From contig PGYV01000006.1 in assembly GCA_002839855.1 (NCBI GenBank), forward strand, positions 115,811 to 179,810: 64,000 bases of DNA, in the 5' to 3' direction. This DNA is from Candidatus Goldiibacteriota bacterium HGW-Goldbacteria-1 (GTDB lineage: Bacteria > Oederibacteriota > PGYV01). A model generated the notes under the pieces. It saw only the letters and a list, made by a program, of their open reading frames with translations, searched no databases and had not been told where the DNA came from. This document shows positions 1 through 64,000 of this stretch, piece after piece. A program made the translations under genes and the position numbers. How positions within the stretch are numbered: the first letter of the stretch is position 1; the number at the start of each line of letters is the position of its first letter.

Positions 1-1
1 A

Positions 2-577
2 CTTGGCGCCCAGAACATGTATCCAAAACAGGAAGGCGCATTTACAGGCGAAATTTCACCTTTGATGCTTCGTTCCGTTGGCTGTCATTATGTAATTATA
101 GGCCATTCAGAACGCAGACAGTTTTTTGGCGAAACAAACAGTTCTGTGAATGAAAAAGTAAAAGTGGCTTTTGAATACGCGCTTGTTCCTATAATGTGTG
201 TGGGCGAAACCCTGGAACAGCGTGAAAACGGCACAACCAACACAATTGTAAAAGCTCAGGTTGTGGATGGGCTTAAAGACATACCAAAAGAAAAAGCCAA
301 AAATATAGTAATAGCTTATGAACCTGTATGGGCGATAGGCACAGGAAAAGTAGCGACAAAAGAACAGGCACAGGAAGTACACGCCATGATTCGCGGCGAA
401 CTTAAAAGCATTTATGACGAAGCTACCGCGAATTCAATAAGAATACAGTACGGCGGAAGCGTAAAACCTGACAATGTAAAAGAACTGATGGCACAGCCGG
501 ATATAGACGGCGCCCTTGTAGGCGGCGCGGCATTGAAAGTTGATTCTTTTGAAGCCATAGTTAAATTCAAAAAGTAA
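2..577 (+). CDS. tpiA: Triosephosphate isomerase, C-terminal three quarters (5' end outside window)
   Basis: Glycolytic enzyme that interconverts dihydroxyacetone phosphate and glyceraldehyde 3-phosphate in the cytoplasm. The reading frame is already open at base 2, before the first ATG at 17, and begins with the family sequence LGAQN, so the true start lies left of the window and roughly 60 residues are missing. The catalytic His is in GHSERR (codon near 104), the catalytic Glu is in [12 protein letters not shown] (codon at 320), and the phosphate-binding segments YGGSV and GALVGGAAL follow. The visible length of 191 residues fits a family of about 250. secG follows after a 14-bp gap, so the two are probably one transcript ending at the hairpin at 951-983. 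Identity is secure. Confidence 0.97.
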
Positions 578-591
578 AAGGAGCCATATAA

Positions 592-933
592 ATGCTGTAT
601 AACATTCTGCTTGTAGTACACGTAATAAACGCACTTCTGCTGATAATAATAGTCCTTCTTCAGACAGGAAAAGGCGCGGATGTGGGTTTTGCTTTTGGCG
701 CGGGCGCTGCTAATACCATGTTTGGCGCGGGTGGAAGCAAGAATTTTATCACCAAAGCCACAATTTTTGTGGCTATATTATTCATGGTCACATCACTTAC
801 ACTTGCCCTTTTTCAGGCAAAAAGGTCAGGCAACTACAGCGGAGTTCTTGATTCTGTAAAACAGTCGGAATCAGCTGTTCCGGCGCAGGCGCCCATATCT
901 GAAGCACCTGTAGTTCCGGTAGAAAACAAATAA
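592..933 (+). CDS. secG: SecG, Sec translocase subunit
   Basis: Small membrane subunit of the SecYEG channel, which stimulates SecA-driven export. The 113-residue protein has two hydrophobic segments (about residues 3-23 and 55-74) separated by the Gly-rich loop typical of SecG (LLQTGKGADVGFAFG, then GAGGSKNF). The C-terminal tail is Pro/Ala-rich and probably disordered. The start ATG at 592 has a good Shine-Dalgarno, AAGGAG, just upstream. Co-location with the glycolytic genes (here tpiA) is a common arrangement for secG. The motor ATPase partner secA is in the same window at 39.5 kb, not adjacent. Confidence 0.95.
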   Translation: MLYNILLVVHVINALLLIIIVLLQTGKGADVGFAFGAGAANTMFGAGGSKNFITKATIFVAILFMVTSLTLALFQAKRSGNYSGVLDSVKQSESAVPAQAPISEAPVVPVENK

Positions 934-950
934 GAAGAAGTTTATAACAA

Positions 951-983
951 AAAGGCCGCGTTAAGATAACGCGGCCTTTTTTA
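951..983 (+). terminator. Rho-independent terminator after tpiA-secG
   Basis: A 12-bp perfect stem (AAGGCCGCGTTA, 952-963, with its complement at 967-978), a 3-nt loop and a run of T residues. It lies 18 bp after the secG stop codon and separates the glycolysis/secretion unit from the next gene. Confidence 0.93.
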
Positions 984-1013
984 TTAATATCCTTATTAAA
1001 AAGAAGGTGGCGT

Positions 1014-2642
1014 GTGATAAAAATAGTCCTTGGAGTATTAACGGCTGTTATCCTTATTTCCGGATGTTCTAAAAAAGAATCCTACACACTTAAGGGCACT
1101 TATACCGATGCACCCGCTTACGGCGATATGCTTATTGATACATCCACAGGCGAACCTGCCATTCTAAACCCCGTACTGGCTTCAGATTCCGCGTCAGCAG
1201 CCATAAACGACCTGGTCTTTAACGGCCTTGTTAAATTTGATAAAAGTCTTAATCTGGTCGGAGACCTTGCGGATAAATGGAAGATTAAAGACGGCGGGCT
1301 GACCATAATATTTCACCTAAAAAATAACGTTAAATGGCATGACGGAGTGTCATTTACCGCCAAAGACGTAAAATTTACATATGACGCTTATATGGCGCCC
1401 GATACAAAAACCTCTTACAGAAGCCTTTTTGAACCGGTAAAAAGCGTCAGAATAATTGATGATTTTACCCTGGAAGTACTGTATAAAAAACCATTTGCAC
1501 CCGCTTTGCAATACTGGGGCACGGGAATACTTCCGGCGCACCTGTTTGCCGGCATTGACATAAACACCGCGTCTTTTAACCGCACACCCGTCGGCACAGG
1601 GCCATATATTTTTAAGAACTGGAAAACCGGACGTTCTTTAGAGCTTATATCAAACAAAACACATTTTGACGGCTCGCCTTACATTACAAATTATATGTTA
1701 CGTATAATACCTGACCAGTCCGTTCAGTTTATGAACCTGCAGTCCGGTGACGCGGACATGATGGAACTTTCTTCAGATTTGTATTTTACAAAAGCAAATA
1801 CTGAATATTTTAATAAAAACTTTAACAAATTTGTTGTTCCCGCCTTTCTGTACACGTATATAGGATATAATCAGGAAAACCCAATTTTTGCTTCCGTTAA
1901 AACGCGGCAGGCATTAAGTTATGCCATTAACACGGCAGAGATAATAAAAAACGTCCGCAGGGGAATGGCAAGGCCTATAAGCGGGCCGTTTATCCCCGGT
2001 TCATATGCTTATGATGAAAGTGTAAAACCTTATGAATACAACCCGGAAAAAGCCGCGCAGCTTTTAAAAGAAGACGGCTGGGTTAAAGGTGATGACGGCT
2101 TCCTGACCAGACAGGGCATACCATTTGAATTCACCCTTGCCACCAATCAGGGCAATAAAGAACGCGAGGAAATAGCCGCAATTGCCCAGCAGGAATTTTC
2201 AAAACTTGGCATCAAGGTTCATGTGCGCGTCCTGGCATGGAATATATTCATAACCGATTTCATAAATAAAAAGAAGTTTGACGCGGTTGTAATGGGGTGG
2301 AGCCTTACACGCGACCCTGACTGCTATGACATCTGGCACTCTTCAAAAACAAACGAAGGAGAGTTTAACTTTGTGGGTTATAAAAACCGGCAGGTGGACA
2401 GGCTTCTGGAAGACGGAAGGTCCACATACGATACAGAGAAAAGAAAGGTAATTTACAGAAAAATACACTCCCTTATAGCAAAAGACGCGCCATATACCTT
2501 TATTTATTCGCCGTACACGCTTCCCGTCATACACAAAAGAATACACGGAATAAAACCGGAAGCCGCAGGAATAGGATATAACTTTACAAAATGGTATGTG
2601 CCCTCTGAACTTCAAAAATACAGAATTGCGCTTGAAAAATAA
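1014..2642 (+). CDS. Peptide/oligopeptide ABC transporter substrate-binding lipoprotein (SBP family 5)
   Basis: Extracytoplasmic binding protein of the OppA/DppA type (SBP_bac_5), expected to capture peptides or similar solutes. The GTG start at 1014 follows AAGAAGG with suitable spacing, and the next residues form a lipoprotein signal with lipobox LISGC (Cys18). The body (542 residues) has the family landmarks: LNPVLASDSAS near the N-terminus, the WHDGVSFTAKDVKFTYD block around residues 105-120, and GTGPYIFKNWK. The length is typical. No permease or ATPase genes lie beside it, so it is an orphan here and may serve a transporter elsewhere or a sensing role. Substrate specificity cannot be read from the sequence. 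Confidence 0.9.
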   Translation: MIKIVLGVLTAVILISGCSKKESYTLKGTYTDAPAYGDMLIDTSTGEPAILNPVLASDSASAAINDLVFNGLVKFDKSLNLVGDLADKWKIKDGGLTIIFHLKNNVKWHDGVSFTAKDVKFTYDAYMAPDTKTSYRSLFEPVKSVRIIDDFTLEVLYKKPFAPALQYWGTGILPAHLFAGIDINTASFNRTPVGTGPYIFKNWKTGRSLELISNKTHFDGSPYITNYMLRIIPDQSVQFMNLQSGDADMMELSSDLYFTKANTEYFNKNFNKFVVPAFLYTYIGYNQENPIFASVKTRQALSYAINTAEIIKNVRRGMARPISGPFIPGSYAYDESVKPYEYNPEKAAQLLKEDGWVKGDDGFLTRQGIPFEFTLATNQGNKEREEIAAIAQQEFSKLGIKVHVRVLAWNIFITDFINKKKFDAVVMGWSLTRDPDCYDIWHSSKTNEGEFNFVGYKNRQVDRLLEDGRSTYDTEKRKVIYRKIHSLIAKDAPYTFIYSPYTLPVIHKRIHGIKPEAAGIGYNFTKWYVPSELQKYRIALEK

Positions 2643-2643
2643 T

Positions 2644-2670
2644 TTGAATTTTACGGGATTATGTTATAAT
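2644..2670 (+). promoter_or_regulatory. Promoter with extended -10 for the PilZ gene
   Basis: TTGAAT at 2644-2649 and a perfect extended -10, TGTTATAAT, at 2662-2670 (spacer only 15 bp, so the TGn element probably compensates). The site is just after the preceding stop codon and 28 bp before the PilZ ATG. Confidence 0.65.
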
Positions 2671-2698
2671 AATAAAAATTTAAAAAGGGGTATAAAAG

Positions 2699-3034
2699 AT
2701 GGCAAAAGGCAAATTATATCTTGAAAAAAGGAAACAAAAAAGAGTAGAGAAAAATTATGAAATAAACTATATGCTTGTCCCTACCGAATTTACAACACAA
2801 ATTAAAAGGGCAATGGGTTTTAGTAAGGACTTAAGCACAGGCGGGGTAAGGGTGGAAGGCGACATCATAGGCAAACCCGGCGACATTATTAAAGCAGAAC
2901 TTATAAAACCTGATGCTAATTTTACGGTTTTCGCCGAGATTAAATGGGTCAAAGCATCAGAACGCCAGTTTGGCGTCGCGTTTTTGTCATTAAAAGCCCA
3001 CGACGAAGAAGCGCTTGAAGAAATGATGGAATAA
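2699..3034 (+). CDS. PilZ-domain protein (probable cyclic-di-GMP receptor)
   Basis: A 111-residue cytoplasmic protein consisting essentially of one PilZ domain. An Arg-rich N-terminal segment (RKQKRVEKNYEI) fits the RxxxR half of the c-di-GMP site, and DLSTGGVRVEG fits the (D/N)xSxxG half. The remainder ends in a beta-rich AEIKWVK and VAFLSL core. PilZ proteins bind cyclic-di-GMP and change motility, exopolysaccharide or secretion. No target gene is adjacent. It is monocistronic: own promoter at 2644-2670, SD AAAAGGGG and a possible terminator at 3038-3060. Confidence 0.85.
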   Translation: MAKGKLYLEKRKQKRVEKNYEINYMLVPTEFTTQIKRAMGFSKDLSTGGVRVEGDIIGKPGDIIKAELIKPDANFTVFAEIKWVKASERQFGVAFLSLKAHDEEALEEMME

Positions 3035-3037
3035 AAT

Positions 3038-3060
3038 TAATCCGGGCTGCCCGATTTTAT
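3038..3060. terminator. Possible bidirectional terminator between convergent genes
   Basis: A short GC hairpin (CGGG-CTG-CCCG with flanking AAT/ATT pairs and one bulge) followed by TTTTATTTT on the plus strand. It lies between the convergent PilZ and CDF genes. The stem is short, so confidence is moderate. Confidence 0.5.
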
Positions 3061-3061
3061 T

Positions 3062-4024
3062 TTAAATATCGCAGGAAATACAGTGGTCAAATTCCTCTGA
3101 TTCAAGCTGAATTGTTGAATGGCAGATTTTAAACTCTCCCGCAAGTATGATATTTATACCGTGTATTATCGCGTCCGCGTTTTTTAAATTATCTTTTGGC
3201 ACGGCCACGTGGGCGTCAAAAACCACTTTCCCGGGCGATATTTCCCACATATGGATGTGATGCACGTCAATTATCCCAAGGGAGGTTTCTTCTTTCAACC
3301 TCTGCTTTATCTTTTTGTCATCTAAATTTTTTGGGGCGCCCTGCATAAGTATGTTAAGGGTTTCCATAAGGATGCTAAAACTCTCTTTGGCAATGTAAAC
3401 TGCAATTATTACTGATATTGCCGCGTCAAGAATATACCACGGCTTGAACATAAGGATAATTGCGGTTACTATTACCGCGACAGAAGAAATAGTATCCGCC
3501 ATCAGGTGTAAAAACGCGCTTTTTATGTTTATATTTTCTTTGGCGTCTTTAAACAGTAATAATACCGAAATTCCGTTGCCCAAAAGGCCAATAGCGGCAA
3601 TTGCCAGCATTAGACCCACTTTAATGGGCTGCGGATGCTGAAACCTTTCTATGGCTTCAAATATGATGTACCCGCAGACAAAGAATAAAGCCAGCACATT
3701 AATTAAAGCCGCAAGTATTTCAGCCCGCTTATACCCGTAAGTCTTGCTTAAACTTTTGGTTTTTTTACCTATCAATATGGCTATATAGGAGATAATAAGC
3801 GATATGACATCTGACAGGTTATGAAAGGCATCTGATAAAAGGGCAAGGGAACCGGATAAAATACCGCCTATAATTTCCGCCGCTGTGATTCCAGCGTTGA
3901 TAATAATGCTTAATACAAGGCCTTTTTCACCCTGTACGTGATGGTGGTGATGCCCGTGGCTATGATTATGATCATGGCCTTCGTGTGAATGGTTATGCTC
4001 TTCGTGGCTGTGTTCGTCAGACAT
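3062..4024 (-). CDS. Cation diffusion facilitator, zinc-type exporter (CzcD/ZitB-like)
   Basis: Inner-membrane proton-coupled metal exporter, 320 residues. The first 35 residues are extremely His-rich, a metal-binding cytoplasmic tail typical of zinc CDF proteins. About six membrane segments follow. The two metal-site motifs are intact: HNLSD in TM2 (SDAFHNLSDV) and HLMAD in TM5. This HxxxD type of site is found in zinc/cadmium exporters. The C-terminal cytoplasmic domain (about residues 230-310, with HHIHMWEI) is the usual dimerising fold. A tRNA-Glu gene lies 25 bp upstream on the same strand and no separate promoter is visible between them, so the exporter may be co-transcribed with the tRNA. 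The SD is AGAGG. Confidence 0.93.
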   Translation of the reverse strand: MSDEHSHEEHNHSHEGHDHNHSHGHHHHHVQGEKGLVLSIIINAGITAAEIIGGILSGSLALLSDAFHNLSDVISLIISYIAILIGKKTKSLSKTYGYKRAEILAALINVLALFFVCGYIIFEAIERFQHPQPIKVGLMLAIAAIGLLGNGISVLLLFKDAKENINIKSAFLHLMADTISSVAVIVTAIILMFKPWYILDAAISVIIAVYIAKESFSILMETLNILMQGAPKNLDDKKIKQRLKEETSLGIIDVHHIHMWEISPGKVVFDAHVAVPKDNLKNADAIIHGINIILAGEFKICHSTIQLESEEFDHCISCDI

Positions 4025-4049
4025 AAAACCTCTCCTTGTCTGTTAAATC

Positions 4050-4124
4050 TGGTACCGCTACGGGGAATCGAACCCCGATTATAGGATTGAGAACCCTGTG
4101 TCCTAACCGTTAGACGATAGCGGC
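4050..4124 (-). tRNA. tRNA-Glu, anticodon CTC
   Basis: Read on the minus strand, a 75-nt cloverleaf including an encoded CCA end. The acceptor stem GCCGCTA pairs with TAGCGGT, the D arm is GTCTAACGGTTAGGAC, the anticodon loop TTCTCAA gives CTC (glutamate, GAG), and the T arm is CGGGG-TTCGATT-CCCCG. The outermost acceptor pair is G-T and one anticodon-stem pair is a C-A mismatch, so the anticodon stem is weaker than usual. A near-consensus promoter precedes it. Confidence 0.93.
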
Positions 4125-4146
4125 ATATGGTTTAATCAGATAAATA

Positions 4147-4175
4147 CTTATATAACAGGTAAAATGCTTTGTCAA
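4147..4175 (-). promoter_or_regulatory. Strong sigma-70 promoter for tRNA-Glu
   Basis: On the minus strand, TTGACA (4170-4175), a 17-bp spacer and TATAAG (4147-4152), ending about 22 bp before the first tRNA base. This is one of the closest matches to consensus in the window and could also serve the downstream CDF gene. Confidence 0.85.
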
Positions 4176-4182
4176 CGGGTAT

Positions 4183-4986
4183 TTAATCCGTGCAATTTTT
4201 GCCGGTATTTTTTACATGAACTCCGATAAAAATTAAAAATACGCCCAGCCACTGAAAAACGTTCAGTGATTCCTGAAAACAAACCACTCCGCCAATCACC
4301 GGAACAACTATGGAGTTTGCGGCAAAAAACGGAATTATGCGGATAGCCCTGTCTTTTGTATATGAAAACTGCAGAATTATGAAGGCTACAGCGCCTATAA
4401 TAAGCCAGGTATAAAAAAACGGATTTAAAAAAACAGAAGCCGAATTTAACGGATTTGATGTGGTCACTTTCTGAAACAGAGTAATAAACCCGGCCAAAGA
4501 CCCGGCAAAGCCGCCTAAAACAACACCTGTCATCTTTTCCGCCTTAAACGCAAAAAGCGCTATAAGAATATAACCCAGAACAACCGCTGCAAGATACGTA
4601 TATAATAAAAACAAATTTATAAAAGATTCAATCGCTTCACCCCTTGAAAAAATACCTATAAGCACCGAACCGCCAAGTATCAAAACTACACCCGCCAGTT
4701 CATTAGCCTTAATTTCTTCCTTCATAACAAAATGCGAAAATAAAATCAACGCGGCAAGGCCGGTTCCGGACATGGCCCCCACTATCGAAACCCCGCCAAG
4801 GGAAGTTGCGTACATAAAAATAAAAGGGGTGGTGGCCATAAGGCACGACCCAAATAACCATATGCTTAAACCTTTTGCCTTTTCAGAACGGCGGGTATCA
4901 AGGCCTATTTTTTGAAGCGCCTGGGAAATACTGTTTATAGAACTTCCCGCGAAAGTTATTATAATAGAAAGTATCTGCTCGTTCAT
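4183..4986 (-). CDS. DMT-superfamily permease (EamA/NIPA-like)
   Basis: Integral inner-membrane protein of 267 residues with about nine to ten hydrophobic segments, fitting the drug/metabolite transporter superfamily. The N-terminal half (SINSISQALQKIGL) and the pattern of short loops resemble the NIPA/EamA branch. The segment GVVLILGGSVLIGIF and the C-terminal GVFLIFIGVHVK are the usual end-of-repeat helices. The substrate is unknown: candidates range from amino acids to magnesium. It is monocistronic, with an extended -10 upstream on the minus strand, and its 3' end runs close to the tRNA promoter. Confidence 0.8.
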   Translation of the reverse strand: MNEQILSIIITFAGSSINSISQALQKIGLDTRRSEKAKGLSIWLFGSCLMATTPFIFMYATSLGGVSIVGAMSGTGLAALILFSHFVMKEEIKANELAGVVLILGGSVLIGIFSRGEAIESFINLFLLYTYLAAVVLGYILIALFAFKAEKMTGVVLGGFAGSLAGFITLFQKVTTSNPLNSASVFLNPFFYTWLIIGAVAFIILQFSYTKDRAIRIIPFFAANSIVVPVIGGVVCFQESLNVFQWLGVFLIFIGVHVKNTGKNCTD

Positions 4987-5017
4987 TTAATATCCTTTTA
5001 AATTTTTTATATTATTA

Positions 5018-5026
5018 ATTATACCA
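5018..5026 (-). promoter_or_regulatory. Extended -10 element of the DMT permease gene
   Basis: On the minus strand, TGGTATAAT, a perfect extended -10, about 32 bp before the ATG. No clear -35 is present at 17 bp spacing. The SD AAAAGGA lies between. Confidence 0.55.
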
Positions 5027-5156
5027 AAGCCGCCGCATTAAACCGCCTGTTTTTTAATTTAAATTACCTTATGCAAAATACCATTTAACAATCAGCCTCA
5101 TTTTTGTTATTATAAATAATCAAATCTGATCAGGCAAATTAATCAAGGGAGCAAAC

Positions 5157-5699
5157 ATGGAAAAAATAAAGATGGTGGCAGCCAGAATAAAGACGCTTAG
5201 GGAAATTGCGGGAAAAAGCATTCCGGATACGGCCAAATTGCTTGAAGTTACAGATGAACAGTATTCAAAATACGAGAACGGGCAGAGTGACATCCCCATA
5301 AGTTTTTTATACGCGGCATCACGTGTATTTAATGTGGAACTTACGGCAATTCTGACAGGTGAAGAACCGCGCCTTCACAGGTACAGCGTGGTAAGAAAAG
5401 GCACCGGCCCTTCTGTTGAACGCAAAAAAGAGTACACATACAGCGATTTGGCATACAACTTTATACATAAAAAAATGGAAGTTTTTGAAGTTAAAGCGGG
5501 GCAGACAATGCCAAAGACACTTAACAAACATACCGGGCAGGAATTTAATTTTATACTGGAAGGAACCCTTAAAATAATAATAGAAAACAACGAAATAATC
5601 CTCAACGAAGGCGATTCCATATTTTTTGACTCCGGACACGCTCACGCAATGTGCGCGACCGGCGGCAGGGACGCAAGGTTTCTTGCGGTGATAATATGA
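5157..5699 (+). CDS. XRE-family transcriptional regulator with C-terminal cupin domain
   Basis: A 180-residue cytoplasmic regulator. Residues about 8-62 form an HTH_3/XRE domain (IKTLREIAGKSIPDTAKLL, then QYSKYENGQSDIP). Residues about 105-180 form a double-stranded beta-helix cupin (QTMPKTLNKHTGQEFNFILEG, then LNEGDSIFFDSGHAHAM). In this family the cupin is thought to bind a small ligand, often the substrate of a neighbouring pathway. Its stop codon overlaps the ATG of the acyl-CoA synthetase by 4 bp (ATGA), so the two are translationally coupled and probably functionally paired. The start ATG has the SD AGGGAG. Confidence 0.9.
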   Translation: MEKIKMVAARIKTLREIAGKSIPDTAKLLEVTDEQYSKYENGQSDIPISFLYAASRVFNVELTAILTGEEPRLHRYSVVRKGTGPSVERKKEYTYSDLAYNFIHKKMEVFEVKAGQTMPKTLNKHTGQEFNFILEGTLKIIIENNEIILNEGDSIFFDSGHAHAMCATGGRDARFLAVII

Positions 5700-7369
5700 G
5701 CCATAACCATTCAGCATCTCTCTTAAAACATTTCGTTGACAGGGATTTCACGTCATATGAGGATTTTCGCGATAATTACAGGGTAAAAATTCCTGACAAT
5801 TTTAATTTCGGCTTTGACGTTGTGGATGAAATGGCAGGAATAGCACCCGCCCAAAGGGCGCTTCATTGGATAAACGAAAAAGGGGACACCGCGTCTTTTA
5901 CCTTTGCTGATATTAAAAAATACAGCAATAAAGCGGCATCAGCCCTTGTAAAGCTGGGGATTAAAAAAGGCGATCCTGTAATGCTTATCCTTAAACGCAG
6001 GTACGAATTCTGGTTCTTATGCGTGGCGCTTCATAAAATAGGCGCCATATGCATCCCTGCCACACACATGCTTACCGTTAAAGATATCACTTACCGCAAC
6101 AACGCCGCTGATATTAAAATGATTATAACCACCGAAGAAGATGAAACAATCAGTAATGTGGAAGCCGCATCCGCGCATTCACCCACACTTAAACTTAAAG
6201 CCGCATTACATACCGATAAACCCGGCTGGATAAACATCAACACGGCAATTGACGAAGGCAGTGAAAATTTCCAAAGGCCTTCAGGTAATGATGTGTCAAA
6301 AAACAGCGATTTTTTTCTGACCTACTTTACATCCGGCACCACAGGTATGCCTAAAATGGTTAAACATAATTTCACATATCCGCTGGGGCATATACTTACA
6401 GCTGCGTACTGGCAGAACGTGATACCGGGCGGCCTTCATCTTACCGTGGCGGATACCGGCTGGGCAAAAGCTGCCTGGGGAAAGATATACGGCCAGTGGA
6501 TTTGCGGGACAGCGGTAATGGTTTATGATTATGACAAATTTGTACCCAAAAAACTGCTTGATGTTGTGGCAGATTCAAAGGTCACCACTTTCTGCGCTCC
6601 GCCTACTATTTACAGATACTTCATTAAGGAAGACCTTACAGGTTATAATTTTTCCGCTTTAAAACACTGCACTGTGGCAGGCGAGCCCTTAAATCCGGAA
6701 GTATATAACCAGTTTTTAAAACAGACCGGGCATAAAATAAAGGAAGGCTTTGGCCAGACCGAAACCGTGGTAGCGGTTGCCACCTACCCGTGGCTTGAAC
6801 CAAAACCCGGTTCTATGGGAAAACCCACGCCCGGCTTTGATATAGACCTGCTTAACGATGACGATAAACCGTGTGAAGCGGGCGAAGAAGGCCGGCTTGT
6901 AATACGCACGGCAAACGGCAAAGCAGCGGGTATGTTTGATGAATACTACCGCGACGAAGCCCTTACAAAAAAAGTATGGAATAACGGCATTTATCAGACC
7001 GGCGATATGGCTTACCGGGATGAAGACGGTTATTACTGGTTTGTGGGAAGGGCGGATGACTGCTTTAAAAGTTCCGGATACAGGATAGGGCCGTTTGAAA
7101 TTGAAAGCGCGCTGCTTGAACACCCGGCAGTGCTTGAATGTGCTATCACAGCAGTGCCTGACCCTGACCGCGGCCTTGTGGCAAAAGCCACAGTGGTGCC
7201 GGCAAAAGGCTTCATCGCTTCAGACGAGCTTATAAAAGCACTTCAGGAACACGTAAAAAAAGTCACCGCGCCTTATAAATATCCAAGGATAGTTGAATTT
7301 GTAAGCGAACTGCCCAAGACAATAAGCGGAAAAATAAGGCGTGTAGAGATAAGAAAATCAGGAAAATAA
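5696..7369 (+). CDS. AMP-dependent acyl-CoA synthetase (acetate/medium-chain type)
   Basis: ATP-dependent ligase of the ANL superfamily that activates a carboxylic acid to acyl-AMP and then acyl-CoA. I place the start at the ATG at 5696 (protein begins MSHNHSASLL, 557 residues), because it overlaps the regulator stop and the extra upstream codons in frame lie inside the regulator. Motifs: the ATP loop TSGTTGMPKMVKH (about residue 220), GFGQTET, the hinge and Asp in YQTGDMAYRDEDGYYWFVGR, and the C-terminal catalytic Lys motif ISGKIRR. It resembles the acetyl-CoA synthetase-like proteins found next to XRE-cupin regulators in anaerobes. The natural acid is not known. Confidence 0.9.
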   Translation: MSHNHSASLLKHFVDRDFTSYEDFRDNYRVKIPDNFNFGFDVVDEMAGIAPAQRALHWINEKGDTASFTFADIKKYSNKAASALVKLGIKKGDPVMLILKRRYEFWFLCVALHKIGAICIPATHMLTVKDITYRNNAADIKMIITTEEDETISNVEAASAHSPTLKLKAALHTDKPGWININTAIDEGSENFQRPSGNDVSKNSDFFLTYFTSGTTGMPKMVKHNFTYPLGHILTAAYWQNVIPGGLHLTVADTGWAKAAWGKIYGQWICGTAVMVYDYDKFVPKKLLDVVADSKVTTFCAPPTIYRYFIKEDLTGYNFSALKHCTVAGEPLNPEVYNQFLKQTGHKIKEGFGQTETVVAVATYPWLEPKPGSMGKPTPGFDIDLLNDDDKPCEAGEEGRLVIRTANGKAAGMFDEYYRDEALTKKVWNNGIYQTGDMAYRDEDGYYWFVGRADDCFKSSGYRIGPFEIESALLEHPAVLECAITAVPDPDRGLVAKATVVPAKGFIASDELIKALQEHVKKVTAPYKYPRIVEFVSELPKTISGKIRRVEIRKSGK

Positions 7370-7384
7370 AAATTCTTTATTTTG

Positions 7385-7393
7385 TGGTATAAT
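7385..7393 (+). promoter_or_regulatory. Extended -10 element upstream of the GyrI-like gene
   Basis: TGGTATAAT, 34 bp before the ATG at 7427. The -35 region is poor, as at several other extended -10 sites in this window. Confidence 0.5.
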
Positions 7394-7426
7394 CATTTCC
7401 GGGAAATTTAAAAACGGAGGGAAATT

Positions 7427-7972
7427 ATGAAAAAAGTATTGGCTGTAACCGGAATAACACTTGGAATTGTTTTAACCGCTTTATTGGGGCTGCTAATCCA
7501 CGCAGGGCTGTTCTTTAAAGTTCAGGTAACGGAAGCTTTAAGCGGGCCTTATGTTGTTGTTTATGTTGAACAGACAGGGGATTACGCGAAAGCAAACAAG
7601 GCGGGAATGGATGTTTATCAGACCCTTGTTGCTGAATTCGGGGTAAACCCGACAAAAGGTTTTGGAATTTATTTTGATGACCCAAAGTCAGTTGCCAAAG
7701 AGAAGTTAAGAAGCGAGATTGGATGCATTCTTGAAGGTAATGATATCCAAAAAGCCCCGCTTGTGACTTCTAAATTTAAAGTAAAGATTCTTGAATCAAA
7801 ACAGAGCCTTGTTGCGACTCATCCTTTTACAAACCCGCTTTCAATTCTGCTTGGCATTACAAAAGTTTACCCGAAGTTCGCAGAAAAACTTAAAGGTAAA
7901 ACAGAAGGCTACACATACAGCATGGAAATTTATGACATGCCGAACAAAACGACCATTTATTTAATGAGATAA
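7427..7972 (+). CDS. Membrane-anchored GyrI-like small-molecule-binding protein
   Basis: A 181-residue protein with one N-terminal membrane helix (about residues 5-28) and a following soluble domain. The domain pattern (VVVYVEQTGDYAKANKAG, then VYQTLVAEFGV, GFGIYFDDP, and ECILEG-like EIGCILEG) fits the GyrI-like/SOUL fold, a ligand-binding domain also seen in AraC-type regulators. Because it sits behind a membrane anchor it is more likely a periplasmic binder than a gyrase inhibitor. It has its own promoter and a GGAGG site. The next gene is 39 bp downstream and may be co-transcribed. The ligand is unknown. Confidence 0.7.
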   Translation: MKKVLAVTGITLGIVLTALLGLLIHAGLFFKVQVTEALSGPYVVVYVEQTGDYAKANKAGMDVYQTLVAEFGVNPTKGFGIYFDDPKSVAKEKLRSEIGCILEGNDIQKAPLVTSKFKVKILESKQSLVATHPFTNPLSILLGITKVYPKFAEKLKGKTEGYTYSMEIYDMPNKTTIYLMR

Positions 7973-8011
7973 ATAAACAAAATATTCTTTAATCTAAAAA
8001 AGGGAGCTATT

Positions 8012-8695
8012 GTGAAAAAATTAACCGTTATTCTTCTATCAGCCTTATTAGTTTCAGCATTTCTTATCGCGTGCAATAAAAATTCACCCTCATCACCGCA
8101 GGCGGAACAGGCAACAGCCACGCCTATCGGCACGTTTACAGTAACACCAACAATTACCGCAACATCAACAATAACTCAAACATCAACCGTAACTCCCACA
8201 GTCACACTGACAGCAACTATGGACTGCGGTATAAAATTCGGTTCAAATTCCAATAGTTCAAGCGGAAGTTCGGGCCCCAATAATTTATACGCGCATAAAT
8301 TTACCCCGAACGCGGAAACATCAGTTACGGCCCTTTCTATAGAAATGGCGGCAGCCGGCAAGTATTGCATTGGGATTTACAGCGATAATTCCGGAACCCC
8401 CGGCAGTATGCTTGCATGGACAGGCGTAAAAACAGCAGCTTCCGCCGGATGGTTCACATCTTCACTTTCAACGCCTTACATTTTAACTGCGGGAACTGAT
8501 TTCTGGTTCGTTTTCTCCGCGGATGAATGGGTGCCCGGCTCTACAGATGCCGCTTATACAAGTTATAGCCGGTATGTCGGCGGCGAAACAACTATTGCAG
8601 CAATAGAAACAGCCGGAGTTATGCCAAGCGGAGGCACATGGACCACTTTCGCAAGTTACAGGCATCATTTATATGCATCGGGATGCTCTTACTGA
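8012..8695 (+). CDS. Lipoprotein with Thr/Pro-rich linker and beta-rich C-terminal domain
   Basis: I do not recognise a named family. The 227-residue product has a lipoprotein signal (lipobox FLIAC, Cys21), a linker of about 40 residues made of T, P, V, I and S (TVTPTITATST...), and a C-terminal domain from about residue 70. That domain (GTPGSMLAWTGV, YILTAGTDFWFVFSAD) resembles the beta-sandwich choice-of-anchor type domains in surface proteins. Two cysteines near the ends of the domain (DCG and SGCSY) may form a disulphide. The Thr-rich linker is the same style as the giant Thr-repeat protein at the right edge. Likely cell-surface display, function unknown. Confidence 0.7.
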   Translation: MKKLTVILLSALLVSAFLIACNKNSPSSPQAEQATATPIGTFTVTPTITATSTITQTSTVTPTVTLTATMDCGIKFGSNSNSSSGSSGPNNLYAHKFTPNAETSVTALSIEMAAAGKYCIGIYSDNSGTPGSMLAWTGVKTAASAGWFTSSLSTPYILTAGTDFWFVFSADEWVPGSTDAAYTSYSRYVGGETTIAAIETAGVMPSGGTWTTFASYRHHLYASGCSY

Positions 8696-8751
8696 GATAT
8701 TATTTACACATAAAGTCATTGATTTAGTACTCTGATTTATCAAACAATTCA

Positions 8752-8782
8752 TACGGCAGGTATTTAAAAAATACCTGCCGTA
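8752..8782. terminator. Perfect 14-bp stem-loop, weak terminator candidate
   Basis: TACGGCAGGTATTT pairs exactly with 8769-8782 around a 3-nt AAA loop. The plus strand has no T-run after it, so termination is uncertain. It could instead be an RNA-stabilising 3' structure. Confidence 0.45.
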
Positions 8783-8847
8783 GAAAATATCACCACAGAT
8801 GTAAAAGATTCAGCATATTAAATATTAAAAATATTACATATTTTTAA

Positions 8848-8876
8848 TTGACTTTTTCGCAATAAATCTATAATAT
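8848..8876 (+). promoter_or_regulatory. Promoter of the rho operon
   Basis: TTGACT (8848-8853), 17-bp spacer, TAATAT (8871-8876), overlapping an alternative TATAAT at 8869-8874. It predicts a leader of roughly 90 nt before rho. Confidence 0.65.
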
Positions 8877-8912
8877 TGTTATGGAAGCAAAGTAATACAG
8901 GGACACATCCGT

Positions 8913-8972
8913 ATGAAATTCCAAAAAAGGGCAGAAAATTTTCCCCTTTATAATCCCGGAGGTAATAATTAA
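8913..8972 (+). CDS. Possible 19-codon leader ORF upstream of rho
   Basis: A short frame (protein [19 protein letters not shown]) starts at an ATG 9 bp after AGGGA, and its TAA overlaps the first base of the rho ATG (TAATG). A small stem (AAGGG/CCCTT, about 8927-8948) lies within it, and its last codons contain the rho SD GGAGG. Translation of the leader could therefore affect access to the rho start. Leader peptides before rho are known in other bacteria, but this one has no family match that I can claim. It may be chance. Confidence 0.3.
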
Positions 8973-10228
8973 TGAATGTAAATGAACTAAAAACAATGAA
9001 AGTATCCGAACTTCAGAAGATCGCAAAAGACATGAAGATTGACAACCTAAGCGGCCTTAAGAAACAGGATCTTATCATGAAGCTTATGGAGACCGAATCC
9101 CAGAAAGACGGGCTTGTTTTCGGGGAAGGCGTACTTGAAATTCTTCCCGACGGCTTTGGTTTTCTGCGCTCGCCAAACTATAACTATCTTCCGGGGCCGG
9201 ATGACATTTACGTGTCGCCTTCGCAGATTCGCAAGTTTGACTTAAGGACAGGCGATATGATAGCCGGGCAGATACGCCCACCAAAAGAAGGGGAAAAATA
9301 CTTCGCGCTTTTAAAAGTGGGCACTATTAACAGCGAAGACCCGGAAAAAATTAAAGACAAAATTTTCTTTGATAACTTAACCCCGCTTTATCCGGAACAT
9401 AAGATAAACCTTGAAACAAAAGACAGGGAAAACATTTCCATGAGGGTTATGGACCTTTTCACGCCTCTTGGCAAAGGCCAGAGGGCGCTTATAGTAGCCC
9501 CCCCAAGGACGGGTAAAACAGTCCTTCTTCAGAAAATAGCGAACAGCATCACCGAAAATCATCCGGAAATTTATTTAATAGTCCTTTTAATTGACGAGCG
9601 CCCTGAAGAAGTAACAGACATGGAACGCACGGTAAAAGGCGAAGTTGTCTCTTCCACCTTTGACGAACCGCCTACAAGGCATATTCAGGTGGCTGAAATG
9701 GTCATTGAAAAAGCCAAAAGGCTTGTAGAAAGCAAAAGGGATGTTGTTATCCTGCTTGACAGTATCACAAGGCTTGCGCGCGCTTACAACTCTGTCGCGC
9801 CTTCCAGCGGAAAAGTCCTTTCCGGCGGTATTGACAGTAATGCATTACAAAAACCCAAACGCTTCTTTGGAGCAGCCAGGGCAATTGAAGAAGGCGGTTC
9901 ATTGACTATCATAGCCACCGCCCTTATTGAAACAGGCAGCAAAATGGACGATGTTATATTTGAAGAATTTAAGGGCACAGGCAACTGTGAAATAGACCTT
10001 TCCCGCGAACTTGCGGAAAAACGCCTTTACCCGGCAATTGACATCAGCAAGTCCGGCACAAGAAAAGAAGAGCTTCTGCTTTCAAGGGAAGAAATTAACA
10101 AACTGTGGATTCTTAGAAAAGCCCTTTTAAGCAAAATGAAGCCCGCGGAAATTATGGAATTCTTAGTTGACAAAATATCCAAAACAAAGAATAATAAGGC
10201 ATTTATTGATGCCATGAAAACAGATTAA
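8972..10228 (+). CDS. rho: Transcription termination factor Rho
   Basis: Hexameric RNA helicase that ends transcription at Rho-dependent sites. The 418-residue length is typical. The N-terminal Rho_N helices contain [20 protein letters not shown]. The cold-shock RNA-binding domain (about residues 50-125) includes [20 protein letters not shown]. The ATPase core has Walker A ([11 protein letters not shown], about residue 175), the Walker B region [16 protein letters not shown], and the secondary RNA site region [20 protein letters not shown]. It is the first gene of the rho-rpmE-thyX-DUF1385 unit, with promoter at 8848 and SD CGGAGGT. Confidence 0.97.
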
Positions 10229-10244
10229 TGGAGGTACCAGAAAC

Positions 10245-10469
10245 ATGAAACAGGGAATACACCCGGATTACAAAAAAGCAATGGTAGTTTGCGCCTGTGG
10301 CAATTCATTTGAAACAAACAGCACAGCGGGAGACTTAAAAGTGGAAGTATGTTCAAACTGCCACCCATTCTATACAGGCGTTCAGAAGTTCCTTGACACT
10401 GACGGCAGGGTGGAAAAGTTTAAGAAAAGGGCTGCAAAAAGCACCAAGAAAGAGGAAACAAAGGCATAG
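10245..10469 (+). CDS. rpmE: Ribosomal protein bL31 (zinc-binding form)
   Basis: Large-subunit ribosomal protein, 74 residues. It begins [12 protein letters not shown] as in typical L31 and retains four cysteines (CAC at 16-18 and CSNC at 36-39), the zinc-containing form, with the HPFYTG signature. The C-terminus is Lys-rich. SD GGAGG precedes it 16 bp after the rho stop. The rho-rpmE pairing is conserved in many bacteria. Confidence 0.96.
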
Positions 10470-10485
10470 CGGAAGTCCGGCGGAT

Positions 10486-11187
10486 ATGGCCGTGTTTGTA
10501 AAACTTCTGTCACATACAGCTGACGGCGAAAAAATAGCCGCCATTGCGGGTAAACTTTGTTATTCCAGCGGCGGCTATGATAAAATAACCGGAACACTTA
10601 CCGATGAGACTATTGCTTCATTTATCAACAAAATAAATGACCTTGGCCATTATTCTGTCCTTGAACACATGTCTTTTAGTTTTATTATAGAAGGCGTGTC
10701 GCGTGCTTTGACACACCAGCTGGTGCGCCACAGAATCGCGTCTTATTCGCAGCAGAGCCAGCGATATGTAAACGAATCCGGTTTTGATTACATCACCCCA
10801 CATACCATAGAAGACAAACCCGAACTTAAAAAACAGTTTGATTCCATGATGGATTCCATTAATACATTTTACAAGTCCATGACAGATGCCGGCATTCCTA
10901 AAGAAGATGCCAGGTATGCGCTTCCAAACGCGGCGGAAACTAAAATAGTGGTTACTATGAACGCGCGGGAACTGCTGCACTTCTTTGAAAAAAGGTGCTG
11001 CAACAGGGCACAGTGGGAAATTCACGAAATGTCCGACCTGATGCTTGCAGAGGCAAAGATAGCTGCGCCTTTAATATTTAAAAACGCGGGGCCCGGCTGC
11101 GTAGGCGGTCCGTGCCCGGAAGGCAAGATGACCTGCGGTAAAATAACAGAGGTCAGAAAAAAATACAATTCTGACAACAAGGGATAA
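10486..11187 (+). CDS. thyX: FAD-dependent thymidylate synthase ThyX
   Basis: Makes dTMP from dUMP with methylene-tetrahydrofolate and reduced FAD. I choose the ATG at 10486 (MAVFVKLLSHT, 233 residues), because a longer in-frame extension would overlap rpmE and adds only basic sequence. The ThyX signature is clear: LVRHRIASYSQQSQRYVN, about residues 75-92, containing the RHR motif and Ser. NARELLHFFEKRCCNRAQWEI supplies the substrate-binding Arg region. The C-terminal GPGCVGGPCPEGKMTCG is Cys-rich. The gene is 16 bp after rpmE and 2 bp before DUF1385. Presence of ThyX suggests the genome may lack ThyA. Confidence 0.95.
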   Translation: MAVFVKLLSHTADGEKIAAIAGKLCYSSGGYDKITGTLTDETIASFINKINDLGHYSVLEHMSFSFIIEGVSRALTHQLVRHRIASYSQQSQRYVNESGFDYITPHTIEDKPELKKQFDSMMDSINTFYKSMTDAGIPKEDARYALPNAAETKIVVTMNARELLHFFEKRCCNRAQWEIHEMSDLMLAEAKIAAPLIFKNAGPGCVGGPCPEGKMTCGKITEVRKKYNSDNKG

Positions 11188-11189
11188 AA

Positions 11190-12185
11190 ATGAAGGTTAA
11201 AAAAACAAAAACACCCGCTTCCTGCAGTTCCAAAAAAATGAATGTGGGCGGACAGGCCGTTATTGAAGGCGTGCTTATGCGTTCGCCAAACTATTACGCG
11301 GTATCCGTGCGCCACAAAAACGGTACAATTAAATCAATGTCAGCGCCGGTTAATTCAATCACAAAAAAGTACCCGTTTTTAAAATGGCCTGTTTTAAGGG
11401 GATTTATTTCCCTTATAGAATCCATGACACTTGGGTTTAAAGCGCTTGATTATTCGGCACAGATATACGAAGAGGGGTACGAGAATAAAAAGAAAAAGAA
11501 ATTATCCAAAGCAGAAACAGAAAAAAAAGAGAAAAAAGAAAAATTGGAAATGACAGTCACTTATATTATATCCTTTGCCTTTGCGCTTTTCCTTTTTATT
11601 TACCTTCCGGTGCAGGGAACCAAACTGCTGGAAAAAGCGCTTCCCGGGCTTGCGGAAAACAGGGTCTGGTTTAACCTTATAGTTGTTACCTTTAAACTTG
11701 CGATATTTTTCCTGTATATCTGGGCAATTTCCTTTATGGAAGACGTTAAACGCCTTTTTATGTACCACGGCGCGGAACACAAAGCCATTTATACTTTTGA
11801 AGACGGCAAGAAACTTACTCAAAAAAACATGCTGCCATACACAACGCTTCACCCAAGATGCGGCACAGCTTTTATTTTTCTGACAATGCTTGTAAGCATA
11901 ATAATTTTTGTGCTTTTACTTCCGCCGGAATTTAAGATCTGGCAGAGAATACTGCTGGAAATTCCGCTTTTAATCCCAATTGCGGGACTGTCATATGAAC
12001 TGTTAAAATTCTCTGATAAATTTCAGAATAACTTTTTTATAAAAATCCTTATAGCGCCGGGGCTGGCTTTTCAGAAAATAACCACAAAAGAACCGGATGC
12101 TAAGATGCTTGAAGTTGCCGCAAATTCAATTAATGAAGTTTTAAAACTGGAAAAAAAGCATAGACCCGCAGCAGTAAAACTTTAG
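11190..12185 (+). CDS. DUF1385 family membrane protein (YqhQ-like)
   Basis: A conserved membrane protein of unknown molecular function, 331 residues. It begins with the family signature VGGQAVIEGVLMRSPNYYAV (about residues 20-39). A Lys/Glu-rich cytoplasmic stretch (about 95-120) follows, then four or five hydrophobic helices (about 125-285), with the conserved YHGAEHKAIYTFE and HPRCGTAFIF between them, which look like a metal or substrate site. In Firmicutes, Thermotogae and others, DUF1385 genes occur beside rpmE and prfA, as here. The gene is 2 bp after thyX and ends in a terminator. Confidence 0.88.
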   Translation: MKVKKTKTPASCSSKKMNVGGQAVIEGVLMRSPNYYAVSVRHKNGTIKSMSAPVNSITKKYPFLKWPVLRGFISLIESMTLGFKALDYSAQIYEEGYENKKKKKLSKAETEKKEKKEKLEMTVTYIISFAFALFLFIYLPVQGTKLLEKALPGLAENRVWFNLIVVTFKLAIFFLYIWAISFMEDVKRLFMYHGAEHKAIYTFEDGKKLTQKNMLPYTTLHPRCGTAFIFLTMLVSIIIFVLLLPPEFKIWQRILLEIPLLIPIAGLSYELLKFSDKFQNNFFIKILIAPGLAFQKITTKEPDAKMLEVAANSINEVLKLEKKHRPAAVKL

Positions 12186-12198
12186 CTGTTTATATAAG

Positions 12199-12241
12199 CA
12201 CCCGGCCTGCCCTTTGTAAGGGAGTAGCGGGTGTTTTTTTT
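12199..12241 (+). terminator. Terminator at end of the rho-rpmE-thyX-DUF1385 unit
   Basis: Branched hairpin: outer stem CACCCG/CGGGTG (12199-12204 and 12228-12233) enclosing CCCTTTGTAAGGG, followed by eight T residues. The prfA ribosome-binding site lies only 30 bp beyond. Confidence 0.85.
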
Positions 12242-12281
12242 ATATATAAAAATACAATTTAACTTAACCGGAGGCAATAAA

Positions 12282-13349
12282 GTGTTTGAAAAAGCGGCAA
12301 AAATAAAACGCGAATATGAAAAATTAACAGCGGAACTTTCCGACCCGCAGATAATTTCCAACAACGAACTTTTCCAGAAAAAAGCAAGGCAGCATTCGGA
12401 ATATTCGGAAATAGTGGAGATATATGACGCCTATACAACGCTTGACCACGCCATAAAAGACGCCGACCACATGATGCGCACAGAGCAGGAAAAAGAACTT
12501 GTAGATATGGCAAAAGCGGAAATTGAAGATTTAACACCCAAACTGGAAAAGAAGCGCGAAGAATTAAGAATAATACTTACCCCAAGCGACCCTAACGATA
12601 AAAAGAACGCAATAGTGGAAATCCGCGCCGGTACAGGCGGCGATGAAGCCGGAATTTTTGCGGGCGACTTGTACCGCATGTATGTTAAGTACGCGGAAAA
12701 CCACGGATTTTCAATTGAAACCGTTACAAGCAGCCCCACGGAACTTGGAGGTTTTAAGGAAATAATATTTTTTGTAAACGGGAAAGGTGCTTATGGCAAA
12801 CTGCGCTATGAAAGCGGCGCGCACAGGGTACAGCGCGTTCCCGATACAGAGACCAGCGGCAGGGTTCACACTTCCGCGGCAACAGTATATGTACTGCCGG
12901 AACAGGAAGAAAAAGAATTTAATTTAAACATGGCTGAAATACGCATAGACGTATGCCGCGCGTCCGGCGCAGGCGGACAGCATGTCAACAGGACTGAATC
13001 CGCGGTAAGGGCGCACCACATACCCACAGGTATTGAGGTTTACTGCCAGGACGGAAGGTCACAGATAAAAAATAAAGAAAAGGCGCTTTCAATTCTGTCC
13101 GCAAGGGTTAAAGCCAAGACCGAAGGCGATGAAAAGGCGATTACCGACAGCGAAAGGCGTTCGCAGATTGGTTCCGGCGACCGCAGCGAAAAAATAAGGA
13201 CATACAATTATCCGCAGAACAGGGTAACCGACCACAGGATTGGCCTTACATCATACAACCTTGAAGGCGTAATGCAGGGCGACATTGACCAGTTTATAGA
13301 AAAACTTAGCGAAGAGAACACCAAAAAGTTAATGGAAAAAAGCATCTGA
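12282..13349 (+). CDS. prfA: Peptide chain release factor 1
   Basis: Recognises UAA and UAG stop codons and triggers peptide release. The GTG at 12282 is the start (355 residues), because GGAGG lies at 12270-12274 and the upstream in-frame extension runs through the terminator. The GGQ motif is in GAGGQHVNRTESAVRAHH (about residue 230). The codon-recognition tripeptide PxT is present as PDT in HRVQRVPDTETSGRVHTS, which marks RF1 and not RF2. The gene lies directly before prmC (4-bp gap), the methyltransferase that modifies the GGQ glutamine. Confidence 0.96.
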   Translation: MFEKAAKIKREYEKLTAELSDPQIISNNELFQKKARQHSEYSEIVEIYDAYTTLDHAIKDADHMMRTEQEKELVDMAKAEIEDLTPKLEKKREELRIILTPSDPNDKKNAIVEIRAGTGGDEAGIFAGDLYRMYVKYAENHGFSIETVTSSPTELGGFKEIIFFVNGKGAYGKLRYESGAHRVQRVPDTETSGRVHTSAATVYVLPEQEEKEFNLNMAEIRIDVCRASGAGGQHVNRTESAVRAHHIPTGIEVYCQDGRSQIKNKEKALSILSARVKAKTEGDEKAITDSERRSQIGSGDRSEKIRTYNYPQNRVTDHRIGLTSYNLEGVMQGDIDQFIEKLSEENTKKLMEKSI

Positions 13350-13353
13350 TATT

Positions 13354-14226
13354 ATGAAAATATACGAAGCTCTTAACAAAGCCGCGGATTATATTTCAGA
13401 CGGCAGGGGGCTTGATAAACAGGTTTCAAAATTTGAAGCCGCGGAACTTTTGATGTTTCTTACCGGTATTGACAAGCCCTCTTTATATGCCCGCTTTCAG
13501 GACAGTCTTCCCGGCATGTCCGCAAAAAAGCTGTTTAAGCTTGCCCATAAAAGGGCGGCAGGAATGCCGCTGCAATATCTGACAGGTACGGCTTTTTTTT
13601 ACGGCAATGAATTTGCCTGCAGAAAAGGCGTGCTGATTCCACGGCAGGATACCGAAGCGGTAATAGAGGCGGTAAAATCACTTCCGCTTAAACCCAAAAC
13701 ACAGGCGGCAGAGCTTGGCCCCGGCAGCGGAATAATAAGCGTGACCCTGTGCCTGGAATGCCCCAAAATAGCCCATATAACAGCCATAGACATATCAAAA
13801 AAAGCAATATCGCTTACTAACCTTAACGCAAAGAAGTACGGCGTAAAAGGGCGTATAACAGCTAAATCGGGCAATTTTTTTACCTTAACCCGCAAATCAC
13901 CCTTGAAATTTGACATTATCATATCCAACCCCCCGTATATAACAAAAACGGCCATGTCCAAACTGCAAAAAGAGGTATTACACGAACCCGCAGCCGCCCT
14001 TACCGACAAAAAAGACGGGCTTTCATTTTATAAAAGGCTTGCCTCTGCCGGAGTGAACATTTTAAACCCCGGCGGTTATATGGTTTTGGAAATTGGGGAT
14101 AACATGGAAGAGGACATTAAAAAAGTTTTCCACAACAAGAACTGGACATACCTATCCACATTTAACGACTTCAAAGGGATGAAAAGAGCAGTCATATTTC
14201 AACTAATCACACATAAAAATAATTAA
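13354..14226 (+). CDS. prmC: Release factor glutamine N5-methyltransferase PrmC (HemK)
   Basis: SAM-dependent enzyme that methylates the Gln of the GGQ loop of release factors. The 290-residue length is typical. The N-terminal helical domain ends with the LTGTAFFYGNEF block. The SAM site is LGPGSGIISVTLCLECP (about residues 122-138), then AIDISKKAI, and the catalytic NPPY motif is in ISNPPYITK (about residue 192). It is 4 bp downstream of prfA, its substrate gene, and is surely co-transcribed. The 200 bp after it are AT-rich with only a weak CACATA/TATGTG hairpin followed by T residues near 14253. Confidence 0.95.
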   Translation: MKIYEALNKAADYISDGRGLDKQVSKFEAAELLMFLTGIDKPSLYARFQDSLPGMSAKKLFKLAHKRAAGMPLQYLTGTAFFYGNEFACRKGVLIPRQDTEAVIEAVKSLPLKPKTQAAELGPGSGIISVTLCLECPKIAHITAIDISKKAISLTNLNAKKYGVKGRITAKSGNFFTLTRKSPLKFDIIISNPPYITKTAMSKLQKEVLHEPAAALTDKKDGLSFYKRLASAGVNILNPGGYMVLEIGDNMEEDIKKVFHNKNWTYLSTFNDFKGMKRAVIFQLITHKNN

Positions 14227-14475
14227 AGTAAAACACAAACAAAATCATCTATGTGTTTTTTTATCAAGAACATTTTCGTTTTATTAAAGCGTCCATGCAA
14301 TAGATTCTACAAAAAAATAAACAATAAAATATATTTATTAATTTATTCGCAGAAAGAAACAACAGCGCCGCTTATCATTTTTAGCGTTTTATTTAAGCGA
14401 GATTTTTTATAAACCTTTTTAAAATATATGATAATATATACTTATTTTCAAACACGCATTCACCAGGAGAATATT

Positions 14476-16692
14476 TTGGAAAATAACAGAATTATCAGAT
14501 TTGTATCGGTAATAGCGGGCTTTATTCTTATCGTAATCGGGCAATCTTTAATGTACGCAAAGCCGCATGCTTTGCCGGGCGCTTATTTTTTTCTGCTTTC
14601 TCTTATCCCTTTTTTCATCGCAATAAAACACGACAAAGGCGCGGAACTTCTTGGAAAACTGCCTTTTTTAAAAGATATTTTTGAAAAACCGGGAAAATTT
14701 GAAATAATAGGGTTTGCTATATTTTTCATAACCGCGGCTTTCTTCAGGTTTCACAGTTTGGACACGGTGCCTATGGGATCCTTCCGTGATGAAGGAAAGG
14801 CCGTCAAAGACGCAATGGATATCATAAGGGGCGTCACGCCAAACGGCGCCGATTCCGCCCTGCCCATATATATCAGGGCTATCACCGATAACCCCGCTTT
14901 ATATAACTATTTCATGGGCGGCCTTTTCCCGTTTATCGGCGAAGGTATAATGGGGGCAAGGGCCGCGACAGCTATCGCGGGGCTTTTAGCGGCGGTAAGT
15001 TTTTATTTCCTTATACGGTATATGCTTGGCTGGAAAACGGCATTTTTTACGTCAATGTTTTTTGCCTTTGGCATTTACCCGGTTGCATATAGCCGGCTTG
15101 TTTATCACGCGGGATTTGCCATATTGCCGTTTATTATCTCTTTATTCTACGCGGTAAAAATTTACAACGAAAGGAAAACTGCCGATTTTATTATTTTCGG
15201 AATCGCTCTCGCATTATCCGTTCAGACATATCAGGCAGCGCGAATTGTGCCTGTTGCATATTTACTGTTTATCATAGGGGCATTATTCATTGACAGGGGA
15301 TTTTTAAAAGCTAATTATATAAAATTATTCGCCGCATTTATAACAGCGGTTATATTTATGGTCCCGTTTCTGGTATATGTCATGGAACATTTTGACTCTT
15401 TCATGATGAGAGCTTCCGGTTTATATCTTATGCAGGTGCAAAACAGGCACCATTGGCTGCACGAAAATCCCATACTAAATTATCTAATCAGCATAAAAAA
15501 AGTGCTTCTTATGTTCAATCATAGCGGCAGTAACGCCATAAACCTTGGTGCATATAACGGGTTGCCCCTTATGGACTTTCTTACAGGCATATTTGCCGCC
15601 GCCGGATTTTTTATGCTTTTAGCGGCAGCTTTTACCGGTAATCTTTTCGGAATCATTTTCGTCTTCACATTTATCCTATTCGCGGCCGCCGCGGCCGCTT
15701 TCATAGAAGCGCCGTACCCAAGCAGATCTGTTATGACCATGCCTTTGATTTATATTTTTACCGCCTTTGGTTTGTCGGGATTAATCCGTTCCGCGTCATC
15801 GGCAGGGAAAAAAATTATATATGTATTAATCTCTTTAGCCGTCGTTCTTGCAGGTGTTATTAATTATGACAAGTATTTTATAAAATACGGCAGGCACAAA
15901 TACGCATACCGCGCTTTTGAAACAGAAAAAAGGGAAGCCGCGGAATATGTGATAAAATTGGGCGGCAGCTGGCAGGCCATAATGACGCCGTATTTTATGT
16001 TCGGATCAGAGCAAAACACTCCCGATGTTACGATAGCCTTTATGGCAAAGAAAAAAAATAATTATGAAAAACTTACAACCGGTTATAACTTTCCCGTTAA
16101 TCCCGCTTACGGAAAAAATTATGTTTACATTCTGGAAAGGGAATATTTCTCTATGCTTCCGGCCCTTCAGGCATATTATCCGGCAGGAGAGCGTGTTGAT
16201 TTTATGGAAAAATATAACGACGAAAAAGTAATAGCTTTTATCGCCTACAAAGTTCCTTATGAAGAAGCCCTAAAAGGTTTATCTGACAGCCCCGAAAGGG
16301 GGCTTACTGCACGTTATTATTCCGGCGGCAACTGCGGTTACGGCGAATTGCTTGAAGTGCGGTCAGAACCCATGATACTTCACGAATGGGCATATTTTCC
16401 TAAAAATGCAAACCATTTTACCGTCTGCTGGGACGGCAAGATAAGGATAGACACGCCTGGAAAGTATATTTTTGACGTAAAAACAAACGAAAGAAAAGAA
16501 CTGCTTATAGATAACAACCTTATTCTGTCAGGCAATCAGACAAAAGCCGAAATTGAACTTTCAAAGGGCATGCATGACATTCACGTTATGTACAGAAATA
16601 ACGGCAGAAATTGGTTTGGTTTATGGTGGGCCAGGCCTGACAAAGGCATTTTGGAAACGGTCCCGATGGATAACCTTTATCCGCAGAAATAA
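14476..16692 (+). CDS. GT39-like membrane glycosyltransferase with C-terminal PA14 domain
   Basis: A large integral-membrane GT-C protein of the PMT/ArnT type. These transfer a sugar from a polyprenyl-phosphate donor on the periplasmic face. I prefer a TTG start at 14476 (738 residues), because AGGAGA lies 6 bp before it. An upstream ATG at 14428 has no SD. About 12 membrane helices occupy residues 10-470. The acidic catalytic loop SFRDEGKAVKD is near residue 110. The last 120 residues form a PA14 domain (LTARYYSGGNCGYGELL, then NGRNWFGLWW), a carbohydrate-binding fold. A PA14 domain fused to a GT39 enzyme is unusual. It probably faces the periplasm. The acceptor is unknown. Confidence 0.82.
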   Translation: MENNRIIRFVSVIAGFILIVIGQSLMYAKPHALPGAYFFLLSLIPFFIAIKHDKGAELLGKLPFLKDIFEKPGKFEIIGFAIFFITAAFFRFHSLDTVPMGSFRDEGKAVKDAMDIIRGVTPNGADSALPIYIRAITDNPALYNYFMGGLFPFIGEGIMGARAATAIAGLLAAVSFYFLIRYMLGWKTAFFTSMFFAFGIYPVAYSRLVYHAGFAILPFIISLFYAVKIYNERKTADFIIFGIALALSVQTYQAARIVPVAYLLFIIGALFIDRGFLKANYIKLFAAFITAVIFMVPFLVYVMEHFDSFMMRASGLYLMQVQNRHHWLHENPILNYLISIKKVLLMFNHSGSNAINLGAYNGLPLMDFLTGIFAAAGFFMLLAAAFTGNLFGIIFVFTFILFAAAAAAFIEAPYPSRSVMTMPLIYIFTAFGLSGLIRSASSAGKKIIYVLISLAVVLAGVINYDKYFIKYGRHKYAYRAFETEKREAAEYVIKLGGSWQAIMTPYFMFGSEQNTPDVTIAFMAKKKNNYEKLTTGYNFPVNPAYGKNYVYILEREYFSMLPALQAYYPAGERVDFMEKYNDEKVIAFIAYKVPYEEALKGLSDSPERGLTARYYSGGNCGYGELLEVRSEPMILHEWAYFPKNANHFTVCWDGKIRIDTPGKYIFDVKTNERKELLIDNNLILSGNQTKAEIELSKGMHDIHVMYRNNGRNWFGLWWARPDKGILETVPMDNLYPQK

Positions 16693-16721
16693 AGACACGG
16701 GCCGTACCCCTTATCCGCGTC

Positions 16722-16760
16722 TTGACATATACGTATTAAATTGATAACATTATACGTATA
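16722..16760 (+). promoter_or_regulatory. Promoter and twin palindromic operators of the toxin-antitoxin operon
   Basis: TTGACA (16722-16727), 17-bp spacer, TAACAT (16745-16750). The palindrome ATACGTAT occurs twice, at 16729-16736 just after the -35 and at 16752-16759 just after the -10, 23 bp apart. The antitoxin SD begins at 16761. Paired palindromes around a promoter are the expected layout for autorepression by a ribbon-helix-helix antitoxin. Confidence 0.8.
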
Positions 16761-16770
16761 GGAGGTGCTT

Positions 16771-17016
16771 ATGACAAAACTTACGCTTCTGCTTGATGAA
16801 AATACAATAAAAAAGGCAAAACTGACCGCAAAAAAGAATAAAACTTCCGTATCTAAAATGGCTGCATCATATTTTGAATCACTTACGGCGCACACCGAAG
16901 ATAATTATAATGATTTGCCGGTTTTAAAGGAAATCTCCGGTGTAATATACGGAAAAGAACAGGATTACAATCCTAAAGAAGAATACAAGAAACATATACG
17001 GAAAAAATATAAATGA
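16771..17016 (+). CDS. Antitoxin of a VapBC-like pair (ribbon-helix-helix/DUF6364-like)
   Basis: An 81-residue protein. The ATG at 16771 is the start: the GTG six bases upstream is inside the SD GGAGGT. The N-terminal half (KLTLLLDENTIKKAKLTAKK, then KTSVSKMAASYFESL) has the short beta-strand and two helices of a ribbon-helix-helix DNA-binding domain, close to the DUF6364 antitoxins. The basic C-terminal tail should wrap the toxin. Its stop overlaps the toxin ATG (ATGA). It should neutralise the PIN toxin and, through the ATACGTAT palindromes, repress its own operon. Confidence 0.82.
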   Translation: MTKLTLLLDENTIKKAKLTAKKNKTSVSKMAASYFESLTAHTEDNYNDLPVLKEISGVIYGKEQDYNPKEEYKKHIRKKYK

Positions 17017-17429
17017 AAACCGTTCTTTTTGATGCTAATGTAATACTTGATATTCATCTAAAAAGAAAGAACACTTATAACGCTTCTATGGCTGCCGTAG
17101 CCGCGGCAAAAAGGCATGGCCTAAAAACATATTTGTCGGCTGTAAGCATCAGTATAATTCATTATATCCTTGAAAAAGAAACAGACAGGACAACTGCCAT
17201 AAAAATACTGGAAAAAACCAAAATGCTTTTTGACATAGCGCCTGTTGACGCAAAAGCCGTTGATATGTCCATTGTATCTGATTTTAAAGACTTCGAGGAT
17301 GCACTGCAGTATTATTCGGCAATCGGCGTAAAGGCGGACTGCATTGTAACGGGCAATAAAAAGGACTATAAGCATTCAGTAATTCCTGTTTTAGCTCCCG
17401 AAGAATTTCAACTGCGTTTAAACAGATAA
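17013..17429 (+). CDS. vapC: PIN-domain toxin (VapC-like ribonuclease)
   Basis: A 138-residue PIN-domain protein predicted to cut RNA, often a tRNA or rRNA, with Mg ions. The acidic active-site residues are present: Asp7 in LFDANVILD, a Glu in HYILEKE, the DFKDFEDALQ segment with the paired acidic residues, and the final ADCIVTGNKKDY. The gene overlaps the antitoxin by 4 bp. The pair sits between two similar glycosyltransferase genes, which suggests insertion into, or stabilisation of, a surface-glycan region. Confidence 0.88.
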   Translation: MKTVLFDANVILDIHLKRKNTYNASMAAVAAAKRHGLKTYLSAVSISIIHYILEKETDRTTAIKILEKTKMLFDIAPVDAKAVDMSIVSDFKDFEDALQYYSAIGVKADCIVTGNKKDYKHSVIPVLAPEEFQLRLNR

Positions 17430-17700
17430 TTTCTACCGGTTAAACGATTATTAGAATGCATTAAGAACGGTGCCAAACCCCGCTTACAGACAATATCATT
17501 AACAAAGACTGATATATCCGCCTCTTATACAAAAACACAAACTTCAATAAATATAAAACCCTTAACCGCTTAACTATTCACGATAAAATGAACTATTTAC
17601 ATATAAACGGGTTCATAATAATATATACGCTATGGTTAATGCCATATAACTTACTTTAACCATACAAACCATTAAAAAACAATATTTGGGGTATTTAAGA

Positions 17701-19719
17701 GTGAAAATGAATATTAAAGACAGCACAAAGAAAGAAAACACGCACCTGTTGCCTTTGGCGGTTTCAGCCGCTATAATTACCGCATTTTCAATCATTTACG
17801 GATTCTATAACATACCGGCAACAATTGCCGCAGCCGCGGTTATTATTGTAATATACATTAAATACCGCGATAAGCCCGTTTTTGAAACCGGCGAAAAAGA
17901 TTATTCGCGGATGTATAAGTTTTTTATATTCGCAATTGCCGCGGCGCTGGCCTTAAGGTTTATTTCAATTACTTCAATGCCGTATGATTTTTATACAGAC
18001 GAACTTAACGAGCTGACAGAAGCGTATTTCAGGCTGACAGGGCAGAAAGAATTATTCGGATACAGCACAAGGTTCGGTTCTTCTTTGCTTTATTTCAGTT
18101 TGGGCGTGATTATGGCTGTAATGGCTGTTGTCAAAGAAAACATAGACCTTTTAAGGTTTATACCCGCGGTTGTGTCGGTACTGACAGCCGCAGCGCTTTA
18201 TTTCTTTGGAGATTCTTTAAAAAATAAAAAATTGGGCATTGTATTGGCTTTTCTGTTTTTAACATCAGGGTGGGCGCTTTTTTTAAGCAGAAAACTTATG
18301 GAAAACATTTATGTGCCTCTTTTTGCCGTCCTTATATTCACATTTCTTAATTACTACATACGAAATAAAAAAGAGAGATTTCTGTACCTTACCGGCGCGG
18401 TCTATTTCGCCGGATTATTTACGTATTCGTCCTGGGTTCTGATAACCGCGTTTATCGCGTATTTTCTTTTTGAATACAGAAAGGAAATAGGGCTGAAAAA
18501 GATTCTGGTATTATCCTCCATCATAGCTGTATCTCTGGGCCTTTACATGCTGCTTTTTATGCAGACAAAAGGGCCTTCGTGGGCGATGGGTATGACTGTT
18601 TTTAAGGGTTCCGACGGGGTATTTCAGGCTGTGCTGAACCTTAAAAACCTGTTTGTTTATTTATTACAGCCAATGCAATACAACCACCTTTCCCACACAC
18701 AGCCCGCCGTTTCTGCCACAGAATTTTTGTTCCTGGCAGCAGGCATAATACTGGCTCTTATAAATATAAAAAAAAAGATATTCAGAATCATACTGGCAGG
18801 CCTTGTTATTTCAAGCGCCACGCTGTTTATAAGCAAAGATGCGGCGCACCACCTGCGCCATGTAATGCTGCTGCCGTTCATTATTATAACAGCCGGTTTT
18901 TTTCTTAATCACATATTAAACAGAAAGTACGCGCTTTATGCCGTTGCCGCGCATACCGTGTTGTTTATTTTTATTCTTTTATACCATTTTAATTACTGGC
19001 CGGCGCAGATGAATATTTCGCACAGGGACAAACAGGCCGCTGATTATATAAATAAAAAATACGCCAATAATGATTATATTCTTATTCACGAAGGGGTGGT
19101 TTACGGCAATTTTCCAATGTACCTGCGTACAAAAGCGGCACACAACCCCGCCAAAGAACCTAAAACCGTTATTCTGCTTACCAACTATTTTATGCGCCAA
19201 AACGTAAAAACGGTTTTCCCGGAAACCGCTGTAAAGTATTTTTATGATTTTCAGGGTAATAACCTTCACACATATGCCCTGTACGAAATACCCGCAAAGC
19301 AGGGAAGCGGTATTGCTGAATACTTTGGCTCCCTTAAAACAAAAATGGAAAAGCAGCAGGTGAAAGCCTGGGAGCAAAAATATCAGGAAGGATTTGACCT
19401 GACAAAAAGTTATCTGGAAATAACCGGCAATGACCCCGCTAAAATACTGGCAAACACTCTGTTAAACGTGCAATACGTCCTTTTTTGCGGCAGTACCGGA
19501 AGATATAATGACCTGCTTGCCGCGGCACAGGATCCGGATAAAAAAATATTCCACACGGCAGACCTGATGGAATTTTTCGGAAGAATCCTTTACATGTCAA
19601 AAGATTATAAAAATTCACACTATTTTTTCAGCCGGGCTTATTCTTTGGCGCCGGAATGGAAATACGTTTATTGGCAGGCCGAACGTTCCAAATACATGAT
19701 GTCACAAAAACAGCCATAG
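17701..19719 (+). CDS. GT39-like membrane glycosyltransferase
   Basis: GT-C type integral-membrane protein, about 672 residues, related in layout to the gene at 14476 but without the PA14 domain. I choose GTG 17701, about 10 bp after a GGGG run. An ATG two codons on (17707) is also possible. The first loop carries the catalytic acidic motif YTDELNELTEAYF (about residue 100). About 12 helices extend to residue 430, and the C-terminal 240 residues are soluble and helical, with a TPR-like end (SHYFFSRAYSLAPEWKYVYW). The 270 bp before it are AT-rich and hold no gene. Confidence 0.78.
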   Translation: MKMNIKDSTKKENTHLLPLAVSAAIITAFSIIYGFYNIPATIAAAAVIIVIYIKYRDKPVFETGEKDYSRMYKFFIFAIAAALALRFISITSMPYDFYTDELNELTEAYFRLTGQKELFGYSTRFGSSLLYFSLGVIMAVMAVVKENIDLLRFIPAVVSVLTAAALYFFGDSLKNKKLGIVLAFLFLTSGWALFLSRKLMENIYVPLFAVLIFTFLNYYIRNKKERFLYLTGAVYFAGLFTYSSWVLITAFIAYFLFEYRKEIGLKKILVLSSIIAVSLGLYMLLFMQTKGPSWAMGMTVFKGSDGVFQAVLNLKNLFVYLLQPMQYNHLSHTQPAVSATEFLFLAAGIILALINIKKKIFRIILAGLVISSATLFISKDAAHHLRHVMLLPFIIITAGFFLNHILNRKYALYAVAAHTVLFIFILLYHFNYWPAQMNISHRDKQAADYINKKYANNDYILIHEGVVYGNFPMYLRTKAAHNPAKEPKTVILLTNYFMRQNVKTVFPETAVKYFYDFQGNNLHTYALYEIPAKQGSGIAEYFGSLKTKMEKQQVKAWEQKYQEGFDLTKSYLEITGNDPAKILANTLLNVQYVLFCGSTGRYNDLLAAAQDPDKKIFHTADLMEFFGRILYMSKDYKNSHYFFSRAYSLAPEWKYVYWQAERSKYMMSQKQP

Positions 19720-19957
19720 ATTGCCGCCTTTGGGCTGCCGGTAAGACCGACATTAATGGAAGAGGTCAGCCCTTACTTGCAGCTTTTATGTTTTAACACA
19801 CATCTATTAATGTATATGTATTAATACCCCGGCAGGATTAAAAAAACAGGGATAAGGTTCGCTTATATGCTGTTTATACAGTTTAAATATCACTTTAAAT
19901 ATACTTTAAAACAAGAAAATTACCGCATCCCGTCTTCCCCTAAATTACAATAATTTC

Positions 19958-19985
19958 TTGACTAACCAAGTAAAATGATTATACT
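19958..19985 (+). promoter_or_regulatory. Promoter of the gene at 20024
   Basis: TTGACT (19958-19963), 16-bp spacer, TATACT (19980-19985), 38 bp before the ATG. The rest of the 304-bp interval 19720-20023 shows only a long-loop GGGCTG/CAGCCC inverted repeat (about 19731-19769) and no gene. Confidence 0.7.
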
Positions 19986-20023
19986 TTGTTAAGTATTGGG
20001 CGGTTAATTTCAGGAGGTGTTTA

Positions 20024-21625
20024 ATGAAAAAATATTTTTTGGTTGTTTTATTATCTATATTTTCCGTATCGGCCGCTATTGCAGGATTCTATGACGGGGG
20101 GCCGGGCAGAACCGCAGCTATGGGAGGGCAGGAAGCCGTTCTTCCTGATATATCCAACACTTTTGACCTGTACAGTATCGGTTTCTCTTCCGCGATACTT
20201 ATAAGGCCCGCGAAAAACATCATAAACATTTATCCGGATATTGCAATTCCATTCGGCAAGAGCATAGAAGATGATGCATCTGAAACAACCAACGAGAGAA
20301 GCGGCTTTACAATTGGCACAGGCGTGTATAAATCCTCAAACAACGGCCTTGTTTTGTGGCTTTCTGACAGCAGCGTTCTTACTGTAAAACCCTATCTTTC
20401 CGCAACGGTTTCAAACAGAAAGGTTTCATCAACCACAAGCGATACACATACTTATACTTACACCCAGGGCCTTATTGCGGGAGAGGCCGAATACGCGTTT
20501 AAACTGTCAGATACCCTTGGCGTTGCGGGGCTTGTGGGCTATTATAGAAACGGTTTAAAATCAGAAAGAAATGACGAAGATGATTATAATAACGTTTATT
20601 TTGATAAAATGATTTACCAGGTATCCGCTTTATTAATGCCGGATTCAAAAAACGGCGGATGGGCATTTGCGGCATCCGCAGGGAATAAAACTGAACCGCT
20701 GGCGCCAAGAGTTTTCAACCTGGACATGAACCTTGAAATGGCTGAATTTGAATATCTGATGCATCCTCTATCATTTATATCCATACATCAATACGAATAC
20801 GAGGAGAACTTAATTCAGGAACATGAAAGTTTCACCGATTATGAAGGTTCGGGTTTTCTGGTTGAAACAGGAACTTCCTATAACGGAAAAGGAAATATGG
20901 CCTTTATGAGTAAGGTTGGATTAATCGCGGGATATACATTTAAAATCAGCGAAAAAGATATATATAAGATACTTGCCACCAATATCACGACCGAAACAAG
21001 CGATTCTTTTACGCCGATTACAGGCGGTATGGGTTTTAATTTCGCCGCCGCGTCAAGGTGGGATCTGGGCCTTCTTATACCGGGCGTGAAATTAGAATAC
21101 AGAATTGTAGGTTACGACATAAAGAATAGCGGCGGAGATACTCTAAGCAAAAACAGCCTTTCGTTTACAAAAGCAGCAGCAGGAACATCTTTCAGGTTAT
21201 CCGAATCACTTTTAATACCATTTGAAATCTTTTATGACAATCTGCTTAGCTACGCAAAAGACCCTAATGGCACCGGTGAAAACTTCTCATATTTCATAGA
21301 TTACGGCGGTAAACTTGGTGTTGAAATAGGGCTGGAAAAAACAACATTCTTAAGATTTGGCATTGACTGCACTATTTTCGGAGACCATTCAATCAGCAAA
21401 CTTGACGGCGAAATAACCGGCGAATCTCACCCAATGGGAAGCGAAGAAAACAGAAATGCCGTTATTGTCGGTTTGAATACAGGGCTTGGTATGGCAATAA
21501 ACGGGATACAGGCGAACATAGGCCTGCGGTTTGAAAATCTTGGTTTTTCCCCTGAAAACAAAGACTATAGGGAAAGAAGTGATTTGACATTAAAAATACT
21601 TTCTGATATCAAAATGTTTTTCTGA
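20024..21625 (+). CDS. Probable outer-membrane beta-barrel protein (PorV/OmpP1-like start)
   Basis: A 533-residue exported protein with a clear signal peptide (cleavage after about residue 20, SAAIAGF). The mature start GGPGRTAAMGGQEAVLPD resembles the conserved N-terminus of PorV/FadL-type barrels (AxAMGGAxVA). The rest is a run of alternating hydrophobic and polar strands with Tyr/Phe girdles and loops rich in Asn, Ser and Glu, and the chain ends in Phe (KMFF), the usual barrel signal. No specific family can be named. It is monocistronic with a good sigma-70 promoter and GGAGGT SD. Confidence 0.7.
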   Translation: MKKYFLVVLLSIFSVSAAIAGFYDGGPGRTAAMGGQEAVLPDISNTFDLYSIGFSSAILIRPAKNIINIYPDIAIPFGKSIEDDASETTNERSGFTIGTGVYKSSNNGLVLWLSDSSVLTVKPYLSATVSNRKVSSTTSDTHTYTYTQGLIAGEAEYAFKLSDTLGVAGLVGYYRNGLKSERNDEDDYNNVYFDKMIYQVSALLMPDSKNGGWAFAASAGNKTEPLAPRVFNLDMNLEMAEFEYLMHPLSFISIHQYEYEENLIQEHESFTDYEGSGFLVETGTSYNGKGNMAFMSKVGLIAGYTFKISEKDIYKILATNITTETSDSFTPITGGMGFNFAAASRWDLGLLIPGVKLEYRIVGYDIKNSGGDTLSKNSLSFTKAAAGTSFRLSESLLIPFEIFYDNLLSYAKDPNGTGENFSYFIDYGGKLGVEIGLEKTTFLRFGIDCTIFGDHSISKLDGEITGESHPMGSEENRNAVIVGLNTGLGMAINGIQANIGLRFENLGFSPENKDYRERSDLTLKILSDIKMFF

Positions 21626-21818
21626 CAGCTGTTTAATCACTAAATAAAGCAGGCTCTTAAGCTTCACCTATATCTTTCATTTTTGGCGATATATACGGTT
21701 TGGTATTTATTATTAAAAACTGTGTAACATGCCTCCCGGGGTGTGTTTTTAATTAAAGCCTCCATTTACCGCCATTTGCCCTTAACCCAAAACCCGTGTA
21801 GTCAATTTATTATTTCTG

Positions 21819-21827
21819 TGTTAAAAT
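21819..21827 (+). promoter_or_regulatory. Extended -10 element upstream of dnaE
   Basis: TGTTAAAAT (TGn at 21819-21821, hexamer TAAAAT at 21822-21827), 43 bp before the dnaE start. A weak TAGTCA lies near -35. Confidence 0.4.
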
Positions 21828-21869
21828 CATTACAATTTTAAGGATATATTAAGAAAACCGGAGGCGGAT

Positions 21870-24800
21870 TTGGTATCTAAATTTATACACCTGCACCTGC
21901 ATACAAAGTACAGCATGCTGGACGGCATGTGCAAGTTTGAAGACATGATAAAGGCCGCCAAAGACAACAAAATGATGGCAGTTGCGGCCACAGAGCACGG
22001 CAATATGTACAGCGCGGTGGAATTCTATACCGCCATGTCGCACGCCGGCATCAAACCAATCCTTGGCCTTGAAACCTACATAGTTGACGATATTAAAAAC
22101 AATCAAAGAAAGAAAAACCACCTTGTTTTACTGGTAAAAAACGAGACCGGCTGGAATAACCTTATTAAAATCTCCTCCTACGCCTTTACTGACGGCTTCT
22201 ATTATAAACCGACAATAGATAAAGCTTTTTTAAAAGACCACGCCGAAGGGTTAATTGCACTATCTTCGTGCGTACAGGGCGAAGTGCCGTCTAAACTTAT
22301 CTCTGACGATTACGAAGGCGCGAAAAAAGCCGCGGAAGAGTACCTTTCCATGTTCAAGGAAGGCAACTATTACTTTGAAATGCAGAATCACGGGCTGGAA
22401 GAAGAGCTTCTGGCAAACAGGGGTTTAAAAGAGCTTTCCAAAGAGCTTTCCATTCCGCTTACGGTTTCCAATGATGTCCATTATATGAAAAAAGACGATG
22501 CCCGCGCCCATGACATTCTTCTCTGCATCCAGACAGGCAAGACCCTAAAAGAAGCGGACAGAATGAAATTCAAGACAGATGAATTTTATTTTAAAAATTA
22601 TGACGAAATGTGCAAAGTTTTCCCTGATGACAAAAGCGCCGTGGAGCGCACATTTGAAATTGCAGAAAAATGCAACTTTGAACTGCCCAAACTGCCGCCG
22701 GGCAAGTGTCACATGCCTAAATACACAATTACAGGCTGGGACGGCACATATAACGAATATTTTGACAAAATAACAAAAGAAGCGCTGGCAGAAAAGTACC
22801 CCGGCGATTTACTGACGGATGAAATTCAGAAACGTTTTGAACACGAACTTTCCACAATTAAAAAAATGGATTACACCGGATACTTTCTTATAGTCCGCGA
22901 CATAATTAAATACGCCCGTGACAACGACATCCCGGTAGGCCCCGGCAGGGGAAGCGCGGCAGGTTCTTTAATTTCCTATGTGCTTGGAATTACAAGTATT
23001 GACCCCATAAAATACGAACTATTATTTGAACGTTTTCTAAACCCGGACAGGGTATCCCCGCCCGATATAGACCTTGATTTTTCTGACGAAGAAAGAAACC
23101 GCGTGGTGCAGTATATAGTTGACCGCTTTGGCAAAGACAAAACAGCGCAGATAATAACGTTTCAGCAGTTAAAACCGCGCGCTTCCATAAGGGACGTCGG
23201 CCGAGTTTTGGATGTCCCGCTGCGGGATGTGGACATGCTTGCAAAAAAAGTGCCGGAAGGCCCGGCAGTCAGTTTTGCCGATATTTTAAAAGACGGAGCT
23301 TTTATCTCTTTTGTAAATTCAGAAAAAACATATGAAGAAATCATCAACTACGCCATGAAAATAGAAGGCATGCTGCGGCAGGATTCCACGCACGCTGCCG
23401 GCGTTGTAATAGCGCCGGATGTACTTACGCGTTATGTGCCCATAGCCGTGCCAAAAGACAAGGACGATTCCGAAGGCGGAACTTTAAACTACATGACCCA
23501 GTGGGAAATGGGCTCTTTGGAAAAAATGGGGCTTATTAAATTTGACATACTTGGCTTAAGAAACCTTGCCGTAATAAAGAAAGCCATAAAAAATATAAAA
23601 GAAACCCGCGGCATTGACGTTCTGCCTGACGACGGCACATTTGACAATCCCAAAGTATATAAACTGCTTGCCGAAGGCAATACGCAGGGTGTGTTCCAGC
23701 TTGAAAGCGAAGGAATGAGGGACCTTCTTAAAAAAATTAATCCCGACTGCCTGGAAGATATTATTGCCATAATATCGCTTTTCCGCCCCGGCCCGATGAA
23801 AATGATAGATGAATACATCCGCAGAAAAAAGGGGACGGAAAAAGTCACGTACGATTTTCCGGAACTGGAACCCGTGCTTAAGAACACTTACGGCATTGCC
23901 ATTTATCAGGAACAGGTAATGCAGATAGCCGTAAGGGTGGCCGGGTTTTCCATGGCGGAAGCCGACAATTTAAGAAGGGCGATGTCCAAGAAGAAAGCTT
24001 CCGAAATGGACAAGATAAAAGTAAAGTTCATGAAAGGCACGGCAGACCGCGGCATTAAACCGCAGGCCGCCGAAGACCTTTTTGACAAGCTGGAACAGTT
24101 TTCACAGTACGGCTTTAACAAATCGCACGCCGCGGCTTACGCGGTGGTGGCATACCAGACCGCATATTTAAAGACCTTATACAGGCCGGAATACATGGCA
24201 GCGCTTTTAACATCGGTCATGCACAGCATTGACAAAGCCGCAATTTACGTTGAAGACTGTGCCGCCAACGGAATAAAGGTTATGGCGCCTGACATAAATA
24301 AAAGCGACACGGATTTTAAAGTGGAAAAAAATTCCATCCGTTACGGGCTGGCCGCGGTTAAAAACGTGGGCACATCCGCGGCGCAGGACATAGCCGCCAA
24401 AAGAAAAGAAAAAGGGGATTATAAAGACCTTTATGACTTCTGCGAAAAAGTCAGCCTGCATTCGGTTAATTCCAAAACAATAGAATCGCTTGTAAAAAGC
24501 GGCGCGTTTGATTTCACCCTTATGCACAGGGCGCAGATATTCGCGTGCATACCCGATGCCATGAAACGCGCGGAAATGGCGCAGCGGGACATGGAAAGCG
24601 GCCAGTTCAGCCTGTTCGAAACCGCTCCGCAGGATATAAAGATACCTGATATTCAAAAGTGGAGTGAAAGCGAACAGTTGTCGTATGAAAAAGAAGTCCT
24701 TGGCCTGTACGTGTCTTCGCACCCGCTTGCACGTTACAGAAAACTGCTTGAAAGCGTGTCACAGCCGATAAGTGAACTTTTAACAGGAAAAGTAAATTCC

Positions 24801-25304
24801 GGCGAACAGGTGATAATAGGCGGCATAGTCCACGACCTGGCCAAGAAAATAACCCCAAGCGGAATGGAACGCGTGCACTTTCACCTTGAAGGGTTAACAG
24901 GCAGAATAAAAATAATAGCGGGCGATAAATTCCCCAAAGATAAAAACAGCATTTTTTCCAACAGTTTGATGTGCATGGTACGCGGAAAAATTGTTTTCAT
25001 GGATGCAGAACCCTTTGTAAGTATGGAAAGTGTAATTAACCTGGATGACGCATACAGCGCGCTGGGCAAGTACCTTCACATTACGGTGCGCGAACTTGGC
25101 TTGGAACAGCTTACCCTGCAGGAAATGAAAAACCTGATGTCACAGAACAAAGGGCTGTCAGAAGTTGTAATGCATATAATTACCGGCGACGGCAGGGAAG
25201 CCCAAGCCGTACTTGAAGAAAAAATAAGCGTGAACGAAAACCTGCTTATCTCTCTTGAAAAACTTGTGGGCGAAGGCAATATAAGGTTAAGCTGGAAAAA
25301 ATAA
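21870..25304 (+). CDS. dnaE: DNA polymerase III subunit alpha
   Basis: Catalytic subunit of the replicative polymerase, 1144 residues. The start is TTG at 21870, 4 bp after CGGAGGCG, giving MVSKFIHLHLHTKYSMLDG. The N-terminal PHP domain (residues 5-280) keeps its His motif HLHLHTKYS. The palm includes PDIDLDFSDEERNR (about residue 400) with the catalytic acidic residues, and GPGRGSAAGSLISY precedes it. The helix-hairpin region is near 820-850. A clamp-binding motif QFSLF sits at about residue 911. The C-terminal OB-fold (VIIGGIVHDLAKK) and tau-binding tail follow. Its transcript is apparently single. Confidence 0.97.
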   Translation: MVSKFIHLHLHTKYSMLDGMCKFEDMIKAAKDNKMMAVAATEHGNMYSAVEFYTAMSHAGIKPILGLETYIVDDIKNNQRKKNHLVLLVKNETGWNNLIKISSYAFTDGFYYKPTIDKAFLKDHAEGLIALSSCVQGEVPSKLISDDYEGAKKAAEEYLSMFKEGNYYFEMQNHGLEEELLANRGLKELSKELSIPLTVSNDVHYMKKDDARAHDILLCIQTGKTLKEADRMKFKTDEFYFKNYDEMCKVFPDDKSAVERTFEIAEKCNFELPKLPPGKCHMPKYTITGWDGTYNEYFDKITKEALAEKYPGDLLTDEIQKRFEHELSTIKKMDYTGYFLIVRDIIKYARDNDIPVGPGRGSAAGSLISYVLGITSIDPIKYELLFERFLNPDRVSPPDIDLDFSDEERNRVVQYIVDRFGKDKTAQIITFQQLKPRASIRDVGRVLDVPLRDVDMLAKKVPEGPAVSFADILKDGAFISFVNSEKTYEEIINYAMKIEGMLRQDSTHAAGVVIAPDVLTRYVPIAVPKDKDDSEGGTLNYMTQWEMGSLEKMGLIKFDILGLRNLAVIKKAIKNIKETRGIDVLPDDGTFDNPKVYKLLAEGNTQGVFQLESEGMRDLLKKINPDCLEDIIAIISLFRPGPMKMIDEYIRRKKGTEKVTYDFPELEPVLKNTYGIAIYQEQVMQIAVRVAGFSMAEADNLRRAMSKKKASEMDKIKVKFMKGTADRGIKPQAAEDLFDKLEQFSQYGFNKSHAAAYAVVAYQTAYLKTLYRPEYMAALLTSVMHSIDKAAIYVEDCAANGIKVMAPDINKSDTDFKVEKNSIRYGLAAVKNVGTSAAQDIAAKRKEKGDYKDLYDFCEKVSLHSVNSKTIESLVKSGAFDFTLMHRAQIFACIPDAMKRAEMAQRDMESGQFSLFETAPQDIKIPDIQKWSESEQLSYEKEVLGLYVSSHPLARYRKLLESVSQPISELLTGKVNSGEQVIIGGIVHDLAKKITPSGMERVHFHLEGLTGRIKIIAGDKFPKDKNSIFSNSLMCMVRGKIVFMDAEPFVSMESVINLDDAYSALGKYLHITVRELGLEQLTLQEMKNLMSQNKGLSEVVMHIITGDGREAQAVLEEKISVNENLLISLEKLVGEGNIRLSWKK

Positions 25305-25352
25305 TATAAATATATCCGGATCATGTCACTGAGAAAACAAATGATTTTATAG

Positions 25353-25397
25353 GGACAGCGCATGAATGCGGGCGATACCTCGACATTCACGCTGTCC
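25353..25397. repeat. Imperfect palindrome in the dnaE-LysM spacer
   Basis: GGACAGCG (25353-25360) pairs with CGCTGTCC (25390-25397) and TGAATG with CATTCA inside it. The 304-bp spacer 25305-25608 contains this palindrome and the GGGACGCGCAGGAGCACG repeat at 25444, but no gene. Confidence 0.6.
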
Positions 25398-25443
25398 GGA
25401 CTTTGTATTTATAATAATTCAGATTGGACAAAGGGCAAAATCA

Positions 25444-25474
25444 CGGGACGCGCAGGAGCACGTCCCCTACGAAA
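25444..25474 (+). repeat. GGGACG-type hairpin repeat, copy 1
   Basis: CGGGACGCGCAGGAGCACG followed by TCCCCTACGA. GGGACG pairs with CGTCCC to give a hairpin with a 10-nt loop. Nearly the same sequence recurs at 38504, and diverged or inverted versions at 56830 and 61535. Confidence 0.7.
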
Positions 25475-25608
25475 AAAAAGGACTTTACAGACGCACCGCA
25501 CCTGCACGCTTAATAAAACCGTGCAGAGATTTGTATTTTTTGTTATTATATTAATATTAAACCTGCATTATGATACCGCACAAAAACAATTTTTTGGAGG
25601 TCAGGGGA

Positions 25609-26589
25609 ATGAATAAAACAAGACAGGCAGTATTTCTTAGCGTTATGTTTTTAGCCATGAACGTCTTCGCGCAGAACTTAATAGAATATAAAGTGGTGGA
25701 AGGCGATACTCTGTGGGAAATCAGCGGAAAGTTTACAGGCAAAAAAATGAACTATGAAAAAATAGCCCTTTATAACAACCTGAAAAACGCTGACCGCATT
25801 TACCCGAAACAGATAATAAAAATTGACCTGGACGAATTCAAGGTTTCTGAAAATACGGTTAAAGCAGCCCCGGCTGCCGTAAAAACCGCTGTTAAGGCAA
25901 CAGTTGCAACAGCACCGACAGCCGTAAAAACAGCTGTAAAAGCCGCCCCTACGGCCGTAAAACCCGCGGTTAAAAGCACTGCCGTTCCCGCCGCGGTTGT
26001 TGAAGCAATTCAGGGCTTAAGAGAAGACTTTGACACCCCAAAGATGCAGCCCGCGCTGAAATGGTATGACAACAGAAATGACTGTTCATACGAGATTAAA
26101 GACGGCCGCCTTTACATACAGGCGCGCGGCGACGGCCATGATATTTTTATGGATTCAAATACGGACGCCCCCAGAATACTTGCGGATTTAGACGGCGATT
26201 TTACAATTGAAACAAAGATGAATTTCACCCCGTCAAACAACGGAAGCGGCGCCGGCATAGTAATCTGGCAGGACAACCATAACTTCTTAAGGATAGACAG
26301 GGTGCTTCATTTTCAGACCCGCAACGTCATAAATGTTTCCGGCGCGGCCGGCGGCAAATGGTTTTATTCCGAAGAAATTCCTTATACCCTTGAATTGTCA
26401 TATCTTAGAATGGAAAGAAAAGGGGAAATGTTCACGGCATCGTGCAGTGTTGACGGTATAACATGGTTTAATTTTAAACCCGTGGAATTTAAAGCCGCAT
26501 CGGCGGTTAAAGCCGGTGTTTTTGTTTTAAACCAGTGGAACAAAGGCAATTCTGACGCGGCGTTTGAATATATTCAGATAACAAAATAA
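25609..26589 (+). CDS. Exported LysM protein with C-terminal DUF1349/concanavalin-like domain
   Basis: A 326-residue envelope protein. The ATG at 25609 (MNKTRQAVFLSVMF) is preferred because GGAGG is at 25596-25600. The signal peptide ends near residue 22 (NVFAQ). A LysM domain (about 26-72: YKVVEGDTLWEISGKF) should bind peptidoglycan. Then comes a 45-residue linker of repeated KTAVKA/APTAVK units, and from about residue 130 a beta-sandwich (LREDFDTP, then GSGAGIVIWQDNHNFLRIDR) like DUF1349 or laminin-G/concanavalin domains that bind glycans. It is followed after 40 bp by a SpoIID-like lipoprotein gene, so a cell-wall role is likely. Confidence 0.85.
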   Translation: MNKTRQAVFLSVMFLAMNVFAQNLIEYKVVEGDTLWEISGKFTGKKMNYEKIALYNNLKNADRIYPKQIIKIDLDEFKVSENTVKAAPAAVKTAVKATVATAPTAVKTAVKAAPTAVKPAVKSTAVPAAVVEAIQGLREDFDTPKMQPALKWYDNRNDCSYEIKDGRLYIQARGDGHDIFMDSNTDAPRILADLDGDFTIETKMNFTPSNNGSGAGIVIWQDNHNFLRIDRVLHFQTRNVINVSGAAGGKWFYSEEIPYTLELSYLRMERKGEMFTASCSVDGITWFNFKPVEFKAASAVKAGVFVLNQWNKGNSDAAFEYIQITK

Positions 26590-26629
26590 CGCGTATTTTA
26601 AGGAAAAAAATATTATTAATTGGTGAATA

Positions 26630-27907
26630 ATGAAAACAGACAAAATTATTTCCGCCTTAATTTTTACAGCAGCGCTTTTTATATTTTCATCCTGCGTCTC
26701 AATGCGCGGCACATTTCCTCCCGGCCATGTGGAAGTGACATCATCGCGGTCCGCTGCCAAGGCGGCCGCTGATAACATAACTCTTGTGGAAAATAAAACG
26801 CCCGCGCCCGCTGCAACGCCTTCATCCAGCTGGCACCCGGACGATTACGAACAAAGCGGCGAGGAAAAAACGCTTGTTATAAATGTCCTTATCAATAAGA
26901 TGAAAGGCCCGTTTAACCTTTCATCAGCTTCAGATATGACATTAAAGGAAAGCGGTAAAAATCTTGGCAAGAGCTGCGAAATTAAGGCAGTGGCAGGCGC
27001 CATCACGCTTAACGGCGATGCCACGCAGTATACAAGAATTGAAATAACATCTAAAGAGCTGATAAGCCTTGGTTCTAAAAAATACCGCGGAACTTTTATT
27101 ATAGAAGCTGAAAACGAAACAATTCTTGCCATTAACAGGCTTTCAATAGAAGAGTATCTTTACGGCGTTTTGCCGTCGGAAATTCTGCCTTCCTGGCACA
27201 CCGAAGTTTTAAAATCACAGGCAGTGGCCGCAAGGTCATTTGCTTTTTACAACAAACTTAATTCCAAAGATAAACGCTACGACCTTGACAGCACTGTCAT
27301 TTCTCAGGTATATAAAGGATTCGGAGTGGAACACAAAAACACAAACGCAGCTGTCGAAGAGACACGAGGCCTGATAATGACATACGGCACTGATGTAGTA
27401 CAGGCATTTTTTCACGCCAACAGCGGCGGAAAAACCGCTGACAGCAAGGAAGTCTGGGGCGGAACTCTTCCTTATCTTAAGGTTATTGATGACCCTTACT
27501 GCCGTGACGGTAAACACTATTCCTGGAAATACATAATAAGCCTGACATCACTTGAAGAAAAACTTGGGAAAAGCGGAAACTCCACAGGTGAAATTTTTGA
27601 TATTAATGTACCTGAACGTTCTGACAGCGGCAGGGCGCTTATGATTCGCGTAAAAGGAAGCGCCGGTACGGTATTCATTAAAAGCAATGTTTTCAGGACC
27701 GCTCTTGGTGTTGACGCCTTAAGAAGCACAAACTTTAACGTACAGATTGACGGCGGCGACGCGGTCTTTAATGGCTTTGGCTGGGGCCACGGCGTGGGCT
27801 TATCACAGGAAGGCGCGGCGGGAATGGCAGAAAAAGGCTACCCATACAAAGACATTCTGAAATATTATTATAAGGGAGTAAATATAAAAAAAGCGGTATT
27901 AAAATAA
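26630..27907 (+). CDS. SpoIID/LytB-domain lipoprotein
   Basis: Envelope lipoprotein (lipobox IFSSC, Cys22), 425 residues, with a Pro/Ala-rich linker and a SpoIID domain from about residue 140. The family hallmarks are present: IEEYLYGVLPSEILPSWH, LKSQAVAARSFAFY, AFFHANSGGKTADSKEVWGG, and the C-terminal GWGHGVGLSQEGA. SpoIID of sporulating bacteria is a lytic transglycosylase acting on denuded glycan strands. Homologues in non-sporulating diderms may do similar wall trimming. The Glu in LPSEI matches the proposed catalytic residue. It probably forms one unit with the LysM gene upstream and the TPR lipoprotein 1 bp downstream. Confidence 0.88.
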   Translation: MKTDKIISALIFTAALFIFSSCVSMRGTFPPGHVEVTSSRSAAKAAADNITLVENKTPAPAATPSSSWHPDDYEQSGEEKTLVINVLINKMKGPFNLSSASDMTLKESGKNLGKSCEIKAVAGAITLNGDATQYTRIEITSKELISLGSKKYRGTFIIEAENETILAINRLSIEEYLYGVLPSEILPSWHTEVLKSQAVAARSFAFYNKLNSKDKRYDLDSTVISQVYKGFGVEHKNTNAAVEETRGLIMTYGTDVVQAFFHANSGGKTADSKEVWGGTLPYLKVIDDPYCRDGKHYSWKYIISLTSLEEKLGKSGNSTGEIFDINVPERSDSGRALMIRVKGSAGTVFIKSNVFRTALGVDALRSTNFNVQIDGGDAVFNGFGWGHGVGLSQEGAAGMAEKGYPYKDILKYYYKGVNIKKAVLK

Positions 27908-27908
27908 C

Positions 27909-28910
27909 ATGAAGCCCTTTTTTATTTCATGCGCCGCAATACTATTTTTTTTTGCCGCAGGATGCACCCCAAAAGACACTTTTGAAAAACAGTTAAACAG
28001 CGTGCTTCCGCCGCCCGGCACGTCAGATTTTGACCTTAGCATAACCCTTCTGGAAATATCACGCCTTTTTGACCCGAAATCTGACACCGCCCTTATGAAT
28101 AACGAACTGCAGAAAATGGCTGATAAAATTAAACAGCAGATAGGCGACGAGGCAAATGATGAAATAATAGTTGAAACTTTCAACAGGTATATCTTTGAAA
28201 CTGAAACTTTCAAATACAATAAAAAGGTAATTGATTTTCTGGACAACAACAAACCCCTGACACCCGAAGAATGGCTTGAAATACGTTTGATGAACAAAGT
28301 AATTTCAAGAAGGGACGGCGTCTGCTCCGAACTTTCCTATATCACCCTTATGCTTGGCGAAAAAACCGGGCTTCCCATATGCGTGATAGGCGTTCCGGGC
28401 CACGTTTACGCAAGGTACCAGCCCGAAGGAAAAAGTCCGATCAATATAGAAGCCACAAGCAGCGGCAGGGAATACTATGATTACCAGGACAAGTATAATC
28501 CCGTCTGCCGCGGCGAATCCGAGTATTACGGAAAATGCATGGATAAAAGGGAAGCGGTGGGGCTGTATCTTGGAATAATAGGCGGTGTTATCCGCGATAT
28601 GAAGGACTATAAAAAATCAGATTTATTATTCAAAAAAGCGCTGGAACTTTGCCCCAAAAATCCCGGATTTTACTGGGATAACGCGGAAATACATTGGCGC
28701 GTAAAGGATTACGAAGGGGCAATCATCCTTATAGAAAAAGCGCTGGAAATTGACCCTGAAAGTTCCGCCCTTAACGCTTTTGCGGGCTGGCTTTATAAAT
28801 CAATTAACCGGACTATGAAAGCCGAAGAATACCTTGAAAAAGCGCTGCGTATAGACCCCAATGACCGTTTTGCGGCAGACAACCTTGAAGAATTAAAGAA
28901 AGCAAGATAG
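27909..28910 (+). CDS. Transglutaminase-like (SirB1-type) TPR lipoprotein
   Basis: A 333-residue lipoprotein (lipobox FFAAGC, Cys19). Residues about 35-215 resemble the SirB1 transglutaminase-like domain. The segment DGVCSELSYITLMLGEKTGL carries Cys, and GVPGHVYARY carries His, consistent with a papain-like Cys-His site. The C-terminal part (about 215-333) holds three TPR units (SDLLFKKALELCPKNPGFYW, then AIILIEKALEIDPESSAL). The gene starts 1 bp after the SpoIID stop. A second transglutaminase/TPR protein is encoded at 31497. Actual catalysis is not shown. Members of this family often act as scaffolds. Confidence 0.8.
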   Translation: MKPFFISCAAILFFFAAGCTPKDTFEKQLNSVLPPPGTSDFDLSITLLEISRLFDPKSDTALMNNELQKMADKIKQQIGDEANDEIIVETFNRYIFETETFKYNKKVIDFLDNNKPLTPEEWLEIRLMNKVISRRDGVCSELSYITLMLGEKTGLPICVIGVPGHVYARYQPEGKSPINIEATSSGREYYDYQDKYNPVCRGESEYYGKCMDKREAVGLYLGIIGGVIRDMKDYKKSDLLFKKALELCPKNPGFYWDNAEIHWRVKDYEGAIILIEKALEIDPESSALNAFAGWLYKSINRTMKAEEYLEKALRIDPNDRFAADNLEELKKAR

Positions 28911-28932
28911 CATACCATATTATTAAAATCAT

Positions 28933-28961
28933 TTGCTATTACGCCCTTTATCTGCTATATT
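28933..28961 (+). promoter_or_regulatory. Promoter of a short non-coding transcript upstream of typA
   Basis: TTGCTA (28933-28938), 17-bp spacer, TATATT (28956-28961), with an extended -10 TGC in front. It points at a 29087-29124 terminator and not directly at typA. Confidence 0.6.
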
Positions 28962-28967
28962 TAATCT

Positions 28968-29124
28968 GTAAGAAGAAGGTAGAAGTGGAAAAGAACCGGA
29001 AACAGAAAGTGCAACAGATACCGCTTTAGCACAGAAATTGCTTTGGCAGCAGAAGTTGCAGCAGAAACAGGTTCTGTTCAGCTTTTACCCGGGCTTGCTA
29101 AACTTGCAGCCCGGGCTTTTTTTA
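28968..29124 (+). ncRNA. Candidate small RNA or attenuator leader before typA
   Basis: The interval between a good promoter and a strong terminator is about 157 nt and has no convincing ORF. It is rich in purines and CAG/GAA words, and GAACC (near 28995) could pair with GGTTC (near 29070) to close a long stem. It may be an independent small RNA, or a leader whose terminator controls read-through into typA. I recognise no family. Confidence 0.4.
29087..29124 (+). terminator. Terminator of the candidate small RNA
   Basis: CCCGGGC (29088-29094) pairs with GCCCGGG (29109-29115), extended by an interrupted TTGC/GCA pairing, and followed by seven T residues. Confidence 0.85.
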
Positions 29125-29140
29125 TAATATACGTCTTAAA

Positions 29141-29174
29141 AGAGACGCTTTATTACGCGTCTCTATTTTTTTTT
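29141..29174 (+). terminator. Second terminator immediately before typA
   Basis: AGAGACGC (29141-29148) pairs with GCGTCTCT (29157-29164) and is followed by a run of nine T residues. It ends 32 bp before the typA start, so typA needs read-through or a promoter inside the remaining 30 bp (a possible TCTAATAT near 29182). Confidence 0.85.
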
Positions 29175-29206
29175 AGACCATTCTAATATGGCAGGAAGGT
29201 AATCAT

Positions 29207-31024
29207 ATGAACAGAATCAAGAATATCGCAATTATCGCGCACGTTGACCACGGAAAAACCACGCTTGTTGACTGTATTTTAAGGCAGGCGGGTGTATTTA
29301 AATCACATCAAAAAGTTGAAGAACGCGTTATGGACAGCAATGACCTTGAACGCGAAAGGGGTATTACCATATTTTCAAAGAACGCGGCTTACACTTACCG
29401 CGGTTACAAAGTAAATATCGTGGATACGCCGGGACACGCTGACTTTGGCAGCGAAGTCCAGCGAATCCTTTCAATGGTAGATTCCGTGCTTCTTGTGGTT
29501 GACGCCTTTGAAGGCACTATGCCGCAGACAAAATACGTCCTGAAAAAATCCCTTGAACTTGGCCTTATGCCTATCGTTATAATAAATAAGATAGACCGCT
29601 TAAATTCAGAACCTGATGAAGTCTTAAACCAGGTGTTTGACCTTTTTGTGGAATTAAACGCGGCCGACCACCAGCTTGATTTTCCGGTAATTTACGCTTC
29701 CGGCAGGGACGGTTATGCAAAACTTCACCTTAAAGACGAATCAAAAGACATGATACCGCTTCTGGATATGATTATTGACCACGTGGCAAATACATCCGGC
29801 GACAGGACAAAACCATTTCAGTTTTTAACATCCGCCATCAGCTATGATAATTATATCGGCAAAATAGGCACAGGAAAAATTCACAACGGTTCTGTTAGAA
29901 CCGGAGACAATGTAACCCTTATAAAAAAAGACGGTAAATTTGAAAATTACAGAATTACAAAAATTCTCACTTACGAAGGCATTAACAGGGTTGAACTTAA
30001 AGAAGCATTTGCGGGCGACATTGTATCGCTTGCGGGCATGGATTCAATTGACGTGGGCGAAACCGTAACAGACCCCGAACACCGCGACGACCTGCCTTCA
30101 ATTGACATTGACAAGCCGACGGTTGCCATGACCTTTATGGTAAACAATTCGCCTTTTGCGGGGCGCGAAGGCAAATTTGTAACCTCAAGAAATATCTGGG
30201 ACCGGCTTATGAAAGAACTTCAGACCAACGTGGGTATAATAGTTGAAGCTACAGATTCGCCGGACTCTTTTCTTGTAAAGGGCAGGGGCGAACTTCAGCT
30301 TTCAATCCTGATAGAAAATATGAGGCGTGAAGGTTTTGAACTTCAGGTTTCAAAACCGCAGGTTATTTTCCGCCAGATAGACGGCGAGAAATGCGAACCT
30401 ATAGAACACGCCATAATTGACGTGGACGCGGCTTTTGTAGGCGTGGTCATGGAAAAACTTGGAATAAGAAAAGGGGAACTTATCAATATGGTTCCCGGCA
30501 AAGACGGCTATACAAGGCTTGAATTCCACGTTCCCACAAGGGGGCTTTTGGGATTCAGGAATGAATTCATGACCGAAACCCGCGGCACAGGAATCCTTAA
30601 CCACAGTTTTCATGATTACGGCCCTTATAAAGGCGATGTTCCCACAAGAAATAAAGGCGTTCTTATTGTCCTTGAAGACGGTGTTTCCGTTGCTTATTCT
30701 CTTGATAAGCTTAAAGACAGGGGCGCGTTCTTCATCGCTCCCGTAACTGAAGTTTACGCGGGCATGATAGCGGGGGAAAATTCCCGTGAAAGCGACATGA
30801 TAATTAACGTTTGCAAAGGCAAGAAACTTACCAATATGCGCGCTTCCGGAACAGATGACGCCATTAACCTGGAACCGCCGCGCAAATTCAGCCTGGAACA
30901 GGCTATGGAATATATAGCCGACGACGAACTGCTTGAAATCACCCCCGTTAACATCAGGATGAGGAAAAAAATCCTTGACCCGACAAAAAGGAAAAGGACA
31001 GAAATAGCGGCAGGGAATGATTAA
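29207..31024 (+). CDS. typA: Translational GTPase TypA/BipA
   Basis: Ribosome-associated GTPase involved in stress adaptation and large-subunit assembly. The 605-residue length is typical. G1 is AHVDHGKTTL (about residues 9-18), the switch region follows ERGITIF, G3 is DTPGHADFG, G4 NKID and G5 YASG. The domain order GTPase, beta-barrel II, EF-G III/V-like and the TypA-specific C-terminal domain (RKFSLEQAMEYIADDELLE, then RKKILDP) is complete. SD AGGAAGG. Two terminators stand just upstream, and the 3' end is followed within 4 bp by a word-repeat array. Confidence 0.97.
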   Translation: MNRIKNIAIIAHVDHGKTTLVDCILRQAGVFKSHQKVEERVMDSNDLERERGITIFSKNAAYTYRGYKVNIVDTPGHADFGSEVQRILSMVDSVLLVVDAFEGTMPQTKYVLKKSLELGLMPIVIINKIDRLNSEPDEVLNQVFDLFVELNAADHQLDFPVIYASGRDGYAKLHLKDESKDMIPLLDMIIDHVANTSGDRTKPFQFLTSAISYDNYIGKIGTGKIHNGSVRTGDNVTLIKKDGKFENYRITKILTYEGINRVELKEAFAGDIVSLAGMDSIDVGETVTDPEHRDDLPSIDIDKPTVAMTFMVNNSPFAGREGKFVTSRNIWDRLMKELQTNVGIIVEATDSPDSFLVKGRGELQLSILIENMRREGFELQVSKPQVIFRQIDGEKCEPIEHAIIDVDAAFVGVVMEKLGIRKGELINMVPGKDGYTRLEFHVPTRGLLGFRNEFMTETRGTGILNHSFHDYGPYKGDVPTRNKGVLIVLEDGVSVAYSLDKLKDRGAFFIAPVTEVYAGMIAGENSRESDMIINVCKGKKLTNMRASGTDDAINLEPPRKFSLEQAMEYIADDELLEITPVNIRMRKKILDPTKRKRTEIAAGND

Positions 31025-31027
31025 ACA

Positions 31028-31062
31028 CAGAGGGACAGATGCACGGATGCACAGAGGGACAG
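31028..31062 (+). repeat. Word array A, left arm (GAGGGAC/GGATGCAC)
   Basis: A 35-nt array of the words GAGGGAC, AGATGCAC and GGATGCAC starting 4 bp after the typA stop. Its reverse complement occurs at 31364-31398 with 29 of 35 positions equal, so the pair forms a long inverted repeat. Confidence 0.75.
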
Positions 31063-31129
31063 TTTAAACCTCTTGCAATAAAAGACGCTGGTCTTTAGCC
31101 CTCAAGTTTCTGCATTATTTATCTTGCTC

Positions 31130-31162
31130 TGGTAGCCGCGTCCTTTTAGGGCGCGTTTTTTT
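31130..31162 (+). repeat. TGGTAG palindromic REP, copy 1 (terminator-like)
   Basis: TGGTAGCCGCGTCC then TTTTAGGGCGCG and seven T residues. CGCGTCC pairs loosely with GGGCGCG. With its T-run this copy could end transcription. Confidence 0.75.
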
Positions 31163-31180
31163 GATTTGGTTATATCGCAG

Positions 31181-31215
31181 TGGTAGACGCGGGTCTTTAG
31201 CCCGCGCGTTTTTTT
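31181..31215 (+). repeat. TGGTAG palindromic REP, copy 2 (terminator-like)
   Basis: TGGTAGACGCGGGTCTTTAG followed by CCCGCGCG and seven T residues. CGCGGG pairs with CCCGCG. A partial relative (AGACGCTGGTCTTTAGCCC-like) lies at about 31083. Confidence 0.8.
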
Positions 31216-31250
31216 GAATTTAATGTTTATCTTTTAAATCAATAAATCAA

Positions 31251-31280
31251 CTGCCGCACCCTGAAGGGTGCGCCTACCAG
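31251..31280 (-). repeat. TGGTAG palindromic REP, copy 3 (inverted)
   Basis: On the minus strand CTGGTAGGCGCACCC then TTCAGGGTGCGGCAG. GCACCC pairs with GGGTGC. The 472-bp interval 31025-31496 holds arrays, three REPs and the leader ORF of the next gene, and no other gene. Confidence 0.8.
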
Positions 31281-31363
31281 AACAAAACCAAACCTTCCCT
31301 ATAAGAAATAATTGTGTCATCAGTTATAATACGCAGATTAACAATCTATGGTTTAGCTTTCTT

Positions 31364-31398
31364 CCGTCCCTCCGTGCATCCGACCATCCGTCCCTCAG
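31364..31398 (-). repeat. Word array A, right arm (inverted)
   Basis: The reverse complement reads GAGGGACGGATGGTCGGATG followed by CACGGAGGGACGG, matching the left arm at 31028-31062. The two arms enclose the three REP copies. Confidence 0.75.
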
Positions 31399-31473
31399 CA
31401 CTTCTTATATTTCCCCTTTAATTCTTCCCGTTATTCCTATATAATAAAATAAATTAGACGGGGAGAAAACATA

Positions 31474-31500
31474 ATGATAAAAAAGGCTGATACACAATGA
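31474..31500 (+). CDS. Possible 8-codon leader ORF coupled to the TPR gene
   Basis: ATG at 31474, product MIKKADTQ, with a much better SD (GGGGAG, 31460-31465) than the large gene that follows. Its TGA overlaps the next ATG (ATGA at 31497-31500). A TATAAT lies at 31440-31445. Ribosomes loaded on the leader could re-initiate on the TPR gene. It may also be coincidence. Confidence 0.35.
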   Translation: MIKKADTQ

Positions 31501-34500
31501 AACTTTCAGACGACTTTCTGAACCGTTTCCAGTCTGTCTTTCCTCCGGATAAGCACTCTTTTGAATTTGAAAATTCAGTTTTTGGCCTGTCCTCACTTAT
31601 TGAACCCAAAAATAACGAAACAGAAGCCCGCGCCTCACTGCGCGCGATGTCCACAGAACTTCGAAAAAAAATATCCGGCGACCCGATTCCAAAAGAAAAA
31701 ATACAGATATTTAATTCCGTCTTTTTTGGCGAATGGGGATTTAAATGCGACCCAAAAGCGGATGACTTTTTCGCGGGTAAAATAAAAAAAGAAAACTTTA
31801 ACCATTCATATGAATTGTATGAATACCTTTCCATTCCGGCCGTATTAAAAAAGAAAACAGGCATTTCCTGCACTATAGGGCTTATCTACCTTATGCTCGC
31901 GGAATCTCTTTACATTCCGGTTTATGGCGTGGTCTCTACCGTTCACTTTATGCTGCGCTATGACGACGGCAATACAAAATTTGACATCAATATTATGGAT
32001 AACGGCGTGCTGCGGGATTCACCAAGGGCGGTAAGGGACGAAATCATTTACGGCAAAACTCTTGAACATTACCACAGCGCCGGCATTTTTCTTACCAAAA
32101 TCGCCAGGCTTCTTGAAGCTGAAAACCTTCACGAGCAGGCCGCCCCGCTTTTAAAAAGGTCCATTGAAATCAATCCCGACCTTGCCGAAACACATTACAT
32201 AATGGGGCATTCAGCTTATATGCAGAATAATCCGGCTTTGGCGGAAGAAAAATTTAAAAAAGCGGTGGATATAAATCCGATATACGCCGAAGCATATTTC
32301 TCGCTTGGTGTTGTCTGTTATAAAACCGGTAAAAAGGACGAAGCCATATCATGGTTTAAGAAAGCCACGGGCATCAGGCCGGACTTCGCGGAAGCCCATT
32401 ACATAATGGGAATGATTCACGCTTCCGAAAAAAGAATAGAGGACGCAAAAGAACATTATGCCGAAACTCTTGAACTAAATCCGTCACATACCGACGCTTT
32501 CTACAAGCTGGGGCTTTTATATTATTCAGAGAGGGATATGGCGCGGGCAGAGGCGGCGTTCAGCAAAATAACACAGATAAACCCCAATTACGCGCCCGCC
32601 TGGCTTAACCTTGGGCTTATTTATGAAGGCAAAAAACAGCCCGCCGAAGCGGAAAAATTCCTGCAAAAAGCCGTTGAACTTGCCCCCGAAAACCATACCT
32701 ATAAATTTTACCTGGGCAGGCTTTATTATGCGGCCGGCAATTATGGCGCGGGCGCGGAGTATTTTTCAAAAGCCGCCGAATCAAAAGAACTTCATGATAA
32801 AATTCATTTCCAGCTGGGCGCTTGCCTTTATTATTCCGGAAATGGAAAAGCGGCGGAAGAAGAGCTGAAAAACTGCCTTCACCACACCCCCTTAGACGTA
32901 AATGCTGTGCTAATACTGGCGGAAATTGCCGAAAAAACAAACAGGGATAATGAAGCGGAAAAATACATTGAACTTGTTTTAAAGACAGATCCCGAAAATA
33001 AAACAGCTTTATTTAAAGCCGCACTGATAAATTATAAAAAAGGAAAAAAAGACGACGCGGAAAAAAAACTTACCATACTTGTGGAAAAAGACCCGTCAAA
33101 TCATAATGCCCTGCAGCTTTTAGGTGATATATCCACCGAAAAAGGGGACTTTGAAAAAGCATCCGGATATTATACTTCAGGACTGAATGCATCCACGGAC
33201 TGCAGCGACTGCCATTACGGGCTTGCGCATTGCTGTAAAAATCTGAAAAAAGAGAATGATGCCATAATTCATCTTGAAGCCATTATAAAAAATAACACCG
33301 GATACAAAGACACAGCAATGCAGTTAAGCGCGCTTTACGCGCAGGCAGGAAGAAAAGAGGACAGTGAGAATATACTGAAAACCGCGATAAACTCTTCGGG
33401 CGGCGGGGCTGATATTCATTATAAAATGGGTATTATTCAAATGGAAAAAAACGAAACCGATAACGCGGAAAAGGAATTTCACGCGGCCCTTAATCTGGAT
33501 TCAAAACACGCCTTAAGCCACATATGCCTAGCAGAAATTTACTTAAACAGAAACAGGTTTGAAGATTCCCAAAAACACCTTGAACACGCCCTTAAAATCG
33601 CCCCTGCCGATTCCTTCATAAACTTTAAAGCCGCGCAGCTTCTTATGAAAGAAAATAATTATTCGCAGGCAGAACAACACCTTACAAAAACCATTTCCGC
33701 CGAACCTGCCAATTTGCAGGCGCGTTTTGACCTTTCGGTATGCCTAAAAAACATCGGCAAAACTGACAAAGCCGCGGAAATTCTTGAAAAACTTACGCGG
33801 GAAGCGCCGCTTGTGCCGCAGTACCACTCGTTTTTAGGCACTGTATTAATAGAAACCAATAACAACGCCGGCGCACTGAAAGCTTTTGAACAGGCCCTTG
33901 CACTTGCGCCTGATGACCCGCGGATGATTACCAACATTGCGGACTTAAGCTTTGCCGAAGGGCATTATGAAAACGCCGCCGAAAAGTATCAGATGCTTAT
34001 AAAAAAGAACCCGGATTTTATACCCGCATATACCGGGCTTGCAAAAGCCCTAAAAGGGCAGGGGCAGTTTCTGCAGGCGGCAGAAGCGCTTAACGGAGCG
34101 CTGAATTTCACAGAACAACGCATCCCTCTTTTAAAAGAGATTGCCGCCGCATATACATCCGCAGGCAAATATGACGATGCGGAACAGACATATATAAAAA
34201 TACTTCAGGAAGGCCCGGGCGAAACAAAATCCAGATTATCTTTGGCGACAGTATATTTTAACGAAAAAAAATACGCGCAGGCGCTTGAAAATTACGCCGC
34301 CTATCTTAACGCAAAACCCGACGACCTTAATGCCGGATTCAATTATGCCATATGCCTTCAGGAACTTAAAAAAACAGATGAAGCCATGGAATATTTTAAA
34401 AAATTAACAGAAAAAAATCCCGGCTTTGAAAAAGCATGCGCCGCCCTTGCTAAAATATCCCTTCGGCTTGCAAAATACGAAGACGCCGAAAACGCCGCAA

Positions 34501-34766
34501 AAAAAGCGGTTGAGATAAATAAAAATGACCCTATGCATCACTTTCTGCTTGCTCACATACTGCACGAACAGGTAAAATATATTCCCGCGGAAGAAGCTTA
34601 TAAAACCGCGGCCGCGCTTGCGCCAAAAAACGCTGAAATACTTTATGATTTCGGATTTTTATACCATGAACAGGGCAAATATAAAGAAGCGGAAAAAATT
34701 TTCAAGACAGTAATGGAGATTGACCCGTCATATCACGCAAAAATAGAAAGCAGGAAAAACAAATGA
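31497..34766 (+). CDS. Giant TPR protein with N-terminal SirB1/transglutaminase-like domain
   Basis: A 1089-residue soluble protein without a signal peptide. Residues about 1-200 resemble the SirB1 transglutaminase-like fold (VLKKKTGISCTIGLIYLMLA, then YGVVSTVHFMLRYD). From about residue 205 to the end it is almost entirely TPR units, more than twenty by eye (for example AAPLLKRSIEINPDLAETHY and EKFKKAVDINPIYAEAYFSL). Such superhelical scaffolds bind other proteins. The long array probably grew by duplication. It overlaps the WD40 gene downstream by 4 bp. The start has almost no SD of its own, hence the coupled leader ORF. Confidence 0.88.
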   Translation: MKLSDDFLNRFQSVFPPDKHSFEFENSVFGLSSLIEPKNNETEARASLRAMSTELRKKISGDPIPKEKIQIFNSVFFGEWGFKCDPKADDFFAGKIKKENFNHSYELYEYLSIPAVLKKKTGISCTIGLIYLMLAESLYIPVYGVVSTVHFMLRYDDGNTKFDINIMDNGVLRDSPRAVRDEIIYGKTLEHYHSAGIFLTKIARLLEAENLHEQAAPLLKRSIEINPDLAETHYIMGHSAYMQNNPALAEEKFKKAVDINPIYAEAYFSLGVVCYKTGKKDEAISWFKKATGIRPDFAEAHYIMGMIHASEKRIEDAKEHYAETLELNPSHTDAFYKLGLLYYSERDMARAEAAFSKITQINPNYAPAWLNLGLIYEGKKQPAEAEKFLQKAVELAPENHTYKFYLGRLYYAAGNYGAGAEYFSKAAESKELHDKIHFQLGACLYYSGNGKAAEEELKNCLHHTPLDVNAVLILAEIAEKTNRDNEAEKYIELVLKTDPENKTALFKAALINYKKGKKDDAEKKLTILVEKDPSNHNALQLLGDISTEKGDFEKASGYYTSGLNASTDCSDCHYGLAHCCKNLKKENDAIIHLEAIIKNNTGYKDTAMQLSALYAQAGRKEDSENILKTAINSSGGGADIHYKMGIIQMEKNETDNAEKEFHAALNLDSKHALSHICLAEIYLNRNRFEDSQKHLEHALKIAPADSFINFKAAQLLMKENNYSQAEQHLTKTISAEPANLQARFDLSVCLKNIGKTDKAAEILEKLTREAPLVPQYHSFLGTVLIETNNNAGALKAFEQALALAPDDPRMITNIADLSFAEGHYENAAEKYQMLIKKNPDFIPAYTGLAKALKGQGQFLQAAEALNGALNFTEQRIPLLKEIAAAYTSAGKYDDAEQTYIKILQEGPGETKSRLSLATVYFNEKKYAQALENYAAYLNAKPDDLNAGFNYAICLQELKKTDEAMEYFKKLTEKNPGFEKACAALAKISLRLAKYEDAENAAKKAVEINKNDPMHHFLLAHILHEQVKYIPAEEAYKTAAALAPKNAEILYDFGFLYHEQGKYKEAEKIFKTVMEIDPSYHAKIESRKNK

Positions 34767-35860
34767 AATTGACAGCGCTTTTGTTAACATACTTTTTTAC
34801 ATCGGTAAATCTTTTTGCGGCGCCGCACTTTACGGCAGAACCGTTTAAAGACATGCGTTTCGCGATACTTCCGGCTTCATCCGTTGTTTTTCTGTCATCT
34901 GATAATGATATTGCGGCAGCTTACCTTGACGGTACCATACGGACACTTGACCTTAACGAAACAAAAGCCGTACTTAAAATGCCCGCAGGCAGCCCTATAT
35001 CCGCCATTGCGTATTCATTTAGTGCCAAAACACTTATTTCCGCGGACTATTCCGGCGCGGTGAAATTATGGGATATTTCAACCGGTAATATTATAAAAAG
35101 CCTGCAGCCGTCAGATACCATCGCCTTATCCTGCGCGGCCGGAAACGACGGCGCCTTATTTGCCGCAGCATCGTCCAACAAAACTTATATTTACACCTTT
35201 AATAACCACAACAAAATAAAAGAACTTTCTGCAGCGGCAAATACGGTTTACAGCAGGGTGGATTTTTCCGGCGATAAAAAAAGGTTTCTTACCGCATCAG
35301 GTAATATTATAGATATTTACGGTACAGCCAAAAGCACCGGCATTAAGAAAATGTTCATGCCGGGCAGTATTAACATAAAAAAAGAACGCTCTATAATACA
35401 CGGGCAGCCGGTAAATTCAGCGGTATTTTCAGCGGATTCTTCACTTATTGCCGCGGGCGGTAACAGCAATATTTTAAGCGTTTACAGGGCGGAAGACGGC
35501 CTTAAACTGTGGTCAGACGCCTCTTTTAGCGGCGGTGTCCGCGGCATTGCTTTTTCGCCGGGTTCAAAATACCTTGCGGCAGGGGACAGCAGCGGCAGGA
35601 TTATTTTTTATAATTCAAAAACCGGCACTAAACTGTCAGAATTTAACCTGCCATCCAAAGTTTACAGTATTGCTTTTTCTCCGTCAGGAAAGTTCTTTGC
35701 GGCAGGTATGGGCAGCGGCATTGTTAAAGTCTGGAAAACCCCCAAAGACGCTAAAAAGATTAAAATAGATTTTTCAGGATTAAAGACAGTCTTAATCTCC
35801 ATACTTGCCTCTTTAATCCTCTTATTCATTATATTCTTAAAACTTAGGTCAAAAAAATAA
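34763..35860 (+). CDS. Exported, membrane-anchored WD40-repeat protein
   Basis: A 365-residue protein with an N-terminal signal peptide (about residues 1-19, ending LFAAPHF), a WD40-type beta-propeller (about 30-325) and a C-terminal membrane helix (about 338-360) followed by LRSKK. Repeat units are visible as AIAYSFSAKTLISADYSGAV, KLWDIS, GIAFSPGSKYLAAGDSSG and SIAFSPSGKFFAAGMGSG. The topology is therefore a periplasmic propeller with a short cytoplasmic tail. It overlaps the 1089-residue TPR gene (ATGA), and both repeat types are protein-binding platforms, so the two products may work in one complex across the inner membrane. Confidence 0.85.
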   Translation: MKLTALLLTYFFTSVNLFAAPHFTAEPFKDMRFAILPASSVVFLSSDNDIAAAYLDGTIRTLDLNETKAVLKMPAGSPISAIAYSFSAKTLISADYSGAVKLWDISTGNIIKSLQPSDTIALSCAAGNDGALFAAASSNKTYIYTFNNHNKIKELSAAANTVYSRVDFSGDKKRFLTASGNIIDIYGTAKSTGIKKMFMPGSINIKKERSIIHGQPVNSAVFSADSSLIAAGGNSNILSVYRAEDGLKLWSDASFSGGVRGIAFSPGSKYLAAGDSSGRIIFYNSKTGTKLSEFNLPSKVYSIAFSPSGKFFAAGMGSGIVKVWKTPKDAKKIKIDFSGLKTVLISILASLILLFIIFLKLRSKK

Positions 35861-35887
35861 TATGAAATTATTGATTTTATTAGTTTA

Positions 35888-35916
35888 TTTACAAAAAACA
35901 ATAAACATTATATAAT
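35888..35916 (+). promoter_or_regulatory. Promoter of the MORN gene
   Basis: TTTACA (35888-35893), 17-bp spacer and a perfect TATAAT (35911-35916), 27 bp before the ATG at 35943. Confidence 0.75.
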
Positions 35917-35942
35917 TATTGTTATAAATAACAGGGAGAGTT

Positions 35943-36479
35943 ATGGACCTTTTAACAACGACAGTACAGGCAAACATACAGCGTTTCTTTAAAAACGGCA
36001 GGCCGGTAGCCACCTGGCAATACAGCAGCGACGGCACAATTAAACGCGAAGGCGAAAAAATAAGCGGGGTTGCCCGCATGTACGGCGATAACGGCGCGCT
36101 TATGTCAGAAATGACCTATAAAAACAACAACTTAAACGGCCGTTTTTCCCTTTTTTCCGGCAGCGGTTTTCTGGAAGAAGAAGGGGAATTTAAAAACAAC
36201 GAACTTCACGGCAGCTATTCACAGTATTATCCCGCAGGTAAAATAAAACTTCAGGGTACTTATCATAATGGCATGAAGCACGGCATTTTCAGATTATTTT
36301 ATGAAACCGGTATAATGGAAGAAGAAGAATCATACAAAAACGGCGTGCTTGACGGCAATTACGTGTCGTTTTACCCCAACGGCGTAATAGAAACCGAAGC
36401 CGCCTATAAAAACGGCAAACTGACAAAAATTACCCAGTTTGACACCAACGGCGCAGTAAAAAAACAGGAAAAGTATTAG
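35943..36479 (+). CDS. MORN-repeat protein (YwqK-like)
   Basis: A 178-residue protein made of repeated units of about 21-24 residues with the pattern [YF]-x-[DNS]-G-x-[LI]-x2-[ET] (MYGDNGALMSEMTYKNNNLN, LFSGSGFLEEEGEFKNNELH, YYPAGKIKLQGTYHNGMKH, FYETGIMEEEESYKNGVLD, FYPNGVIETEAAYKNGKL). This is the toxin-antitoxin YwqK/MORN_2 fold, a beta-sheet stack often used as a protein-interaction or immunity module. There is no signal peptide, so it is cytoplasmic. It is monocistronic with a near-consensus promoter and GGGAGAG SD. No toxin is adjacent. Function is unknown. Confidence 0.85.
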   Translation: MDLLTTTVQANIQRFFKNGRPVATWQYSSDGTIKREGEKISGVARMYGDNGALMSEMTYKNNNLNGRFSLFSGSGFLEEEGEFKNNELHGSYSQYYPAGKIKLQGTYHNGMKHGIFRLFYETGIMEEEESYKNGVLDGNYVSFYPNGVIETEAAYKNGKLTKITQFDTNGAVKKQEKY

Positions 36480-36604
36480 CACGGGAATCTCTTATCCCTC
36501 ATATATTTGAATGTAAAATCCGATTTTGGTGATATGTTGTCAGATGTTACGAAAAATAAAGACGTACAATTTACAATTAAAAATTATTTTCGTTGAGGAA
36601 AAAA

Positions 36605-36814
36605 CAGGGGGCAGGTCTTGACTTGATACCTGATAAAATATTATTACATCTCTAAAACCGATAAAAAACTTAACAAACAAAAAAACAATTGGTAAACGCA
36701 TAAGACGTTCTGGCAAGTTTTAAAGAAAATAAAGCAAACATACGAAATAAAAAAACTGCCTGAAAAGATATATAAAAAAGAATTTGTCAGGTATCAAATC
36801 AAGACCTGACCCTG
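36605..36814 (+). mobile_element. MITE-like element, copy 1 (210 bp)
   Basis: Ends are inverted repeats of about 28 bp: left CAGGGGGCAGGTCTTGACTT..., right complement CAGGGTCAGGTCTTGATTTG..., both continuing to GATACCTGA. The interior is AT-rich with no full ORF. The spacer 36480-36852 contains nothing else. TIRs of this CAGGTCTTGA type resemble non-autonomous elements moved by REP-associated (RAYT) transposases, an inference since no transposase is in the window. Confidence 0.8.
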
Positions 36815-36852
36815 TTTTTAAAAAATAAAGTTCTATTAAAGGTGAATCTGAT

Positions 36853-37620
36853 ATGAGACGCATTTTAAGTCTGGCTATGATTTTTTTGTTAGCGGCTGCT
36901 TATGGTCTGTATGCTGCGGATAAAACAGTAAGTGTCGGTGGTATAACCAAGGAAGAGTATCTGGTATTTGCGGCAGCGGCTGAATATATAATGGCTGACA
37001 GTTCGTGGAAAAGTATCAATACCAAATATTTTATGCTGAATAATATAACAGAAAAAAACAGATTTGCAGTAGCTGATGATAAATTATATTCATTTATTAG
37101 CAGGTATATAAAAGATCTGACAAGGGAAATATACACGGATTATATGCTTAAGAACGATAAAGAATACTTAGTAGAACAAAAAATTCCTCTGAAATCAAAA
37201 TATGTTTTGCTTAAGGGTAAACCTGCAAAGGCGGAATCAACGGTTGTTGATGAGGAAATTAACAAAGTTAAATTAAAAATCAGTGAACCAGTTGATCTAA
37301 GTAGGGGTTTATCGGTTAATCTTAAGTTAACGGATATTAAAAACTATAATTTTGAAGCGGAGAAATTAAGACTGGAAAATGGCAAAAAAAATAAAGCTGA
37401 AGAAAAGTCAGATGGATGGGCTGAACTTTACAAAGAACATCCGGGCGCTTCAGGAATTGCGATATTTTCAAGATGTGGTTTTTCAAAGGACGGAAATACG
37501 GTCTTGATCTTTGTTTTAAATCAGTTTGACGGTACAGGAGGTAAAGGGAGCTATTTGCTGATGAAAAAGAAATATGGGAAATGGGTAGTGACTTCGGAAA
37601 CTGTTGTTTATGTTTCGTAG
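36853..37620 (+). CDS. Exported protein of unknown function, flanked by MITE copies
   Basis: No family recognised. The 255-residue product has a signal peptide (LLAAAYGLYAADK, cleavage near residue 22). After it come a helical region with TKEEYLVFAAAAEYIM, a central Lys/Glu-rich stretch (residues about 175-192), and a C-terminal beta-rich part (GIAIFSRCGFSKDGNTVLIF, then GSYLLMKKKYGKWVV) that looks like the end of a compact domain. Base use is more AT-rich than in the housekeeping genes. The gene lies exactly between two nearly identical MITE-like copies in the same orientation, 38 bp after one and 12 bp before the other. Possible recent arrival, role unknown. Confidence 0.7.
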   Translation: MRRILSLAMIFLLAAAYGLYAADKTVSVGGITKEEYLVFAAAAEYIMADSSWKSINTKYFMLNNITEKNRFAVADDKLYSFISRYIKDLTREIYTDYMLKNDKEYLVEQKIPLKSKYVLLKGKPAKAESTVVDEEINKVKLKISEPVDLSRGLSVNLKLTDIKNYNFEAEKLRLENGKKNKAEEKSDGWAELYKEHPGASGIAIFSRCGFSKDGNTVLIFVLNQFDGTGGKGSYLLMKKKYGKWVVTSETVVYVS

Positions 37621-37632
37621 TAATTAAAAAAA

Positions 37633-37839
37633 GGGGGGCAAGTCTTGACTTGATACCTGATAAAATATTATTACATCTCTAAAACCGATAAAAAACTTAA
37701 CAAACTAAAAAACAATTGGTAAACGCATAAGACGTTCTGGCAAGTTTTAAAGAAAATAAAGCAAACATACGAAATAAAGAATCTGCCTGAAAAGATATAT
37801 AAAAAGAATTTGTCAGGTATCAAGTCAAGACCTGACCCC
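37633..37839 (+). mobile_element. MITE-like element, copy 2 (about 207 bp)
   Basis: Nearly identical to copy 1 over its whole length (for example GATAAAATATTATTACATCT and the GACGTTCTGGCAAG stretch). Same orientation. It begins 12 bp after the stop of the gene at 36853. Right end TCAGGTATCAAGTCAAGACC then TGACCCC. Confidence 0.8.
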
Positions 37840-38020
37840 TTTTTTCCTTTTTTACATATTTTTATTGTGCATCCGGTTGCGTAAAACGTTGAGTAGGAGG
37901 GGTAGTTGTACAAATACCGTATTTAATTAATACTTTTTGATAGCTCCAACCCAACATCGAACTTTCATTGACGTAATCAATAAAGTTACATATAATGAAA
38001 GAAAATATTAAGGATTATAT

Positions 38021-38407
38021 ATGAGCAGATTTAATAAATTTATAAAGAGTCTTGGATATGCAATAAATGGGATTATTTATGCATTCAAGGAACAGCATAA
38101 TATTGTTTACATGCTAATAATTGGACTAATAGCCATTGTATCTATTTTTATCTTTAAAATATCGCGAATCGAAGCAGTTATAGTTATTATTATTTGTTTT
38201 GCGGTAATAATTCTTGAGATATTCAATACAGCTCTAGAAAAACTAATAGATAAGCTGCATCCAAAACAAAACATAATAATAGGTATTGTGAAAGACATGT
38301 TGGCAGGGGCTGTATTACTCGCATCAGTGATGGCTGTAGTTGTTGGGATAATGATCTTTTTGCGCCCTTTTTTACAAGTGTTAAAAAGCATTTTTTCTGG
38401 TTGTTAA
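38021..38407 (+). CDS. DgkA-like lipid kinase (diacylglycerol/undecaprenol kinase family)
   Basis: A 128-residue inner-membrane protein with three hydrophobic helices (about 30-52, 53-70, 90-115) preceded by an amphipathic N-terminal part (FIKSLGYAINGIIYAFKEQHN). The kinase signature is visible as ILEIFNTALEKLID (catalytic Glu and Asn-Thr-Ala-x-Glu) followed by VKDMLAGAVLLAS. It should phosphorylate diacylglycerol or undecaprenol on the membrane surface. The gene is AT-rich, between MITE copies 2 and 3. A truncated copy starts 4 bp after its stop. SD is weak (AAGGAT). Confidence 0.85.
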   Translation: MSRFNKFIKSLGYAINGIIYAFKEQHNIVYMLIIGLIAIVSIFIFKISRIEAVIVIIICFAVIILEIFNTALEKLIDKLHPKQNIIIGIVKDMLAGAVLLASVMAVVVGIMIFLRPFLQVLKSIFSGC

Positions 38408-38410
38408 AAT

Positions 38411-38493
38411 AGGGGTCAGGTCTTGATTTGATACTTGATAAAATATTATTACATCTCCAAAACCCAAAAAAATTATCAACAAACCGAAAAAAA
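38411..38493 (+). mobile_element. MITE-like element, copy 3, left end only
   Basis: AGGGGTCAGGTCTTGATTTG and about 60 further bases match the left part of copies 1 and 2, then similarity fades and a GGGACG hairpin repeat follows. The right TIR is missing. It starts 4 bp after the DgkA stop. Confidence 0.7.
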
Positions 38494-38503
38494 ACATAAT
38501 ACA

Positions 38504-38534
38504 CGGGACGCGCAGGAGCACGCCCCCTACGAGA
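38504..38534 (+). repeat. GGGACG-type hairpin repeat, copy 2
   Basis: CGGGACGCGCAGGAGCACG followed by CCCCCTACGAG, one or two differences from the copy at 25444. It abuts the truncated MITE copy 3. Confidence 0.75.
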
Positions 38535-38671
38535 ACAGGACAAATCGGTTTTAATTTTTCTGCTTCTGTTTACAGCTTAAAACACCGACTTTTGCAATTA
38601 TGCAACAATTAACCTCTTGAAAATAAGAGCTTTTGTGATATTATAATTACAATTATAAATCGGAGGATACG

Positions 38672-39460
38672 ATGATCAAAAAATTTGCTGCATTTATAGT
38701 AACCATAATACTGTTTCTGCCTGTGTACATAATGGCGGGGCTTTATGATAATGATGATGACCTTATTCAGGTGGATACCGTTGAAGAACAGTCAACAGGC
38801 AGCCTTCTTAATTCTACAATTGTAAAACCTGCGCCTACGGCAGTGCCTGCGCCTACCGCAAAACCGACGCCTAAACCCACGCCAAAACCGACACCAATAC
38901 CAAAAAAGAAATCTGTATATAGGCCCGCACCCACAGCAATACCTACTACGGTTCCCACAGTGGCAGCTTTACCCGATTTTCAGGTGGCTTCACTTTCAGT
39001 TGAGGAAGTGGTGATAAATAAAAACTCCGCAAATTATTACGGAATGCTTCCGATGCTTACGGGCGAAAAGAAACTTAGGCTTACCATGGCAATAGAAAAT
39101 ATCGGCCTGGGTTTAGCAAATAACACAATAGCGGAACTGCGCGCGGCACACCCAAGGATAGTAATTACCGAAAACATAAAGGACCTTCAGACAATACTTA
39201 AAGGCGAAAAGAAAGAACTGTATTACAACGTGGAAAGGATCACCGGCTACGACGGCCCTGTAAATATACAGCTTACCCTTAAACTTACATCAGGAACCGT
39301 GGAAAAAACATTCCCGCTTGAAGTATTCGCGGAACCGTTTAACCCTATGATGATATACGCCATTCTTGCGGGAATTATCCTGCTGATTATAATCATTATA
39401 CTTATCATTCTTAAATCCAGCGGCAAAAAAAAGAAAAGCAAAGACTATACGCTGGAATAA
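38672..39460 (+). CDS. Exported, C-terminally anchored protein with Pro/Thr linker
   Basis: No specific family recognised. The 262-residue chain has a signal peptide (residues 1-23, IMAGLYDN), an acidic segment, a linker of repeated PTPKPTP and APTA units (about 52-92), and a domain of about 115 residues that looks like an immunoglobulin/CARDB-like sandwich (FQVASLSVEEVVINKN, then LRLTMAIENIGLGLANNTIA and VNIQLTLKLTSGTVEKTF). A membrane helix (about 225-247) with a Lys-rich tail anchors it. A periplasmic adhesive or adaptor role is plausible. It is the gene before secA, with SD GGAGG. Confidence 0.72.
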   Translation: MIKKFAAFIVTIILFLPVYIMAGLYDNDDDLIQVDTVEEQSTGSLLNSTIVKPAPTAVPAPTAKPTPKPTPKPTPIPKKKSVYRPAPTAIPTTVPTVAALPDFQVASLSVEEVVINKNSANYYGMLPMLTGEKKLRLTMAIENIGLGLANNTIAELRAAHPRIVITENIKDLQTILKGEKKELYYNVERITGYDGPVNIQLTLKLTSGTVEKTFPLEVFAEPFNPMMIYAILAGIILLIIIIILIILKSSGKKKKSKDYTLE

Positions 39461-39533
39461 ACCGCTTTCCCAAAGAATTCATAAATTTAAAACTACGCGG
39501 CTTAAAAGCCGCTTATAACGAGAGGACATGCAT

Positions 39534-42146
39534 ATGCTGAATTTTCTAAAACAAATGTTTGGAACCAGAAATGACAGGGAAATAAAAAAACTGCAGCCGA
39601 CAGTTGATATAATAAATGAAATGGAGCCGCAGACAGCCGCAATGACAGACGATGAACTGCGCGGGGAAACCGTAAAATTTAAAGAACGTTTAAAAAACGG
39701 GGAAACCCTTGAAGATATTCTGCCGGCGGCATTCGCGGTTGTAAGGGAAGCCGGCAAAAGAGCCCTTAACATGCGACATTTTGACGTTCAGCTTATGGGT
39801 GGTATGGTTTTAAATTCCGGCAAAATTGCGGAAATGAGAACCGGTGAAGGTAAAACCCTTGTGGCCACCCTTGCCGTATATTTAAACGCCCTTACTGAAA
39901 AAGGCGTGCACGTAATCACGGTAAATGACTACCTGGCGGAACGCGACAGTATGGGTATTGGAAATTTCCGCGGCATGGGAGAGATATACCGTTTTCTGGG
40001 GCTTACAGTGGGATGCATAAAAAACAACATGCCAAACGCGGACAGAAAAAAAGCATACGCCTGCGACATCACATACGGCACAAATTCAGAATTTGGTTTT
40101 GACTACTTAAGGGACAATATGGCTGTTTACCCTGAAGAACGCGTACAGCGAAAATTATATTACTGCATAGTGGACGAAGTTGACAGTATTTTAATTGATG
40201 AAGCCAGAACCCCGTTGATAATTTCAGGCCCCGGCGAAGAATCCACGGACATGTATTACCGCATAGACCGCATAATACCCAAACTTGTCAAAGAACGCGA
40301 TTATGTCATTGACGAAAAAGCGCATAACGCCACACTTACCGAAGCCGGTGTTACCACCGCGGAAAAACTGCTTGAAATTGATAACCTTTATGAACCGCAG
40401 CACATCGAAACCGTGCACCACATAAGCCAGGCATTAAAAGCACACACGCTTTTCAAGCGCGATAAAGACTACATAGTAAAAGAAGGAAAAGTAACCATAG
40501 TTGACGAATTCACCGGCAGGCTTATGCCGGGCCGCAGATGGTCGGACGGGCTTCACCAGGCCGTGGAAGCAAAAGAACGTGTTAAGATAGAACGCGAAAA
40601 CCAGACACTTGCCACCATCACCATTCAGAACTATTTCAGGATGTATGAAAAACTTGCCGGCATGACCGGTACAGCGGAAACAGAATCTGAAGAATTCTGG
40701 CAGATTTACAAGCTTGACGTTATAGTGGTTCCTACAAACAATCCTATGGTAAGAAAAGACGAAGCAGATATGATTTACCTTAACGAAAAGGGCAAATACA
40801 AAGCCATAGCCAATGACATTATGGAGCGCTACAAAAAAGGGCAGCCCGTGCTTGTGGGTACAACCTCTATCGCGAAAAACGAACATTTAAGCGAACTTTT
40901 AAGAAAACGCGGCGTAAAACACGAACTGCTAAACGCTAAAAACCACGAACGAGAAGCTGAAATTGTTTCCATGGCAGGTATGGCGGGAGCCGTAACAGTT
41001 GCCACCAACATGGCAGGACGAGGCACTGACATTAAACTTGGGGAAGGCGTTTTTGAACTTGGCGGGCTTTACGTAATAGGCACGGAACGCCACGAAAGCA
41101 GGCGAATTGACAATCAGTTAAGGGGGCGTTCCGGAAGGCAGGGCGACCCGGGCGAATCACGTTTTTATATTTCGCTTGAAGACGACCTTATGCGTATTTT
41201 CGGATCGGAAAAAATAAAAGGCATGATGACAGGGCTTGGCATGACCGAAGACGAAGAAGTTCAGCATCCGTGGATAAGCAAATCTATAGAACGCGCCCAG
41301 AAATCCGTTGAAGGGCACAACTTTTCCATAAGAAAACACCTGCTTGAATATGACGACGTTATGAACCAGCAGAGGACGGCAATTTATTCAAGGCGCCAGC
41401 TTATACTTGAAGGCGCAAACATTAAAGACACTATAGTTGAAATGATGTCAGAAGTGACAAAGGACATTATTTTTGACGTAGCACCTGAAAAAGTTTACCC
41501 CGAAGAATGGGACTTCGAACAGCTTAAAACCAGGCTTTTTTCAACATACGGAGTGGAATATTCAATAGACCCAAAGACAAAAGACGTATCACAGCTTACC
41601 CGGGAAATACTTGAAGAAGACGTATTTAGCGCTGTTAAAGAAGCTTATGATAAAAAAGAAAAATCACTTGGCGAAGGCCTTATGAGGGAAATTGAAAGAA
41701 GCATCTTTTTGCAGGTCATTGACACCAAATGGAGAGAACACCTGTACAACATGGACCACCTTAAAGAGGGCATTGGGCTTAGGGCTTATGCTCACAAAGA
41801 CCCGCTAATAGAGTACAAAAAGGACGGTTTTAGTATGTTCCAGTCCATGATGGTAAGCCTTGAACACGAAACCGTGGAATTTATTTTCAGGGTTCAGGTG
41901 GTAAACGAAAACCAGCTTGGACGCAGGCAGGCAAGCTCGCGTACTCAGGAACTGCGCCCTGAATTTTCAATGCCTGTTGCGCAGCAGCCCGCAAAACTGG
42001 ACGAAAGGGAAATGTACGCCAATTCCGGCGAAGCCCCGTCAAAGGTGGAAACAATAAGGCGCGACCAGCCCAAAATAGGCAGAAATGACCACTGCCCGTG
42101 CGGAAGCGGAAAAAAGTATAAACTTTGCTGCGGCAAGAATAAATAG
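39534..42146 (+). CDS. secA: SecA preprotein translocase ATPase
   Basis: ATP-driven motor of the Sec pathway, 870 residues. I choose ATG 39534 ([13 protein letters not shown]) because the GAGAGG SD at 39520-39525 is 8 bp away. An ATG two codons earlier is only 2 bp from it. Walker A is in [13 protein letters not shown] (about residue 105), Walker B in [17 protein letters not shown], and the helicase motifs [13 protein letters not shown] and [15 protein letters not shown] follow. The chain ends in the zinc-binding SEC-C motif [14 protein letters not shown], which contacts SecB or the ribosome. A small hairpin (GCGGCTT/AAGCCGC, 39497-39512) sits in the leader. Confidence 0.98.
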
Positions 42147-42213
42147 CATATATATTTGGATGCAAGTCCGGCAAATATAACAATCTGTTTTTTAACCGCC
42201 GGTAACTGATTGG

Positions 42214-42241
42214 TTGTATTATAGCCTTTATATGTTATTAT
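42214..42241 (+). promoter_or_regulatory. Promoter of the binding protein-kinase unit
   Basis: TTGTAT (42214-42219), 16-bp spacer, TATTAT (42236-42241) with an extended -10 TGT in front. An AAATATA-type inverted repeat (42151-42158 with 42172-42179) just before it may be a weak terminator of secA. Confidence 0.5.
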
Positions 42242-42278
42242 TATTAAAGGATTTAATATAATTATCAGGGGCAGTTAT

Positions 42279-43265
42279 ATGAAAAAATTATTTTTTTTCT
42301 TACTGACTTTAAGCATGGCAGCGGTTTTTATAGGCTGCGGCAAACCGGCAGAACAGGCTTCAAAACCTACAAAAGAAGGCAAAAAAGTTTTTATTGTTGA
42401 TTCATATCATCAGGATTACATCCCTAATTCAATGAGCCGCGATGCGGCTTTAAAAATACTAAAACCCGAAGGTATTGATGTTCAGGTATTCTATCTGGAC
42501 TCTAAAAACATTACGGATATAGGCAGACTAAAACAAAAAGCAAAACAAGCTGTTGAACAAATAAACCAATATAAACCCGATATAATTCTGGCTTTTGATG
42601 ACGCAGCAAGCAAATATGTTATCATGCCGTATTTCAGGAATTCTGAAATTCCCGTTGTATTTAACGGTGTAAACTGGGACGAAAAACAGTACGGATATCC
42701 CTATAAGAATGCCACAGGCCAGCTGGAAGTAGAGCTGCTTCTTGAACTTATTGAAACCATTAAAAAATATTCAAAAGGCAATAAAATCGCGATGCTTACC
42801 GGCGATACCGAAACTGACAGGGATTCGCTGAAATATTATAACAATATTCTTAAAGTATCATTTTCAGAAGTCCGTTTTGTAACTGATTTTGATTCGTGGA
42901 AAAAAGCTTTTCTGGAAATGCAGAAAACTTCAGACGCTTTATTTCTAAGAAATAATCCGGGCATTAGGGGATGGAACACGTCAGAGGCGGAATCGTTCGT
43001 GCTTGAAAATATAAAAGTAATAACATTCACGGTGTCAACGCATCTTGAGGATATTTCAGTTATAAGCTATGCCAAGGATAATTCCGAATTCGGAGAGTAC
43101 TCGGCGCTTACCGCGCTGGATATTTTAAACGGCAAAAAACTTTCTGAAATACCAATTACCAAGTCACACCGCGCAATTGTAATTCTTAATATGAAACTTG
43201 CGAAAAAATTGGGAATAATTTTCCCCATGGAATTTATTGAACAGGCGAGGTTTGCGGGAGAATGA
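42279..43265 (+). CDS. ABC_sub_bind-type lipoprotein (probable sensory partner of the kinase)
   Basis: A 328-residue lipoprotein (lipobox VFIGC, Cys20) of the ABC_sub_bind/Tsi-type periplasmic-binding fold. It has VFIVDSYHQDYIPNSMSRDA, PDIILAFDDAASKYVIMPYF, IPVVFNGVNWDE and a C-terminal GKKLSEIPITKSHRAIVILN. These proteins bind small ligands. No permease or ATPase gene is near. Instead its stop overlaps the ATG of a membrane histidine kinase by 4 bp, so I infer that it presents a ligand to that kinase. The ligand is unknown. Confidence 0.82.
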   Translation: MKKLFFFLLTLSMAAVFIGCGKPAEQASKPTKEGKKVFIVDSYHQDYIPNSMSRDAALKILKPEGIDVQVFYLDSKNITDIGRLKQKAKQAVEQINQYKPDIILAFDDAASKYVIMPYFRNSEIPVVFNGVNWDEKQYGYPYKNATGQLEVELLLELIETIKKYSKGNKIAMLTGDTETDRDSLKYYNNILKVSFSEVRFVTDFDSWKKAFLEMQKTSDALFLRNNPGIRGWNTSEAESFVLENIKVITFTVSTHLEDISVISYAKDNSEFGEYSALTALDILNGKKLSEIPITKSHRAIVILNMKLAKKLGIIFPMEFIEQARFAGE

Positions 43266-44752
43266 ACAAAAAAAGATACAGCATAACAACAGCCGTTTTC
43301 GTCATTGCAATATTCACCTTTTTTCTGTCTTCCGCTTTTTATATTCTGCTTACCGGCACCCGCCTTAAAACAATTATTGACAATAATAAAACCGAACTAA
43401 TCACGCATAAATTTGACGGTATATCCGGTATTCTGGAAAGAAAAAATGACCGTTTAATACTGTCACAAAACATTGATGCTTACCGTAAAGCTTTTCAGGA
43501 TTCCGCGCTTTTCGACATACATAAAACCTACTGCAACAACCTGGAAAAGGGCGCTTCTATACTGATAATTAAACATGACGGCGAAATACTTTCACACCAG
43601 GAACATACCGGCATCAAAATACAAGAAATACCTGAACGCTTAAAAAATAAAATAATATCAAAAGACAGCGGCGAATTCACGGATAATATCAAAAATGAAA
43701 AATTCTGGTATATTTTTAAACATTACCCGTCATGGGACTGGTTTATAGTTTATTCACTTCCGGTAAAAGAAAAGTACTCTGAAATCAAACCTTTTTACGC
43801 CGGATTCATAGCGGCGGGAGGGGCGGCGTTTCTTGCAGGAATGCTGTTTTTAACATTTTTTGTTTATAAATCCCTGCTTCCAATTGTAAAACTTACAAAA
43901 GCCACCGAAGCCATTACCGAAGGCGATTTAAATTACAGAATTGACACTTATGGCTATGATGAAATATCGGTACTTGCGGAAAACTTTGAAAAAATGCGCG
44001 TAAGTATAAAAGATAAAATCATGGAACTTGAAAAGACAATGAAAGAACTTAAGCGTTCTAACGAGGATCTGGAGCAATACGCTTACGTATCTTCCCACGA
44101 CTTAAAAGAACCCCTGCGTATCCTGCGCCTTTATTCAGACCTGCTGCAAAAAAAATACAGCCCTTCACTTAATGACGAAGTAAAAGAAATACTGAATTTT
44201 ATTTCCACCGCGGCCGAACGCATGACAACGCAGATACAGGACATTCTTGAATATTCCAGAGCCGGCAGGTTTGAAAGCGGTATTGAGACCATTAATATTA
44301 AAGAACTTATAAATGGAGTAATTATGTCTTATTCAAAGATGTATTCAAACGCAGTAATCAAATACGAAAGCGGCGAAGTTTTTATCATAGAAGGCGACAG
44401 CACAGGTTTTAAACAGGTTTTTTCCAATCTGATTGAAAATGCCATTAAATATAACCGGTCAGAAATCCCCGAAATAAAAATAACTTCTTTTATTGAAAAT
44501 GATAACGTGGTATTTGCTGTTGCCGACAACGGTATCGGTATAAATAAAACATATTTTGATAAGATATTTGAAATCTTTGAAAGCCTTCATCCAAAAGATG
44601 AATTTCCGGGCACCGGCATAGGGCTGGCGCTGTGTAAAAAAGTGGTGGAACGCCACGGAGGCAGAATATGGGTGGAATCTGACGGCGAAGGCGGGCCGGG
44701 CTCTGTATTCAAATTTAAGCTTCCCCTAAAACAAAGGCGGGCCTCGGGCTGA
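43262..44752 (+). CDS. Membrane sensor histidine kinase (HAMP, phytochrome-type HisKA)
   Basis: A 496-residue two-pass kinase. TM1 is about residues 13-33, a periplasmic sensing region of about 145 residues follows, TM2 is about 180-203, then a HAMP linker (ATEAITEGDLNYRI), a coiled coil, and the HisKA helix with phospho-acceptor His279 in YVSSHDLKEPLRIL. The ATPase part has N-box NLIENAIKYN, G1 VADNGIGI and G2 PGTGIGLALCKKVVERHGG. The DLKEPLR form of the His box is the type that partners Rcp1-like single-domain receivers, and one is encoded at 47320. It is translationally coupled to the upstream binding protein. Confidence 0.9.
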   Translation: MNKKRYSITTAVFVIAIFTFFLSSAFYILLTGTRLKTIIDNNKTELITHKFDGISGILERKNDRLILSQNIDAYRKAFQDSALFDIHKTYCNNLEKGASILIIKHDGEILSHQEHTGIKIQEIPERLKNKIISKDSGEFTDNIKNEKFWYIFKHYPSWDWFIVYSLPVKEKYSEIKPFYAGFIAAGGAAFLAGMLFLTFFVYKSLLPIVKLTKATEAITEGDLNYRIDTYGYDEISVLAENFEKMRVSIKDKIMELEKTMKELKRSNEDLEQYAYVSSHDLKEPLRILRLYSDLLQKKYSPSLNDEVKEILNFISTAAERMTTQIQDILEYSRAGRFESGIETINIKELINGVIMSYSKMYSNAVIKYESGEVFIIEGDSTGFKQVFSNLIENAIKYNRSEIPEIKITSFIENDNVVFAVADNGIGINKTYFDKIFEIFESLHPKDEFPGTGIGLALCKKVVERHGGRIWVESDGEGGPGSVFKFKLPLKQRRASG

Positions 44753-44783
44753 ACTGAAACGCTTAAAGCCTTTTAAAACCGCT

Positions 44784-44813
44784 ATGTCAATTCATTCCCG
44801 TATTTGCTATAAT
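44784..44813 (+). promoter_or_regulatory. Promoter of the sigma-54 activator gene
   Basis: ATGTCA (44784-44789), 18-bp spacer, extended -10 TGCTATAAT (hexamer 44808-44813), 18 bp before the ATG at 44831. The activator can therefore be made independently of the kinase unit. Confidence 0.6.
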
Positions 44814-44830
44814 GGTAAAAAGGGGATTAA

Positions 44831-46171
44831 ATGAAAATACTTATTTACGCATCAAAAGAAAAGGCGGATTATTTCAGGCAGCTGGTATCATCCAATAACG
44901 TGGAATTTTTACACCTTGAAAAAAAAGAAAATATTTCTGTCCCTTCAGATATAATTCCTTACTTTGACCTTGCCTTAATATCGCTTTCTTTTGACTTTGA
45001 CACATCTTACGCTTTGATTCAGAAACTTCGTGAAGAGCGTTCCGGTTCAAAAGTGGCGGCAATAGCAGAAAGAAATGCAGCGGACGATATCATGAGCAAA
45101 CTTTTCGAAATGGACATTGATGACTATTTTATCCTGCCTGATGATTCAAAACGCCTTTTATGGGCCATAGAAAAATTATCTTCCCCCAAAAATATCGAAA
45201 AACAAAGTATTAAAAAGGGCGAAGACCGCCTTGTAATTATCGGTGAATCTCCGTCTGTTTTAAATATGATGAAATTCATTAAAAAAACCGCGCCTTCAGA
45301 CCTTCCGGTTCTTATAGAAGGCGATAGCGGCACAGGCAAAGAACTTATAGCCAACGCGCTTCATGTTCAAAGCAGCCGCTCTTCCGGGCCTATTATCGCA
45401 ATTAACTGCGGCGCGATGCCGCACGACCTTTTAGAGAACGAACTGTTCGGCCACGAAAAAGGCGCCTTTACGGGCGCCGCAGGTAAAAAAAGAGGCCTGT
45501 TTGAACTGGCAGACAACGGCACGCTTTTCATAGATGAAATAGGGGAAATGGACGGCGCCTCTCAGGTTAAACTGCTGCGCGTGCTTGAAACAGGCACCTT
45601 CCGCAGGCTGGGAAGCACCGAAGAGCTTCATTCAGATGTCCGCATAATTGCGGCTACAAACAAAGTTCTGGAAAATGAAATAACCGCAGGCAGGTTTAGG
45701 ACAGACCTTTATTACCGTTTATCCGTTTTAAGAATAGCGGTACCGGCTTTAAGAGAACGTGCGTCCGACATACCGCTTCTTATAAACCACTTTATAAATC
45801 AGTCCGGCATCGATAAGAATATCAGCACAGAAACTATTGAAGCACTTACAGCTTATTCATGGCCCGGAAATATCCGCGAACTTAAGAACGCTGTAAACAG
45901 CGCGGTTGTGATGTCTGAAGGGCAGGAGATTAAAATAAGCGACTTTCCGGAAGCGGTAAGAAAAAAACAACAGACCTCTCCCGTACAGATTTCACAGGAT
46001 GACGGTGATAATACAGGGACTTTAAAAAACTTTATCGAAACAGCAGAAAAAGAATTTTTCATAAGGGCTTTAAACAAATTTGGCGAGAACAAAACAGAAA
46101 TGGCCAAAGCCCTTAACATAAGCAGGGATATGCTTTACAGGAAGCTGAATAAGTACGGGATTTCGTACTGA
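44831..46171 (+). CDS. Sigma-54-dependent activator with a degenerate (pseudo-)receiver domain
   Basis: A 446-residue bacterial enhancer-binding protein. The AAA+ domain is complete: Walker [17 protein letters not shown] (about residue 160), the sigma-54 contact loop GAFTGA in [16 protein letters not shown], Walker [13 protein letters not shown], and the arginine fingers further on. The C-terminal Fis-type HTH is [20 protein letters not shown]. The N-terminal 115 residues have a receiver-like pattern, but the acidic pocket is absent (LIYAS in place of VxDD), the phospho-acceptor site reads LALISLSF with no Asp, and the conserved Lys is lost (YFILPDD). Phosphorylation is therefore not expected. 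Its gene is followed by a consensus sigma-54 promoter at 46512. Confidence 0.92.
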
Positions 46172-46184
46172 TAGAAGCTTAGAC

Positions 46185-46210
46185 GCTTGGATGCTTAGAG
46201 GCTTGGTAAG
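46185..46210 (+). repeat. Word array B, left arm (GCTTGGA type)
   Basis: GCTTGGATGCTTAGAGGCTT continuing GGTAAG, within a word-rich stretch that starts directly after the activator stop (46172). It matches the reverse complement of 46375-46400 in about 22 of 26 positions. Confidence 0.65.
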
Positions 46211-46310
46211 AACGGACGGTTAGACAATTGACAAAACAAATACAAAAATTAAATCCGCGTAATCATAAGAAACGTGCTTAACAATTAATATGCAATCTAA
46301 ACCAACTACA

Positions 46311-46340
46311 ACTGCCGCGCCTTAAAAGGCGCGCCTACCA
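46311..46340 (-). repeat. TGGTAG palindromic REP, copy 4 (inverted)
   Basis: On the minus strand TGGTAGGCGCGCC then TTTTAAGGCGCGGCAGT. GGCGCGCC/GGCGCG self-complementarity gives a hairpin. It lies between the arms of word array B. Confidence 0.8.
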
Positions 46341-46350
46341 ACGCTCTTGT

Positions 46351-46406
46351 ATTCCAAGCCTCCAAGCCTCCAAGCATTCCAAGCCTCTAAACATCTAAGC
46401 CTCTGC
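46351..46406 (-). repeat. Word array B, right arm (inverted)
   Basis: The reverse complement is a chain of GCTTGGA and GGCTTGG words (GGCTTGGAATGCTTGGAGGC and so on), inverted relative to the left arm near 46185. Confidence 0.7.
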
Positions 46407-46511
46407 GATAGTTTCTTCACTGTCCTAATAATCATACACCTGCCTGTTGCAAAATGGAGTGCTGTTACAATACACTTCCTGATTTTCCCTTTATAAATAA
46501 CAAAAATACAT

Positions 46512-46529
46512 TTGGCACGCATATTGCTT
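46512..46529 (+). promoter_or_regulatory. Consensus sigma-54 promoter
   Basis: TTGGCACGCATATTGCTT: the -24 box TGGCAC and the -12 box TTGC with GG and GC exactly 10 nt apart, as RpoN requires. It lies 340 bp after a sigma-54 activator gene and drives the leader and pseudo-receiver gene at 46792. Direct repeats CTGTTGC and CTGTTAC (about 46442-46470) upstream might be activator sites. Confidence 0.9.
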
Positions 46530-46577
46530 ATATAAGGATTGCAAAACGCTCTTAAACAACAAAACACAGATGGAACA

Positions 46578-46637
46578 TGGCAGCACTGGACGATTTAACC
46601 CTCCCAACCCCCCTAATTCCCCAGTTCAGTGCTGCCA
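46578..46637. repeat. C-rich hairpin 1 (G-quadruplex motif on minus strand)
   Basis: An 11-bp perfect stem, TGGCAGCACTG (46578-46588) with CAGTGCTGCCA (46627-46637), encloses a loop containing CCCTCCCAACCCCCCTAATT then CCCC (46599-46622). The complementary strand has four G-runs of three or more with loops of 1-5 nt, a standard G-quadruplex pattern. It lies in the leader of the sigma-54 transcript. Confidence 0.8.
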
Positions 46638-46698
46638 CCTAAAAAATAACTCATTAAATACATGGTTCTTTAGAAGAAAAACACATTACCTCATACTT

Positions 46699-46763
46699 CG
46701 GGCGGCACTGGTCGTTTTAACCCTCCCAAACCCCCAAATTCCCCTAATTCCAGTGCCACCCGG
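46699..46763. repeat. C-rich hairpin 2 (second copy)
   Basis: GGCACTGG (46704-46711) pairs with CCAGTGCC (46750-46757), extended by CGGG/CCCG. The loop has CCCTCCCAAACCCCCAAATT then CCCC (46721-46744), again a four-run G-quadruplex motif on the complement, 122 bp from the first. The shared block TTTTAACCCTCCCAA shows that the copies are related. Confidence 0.8.
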
Positions 46764-46791
46764 GTATATTAAAAATGATTCAGGAGATTTT

Positions 46792-47214
46792 ATGTCACAG
46801 GAAACATCAACACAAAGCAGACAGATGACAATAGTTTTTTTCGGAACGCACGGCCCGGTTTTAAAAGGCATTACAGAACTTTTTGAACCTGAAGATTTTT
46901 CGGTTACACATTTTTATTCCAAAGACCTTCCTGAATATATCAATAAGATAAACTGCGACTCTGTCATTTATACAATCGCCGATAAGTTATCACAGGAAGA
47001 CCTTGAAAATCTGAAACTGCTTAAAAAACAGGATGACCTTCTTCCGGTTATTGTTATCAGCACTGACACCGGCAAAGAATCCGAAACAAAAATAAGGCAG
47101 CAGGGAATAATGTATTTTTTCACAGAACCTTTTGAAAACGCGCACCTGCTTAGTATCATTAAATCCGGTTCCGCACTTTACAGAAAAAAATCTCAGCTTT
47201 ACAACGCAAATTAA
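46792..47214 (+). CDS. Stand-alone pseudo-receiver protein
   Basis: A 140-residue protein. The frame is open further upstream, but the ATG at 46792 has the SD CAGGAG, and the upstream codons run through the two C-rich hairpins and give a Pro-rich, non-protein-like sequence. The fold pattern is receiver-like (MTIVFFGTHG, SVIYTIADKL, LPVIVISTD, QGIMYFFTEPF), yet the acidic pair, the phospho-acceptor Asp and the conserved Lys are all missing. It is thus a pseudo-receiver, like the N-terminus of the activator at 44831. It is driven by the sigma-54 promoter at 46512. It could bind the activator or the kinase. Confidence 0.75.
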   Translation: MSQETSTQSRQMTIVFFGTHGPVLKGITELFEPEDFSVTHFYSKDLPEYINKINCDSVIYTIADKLSQEDLENLKLLKKQDDLLPVIVISTDTGKESETKIRQQGIMYFFTEPFENAHLLSIIKSGSALYRKKSQLYNAN

Positions 47215-47252
47215 TATATAAATACAAAAATTTTATACCATTGAATGAAAAA

Positions 47253-47281
47253 TTAACAGTTGTAAGGTAATAATTTATACT
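47253..47281 (+). promoter_or_regulatory. Promoter of the Rcp1-like receiver
   Basis: TTAACA (47253-47258), 17-bp spacer, TATACT (47276-47281), 38 bp before the ATG at 47320. Confidence 0.65.
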
Positions 47282-47319
47282 GTAAAATCAATAATCAGAT
47301 AAAAAAAAAGGAGGACTTC

Positions 47320-47760
47320 ATGGAAAACGTAACAATACTTATAGTTGACGATAATCCTGTTGACGTGCGGCTGACAATAGAAGCGCTGAAACAGAAAAAT
47401 AATCATAATGAAATTATAGTACTGTCTGACGGCGAAGAAGCCCTTAACTTTTTAAATAAGAAAGGGCAGTATAAAAACGCGCCCGTGCCGGATGTAATTC
47501 TGCTTGACCTTAAAATGCCAAAAGTAAACGGGCAGGAAGTACTTGTACAGATAAAAAACGACCCAAAACTTTCTTCAATACCGGTCATTGTGCTTTCAAG
47601 TTCTGACGCGCCGGCTGATATCTCGGAGAGTTATTTAAACAAAGCAAACTGTTACATCACCAAGCCCTTTGACGTGGATGAATTCTTTAGAACAATTCAG
47701 GCAATTGAAAATCTCTGGTTTGACAGGGCAAAATTACCAACAGCACCAATCAAGAAATAA
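47320..47760 (+). CDS. Single-domain response regulator (Rcp1-like)
   Basis: A 146-residue receiver with all canonical residues: acidic pair Asp10-Asp11 (LIVDDNPVD), phospho-acceptor Asp63 (VILLDLKMPKVNG), Ser/Thr in VIVLSSSD, and Lys in YITKPFD. The loop KKGQYKNAPVPD before the Asp is typical of Rcp1/CheY-like partners of phytochrome-type kinases. The kinase at 43262 is of that type, so this is its most likely phospho-target. It has no output domain, hence it acts by protein contact. It has a sigma-70 promoter and the SD AGGAGG. Confidence 0.9.
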   Translation: MENVTILIVDDNPVDVRLTIEALKQKNNHNEIIVLSDGEEALNFLNKKGQYKNAPVPDVILLDLKMPKVNGQEVLVQIKNDPKLSSIPVIVLSSSDAPADISESYLNKANCYITKPFDVDEFFRTIQAIENLWFDRAKLPTAPIKK

Positions 47761-47782
47761 ACTGCCCAAAAATACTCATTCC

Positions 47783-47798
47783 TGCCGGAAATCCGGCA
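47783..47798. promoter_or_regulatory. Perfect dyad upstream of the second sigma-54 promoter
   Basis: TGCCGGAAATCCGGCA: 6-bp arms around AAAT, centred 50 bp before the -24 box at 47839. No T-run follows, so it is less likely a terminator than an operator or activator site. Confidence 0.45.
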
Positions 47799-47837
47799 CC
47801 CCTTCCATAAAAACCCCTTATTTTTATAGCTTTTTTT

Positions 47838-47854
47838 CCGGCACGTATATTGCT
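47838..47854 (+). promoter_or_regulatory. Sigma-54-type promoter of the FecR gene
   Basis: CCGGCACGTATATTGCT: GG and GC separated by 10 nt, with CGGCAC for TGGCAC (one mismatch) and a perfect TTGC. The downstream gene starts at 47896. The core CACGTATATTGCT is very close to CACGCATATTGCT at 46512, so the same activator probably serves both. Confidence 0.8.
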
Positions 47855-47895
47855 ATTAATATGATGCAGGAAAATAAAATTAGGAGGTAATGAAA

Positions 47896-49737
47896 ATGAA
47901 AACCATAACAAAAACACTTTTAGCGGTAATCTGCCTGGTATTTGCGTCCTTAAACTTAAATGCGGCTTCAATTATTCACTCAATAGCCGTGGTATCCGAT
48001 TACGGCGGAGAGGCTTACGTAACAGCGCCGGACGCTAAAAAACGGGCTAACGCGTCTATAAGTATGCCTGTTTTTGAAGGCTCGTCAATAAAGACGCTTT
48101 CTGACAGCTACATTGAAATCACCTTTGACGACGCCACAATGGTTCGCCTTGAGTCCAATGCCGAACTTAAATTAACCGAACTTAAAAGAGACAAATCAGC
48201 AGTAACGGTTTTTAACCTTCTAAAGGGCCGCCTTCTTGCCGTTGTTGATAAACTTCGCGACGCAGATTCCACATTTGAAATTCATACTAAAATGGCAGTC
48301 GCTGCCGTAAAAGGGACAGAACTTGCGATAGACGCGGATGACAACGGCGCTTCGCTTGGGGTAAACGAAGGGCTTGTGGCTTTTTTCGCGCAGGGAAATA
48401 ATAATAGAATAATGGTAGGAAAAGGAAAAGAATCAAAATTAAACAGGGGCGCTTTAAGGCCGTCTTCTCCGTCAGATTTAAGCTCCATGTGGAAATTTGA
48501 ACGCAGGTTTGATTCTATGAGGGAAGAAATAAAAGTTATAAGGCAGTTAAAACAGGAAAACGGCGATGGCGTTATTCAGTATATGATAAAGAAGAAACTT
48601 CAAAAAGAAGGCAAGACAGAGGGCAAAGCCGAAACTAAACTGACCCTCGGCGGAAAAGATACCGAGGACACCAGAAAAGCACAGGCACGTATACAGAAAC
48701 ACTTTAAAAACAAACTGCGCGGCGAAATGAACTCCGCGTTAAAACATTCATGGGAAGATTTAAGGTTTGTTAACAACGAGATGAAAGCCGACCTTCACCT
48801 TGGCAAAAATATGACAGATGTTAAAGGCAGAAGGGTAAGGATAGAAGAATACGTTTTCAGGCCCGCGCCAAACCAGGTGGACCTGCTTTCAATCACATTA
48901 AGGGATGACAGGGTAGATTACCTTCGCGCTATGAATATGTTTAACACGCCTCTCCCAAAAATAATACCCTCTTCAGCGTGGCAGAAAGCGTGGGTTTCTA
49001 TTGATATGCCAAAGTTCTACAGGACACAGGAACGCGTCGTTATATCAAATACCGAACACCGCGTTGAAACAATATTAAAATACGGATATCAGGAAGCAGT
49101 ACTGGGCGGAAACGGTTATGAAATGGTATATTCAGGAAATGCTGATGATGACTTTTTGTTTGCTCAGCCCAAACGATTAGGCGCTGATTCTAACTTATGG
49201 ATTCTTCCGGAATACGAAACAGCACTGTGGATTGACGGCGACATAAAAGAACATCAGAAATATATCGCTGACAGGACCAAATTATGGCAGAACTTGCTTC
49301 CGATGGAATACAAATGGATAAAAATGGCGGATGACAAGACCTTTACGGGCGACATTGTTCTCCCGCTAGAAGGAAAAAACGATATAGAGTATGCCGCATG
49401 GAAAGCAACCGGAGATCCTTACGCTTATACCAATGTTGTTGTAACAACAGATAATAAATATATTGCCTTTACCAATCCCCCCGACAAAGCGGTTAATGCC
49501 GACCTTAAGTGGGTTCAGACAAAAAGATACAACGACGGCAGCTGGTTAAAGACAGAACTGTATTTAATAAACGATTATGGAACAATTCAGCAGTGGAACG
49601 GCGGCTTAAGGGATTTTGCGGATATCCTTAAATTCACCAACGTGGAACTTAACCTTACATCATCAGAATTTAACGGTCAGGATATAGACATAGTTTCCAA
49701 ACTGCTTTGGTGGACAATGTTAAACCCTAACAACTAA
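47896..49737 (+). CDS. Exported FecR-domain protein with large C-terminal domain
   Basis: A 613-residue periplasmic protein. The ATG at 47896 is chosen, 8 bp after AGGAGG. A second ATG at 47890 is too close. The signal peptide ends near SLNLNAAS (residue 24). Residues about 50-150 form a FecR domain (GSSIKTLSDSYIEITFDDAT, then GRLLAVVDKL and AAVKGTELAID). A Lys/Glu-rich helical linker (about 210-275) leads to a domain of about 330 residues that resembles outer-membrane lipoprotein-sorting (LolA-like) proteins (VRIEEYVFRPAPNQVDLLSI, TILKYGYQEAVLGG), though I am not certain. It is driven by a sigma-54-type promoter and followed by the 168-residue repeat protein. Confidence 0.82.
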   Translation: MKTITKTLLAVICLVFASLNLNAASIIHSIAVVSDYGGEAYVTAPDAKKRANASISMPVFEGSSIKTLSDSYIEITFDDATMVRLESNAELKLTELKRDKSAVTVFNLLKGRLLAVVDKLRDADSTFEIHTKMAVAAVKGTELAIDADDNGASLGVNEGLVAFFAQGNNNRIMVGKGKESKLNRGALRPSSPSDLSSMWKFERRFDSMREEIKVIRQLKQENGDGVIQYMIKKKLQKEGKTEGKAETKLTLGGKDTEDTRKAQARIQKHFKNKLRGEMNSALKHSWEDLRFVNNEMKADLHLGKNMTDVKGRRVRIEEYVFRPAPNQVDLLSITLRDDRVDYLRAMNMFNTPLPKIIPSSAWQKAWVSIDMPKFYRTQERVVISNTEHRVETILKYGYQEAVLGGNGYEMVYSGNADDDFLFAQPKRLGADSNLWILPEYETALWIDGDIKEHQKYIADRTKLWQNLLPMEYKWIKMADDKTFTGDIVLPLEGKNDIEYAAWKATGDPYAYTNVVVTTDNKYIAFTNPPDKAVNADLKWVQTKRYNDGSWLKTELYLINDYGTIQQWNGGLRDFADILKFTNVELNLTSSEFNGQDIDIVSKLLWWTMLNPNN

Positions 49738-49771
49738 GATTTTCCCTTAAACGGGGTAGAAGGAGGAAGAA

Positions 49772-50278
49772 ATGAAAAAGATTATTTTCGCACTTGTAAC
49801 AGGATTGCTTTTGTCAGGCACTCAGCTTATCGCGGCAGAACAGACAACACAGCCGATACAGACAGCGGCACAGGAACAGGCATTTGAAACACTTGACCCG
49901 CAGCAGCAGGAACAGGTAATGGAAGAAACGCAGGCAAAATGGAAGAATATGTCAGAAGAAAAGAAACTTAAAGCAAAAGAAAAGACAAACGCAAAGTGGC
50001 AGAAAATGAACGGCGAACAGAAAGCAAAAGCCGCCAAAAAAGTTAAAGCAAAATGGGAAGGCTTAAATGAAGAACAGAAAATTCAGGCACGCGAAAGGGC
50101 AAGGAAAATGAAACAGGAAAGAGCCGGCAATCAGGACGGCAGCGGCAATAAAGAAATGAACAAAAACAAATCACAGAAAATGAATAAGAATATGTCCGAA
50201 ACACAGAAAGAACAGGCAAAAGAAAGGGTTCAGGAAAGAACACAGGAAAGGGCAAAATCAGGGTCAGGAAAAAGATAA
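49772..50278 (+). CDS. Exported helical protein with 19-residue Trp/Lys repeats
   Basis: A 168-residue exported protein (signal peptide ending near LIAAEQT, residue 21). The core has three repeats of 19 residues: AKWKNMSEEKKLKAKEKTN, AKWQKMNGEQKAKAAKKVK and AKWEGLNEEQKIQARERAR, starting near residue 51. The rest is very rich in K, E, Q and R, and the C-terminus is Lys/Arg/Met-rich. The repeat pattern recalls DUF3106 and Spy-like periplasmic chaperone helices, without a firm match. It lies 34 bp after the FecR gene with SD GGAGGA and is closed by a strong terminator, so the two form the sigma-54 unit. Confidence 0.75.
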   Translation: MKKIIFALVTGLLLSGTQLIAAEQTTQPIQTAAQEQAFETLDPQQQEQVMEETQAKWKNMSEEKKLKAKEKTNAKWQKMNGEQKAKAAKKVKAKWEGLNEEQKIQARERARKMKQERAGNQDGSGNKEMNKNKSQKMNKNMSETQKEQAKERVQERTQERAKSGSGKR

Positions 50279-50286
50279 ATTCAGTT

Positions 50287-50317
50287 AAAAAGGGCCGCTT
50301 AAAAGCGGCCCTTTTTA
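50287..50317 (+). terminator. Terminator after the sigma-54 FecR unit
   Basis: AAAGGGCCGCTT pairs with AAGCGGCCCTTT across a 2-nt loop, with a T-run. It lies 9 bp after the stop at 50278 and just before the SD of the next gene. Confidence 0.9.
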
Positions 50318-50335
50318 ATTTATAGGAGCCTGCTT

Positions 50336-51262
50336 TTGAGAAAAACATTACTGCCTTTAATATTTATTTTTTTTATTCCCGCTTTTGCCCTGCCTTCAGA
50401 TTTTACGGCAGAAATATTTTTTAACACATCAGGGACAAAAGGAATTTCAGCGGATATTTACGCGGAAATTGAAGACAGCGCGTTTATGATAACAGCACTT
50501 TATTCATTTTCATCAGTTGATACAAACGCGTTCTCGGCGGGCGCCTCTTACTACACCCCCATAAATGATATTTTTTCACTTTTAGGCAGTTATACATTTT
50601 ATACCGGCAGCACCTATTACTCTTCGGCAACAGAAACAGCAGCAGAAGAAGTAAGTTATCCGGTGGGACTTATATCACACAGCGTTTCTCTTTTACCCTC
50701 GTTATTATTTGATTCCCTTGAAATAACACCGGGCGCGTCTTTTGCGGTTGATACCGTAAGTTATCCCGTGTTAAACGAATATTACACCGGAAGAAGGGCT
50801 GATTCACAAAAAAACTACGTATCTTACACAACTGCGGCCCCCGAACTGTCTGCATCATATTATTTTGAAGATGATCTTACAGCCGGAATATCCGGAAATT
50901 ATGTGTTTTATTCAATAAATCCGTCAGCTGTTTATGACGCTGCCGGGGCAACTTTAAATACCTCCGCGGAGGCTGCAAGCGTTGATGCCGCCGTTTCGTT
51001 TAAAAAATACACGATTTATGCTTCTTTAAAAAAGAAATTTAACCCTGTCTCGCTTGCCCTTAAGTTATCATTTAAAGAATATCACATCCCCGAGGCAGGG
51101 CATTATATCTTCCATTCATATTCGGCAGATGTAAAAGCGGGATATCAGTTTTCAGAGGATATGTCCGTGGAAATCCGCCCCGAATACAGTTTTCTGCGGT
51201 ATTCGGACAATTCCACAGGGAATAACTTATATATCTCTTTGTCGGCCACACACAAATTTTAA
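50336..51262 (+). CDS. Probable outer-membrane beta-barrel, 308 residues
   Basis: The start is TTG at 50336, 7 bp after AGGAG, directly behind the terminator. The signal peptide covers residues 1-20 (FFIPAFALPSDF). The mature chain is made of alternating strands with many Tyr, Ser, Thr and Phe (for example FMITALYSFSSVDTNAFSAG and YSVDVKAGYQF-like YSADVKAGYQF) and ends in HKF, a barrel-type C-terminus with terminal Phe. No named family. The location between the FecR unit and a second barrel suggests an envelope complex. It needs read-through or a hidden promoter. Confidence 0.68.
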   Translation: MRKTLLPLIFIFFIPAFALPSDFTAEIFFNTSGTKGISADIYAEIEDSAFMITALYSFSSVDTNAFSAGASYYTPINDIFSLLGSYTFYTGSTYYSSATETAAEEVSYPVGLISHSVSLLPSLLFDSLEITPGASFAVDTVSYPVLNEYYTGRRADSQKNYVSYTTAAPELSASYYFEDDLTAGISGNYVFYSINPSAVYDAAGATLNTSAEAASVDAAVSFKKYTIYASLKKKFNPVSLALKLSFKEYHIPEAGHYIFHSYSADVKAGYQFSEDMSVEIRPEYSFLRYSDNSTGNNLYISLSATHKF

Positions 51263-51264
51263 AA

Positions 51265-51293
51265 TTGAAATTATCAGTTTATAAGGTTATAAT
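51265..51293 (+). promoter_or_regulatory. Promoter of the barrel-kinase-regulator operon
   Basis: TTGAAA (51265-51270), 17-bp spacer and a perfect TATAAT (51288-51293), 34 bp before the GTG at 51328. Confidence 0.8.
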
Positions 51294-51327
51294 TACTCCA
51301 TAAAAAATATTTAGGGGAGGCCTTTTT

Positions 51328-52596
51328 GTGAAGAAATTATTTTTATCATTATGTTTTTTACTGTTAATTATAACCGGTATTTTTGCTTGGGAATTTACGC
51401 CCGCGCTTGACCTTAACGCCAATATTGCTTATCCTTATACCTCCGTTGATGAGGAACTTCAGAAAAAACTAAGCGGCGCTGTTGATGCCGCAGGTTCTTT
51501 TATGGTAAACACGGATTTATTGCCGCAGCTCTGGTTTATACCCACTGTAACTTTAAATTACGCCTCTACAGCCCAGCCCCTGAACATAGACGATGAGCGT
51601 TTTCTGTTTTCACAGTGGCTGGATGCTTACATCTCTTACGGTGTTAACTATGAAATTAACCCCGGCGCATGGGAATTAAGGCTGCGCGGCTTTTACAGAA
51701 AGGACTTTTCACAACAGACTCAGGATGAAGTTGTTGGCAAAGGGCTTTACGATTATGCAGATAAAGGGTTCTACTTTGAAAATATCAATATCTTTGACAT
51801 CGGGGATATGGGCAATGAAATTGCAGCCGGGTTTAAATACACCGACAGGCGTTTTCCTAATTATTCAACACTTATATCAGACCCGGACGTTCAGGAGCTT
51901 ATCGGTAATAATTCCAACCCCAACACTTATACAAAAGAAAAAGACAGCCTTTCATACAACATTTATGCCTCTGATAACATCAAATGGGGAAGTTCCAACT
52001 GGTTTACAAACTTTGAATTTTCATACGAATACACGCCTTATACGGAACAGAAAATCATTTACCTTGACGGAGTGCTGTCCGATGAACGCAGGGTTGATAA
52101 GTATTCCCGCTTAACCCTTGAAATTCCTTATTACGCTGATGACTACAGCGGGGTATCTTTTGGATACGGGCTTACGGTAAAACTGACCAACCAGAATTAT
52201 TACGACCAGCTTGGAACCACAGAACCCGAAGACGACAAGTACATTAAAAATTATTACAATTACATGGGGCACACGCTTAACTTCACCATTCACTACGGCA
52301 TCCCGGACCTGTTATTTAAAGGCCAGACCACAACAGCCGTTATTGCCTTAATGGTGGAAGCAGTTAACTACAACACCCGTTACGCAAAGGATTTAGAGGG
52401 CTTATATAAGCCCGACCTTCAGAAAGACAACAACTATACAGTATCGCTTGACCTTAAACATTTAATATTTGAATGGTGGGAAGTTTCAGCGAAAGCCTCA
52501 TTTACGGATTATAATTCCAACATGCAGTATGAAACCTTTGGCCTGTACAATTACAGCTATTTCACCGCAGGAATTGGTTCTTCCGTCAGTTTCTAA
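51328..52596 (+). CDS. Probable outer-membrane beta-barrel, 422 residues
   Basis: GTG start with SD GGGGAGG (51314-51320). Signal peptide about residues 1-20 (ITGIFAWEF). The mature chain is strand-rich with aromatic girdles (LDLNANIAYPYTSVD, FSYEYTPYTEQKIIY, KASFTDYNSNMQYETFGLYN) and ends SSVSF with terminal Phe, as barrels do. No named family. The kinase gene starts 2 bp downstream, so barrel, kinase and regulator are one operon under the promoter at 51265. The kinase may respond to the state of this envelope protein. Confidence 0.7.
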   Translation: MKKLFLSLCFLLLIITGIFAWEFTPALDLNANIAYPYTSVDEELQKKLSGAVDAAGSFMVNTDLLPQLWFIPTVTLNYASTAQPLNIDDERFLFSQWLDAYISYGVNYEINPGAWELRLRGFYRKDFSQQTQDEVVGKGLYDYADKGFYFENINIFDIGDMGNEIAAGFKYTDRRFPNYSTLISDPDVQELIGNNSNPNTYTKEKDSLSYNIYASDNIKWGSSNWFTNFEFSYEYTPYTEQKIIYLDGVLSDERRVDKYSRLTLEIPYYADDYSGVSFGYGLTVKLTNQNYYDQLGTTEPEDDKYIKNYYNYMGHTLNFTIHYGIPDLLFKGQTTTAVIALMVEAVNYNTRYAKDLEGLYKPDLQKDNNYTVSLDLKHLIFEWWEVSAKASFTDYNSNMQYETFGLYNYSYFTAGIGSSVSF

Positions 52597-52598
52597 AA

Positions 52599-53942
52599 AT
52601 GAAGCATAAAAAACTGCTTAAATGGGAAATTTTTTCCGGCTTCGCGGCAATACTGCTTATTAACGTTTTTCTGCTTAACCTTTTTGTGAACACCGCTTTT
52701 AAAAACATCCTTGACGCGGAAACAGACAGCAGGTTAAAAGCGGTCGCGCAGCACATTGATTCATTCACAGACCCCATAATTTTTTCACTTTCAAAAGATT
52801 ACGCTTCAACCGGTATATATTCAGATTTTATGGATGCCCTTAAAAAGCAGGCCGAACTTTGGAAAACCGATATCACCTTATTCGGCATTAATGGCGGTAT
52901 AAGCGCTTCCACATCACAATCACAGCCGCTTTTAGACAGTTACATTACGGCAATGGGGTCGCAATATTCCGTCACTTTTTTTGACAACGGCGTACCCATA
53001 AAAAAATATTACCATAACTATTCAAGAAACGGAAAAACTTACGGCACCATAACCCTTGAACAGAAAGGGGAGTCCCTTCAGGCTTTTACAAATATTAAAA
53101 AATCACAGCTTACCATAGTGGCATTATTGCTTCTTGTTTCAATGATTTTGGCTTTTATATTCTCTTACTTTGTCACAAAAAGGATAGGGCAGACCGTTAC
53201 CGCGATGGAACAGATTTCGTCCGGCGCTGAAAACCCTTTAATACCTTCCGGATTTGATGAAATCACCTATCTGCAGCAGGGTATAAATAACATGGTTCAG
53301 GCTCTGAAAGAATCACAGGAAACCCGTTTTAAAGAGATTCAGATAACCGCCATGGGGCTGGCGCATGAGATTAAAAACCCGGCCGCCGCAATTCACGCAC
53401 TGGCAGAGCTTATACAAAGGCCGGGACAGGAAAAAAACAGCGTTAAACTGGCGGAAAAAATCCGCGAAGAGATAATGAGATTAAATAACATTACCGACCG
53501 CTTTATACATTTCGCTAAAGAAGAAGACGTAATGCGAGAGGAGATTCCGGCGCTTGATTTTATGGCGCTTATAACAGACCAGTATCCGGATGTGGAAATT
53601 CACATAAACCCCAGGACAGCCTCTATAAACATAGATACTCTTCTTATGGAACGGGCGGTAAAAAACATTGTCAAGAACAGCTATGAAGCAGGCGCTTTGT
53701 CGGTTAAACTGACATATAATGAGCCCGCGCGCACAATTACCATAACCAATAACGCGCAGTTAATTGACGCAGATGCGGCGGAAAAAATATTCATTCCGTT
53801 TTTTACCACAAAGCCCGGCGGCATGGGAATCGGCCTTGCCATTACAAAAAATATAATTGAAAAACACGGCGGCAAAATTCAATACAAATCAGAAAACGGC
53901 CTTAACGTATTTATAATCACAATAGGGCAGAAAAAGGGTTAA
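52599..53942 (+). CDS. Membrane sensor histidine kinase (NtrB/ZraS-like)
   Basis: A 447-residue kinase. TM1 about residues 10-32, a periplasmic sensing region of about 135 residues, TM2 about 170-192, a HAMP linker (MEQISSGAENPLIP), then HisKA with phospho-acceptor His256 in MGLAHEIKNPAAAIHALAEL. The ATPase part has N-box IVKNSYEAGA and a G2 box KPGGMGIGLAITKNIIEKHGG-type end. The G1 box is weak, with little of the usual DNGxG. The HEIKNP box is the type that partners NtrC-family regulators, and one starts 2 bp downstream. It probably senses an envelope signal. Confidence 0.9.
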   Translation: MKHKKLLKWEIFSGFAAILLINVFLLNLFVNTAFKNILDAETDSRLKAVAQHIDSFTDPIIFSLSKDYASTGIYSDFMDALKKQAELWKTDITLFGINGGISASTSQSQPLLDSYITAMGSQYSVTFFDNGVPIKKYYHNYSRNGKTYGTITLEQKGESLQAFTNIKKSQLTIVALLLLVSMILAFIFSYFVTKRIGQTVTAMEQISSGAENPLIPSGFDEITYLQQGINNMVQALKESQETRFKEIQITAMGLAHEIKNPAAAIHALAELIQRPGQEKNSVKLAEKIREEIMRLNNITDRFIHFAKEEDVMREEIPALDFMALITDQYPDVEIHINPRTASINIDTLLMERAVKNIVKNSYEAGALSVKLTYNEPARTITITNNAQLIDADAAEKIFIPFFTTKPGGMGIGLAITKNIIEKHGGKIQYKSENGLNVFIITIGQKKG

Positions 53943-53944
53943 CG

Positions 53945-55270
53945 ATGAACAGGGTGCTTCTTGTAGAAGACGAAAAAAACATACGCGAATCAGTGGAAAC
54001 CGCGCTGTCGGACAGGTATGAAGTATCGGCTTTTGATTCCGCGGAGAAAGCTTTAACCGCGCTTAGCGACAATGGATTTGATATTCTTATTACAGACATA
54101 AAACTTCCCGGCATTACCGGAATTGAACTGCTTAAAAAATTTAAAACACTAAGCCCGGATTCCCCTGTAATAGTAATGACCGCTTTTTCTTCCATAAACA
54201 GCGCCATAGAAGCTATGAAAGCCGGCGCCGATGAATACGTTCCCAAGCCGTTTTCGCTTGAAGAACTTGAAATAAAAACAGAAAATCTTCTTAAAATTAA
54301 AAAACTTAAAGAAGACAAGAACTTATATGTAAGCCAGCAGGACAGCGCCTTTGGCGAAATAGCCGGGACAAGCCCGGAAATAAATTCTATAAAAACCGGC
54401 ATTTCAAAAATAGCCGCAAACGACGTCACGGTGCTTATTACAGGGGAAACCGGTACGGGCAAAGAACTTATCGCGTACACCATACATAAATTAAGCGGCA
54501 GAAAAGGGCCTTTTGTGCCTGTCCACTGCGCCGCGTATGCCAAAGGCGTCATAGAGTCAGAGCTGTTCGGCCACGAAAAAGGCGCGTTTACGGGCGCTGA
54601 CAAGCTTAGAAAAGGAAGGATAGAAACAGCACAGGACGGGACGCTTTTTCTTGACGAACTTGGCGACATTCCGCCCGACATTCAGGTTAAGCTGCTGCGC
54701 GTACTTGAAAATAAAACTTATGAACGCGTGGGCGGCAGTAAATCATTATCCACAAACGCAAGGGTTTTGTGCGCCACAAACAGAAACCTTGAAGAGCTGA
54801 TAAAAAAAGGGGAGTTTCGGGAAGACCTGTTTTACAGGGTAAATGTTTTCCCGATTAACATACCGCCTTTAAGGGAAAGAAAAGGGGATATACAGCCTCT
54901 TGCGGAGACATTTGCGTCAAGACGCGGCAGTTTTACGATTAACACGGCGGGCAAAAACGCGCTTTTAGCATACAGCTGGCCCGGCAACGTAAGGGAACTG
55001 CAGAATATAATTGAACGCGCGGTAATACTGTCCACGGGCAGCGAACTTAACATCACAGATGCCCTTGGAAAACCGGCCGCAGAGGCGGAATCACCGGGAA
55101 ACGGCGGACTTGAAAATATAGTGGAGGCCTTTGAAAAAAAGATTATTGAAGCCTCGCTGAAAAACAATAATTACAACCAGACAAAAGCATCAAAAGAACT
55201 TCAGATAAGCAGGACGACACTGCAGTATAAAATTCAAAAATATTCAATCACGGAGAAAACCGGTGATTAA
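53945..55270 (+). CDS. NtrC-family sigma-54 response regulator (complete receiver)
   Basis: A 441-residue activator with a full receiver: acidic pair Glu8-Asp9, phospho-acceptor Asp51 in ILITDIKLPGITG, Thr/Ser in VIVMTAFSS and Lys in YVPKPF. The AAA+ domain has [22 protein letters not shown] in [16 protein letters not shown] and TLFLDELGDIP. The C-terminal Fis HTH is NQTKASKELQISRTTLQYKI. Only 2 bp from the kinase gene. Together they are a normal two-component pair, unlike the activator at 44831. Candidate targets are the sigma-54 promoters at 46512 and 47838. Confidence 0.93.
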   Translation: MNRVLLVEDEKNIRESVETALSDRYEVSAFDSAEKALTALSDNGFDILITDIKLPGITGIELLKKFKTLSPDSPVIVMTAFSSINSAIEAMKAGADEYVPKPFSLEELEIKTENLLKIKKLKEDKNLYVSQQDSAFGEIAGTSPEINSIKTGISKIAANDVTVLITGETGTGKELIAYTIHKLSGRKGPFVPVHCAAYAKGVIESELFGHEKGAFTGADKLRKGRIETAQDGTLFLDELGDIPPDIQVKLLRVLENKTYERVGGSKSLSTNARVLCATNRNLEELIKKGEFREDLFYRVNVFPINIPPLRERKGDIQPLAETFASRRGSFTINTAGKNALLAYSWPGNVRELQNIIERAVILSTGSELNITDALGKPAAEAESPGNGGLENIVEAFEKKIIEASLKNNNYNQTKASKELQISRTTLQYKIQKYSITEKTGD

Positions 55271-55928
55271 AAAATCTATTTTTGTACTAATTACAATTTT
55301 AACTTTATGGCAGGCTTTACCGGCCGATGCGGTTTTAACCGATTTGGCATCTGAATCAGTTAAAAAACATCAGGAGCTGCTTGTAACAATTGCAGAAAAA
55401 GAAAGAATCCTGAACACCTTAAGGATGAATCCGGCAAAGGCATCTTTATGGAATTTTGCCGACAGAAACCGGCGCGAACGCACGGTCCAGCAGCGCAGCC
55501 GGCTTATAAATGAAATAAACAGTTTAAACCATCAAAGCGATCAGGTTAAGCTGGATATCCTTAGCCAAAGGGCCGGCCTGTATGAATCCTTAAAAAATCC
55601 TTCAGAGATTACAGACAGCCTTGTAGCCGCAATAAATTACGGCGACAAACTGGAATTTGAACGACTTGCGGCATACCAGTTTCTGGACCAGGCCAGCATA
55701 AGCCTTAAAAACGGCTCTGATAAGGCCGAACTGCTTAAGACCATATATACCAGGCAGAGTCTGGTTATAAACGACATAGATGCCATGATATCCCGTCTAA
55801 AAGCTAAAAATACCGCCTTAAAAGCCATTTCCGGAGCATTTATAGGTGAAATTGACACACAGATACAGGAATTGGGGGAAATACGCAGAAAAGGGCAAAT
55901 ATCGCAGGATTTGATTAAAGATAAGTAA
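55263..55928 (+). CDS. Exported coiled-coil protein at the end of the two-component operon
   Basis: No family recognised. The GTG at 55263 overlaps the regulator's last codons by 8 bp. The 221-residue product has a signal peptide (about 1-21, LWQALPADAVL) and is otherwise helical and charged with heptad-like spacing (VKKHQELLVTIAEKERILNT, LINEINSLNHQSDQVKLDIL, IDAMISRLKAKNTALKAI). A periplasmic coiled-coil rod or adaptor is likely. Being translated with the kinase and regulator suggests a regulatory or structural partner of the barrel at 51328. A heptamer repeat array starts right after its stop codon. Confidence 0.72.
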   Translation: MIKKSIFVLITILTLWQALPADAVLTDLASESVKKHQELLVTIAEKERILNTLRMNPAKASLWNFADRNRRERTVQQRSRLINEINSLNHQSDQVKLDILSQRAGLYESLKNPSEITDSLVAAINYGDKLEFERLAAYQFLDQASISLKNGSDKAELLKTIYTRQSLVINDIDAMISRLKAKNTALKAISGAFIGEIDTQIQELGEIRRKGQISQDLIKDK

Positions 55929-56125
55929 CAGCTGACAGGTTACAGGTTACAGGTTACAGGTTACAGGTTACAGGTTACAGGTTACAGGTTACAGGTTACA
56001 GGTTACAAGTTACTACAGGTTACAGGTTACAGGTTACAGGTTACAAGTTACAAGTTACAGGTTACAGGTTACAAGTTACAGGTTACAGGTTACAGGTTAC
56101 AGGTTACAGGTTACAAGTTACAAGT
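55929..56125 (+). repeat. Word array C, left arm: about 200 bp of GGTTACA heptamers
   Basis: Starts at the base after the stop codon with CAGCTGACA and then runs for about 200 bp as GGTTACA units, with AGTTACA variants. It is in inverted orientation to the array at 56960-57039. Confidence 0.9.
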
Positions 56126-56498
56126 AGAAATACTAAACAATTCAAGCGAATCATGGCAAAAATCACGAAACAAACGCACAGGTTTTCCACATAAAAAACA
56201 AATATTCACAACGTCGCATAATGTATCTTATGTTAACTAACAATTTTGATAAAACCTCCTGTACCGCACGTTATTGTATTACTGTTATTGTTTTTAATCT
56301 CTCTGCTTTTATTGGCGTTTTATAGGTTTGTTATTATATATTATAGCGCGCAAAACTTCTAATGAAATTTTCTGATTAAATTCGCACGCCGGTGTGATTC
56401 GGAGGAAATAAGTTATTCACATCCCCCTACTACAGCAGCTCGGAGGGTTGGCAGCTCGGCATCTCGGTTTAGACCTTTTGGTGGTTTGCCCTTGCCTT

Positions 56499-56523
56499 GG
56501 TAGGCGCGTCTTTTAAGGCGCGG
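56499..56523 (+). repeat. TGGTAG palindromic REP, copy 5
   Basis: TGGTAGGCGCGTCTTTTAAG followed by GCGCGG. GCGCG.CTT and AAG.CGCG pair. The surrounding 56126-56498 region is non-coding and includes word-like CAGCTCGG runs (56436-56475). Confidence 0.75.
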
Positions 56524-56602
56524 TTGAAGCTAGCCTGCGAGCGGAAATCCCTGCGATGAAACGAGTTCACGAGCGTAAGAAGCAGGGACAGCTAAAATCT
56601 TA

Positions 56603-56630
56603 AACCACGCACCCTAAAGGGTTCGGTTGG
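56603..56630 (-). repeat. TGGTAG palindromic REP, copy 6 (degenerate, inverted)
   Basis: AACCACGCACCCTAAAGGGT followed by TCGGTTGG. The stem is partly eroded. Downstream at 56655-56690 there is an unpaired GAGGGACGGATGGTCGGAT word stretch like array A. Confidence 0.6.
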
Positions 56631-56777
56631 AGCAAGCCTGGCAGGGACAGCCCGTAAAAATTGAGGGACGGATGGTCGGATACACAGAGGGACGGAGGAA
56701 TAATGCCTAACCCATAGACTATTATAACCCATATCCCATAAATAAAACAAAGACGCTCGGAAGCTCGGTTTAGATTT

Positions 56778-56805
56778 GGTAGACGCGGGTCTTCAGCCCG
56801 CGGTA
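56778..56805 (+). repeat. TGGTAG palindromic REP, copy 7
   Basis: TGGTAGACGCGGGTCTTCAG followed by CCCGCGGT. Nearly the same as copy 2 (31181). The flank GTTTAGATTTGGTAG is also shared with other copies. Confidence 0.8.
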
Positions 56806-56829
56806 GTGGAAGTAAAAACACAAAATGCA

Positions 56830-56855
56830 CGGGACGCGCAAAAACGATTCCCCTG
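56830..56855 (+). repeat. GGGACG-type hairpin repeat, copy 3 (diverged)
   Basis: CGGGACGCGCAAAAACGATT then CCCC, related to 25444 and 38504 but with changes in the loop and second arm. Confidence 0.5.
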
Positions 56856-56871
56856 CTAAAAACAAATCTAA

Positions 56872-56901
56872 ACCACGCACCCTAAAGGGTGCGGCTACCA
56901 G
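56872..56901 (-). repeat. TGGTAG palindromic REP, copy 8 (inverted)
   Basis: ACCACGCACCCTAAAGGGTG followed by CGGCTACCAG, a clean palindrome (GCACCC/GGGTGC). A degenerate further copy (TTGGTATATGCGTGTCTTTA) lies at about 56938-56957. Confidence 0.8.
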
Positions 56902-56959
56902 AACGAAAATCAGATACTTGAAAGGTTGGTTTAGATTTGGTATATGCGTGTCTTTAAAA

Positions 56960-57039
56960 CCTGTAACTTGTCAGCTGTAACTTGTCAGCTGTAACTTGTC
57001 AGCTGTAACTTGTCAGCTGTAACTTGTCAGCTGTAACTT
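56960..57039 (-). repeat. Word array C, right arm: 14-nt units
   Basis: Five to six tandem TGTAACTTGTCAGC units ending 5 bp before the stop codon of the convergent gene at 57045. The reverse complement (AGCTGACAAGTTAC) combines the two words seen at the start of the left arm. Confidence 0.9.
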
Positions 57040-57044
57040 TAGCT

Positions 57045-57893
57045 CTACGCCGACTGCCTTATGATAAATTTGGGGTCAAGGATTATAAGGCGGGATTCGT
57101 CTTTTCCAACCTGCCCGTTTATGCACCTGACGGCAAGTTCAAAAGCTTCAGAGCCAAGTTTTTCAAGGGGCTGTTTTACCGTGGTTAAAGCCGGCTTTGT
57201 AAATTCCGAAACGTTGATGTCATCGTACCCTACCACCGCGACATCCTTTGGAACGTCCAGCCCTGCCTGTTGAATCGCCTCTATAGCGCCCATTGCGACA
57301 AGGTCGCCGGCTGCACAAAATATTGCATCAAGATCTTTATATTCGGCCATAAACTCTTTGGTCCGCTGTACACCTTCATCAAACTCATAATAAGCCACGT
57401 GCTTAACCATTTTCTGGTCAAATTCAAGTTCATAGTCTTCCATTGCTTTTCTGTAACCTATAAGGCGTTCCACCACATTGGCGTTTGTCCTTTTATCAAG
57501 AAACTCGCCGGAGATAATGCCGATTTTCTTTCTTCCCTGCTTTATAAGGTGTTCAACCGCCATATAAGACCCTTTTACATTATCCACCTTAACAGTGTGC
57601 CCGCCTTCCACCGTTTCTTCAATAAATACAACGGGAATGCCTGCATTTTTATATGATTCAAGCAGGTCGCTTTCCATTGGCACACTTATGGATATCATGG
57701 CATCTGCCCTGCGTTCTAATAAGATTGTTTTTAAGATGTCGTTTTCAAAATCTGTCCTGCCTGTGGTGGGATAATAATTAACTTCATAAGGCCCTTTAAA
57801 CAGGTGCGGCTCTATGCCGTGAAGTATTTCATGGACAAAATTATTGGAAAACAGTTTGGATACGACGGCTATAGTATGAAAATCATTGGGCAT
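57045..57893 (-). CDS. LacI-family sensor domain without DNA-binding region
   Basis: A 282-residue protein corresponding to the periplasmic-binding-like effector domain of LacI/GalR regulators: HTIAVVSKLFSNNFVHEILHG at the start, GIPVVFIEETVEGGHTVKVD, GSYMAVEHLIKQGRKKIGII, and the C-terminal VAVVGYDDINVSEFTKPALT then TVKQPLEKLG. The usual N-terminal HTH and hinge helix are missing, and the region upstream of its ATG encodes none. The start has AAGAGGG and an extended -10 nearby. There is no signal peptide, so it should be cytoplasmic. It may be a truncated regulator that now acts by ligand binding or by mixing with a full-length partner. Confidence 0.83.
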   Translation of the reverse strand: MPNDFHTIAVVSKLFSNNFVHEILHGIEPHLFKGPYEVNYYPTTGRTDFENDILKTILLERRADAMISISVPMESDLLESYKNAGIPVVFIEETVEGGHTVKVDNVKGSYMAVEHLIKQGRKKIGIISGEFLDKRTNANVVERLIGYRKAMEDYELEFDQKMVKHVAYYEFDEGVQRTKEFMAEYKDLDAIFCAAGDLVAMGAIEAIQQAGLDVPKDVAVVGYDDINVSEFTKPALTTVKQPLEKLGSEAFELAVRCINGQVGKDESRLIILDPKFIIRQSA

Positions 57894-58237
57894 AAAAACC
57901 CTCTTTTTTTTTATTAATTACCTTAAAATGATTATATCATAAAAAGTTTAACTATTGCCGAAACAATAACCAGAACAAATACTAAATTAATCGTAGGAAA
58001 AAGGAGGTATTTTTTCACAAAAGATAACTATCCCCCGCCGCCCTCCCTCACTTCATCGCAGAGTTGCAAGTTGAGATTAGGTGAGAATTTTAGATAAATA
58101 TATTAAAAACTCCGCTTTTCTGAACCGTTGCAAGATTTGCAATAATTCAATTCTGTTTTCGGAGGTAAAGCACCCTTATCTTTCATTTTCATGTCCCCTG
58201 TGTCTTATTTAATATATAAAAACTCTACTCCTTGCTT
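57894..58237. other. Intergenic region between the LacI-like and hydrolase genes
   Basis: 344 bp. On the minus strand there is an extended -10 TGATATAAT (hexamer at 57931-57936) that serves the gene at 57045. Otherwise I see only AT-rich sequence and a 29-codon frame on the minus strand (58103-58192, start MKMKDKGALPP) with a CxxC that is not convincing. No repeat of the families seen elsewhere. Confidence 0.6.
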
Positions 58238-58984
58238 CTACTTATCAAACCAGTCCTGGGCCATATGCCTGAATTCGTGTTTCTTTGAAACAACGGTCAT
58301 ATGCCCGCCTGAAAGGTATATCTTTGATTCAAAAAGCGGGTTTTTTGCCAGCGCCGTGTGTATTTTTTCATCCAGGCTTTTAATTAAAGGATTATCCTTT
58401 GCTCCGGTGAACAATACCGGGCATTGAATTTTTTCAAGGCCTGCGGGAACATATTTTCTGCCTGATTTTGCAAATCTAAGCAGCATATCATTGTCCATCT
58501 GCATAACTTTTTTATACCTGAAACTGTGCTGTAGAAACCAGGCGTACCAGTACTTTCCGCGGATGGCTTCATTTCTGTCAGCAATAAGTTTTTCCGCCTC
58601 ATCTAATTTCATACTCTCCCCCAGAAAACTGTCCGCGATTACTTTTTTAACAAGCCCCGGCGCTTCTATCGCCATATTAAGCGCCACCATTGCTCCGCCT
58701 TCCGTGCCAATCACATACGTCTTCTGCACGCCAAGCGCGGCGCATACTGAAACCGCGCACTTTGCCATTTCACGCCAGAAATCATCCGGAAACTGCTTAA
58801 CCGGGTCAGACTTGCCGTGCCCCGGATAGTCAAACATAAACGTCCTGTACACGCGCCTGTAATGCTTATATTCCCCGCCCATCATCGCGCTTGATACTGT
58901 ATTACCATGAAGAATAAGCAGGTGTTCCCCTTTTCCTTTGGCTTTATAAAATACCCTTTGTCCCTGATAAGCAATATACGGCAT
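58238..58984 (-). CDS. Alpha/beta-hydrolase fold protein with Glu in place of the nucleophile Ser
   Basis: A 248-residue alpha/beta-hydrolase. The fold is plain: the oxyanion strand LLILHGNTVSS (residues about 22-32), DYPGHGKSD (52-60), and the nucleophile elbow at 91-97. The elbow reads VIGTEGGAMVALNMAIEAP where family members have GxSxGG. The nucleophile position is Glu95 (codon GAA, bases 58700-58702). The acid Asp (GAKDNPL) and the late His (SGGHMTVV) remain. Classic serine hydrolysis is therefore not expected; a different chemistry or a binding role is possible. It lies 31 bp downstream of metH on the same strand. Confidence 0.85.
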   Translation of the reverse strand: MPYIAYQGQRVFYKAKGKGEHLLILHGNTVSSAMMGGEYKHYRRVYRTFMFDYPGHGKSDPVKQFPDDFWREMAKCAVSVCAALGVQKTYVIGTEGGAMVALNMAIEAPGLVKKVIADSFLGESMKLDEAEKLIADRNEAIRGKYWYAWFLQHSFRYKKVMQMDNDMLLRFAKSGRKYVPAGLEKIQCPVLFTGAKDNPLIKSLDEKIHTALAKNPLFESKIYLSGGHMTVVSKKHEFRHMAQDWFDK

Positions 58985-59015
58985 TATAATTCTCCTTATT
59001 TTTTAAGTTGAAAGT

Positions 59016-61424
59016 TTACTTTTCAGTAAGCTTCCGGGCAAGTTTTACGGCTTCGTAAGCGTCCTTTGAATAACCGTCCGCCCCTATTTCATCGGCATAC
59101 GCCTGGTCTACAACCGCTCCGCCTATAATGAACCTGGCGTTAAGGCCCTCTTTTTTTGCAAGGTCAATAACCGGTTTCATTTCTATCATTGTGGTGGTCA
59201 TAAGCGCGGACAAACCAATAACCTGCGCCCCTGTTTCTTTTGCTTTTTTAACTATCTCTTCAGCAGACACATCTTTGCCAAGGTCAAACACCTGAAACCC
59301 ATAATTCTTCAGCATCAAAGATACTATATTTTTACCTATATCGTGGATGTCGCCTTTAACCGTTGCCATTACCACTTTTTTCTGCGACCCTTCCGTTTCA
59401 CTTTTTTTAAGCAGAGGTTCAAGTATGGCAAAAGCGGCTTTCATGGCCTCCGCGCTTTGTATTAACTGCGGAAGAAAATACTGTTTTTTCTCAAACAGAT
59501 TCCCAACGTGGTTAATTGCCGGAATTAAAATATCATCCACTATTTTTGACGGGGCAATATTACCAGCCACCGCTGAATTTATAAGCCCGGTTATTTTCTC
59601 TTTATTCCCTTTTACAACCGCTTCGTAAATCTGCTCTTCGTTAGATTTGCCGCTAACCTGCGCCGCTTTGGAATCGGGTTTTACTGCATTGCCAAACTTC
59701 TCTATGTAAAGCGCGCTGTTGGTGTCGGTGGCGTTTAAGACATCTGACGCCGCTTTAATCTGCATTAAAAGTTCCGCTGAAGGGTTGGCAATAACCGTGG
59801 TAAGCCCGCTGTTAACCGCCATTGCAAGAAAAGCCGCGTTTACATAGCCGCGTTCAGGCAGACCAAACGACACATTTGACAGACCGCAGGTTGTGTTAAA
59901 ACCAAGCGCGGACGCTTTTTCGATTACGTCAAGCGTTACTTTAGCGGCTTTCTGGTCAGACGATACCGTCATTACAAGGCCGTCTATTATTATATCCTTT
60001 TCTGTGTATCCATATTTTTTTGCCTGTTTAAATACCCTCTGTACAACACTTATCCTGCTGCCCGAGTCTGCCGGAATGCCCTTGTCATCAAGGGGCAGTA
60101 AAATAAACATGGCGCCGTATTTAGCCGCGACAGGCAGAAGTTTTTCTATTTTTTTGGACTCTCCCGAAATGGAATTAATAAGCGCCCTGCCGGGATAAGC
60201 CCTTAACGCGGCTTCCACAACTTCCGGTGATGATGAATCTATACAAAGCGGAAGTTCAGACTGATTGCTTAATAACTCTATTATTTTTATCATTACGGCT
60301 TTTTCATCAATTCCGGCCATGCCCGCGTTTACGTCAAGAATCCCGGCTCCGCCGGCTGCCTGCTCTTCGGCAAAGCGCCTTACTTCGGCTGTTTTTCCTT
60401 CTTTTAATTCCGCCTGAAGCTGCTTCTTGCCTGTAGGATTTATACGCTCGCCTATTACTGTAAGCGGGTAATCACTGCCGATAAATACGGTTTTTCTTGC
60501 CGATGTCACAGCGCTGAAACTTACAGAATTATTTTTAAAACCCGTGTTTTTTATTTTACTGATTTCTTTAGCTGTTTTCTCTATGTACTCCGGCGATGTG
60601 CCGCAGCAGCCGCCTAACAGATTAATTCCCGCGTTTACAAAAGGCGCGGCAAAAGTACAGAATTCACCCGCTACCATTTCAAATACAGTTTTGCCGTCTT
60701 TTAATTTTGGCAGCCCGGCATTTGGTTTGGCCAGAAGCGGTATTTTAGAGTATGGTTTTAAAGCTTTAATTACTTCAAGCATCTCTTTTGGGCCGGTGGA
60801 ACAGTTTGCCCCAAACGCGTCAATATTCATTGCCTGCAGTGTTATAAGCGCTGTTAACGGGTCTGTACCTGTAAGCGTCCTGCCGTCTTTATCAAATGTC
60901 ATTGAAACCATTATAGGAAGGCTGCAGCTTTCCTGAACCGCCAATACCGCGGCGCGCGCTTCCTGAATGTCCATCATTGTTTCTATTGCAAAAAGGTCCA
61001 CACCGCCCGCAAGAAGCCCTTTAACCTGTTCCTTAAAAATATTTACCATTTCTTCAAACGGGATGTCGCCAAATGGTTTTGGGAAATGCCCCGTAGGTGC
61101 AATGTCCCCTGCTATAAGAGCATGATTTCCCGCGGCTTTTTTTGACAAAAGCGCAAGGTCCCTGTTTATTTCAAAGGTCTGCCCCTTAAGTCCGTATTCT
61201 TCAAGTTTTACGGGATTGCCGCCAAAAGTAAAAGTATAAATGATATCAGAACCCGCTGCTGCGTATTCATTCTGCAGCCCTGACAGGACATCTGGATTTT
61301 CAAGCGCCCATTTTTCCGGGCAGACACCCGCGGGCATACCGCGTTTCTGCAGCGCCACACCGCTTGACCCGTCAAGTATAAGGACTCTTTTTTCCACAAG
61401 CTTTTTAAACTGTTTTTTTGTCAT
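59016..61424 (-). CDS. metH: Cobalamin-dependent methionine synthase, short form without reactivation domain
   Basis: Transfers the methyl group of methyl-tetrahydrofolate through B12 to homocysteine. I place the start at 61424 (802 residues, MTKKQFKKLVEKR). A longer frame from 61448 begins upstream of the transcription start predicted from a TATAAT at 61452-61457, and the shorter start has GGTGAG before it. Domains in order: homocysteine methyltransferase (about 1-300, with zinc ligands in GANCSTGP and GGCCGTSPEYI), pterin-binding (about 315-580, IGERINPTGKKQLQ), B12-cap (about 600-685) and B12-binding with the axial ligand His694 in KGDIHDIGKNIV. The activation domain that reduces B12 is absent, as in Thermotoga-type enzymes. 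Confidence 0.93.
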   Translation of the reverse strand: MTKKQFKKLVEKRVLILDGSSGVALQKRGMPAGVCPEKWALENPDVLSGLQNEYAAAGSDIIYTFTFGGNPVKLEEYGLKGQTFEINRDLALLSKKAAGNHALIAGDIAPTGHFPKPFGDIPFEEMVNIFKEQVKGLLAGGVDLFAIETMMDIQEARAAVLAVQESCSLPIMVSMTFDKDGRTLTGTDPLTALITLQAMNIDAFGANCSTGPKEMLEVIKALKPYSKIPLLAKPNAGLPKLKDGKTVFEMVAGEFCTFAAPFVNAGINLLGGCCGTSPEYIEKTAKEISKIKNTGFKNNSVSFSAVTSARKTVFIGSDYPLTVIGERINPTGKKQLQAELKEGKTAEVRRFAEEQAAGGAGILDVNAGMAGIDEKAVMIKIIELLSNQSELPLCIDSSSPEVVEAALRAYPGRALINSISGESKKIEKLLPVAAKYGAMFILLPLDDKGIPADSGSRISVVQRVFKQAKKYGYTEKDIIIDGLVMTVSSDQKAAKVTLDVIEKASALGFNTTCGLSNVSFGLPERGYVNAAFLAMAVNSGLTTVIANPSAELLMQIKAASDVLNATDTNSALYIEKFGNAVKPDSKAAQVSGKSNEEQIYEAVVKGNKEKITGLINSAVAGNIAPSKIVDDILIPAINHVGNLFEKKQYFLPQLIQSAEAMKAAFAILEPLLKKSETEGSQKKVVMATVKGDIHDIGKNIVSLMLKNYGFQVFDLGKDVSAEEIVKKAKETGAQVIGLSALMTTTMIEMKPVIDLAKKEGLNARFIIGGAVVDQAYADEIGADGYSKDAYEAVKLARKLTEK

Positions 61425-61451
61425 CTTCTCACCACGTTGTTTAATCATAAA

Positions 61452-61457
61452 ATTATA
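61452..61457 (-). promoter_or_regulatory. -10 element of metH
   Basis: TATAAT on the minus strand. The -35 is poor. The predicted start of transcription near 61445 leaves an about 20-nt leader before the ATG at 61424, too short for a riboswitch. Confidence 0.45.
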
Positions 61458-61534
61458 CGGCGTTTTTTAATGATATCATATCGCCCCGCCCGCATACAAG
61501 TTTTTATAAAGGGGGATTTGTTCAGTTTTTGTTC

Positions 61535-61562
61535 TTGTAGGGACGGTGCTCCCGCGCTGTCC
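61535..61562 (-). repeat. GGGACG-type repeat, copy 4 (inverted, diverged)
   Basis: TTGTAGGGACGGTGCTCCCG followed by CGCTGTCC. The reverse complement (GGACAGCGCGGGAGCACCGT) resembles the copies at 25444 and 38504 as well as the palindrome at 25353. Confidence 0.5.
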
Positions 61563-61630
61563 GGCTTTTTTTCGAAGTTTGGATATGTAACTGTGGCAGA
61601 TGTCTGTTTAGGGTACGGACTTAAAAATCA

Positions 61631-61662
61631 ACTACCGCGGGCTAAAGACCCGCGTCTGCCAA
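61631..61662 (-). repeat. TGGTAG palindromic REP, copy 9 (inverted)
   Basis: ACTACCGCGGGCTAAAGACC followed by CGCGTCTGCC. CGCGGG pairs with CCCGCG through the loop CTAAAGA. It lies in the 61449-61810 spacer, which holds no gene. Confidence 0.75.
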
Positions 61663-61749
61663 ACATTTAAACACCCGGACAAAAAAAATACCCAAACACG
61701 ATTAGTTTTCGCATATATACATTTCCCCGTACTTCATTTCTCTAAAAAA

Positions 61750-61777
61750 AAGGCCCGGGCAATAAGCCCGGGCCTTG
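61750..61777 (-). terminator. Terminator of the Ala/Lys-rich protein gene
   Basis: AAGGCCCGGGC and GCCCGGGCCTT form an 11-bp stem around AATAA. In the minus direction it is followed by seven T residues, 33 bp after the stop codon at 61811. Confidence 0.9.
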
Positions 61778-61810
61778 TAACAATGCTTATTTAATTATTC
61801 GAAAGAATCA

Positions 61811-62245
61811 TTATTTGTCTTTCATCTTCTTTTTAACGTCTTCTTTCACTTTCTCTGCCTGTGCAGCTATTGAATTTCCTGCGTCTTCAATCTTTGCTTC
61901 AACTGATTTCAAGTTCTTTCCGGCTTTCTTTGCCTCTTTTTCTGCTATCTTTGCCGCCTTTTTCGCTTCTTTTTCTGCTTTCTTAGCTGCCTTTTTTGCT
62001 TCTTTTTCTACTTTTTTAGCTGCTTTTTCTGCAATCTTAGCCGCTTTTTTTGCCAATGCTGTTGCTTTCGCGTCCATAGAATTACCAACAGCTTCAACTG
62101 CAGCCGCAACTGAATTGCTTACGCCTTCAACCTTTGCCGCTGCTGATTTGGCATTGTTGCCCTTTTCTTCTGCTTTCTTTTCTGACGCAACTGCCATTGA
62201 TACTGCAAAAACAAACGCTAACAAGACAATAAAAAATCTTTTCAT
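61811..62245 (-). CDS. Exported Ala/Lys/Glu-rich helical protein
   Basis: A 144-residue protein with a signal peptide (residues 1-20, FAVSMAVASEK). The rest is a lysine- and alanine-rich helix with repeated KKAAKIAEKAAKKVEKEA-type units between residues 65 and 110. Two related segments flank the repeat (KVEGVSNSVAAAVEAVGNSM and KIEDAGNSIAAQAEKVKED). No enzymatic motif. Such proteins are often periplasmic spacers or bind nucleic acid or polyphosphate, but I do not claim a function. SD AAGGAGGAAAC, strong terminator, monocistronic. The DNA repeat also produces a long mirror frame on the other strand, which is a shadow. Confidence 0.75.
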   Translation of the reverse strand: MKRFFIVLLAFVFAVSMAVASEKKAEEKGNNAKSAAAKVEGVSNSVAAAVEAVGNSMDAKATALAKKAAKIAEKAAKKVEKEAKKAAKKAEKEAKKAAKIAEKEAKKAGKNLKSVEAKIEDAGNSIAAQAEKVKEDVKKKMKDK

Positions 62246-62417
62246 TTCTGTTTCCTCCTTGAATTTTAATTACAAAAATCAGTTAATTTCAGTATGCAAT
62301 TCTAACACTATTCTGCCAAATAACAAGCAATACCTTTATTTTTAGTATCTTGCCGGTATTGATACAGTGACATCTCTGTCTATACAGGTGCAGGTGAAGC
62401 CGAAAAAACTTCTGCGC

Positions 62418-64000
62418 CTAACGCATTTTAACCATTACCCCTATATCTGATTTAATCTGATTCCCTTTGTTATCCGTTACAAAGACCACATAATAATAGA
62501 TACCATTTGCAAATTTTGACGTAAAGTCCGGCGCCATTTTTACATCATTGCTTCCCGCAAAACAATGTTTTTGTATTTCCGTTTCTTTTACAAGCCTGTA
62601 TGCCATACTATAAATTCTTATTTTTATTATTTCCGCGCTTTTAGTCAGCGAAAATCTGAATGTAACACCCTCATTGCCCGACGGGTTTGGATATATCACC
62701 GTATTTCCGCCATCTACAAACCCAAGGCTTACATTGTTATTCACAGTTTGCGTTGCCGTAACAGTTGACGTACTGACGGGAGTTGTTGTCTCTGTTATTG
62801 TTTCTGTCACGGTTAAAGATGGTGTTTGGCTTATTACCTCTGTTGCGGTATTTGTGACAGTTTCAACAGCTGTTGCAGTATTAGTTTCAGTTATTATAAT
62901 GGTTGCTGTCACCGTCTTTGTAATAGTATTTGTTATTGTTCGGGTAATTGTTTCGGTAATAGTCTCTTTCGGGGTTTCAGTAATTGTTTCTGTGGCTGTG
63001 GCTGTTGCTGTTACTGTTTCCGATGAGGTTTCAGTAACCGTCGCAGTGCCCGTTTCAGTTGCCGTTTCAGTTGCCGTTTCAGTTGCTGTTTCTGTGGCTG
63101 TTTCTGTGGCTGTTTCAGTAGCTATTTCAGTTACAGTTTCAGTAATTGTTTCCGTTGCGGTTTCCGTGGTTGTTGCAGTACCCGTTTCAGTGATAGTTTC
63201 TGTTACTGTCGCAGTCACCGTTCCGGTAACCGTTTCAGATGAAGTTTGGGTTGTTGTTGCTGTGGCAATTTCCGTTACCGTTTCTGTTACAGTCTCGGTT
63301 GCAGTCTCGGTTACCGTAGAAGTAGCAGTTTCTGTTACTGTCGTAGTACCTGTCTCTGTTATCGTTGCAGTGGTCGTTGTAGTTATTGTTTCAGTTACTG
63401 TTTGAGTTACTGTCGCAGTGGTCGTTTGAGTGATCGTTGAAGTAGCTGTCTCAGTACCTGTCTCGGTAGCCGTTTCAGTTACTGTCGCAGTGGGCGTTTG
63501 ACTGGTCGTCGGAGTTGTCGTTTCAGTTACTGTCTCAGTAGTGGTTTCAGTTACAGTCTCAGTGGTCGTTGGAGTTATTGTTTCTGTTGCTGTCTTAGTA
63601 GCCGTTTCAGTTACTGTCTCGGTAGCCGTTTCAGTTACTGTCTCGGTAGCCGTTTCAGTTACTGTCTCGGTAGCCGTTTCAGTTACTGTCTCGCTGCCTG
63701 TTTCAGTTACTGTTTCGCTAGCCGTTTCAGTTACTGTCTCGGTAGTCGTTTCGGTTACTGTCTCGGTAGTCGTCTCGCTTACTGTCTCGGTACCCGTTTC
63801 AGTTATAGTCACCGTGATCGTTGGAGTTATCGTTTCTGTGGCTGTTTCAGTTACAGTCTCGGTAGTGGTTTCAGTTACAGTCGCCGTGGTCGTTGGAGTT
63901 ATCGTTTCTGTGCCCGTTTCAGTTACTGTCTCGGTACCCGTTTCAGTTATAGTCACCGTGGTCGTTGGAGTTATCGTTTCTGTTACTGTCTCAGTACCTG
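62418..64000 (-). CDS. Giant Thr-repeat surface protein, C-terminal part (5' end beyond window)
   Basis: The frame is open to the window edge: from base 64000 it reads GTETVTETITPTTT without a stop, so only the C-terminal 520 or so residues are seen. The first 400 are almost only T, E, V, A, S, I and P in units like TETVTE and TATETVTE, a mucin-like stalk. The final 105 residues are a beta-sandwich (VIYPNPSGNEGVTFRFSLTK, IKIRIYSMAYRLVKE, FANGIYYYVVFVTDNKGNQI) like FlgD/Por-secretion C-terminal domains, which are sorted to the surface. The product is probably a cell-surface stalk. The Thr-rich linker is shared with the lipoprotein at 8012. Confidence 0.82.
   Translation of the reverse strand, partial: GTETVTETITPTTTVTITETGTETVTETGTETITPTTTATVTETTTETVTETATETITPTITVTITETGTETVSETTTETVTETTTETVTETASETVTETGSETVTETATETVTETATETVTETATETVTETATKTATETITPTTTETVTETTTETVTETTTPTTSQTPTATVTETATETGTETATSTITQTTTATVTQTVTETITTTTTATITETGTTTVTETATSTVTETATETVTETVTEIATATTTQTSSETVTGTVTATVTETITETGTATTTETATETITETVTEIATETATETATETATETATETATETGTATVTETSSETVTATATATETITETPKETITETITRTITNTITKTVTATIIITETNTATAVETVTNTATEVISQTPSLTVTETITETTTPVSTSTVTATQTVNNNVSLGFVDGGNTVIYPNPSGNEGVTFRFSLTKSAEIIKIRIYSMAYRLVKETEIQKHCFAGSNDVKMAPDFTSKFANGIYYYVVFVTDNKGNQIKSDIGVMVKMR

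Follow-up and report, generated by a model that had tools for sequence, protein, structure and literature searches.

Two possible side-by-side sigma-54 circuits in Candidatus Goldiibacteriota, one with a degenerate-receiver activator, a pseudo-receiver and conserved leader hairpins

The window analysed here is a stretch of 64,000 nucleotides from the genome of Candidatus Goldiibacteriota bacterium HGW-Goldbacteria-1 (contig PGYV01000006.1). Between secA and fecR it holds the genes abc, hk, ebp, psr and rr, which, like all features of the window given with coordinates below, lie on the + strand. The first of these, abc (42279-43265), encodes an ABC_sub_bind-type lipoprotein (Pfam PF04392, 1.7e-8; lipobox-like start) that is probably the extracellular part of a sensor. 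Its reading frame shares 4 bases with that of hk (43262-44752), which encodes a membrane histidine kinase with HAMP, HisKA and HATPase domains. The HisKA motif, SHDLKEPLR, is of the HDLxEPLR type and is like that of the kinases that partner Rcp1. At the other end of the gene set, between psr and fecR, rr (47320-47760) encodes a canonical Rcp1-type receiver made up of a single domain (PDB Rcp1, 4.2e-35), whose level of conservation is one of the highest in the locus (identity 99% and 87%; dN/dS 0.017-0.063). An earlier reading of these letters without database searches (the sequence-only reading) had passed over rr, and also hk, the kinase-regulator pair downstream of fecR (52599-55270) and the hairpins in the psr leader.

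The activator gene ebp (44831-46171) encodes a 446-residue protein, identified by Pfam, alignment and an AlphaFold2 model as a sigma-54 activator with a degenerate receiver. It has the parts expected of an NtrC-family enhancer-binding protein, namely an AAA+ sigma-54 domain (Sigma54_activat, E=1.7e-67), in which Walker A, Walker B (FIDEIGEM) and GAFTGA all read as intact, and a C-terminal Fis-type HTH (HTH_8, 1e-7). In the Pfam search the first 125 residues matched no family, Response_reg included, and the FleQ domain had no match on the protein. Alignment with other activators (24 proteins) shows A-S at the acidic pair, Ser in place of the phospho-Asp, Ala in place of the Thr and Leu in place of the Lys, so that every residue by which phosphorylated response regulators are recognised is gone. 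These losses are common to all three congeneric orthologues, the acidic pair being V-S in G1, one of the two congeneric genomes (G1 and G2). The N-terminal domain of the AlphaFold2 model has the beta-alpha topology of a receiver, with alpha2 absent and pLDDT mostly 73-85, and the input alignment included canonical receivers, which favours the appearance of this fold. Solved chains of NtrX, NtrC1, LuxO, FleQ and VpsR align with the model starting at residue 1. Pfam and the alignment thus bear out the sequence-only reading of an activator with GAFTGA and Walker motifs whose receiver lacks the acidic pair, the Asp and the Lys, and they support its proposal that this activator is not controlled by phosphorylation, inasmuch as the lost residues exclude switching through the receiver in the usual way.

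A stand-alone pseudo-receiver of 140 aa is encoded by psr (46792-47214; Shine-Dalgarno sequence CAGGAG), as judged by Pfam and residue alignment. Its Pfam match to Response_reg is weak (8.3e-5) and under the cut-off, and that of the G2 orthologue clears it (31.0 bits vs 30.2), which agrees with the receiver-like nature that had been proposed for the product. The receiver fold is thus indicated for ebp by its model and for psr by the score of the G2 orthologue; a single-sequence structure model of psr had a pLDDT of 39 and zero confident residues. At the receiver positions DD has become GTH/GNH, the phospho-Asp is Thr/His and the Lys is Thr. The claim that psr has suffered the same losses as the activator holds for the acidic pair, the Asp and the Lys, but the Ser is retained. 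The gene is under purifying selection (dN/dS = 0.14). A longer open reading frame would start the protein at 46570; this was rejected, as G2 has no ATG there and has a one-base deletion, and on the same grounds the psr leader is judged to be noncoding. The start at 46792 is preferred because a Shine-Dalgarno sequence precedes it and the part upstream is noncoding in a relative.

Sigma-54 promoters were found before psr (46512-46529) and before fecR (47838-47854), at the positions that the sequence-only reading had given, and both sites are present in all three species; the fecR site was also found in more distant genomes. The GG-N10-GC core and the -24/-12 spacing are kept among relatives, and the genome has an rpoN gene. 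In the 2.86 Mb genome TGGCACGCATATTGC at 46513-46527 is the sole exact match to YTGGCACGNNNNTTGC (reversed control 0). At two mismatches the window shows no enrichment of the motif, and the case for the promoters therefore rests on conservation. Upstream of the psr promoter, at about 50-80 bp from its -24 box, a block conserved in the three species, TACACCTGCCTGTTGCAAAATGGAGT (46435-46460), is a candidate enhancer at a spacing usual for such sites. The genome contains only this one copy of the block, even with up to 3 mismatches allowed, and none was found before fecR. Because the candidate enhancer is single-copy, conserved and at the usual distance, ebp probably serves only the psr operon.

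The fecR gene (47890-49737) encodes a secreted protein with a FecR domain, identified by domain search, and is followed by genes for two outer-membrane-type proteins and then by the kinase gene hk2 with a fully canonical NtrC gene, ntrC2 (52599-55270). A search for homologous neighbourhoods showed that the entire locus is syntenic in the two congeneric genomes, both of which hold ebp and psr. Other families of the order have secA, fecR (one or two copies), omp2, hk2 and ntrC2, and abc, hk, ebp, psr and rr are all missing between secA and fecR, where this gene set is confined to the genus of the window. In those families, where the 5' region was available, a sigma-54-type site lies 50-150 bp upstream of fecR (for example TGGCACAACTATTGC, CGGCACACATATTGC and TGGCATGCCTATTGC), with a TGCC-N8-GGCA dyad upstream of it. 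The copy of the dyad in the window, TGCCGGAAATCCGGCA (47783-47798), is a candidate NtrC2 enhancer of fecR. The sequence-only reading had placed the fecR promoter in the same circuit as psr, which does not agree with the occurrence of the site and the dyad in genomes that lack ebp and psr, and a single circuit with both promoters was rejected given the distribution of the fecR module across the order. By this reading of the gene clusters, the fecR promoter arose before the pseudo-receiver cassette or at any rate does not depend on it. Since the promoter and dyad occur in clusters without abc-hk-ebp-psr-rr, we assign them from gene order to the hk2-ntrC2 pair, whose domains and conservation with fecR across the order make it the probable regulator, with the linked canonical ntrC2 as the most likely activator.

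The 250-nt leader of psr contains two hairpins with C-rich loops of 32-38 nt, each with a z-score of about -5.3. H1 (46578-46637) has a 14-bp stem and a 32-nt loop, and H2 (46699-46762) has a stem with one mismatch; together they lie 30-215 nt upstream of the psr start. H1 is the same sequence in the window and in G1 and has one deletion in G2, and H2 differs from the window's copy at 1 and 3 of 79 columns. Identity between species is 96-100% for the hairpins vs 0.67 and 0.46 for the third codon positions of psr, and the leader is thus under tighter constraint than psr itself.

These hairpins belong to a family that extends across the order. The first covariance model, built on six H1/H2 sequences, matched two distant relatives and was then enlarged, giving models R2 and R3. 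R2 matched 8 of 10 genomes of the order vs 1 of 29 from elsewhere in the phylum (L202 in G036, inside an unrelated stretch, was excluded; the site in G008 is L200:1092-1145), and with R3 there were 37 matches, spread over 13 of the 14 genomes of the order. The conserved loop, CCCUCCC-AA(A)-CCCC followed by A/U, is carried on at least fifteen different stems, and the linkers between the C-runs are as conserved as the C-runs themselves. Double changes occur at 10 of 11 stem pairs and 96.6% of the cells pair, with shuffled and slid controls far lower; stem covariation is 0.861 vs 0.233 after shuffling. Because the alignment had been fitted to the structure, these counts are biased in its favour, but the stems are plain in single sequences too. 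Across 1.05 Mb from other taxa there were 381 CCTCCC sites, not one of which lay in a comparable hairpin, and Rfam returned no family above the gathering cut-off for the hairpins. The genome of the window has 4 family members, with 2 exact loop copies, on which count a high-copy mobile repeat was rejected. An intrinsic terminator follows on the same strand within 70 nt in 9 of 25 members, vs 1 of 25 at the mirror position. One member in the window's genome (G000:C4:283657-283713, - strand) has a sigma-70 promoter (TTGACT-16-TATAAT) and a terminator, both conserved in three species, and looks like a free-standing sRNA gene; several others sit just upstream of start codons, as H1 and H2 do at psr. 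The evidence is good that the family is a conserved structured element, and weaker as to its function.

By its sequence, the CCCUCCC loop complements purine-rich ribosome-binding sites. When its duplexes with the start regions of 43 window genes were roughly estimated, those of duf3106, hk and ntrC2 ranked first to third, and the comparison of loop pairing at the locus vs the rest gave p=0.009, a post hoc value, C-rich loops favouring any G-rich site. Most of the pairings with these three genes remain favourable in relatives, and the ribosome-binding site of psr itself pairs only weakly with the loop (-6 to -8 kcal/mol). As the p value is post hoc and such loops suit any G-rich site, the test gives a hint, and only that, of duf3106, hk and ntrC2 as targets of the hairpin RNA.

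We consider the chances about even that the locus comprises two side-by-side sigma-54 circuits, in one of which the dead-receiver activator drives a single operon with an anti-Shine-Dalgarno-type RNA, psr and rr. The older circuit would be fecR-omp-hk2-ntrC2, to which the promoter and the dyad before fecR belong, and the second, abc-hk-ebp-psr-rr, a genus-restricted insert between secA and fecR. Because its receiver is dead, ebp would be controlled through contact with a protein or through its own abundance, and from the promoter at 46512 it would activate a single operon. The predicted transcript would carry, in order, the two C-rich-loop hairpins, psr and the Rcp1-type rr. Its loops would most likely pair with purine-rich ribosome-binding sites and so repress translation, either as a 5'-UTR-derived sRNA or from within the leader. 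The kinase hk most likely phosphorylates the true receiver rr, and rr and psr may feed back on the kinase or the activator. A broader and more tentative proposal, which we think somewhat unlikely, is that the hairpins are a new order-wide family of anti-Shine-Dalgarno RNAs and that a dead-receiver-controlled promoter emits a silencing RNA together with psr and rr, all of them feeding back on both the kinase and the activator of this locus.

Other readings differ in what they ask of the proteins and of the hairpins. The sequence-only reading had ebp controlled by contact, perhaps with the very pseudo-receiver that it induces, in a protein feedback loop that would leave the hairpins incidental. 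The adjacency of ebp and psr, their conservation together genus-wide, the purifying selection on psr and the precedent of FleQ-FleN (PMC10723142) all agree with this, but psr is less constrained than its leader, rr in the same operon would be an equally good partner and the fecR promoter lies outside the circuit, and we regard it as unlikely. Less probable still is that ebp is constitutively active and regulated by its amount alone, with psr and rr serving another pathway; many atypical regulators are indeed active without phosphorylation (PMC12632262), but a kinase gene directly upstream and receiver genes downstream suggest a signal input.

For the hairpins, a purely cis-acting leader that controls the translation or stability of psr-rr, for example by way of a protein with affinity for C-rich loops or by offering Rho a place to load, is possible though rather doubtful. 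Their place 30-215 nt before psr, and that of several family members just before start codons, would suit such a role; the terminators after at least nine members and the member that is a separate gene would not, and for the Rho variant H1 and H2 are conserved nearly base for base, which is not usual for Rho sites. That the hairpins act as DNA (a cruciform, a G-quadruplex or i-motif, a protein site or the remnant of a mobile repeat) seems to us improbable. Long inverted repeats, and C-runs that face G-runs across the two strands, would fit, but the terminators are strand-specific, a free-standing copy has a promoter, the linkers are as conserved as the C-runs, the stems vary by locus and the copies per genome are few.

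Compared with described systems, the proteins of the locus combine known parts in a new way, and the RNA family is its most novel element. The sequence-only reading knew of no described system with this arrangement, which stands for the combination of proteins but not for its parts, as activators with dead receivers controlled by contact (FleQ-FleN) and sets of pseudo-receiver, receiver and kinase (CmrRST) are known. FleQ of P. aeruginosa is a dead-receiver activator regulated through protein contact with FleN (PMC10723142). Like FleQ and VpsR, ebp is a sigma-54-type activator with an atypical receiver, AAA+ domain and HTH, and the chains align from residue 1. Unlike that of FleQ, its locus has no FleN-like gene that we could see (none of the annotated genes in 42279-55270 is ParA-like) and no linked flagellar gene, and the candidate partners are receivers. 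In CmrRST of C. difficile a kinase, a true receiver and a pseudo-receiver regulator occur in one gene set (PMC12632262), a combination also found in the window; however, CmrT is an OmpR-type DNA-binding regulator, whereas psr is no more than a bare domain and a separate gene encodes the activator. It is still an open question in the field how pseudo-receivers are switched (PMC12632262); here an activator, a kinase, a pseudo-receiver and a true receiver sit together in a compact locus, which allows the question to be tested. The match of rr to Rcp1/RcpA at about 1e-35 and the HDLxEPLR-type motif of hk recall Cph1-Rcp1, but hk is a membrane HAMP kinase beside a periplasmic-binding-type lipoprotein and not a phytochrome.

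We know of no described sRNAs from this candidate phylum. The closest known design is that of the alpha-r14 family and its member NfeR1. Alpha-r14 RNAs are built of three hairpins whose anti-Shine-Dalgarno loops are identical and whose stems vary, and in alpha-proteobacteria NfeR1 silences ntrBC and forms a feedback loop with NtrBC (PMC10746234, PMC3927594). CcsR RNAs have been described as UTR-derived and processed from mRNA by RNase E (PMC8625941), and RNAs of the anti-Shine-Dalgarno type can thus be cut from an mRNA. The psr-leader family shares with alpha-r14 the repeated hairpins, the conserved C-rich loops and the variable paired stems. It differs in its phylum, in its loops of about 25-40 nt, in its place in the sigma-54 leader of a protein operon and in having no Rfam match, and its loop, CCCUCCC-AA(A)-CCCC, is not the CCUCCUCCC of the alpha-r14/cuckoo RNAs. 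The hairpins would make up a new family of regulatory RNAs, and with it an independent instance of the anti-Shine-Dalgarno design with several hairpins that alpha-proteobacteria are known to have.

The cassette encoding a lipoprotein (abc), membrane kinase (hk), sigma-54 activator with a dead receiver (ebp), pseudo-receiver (psr) and canonical Rcp1-type receiver (rr) (window 42279-47760) lies between secA and fecR, where it was inserted or gained specifically in this genus. The stretch following ebp (window 46173-46400) is of low complexity and species-specific, containing CCAAGCCTC repeats plus a GGCGCGCC hairpin, and showed no alignment with relatives.

Hairpins of the C-rich-loop family present in the psr leader also precede other genes. 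Three near-identical tandem copies lie upstream of a cysK-like gene (L201:1298-1781; G003:C54), and G008 carries a copy (L200) ahead of a gene for an Rrf2-like regulator. A free-standing sRNA-like gene in the window's own genome (L208:1440-1655, minus strand; G000:C4), comprising a sigma-70 promoter, C-rich-loop hairpin and terminator, is kept in three congeneric genomes. It adjoins a DNA glycosylase-like gene; in G008 and G011 (L218 and L216, respectively), hairpins precede a gene that looks similar to this neighbour.

A related activator without any receiver domain (L118:10619-11689; G010:C133) has stand-alone canonical receivers nearby. A paralogous activator (L116:543-2653; G001:C71), about 54% identical in its AAA+/HTH part, has a degraded receiver and is followed by a separate canonical CheY-like receiver and CheA/CheW/CheR-like genes. 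Thus, pairing of a dead-receiver activator with a separate receiver is a recurring arrangement.
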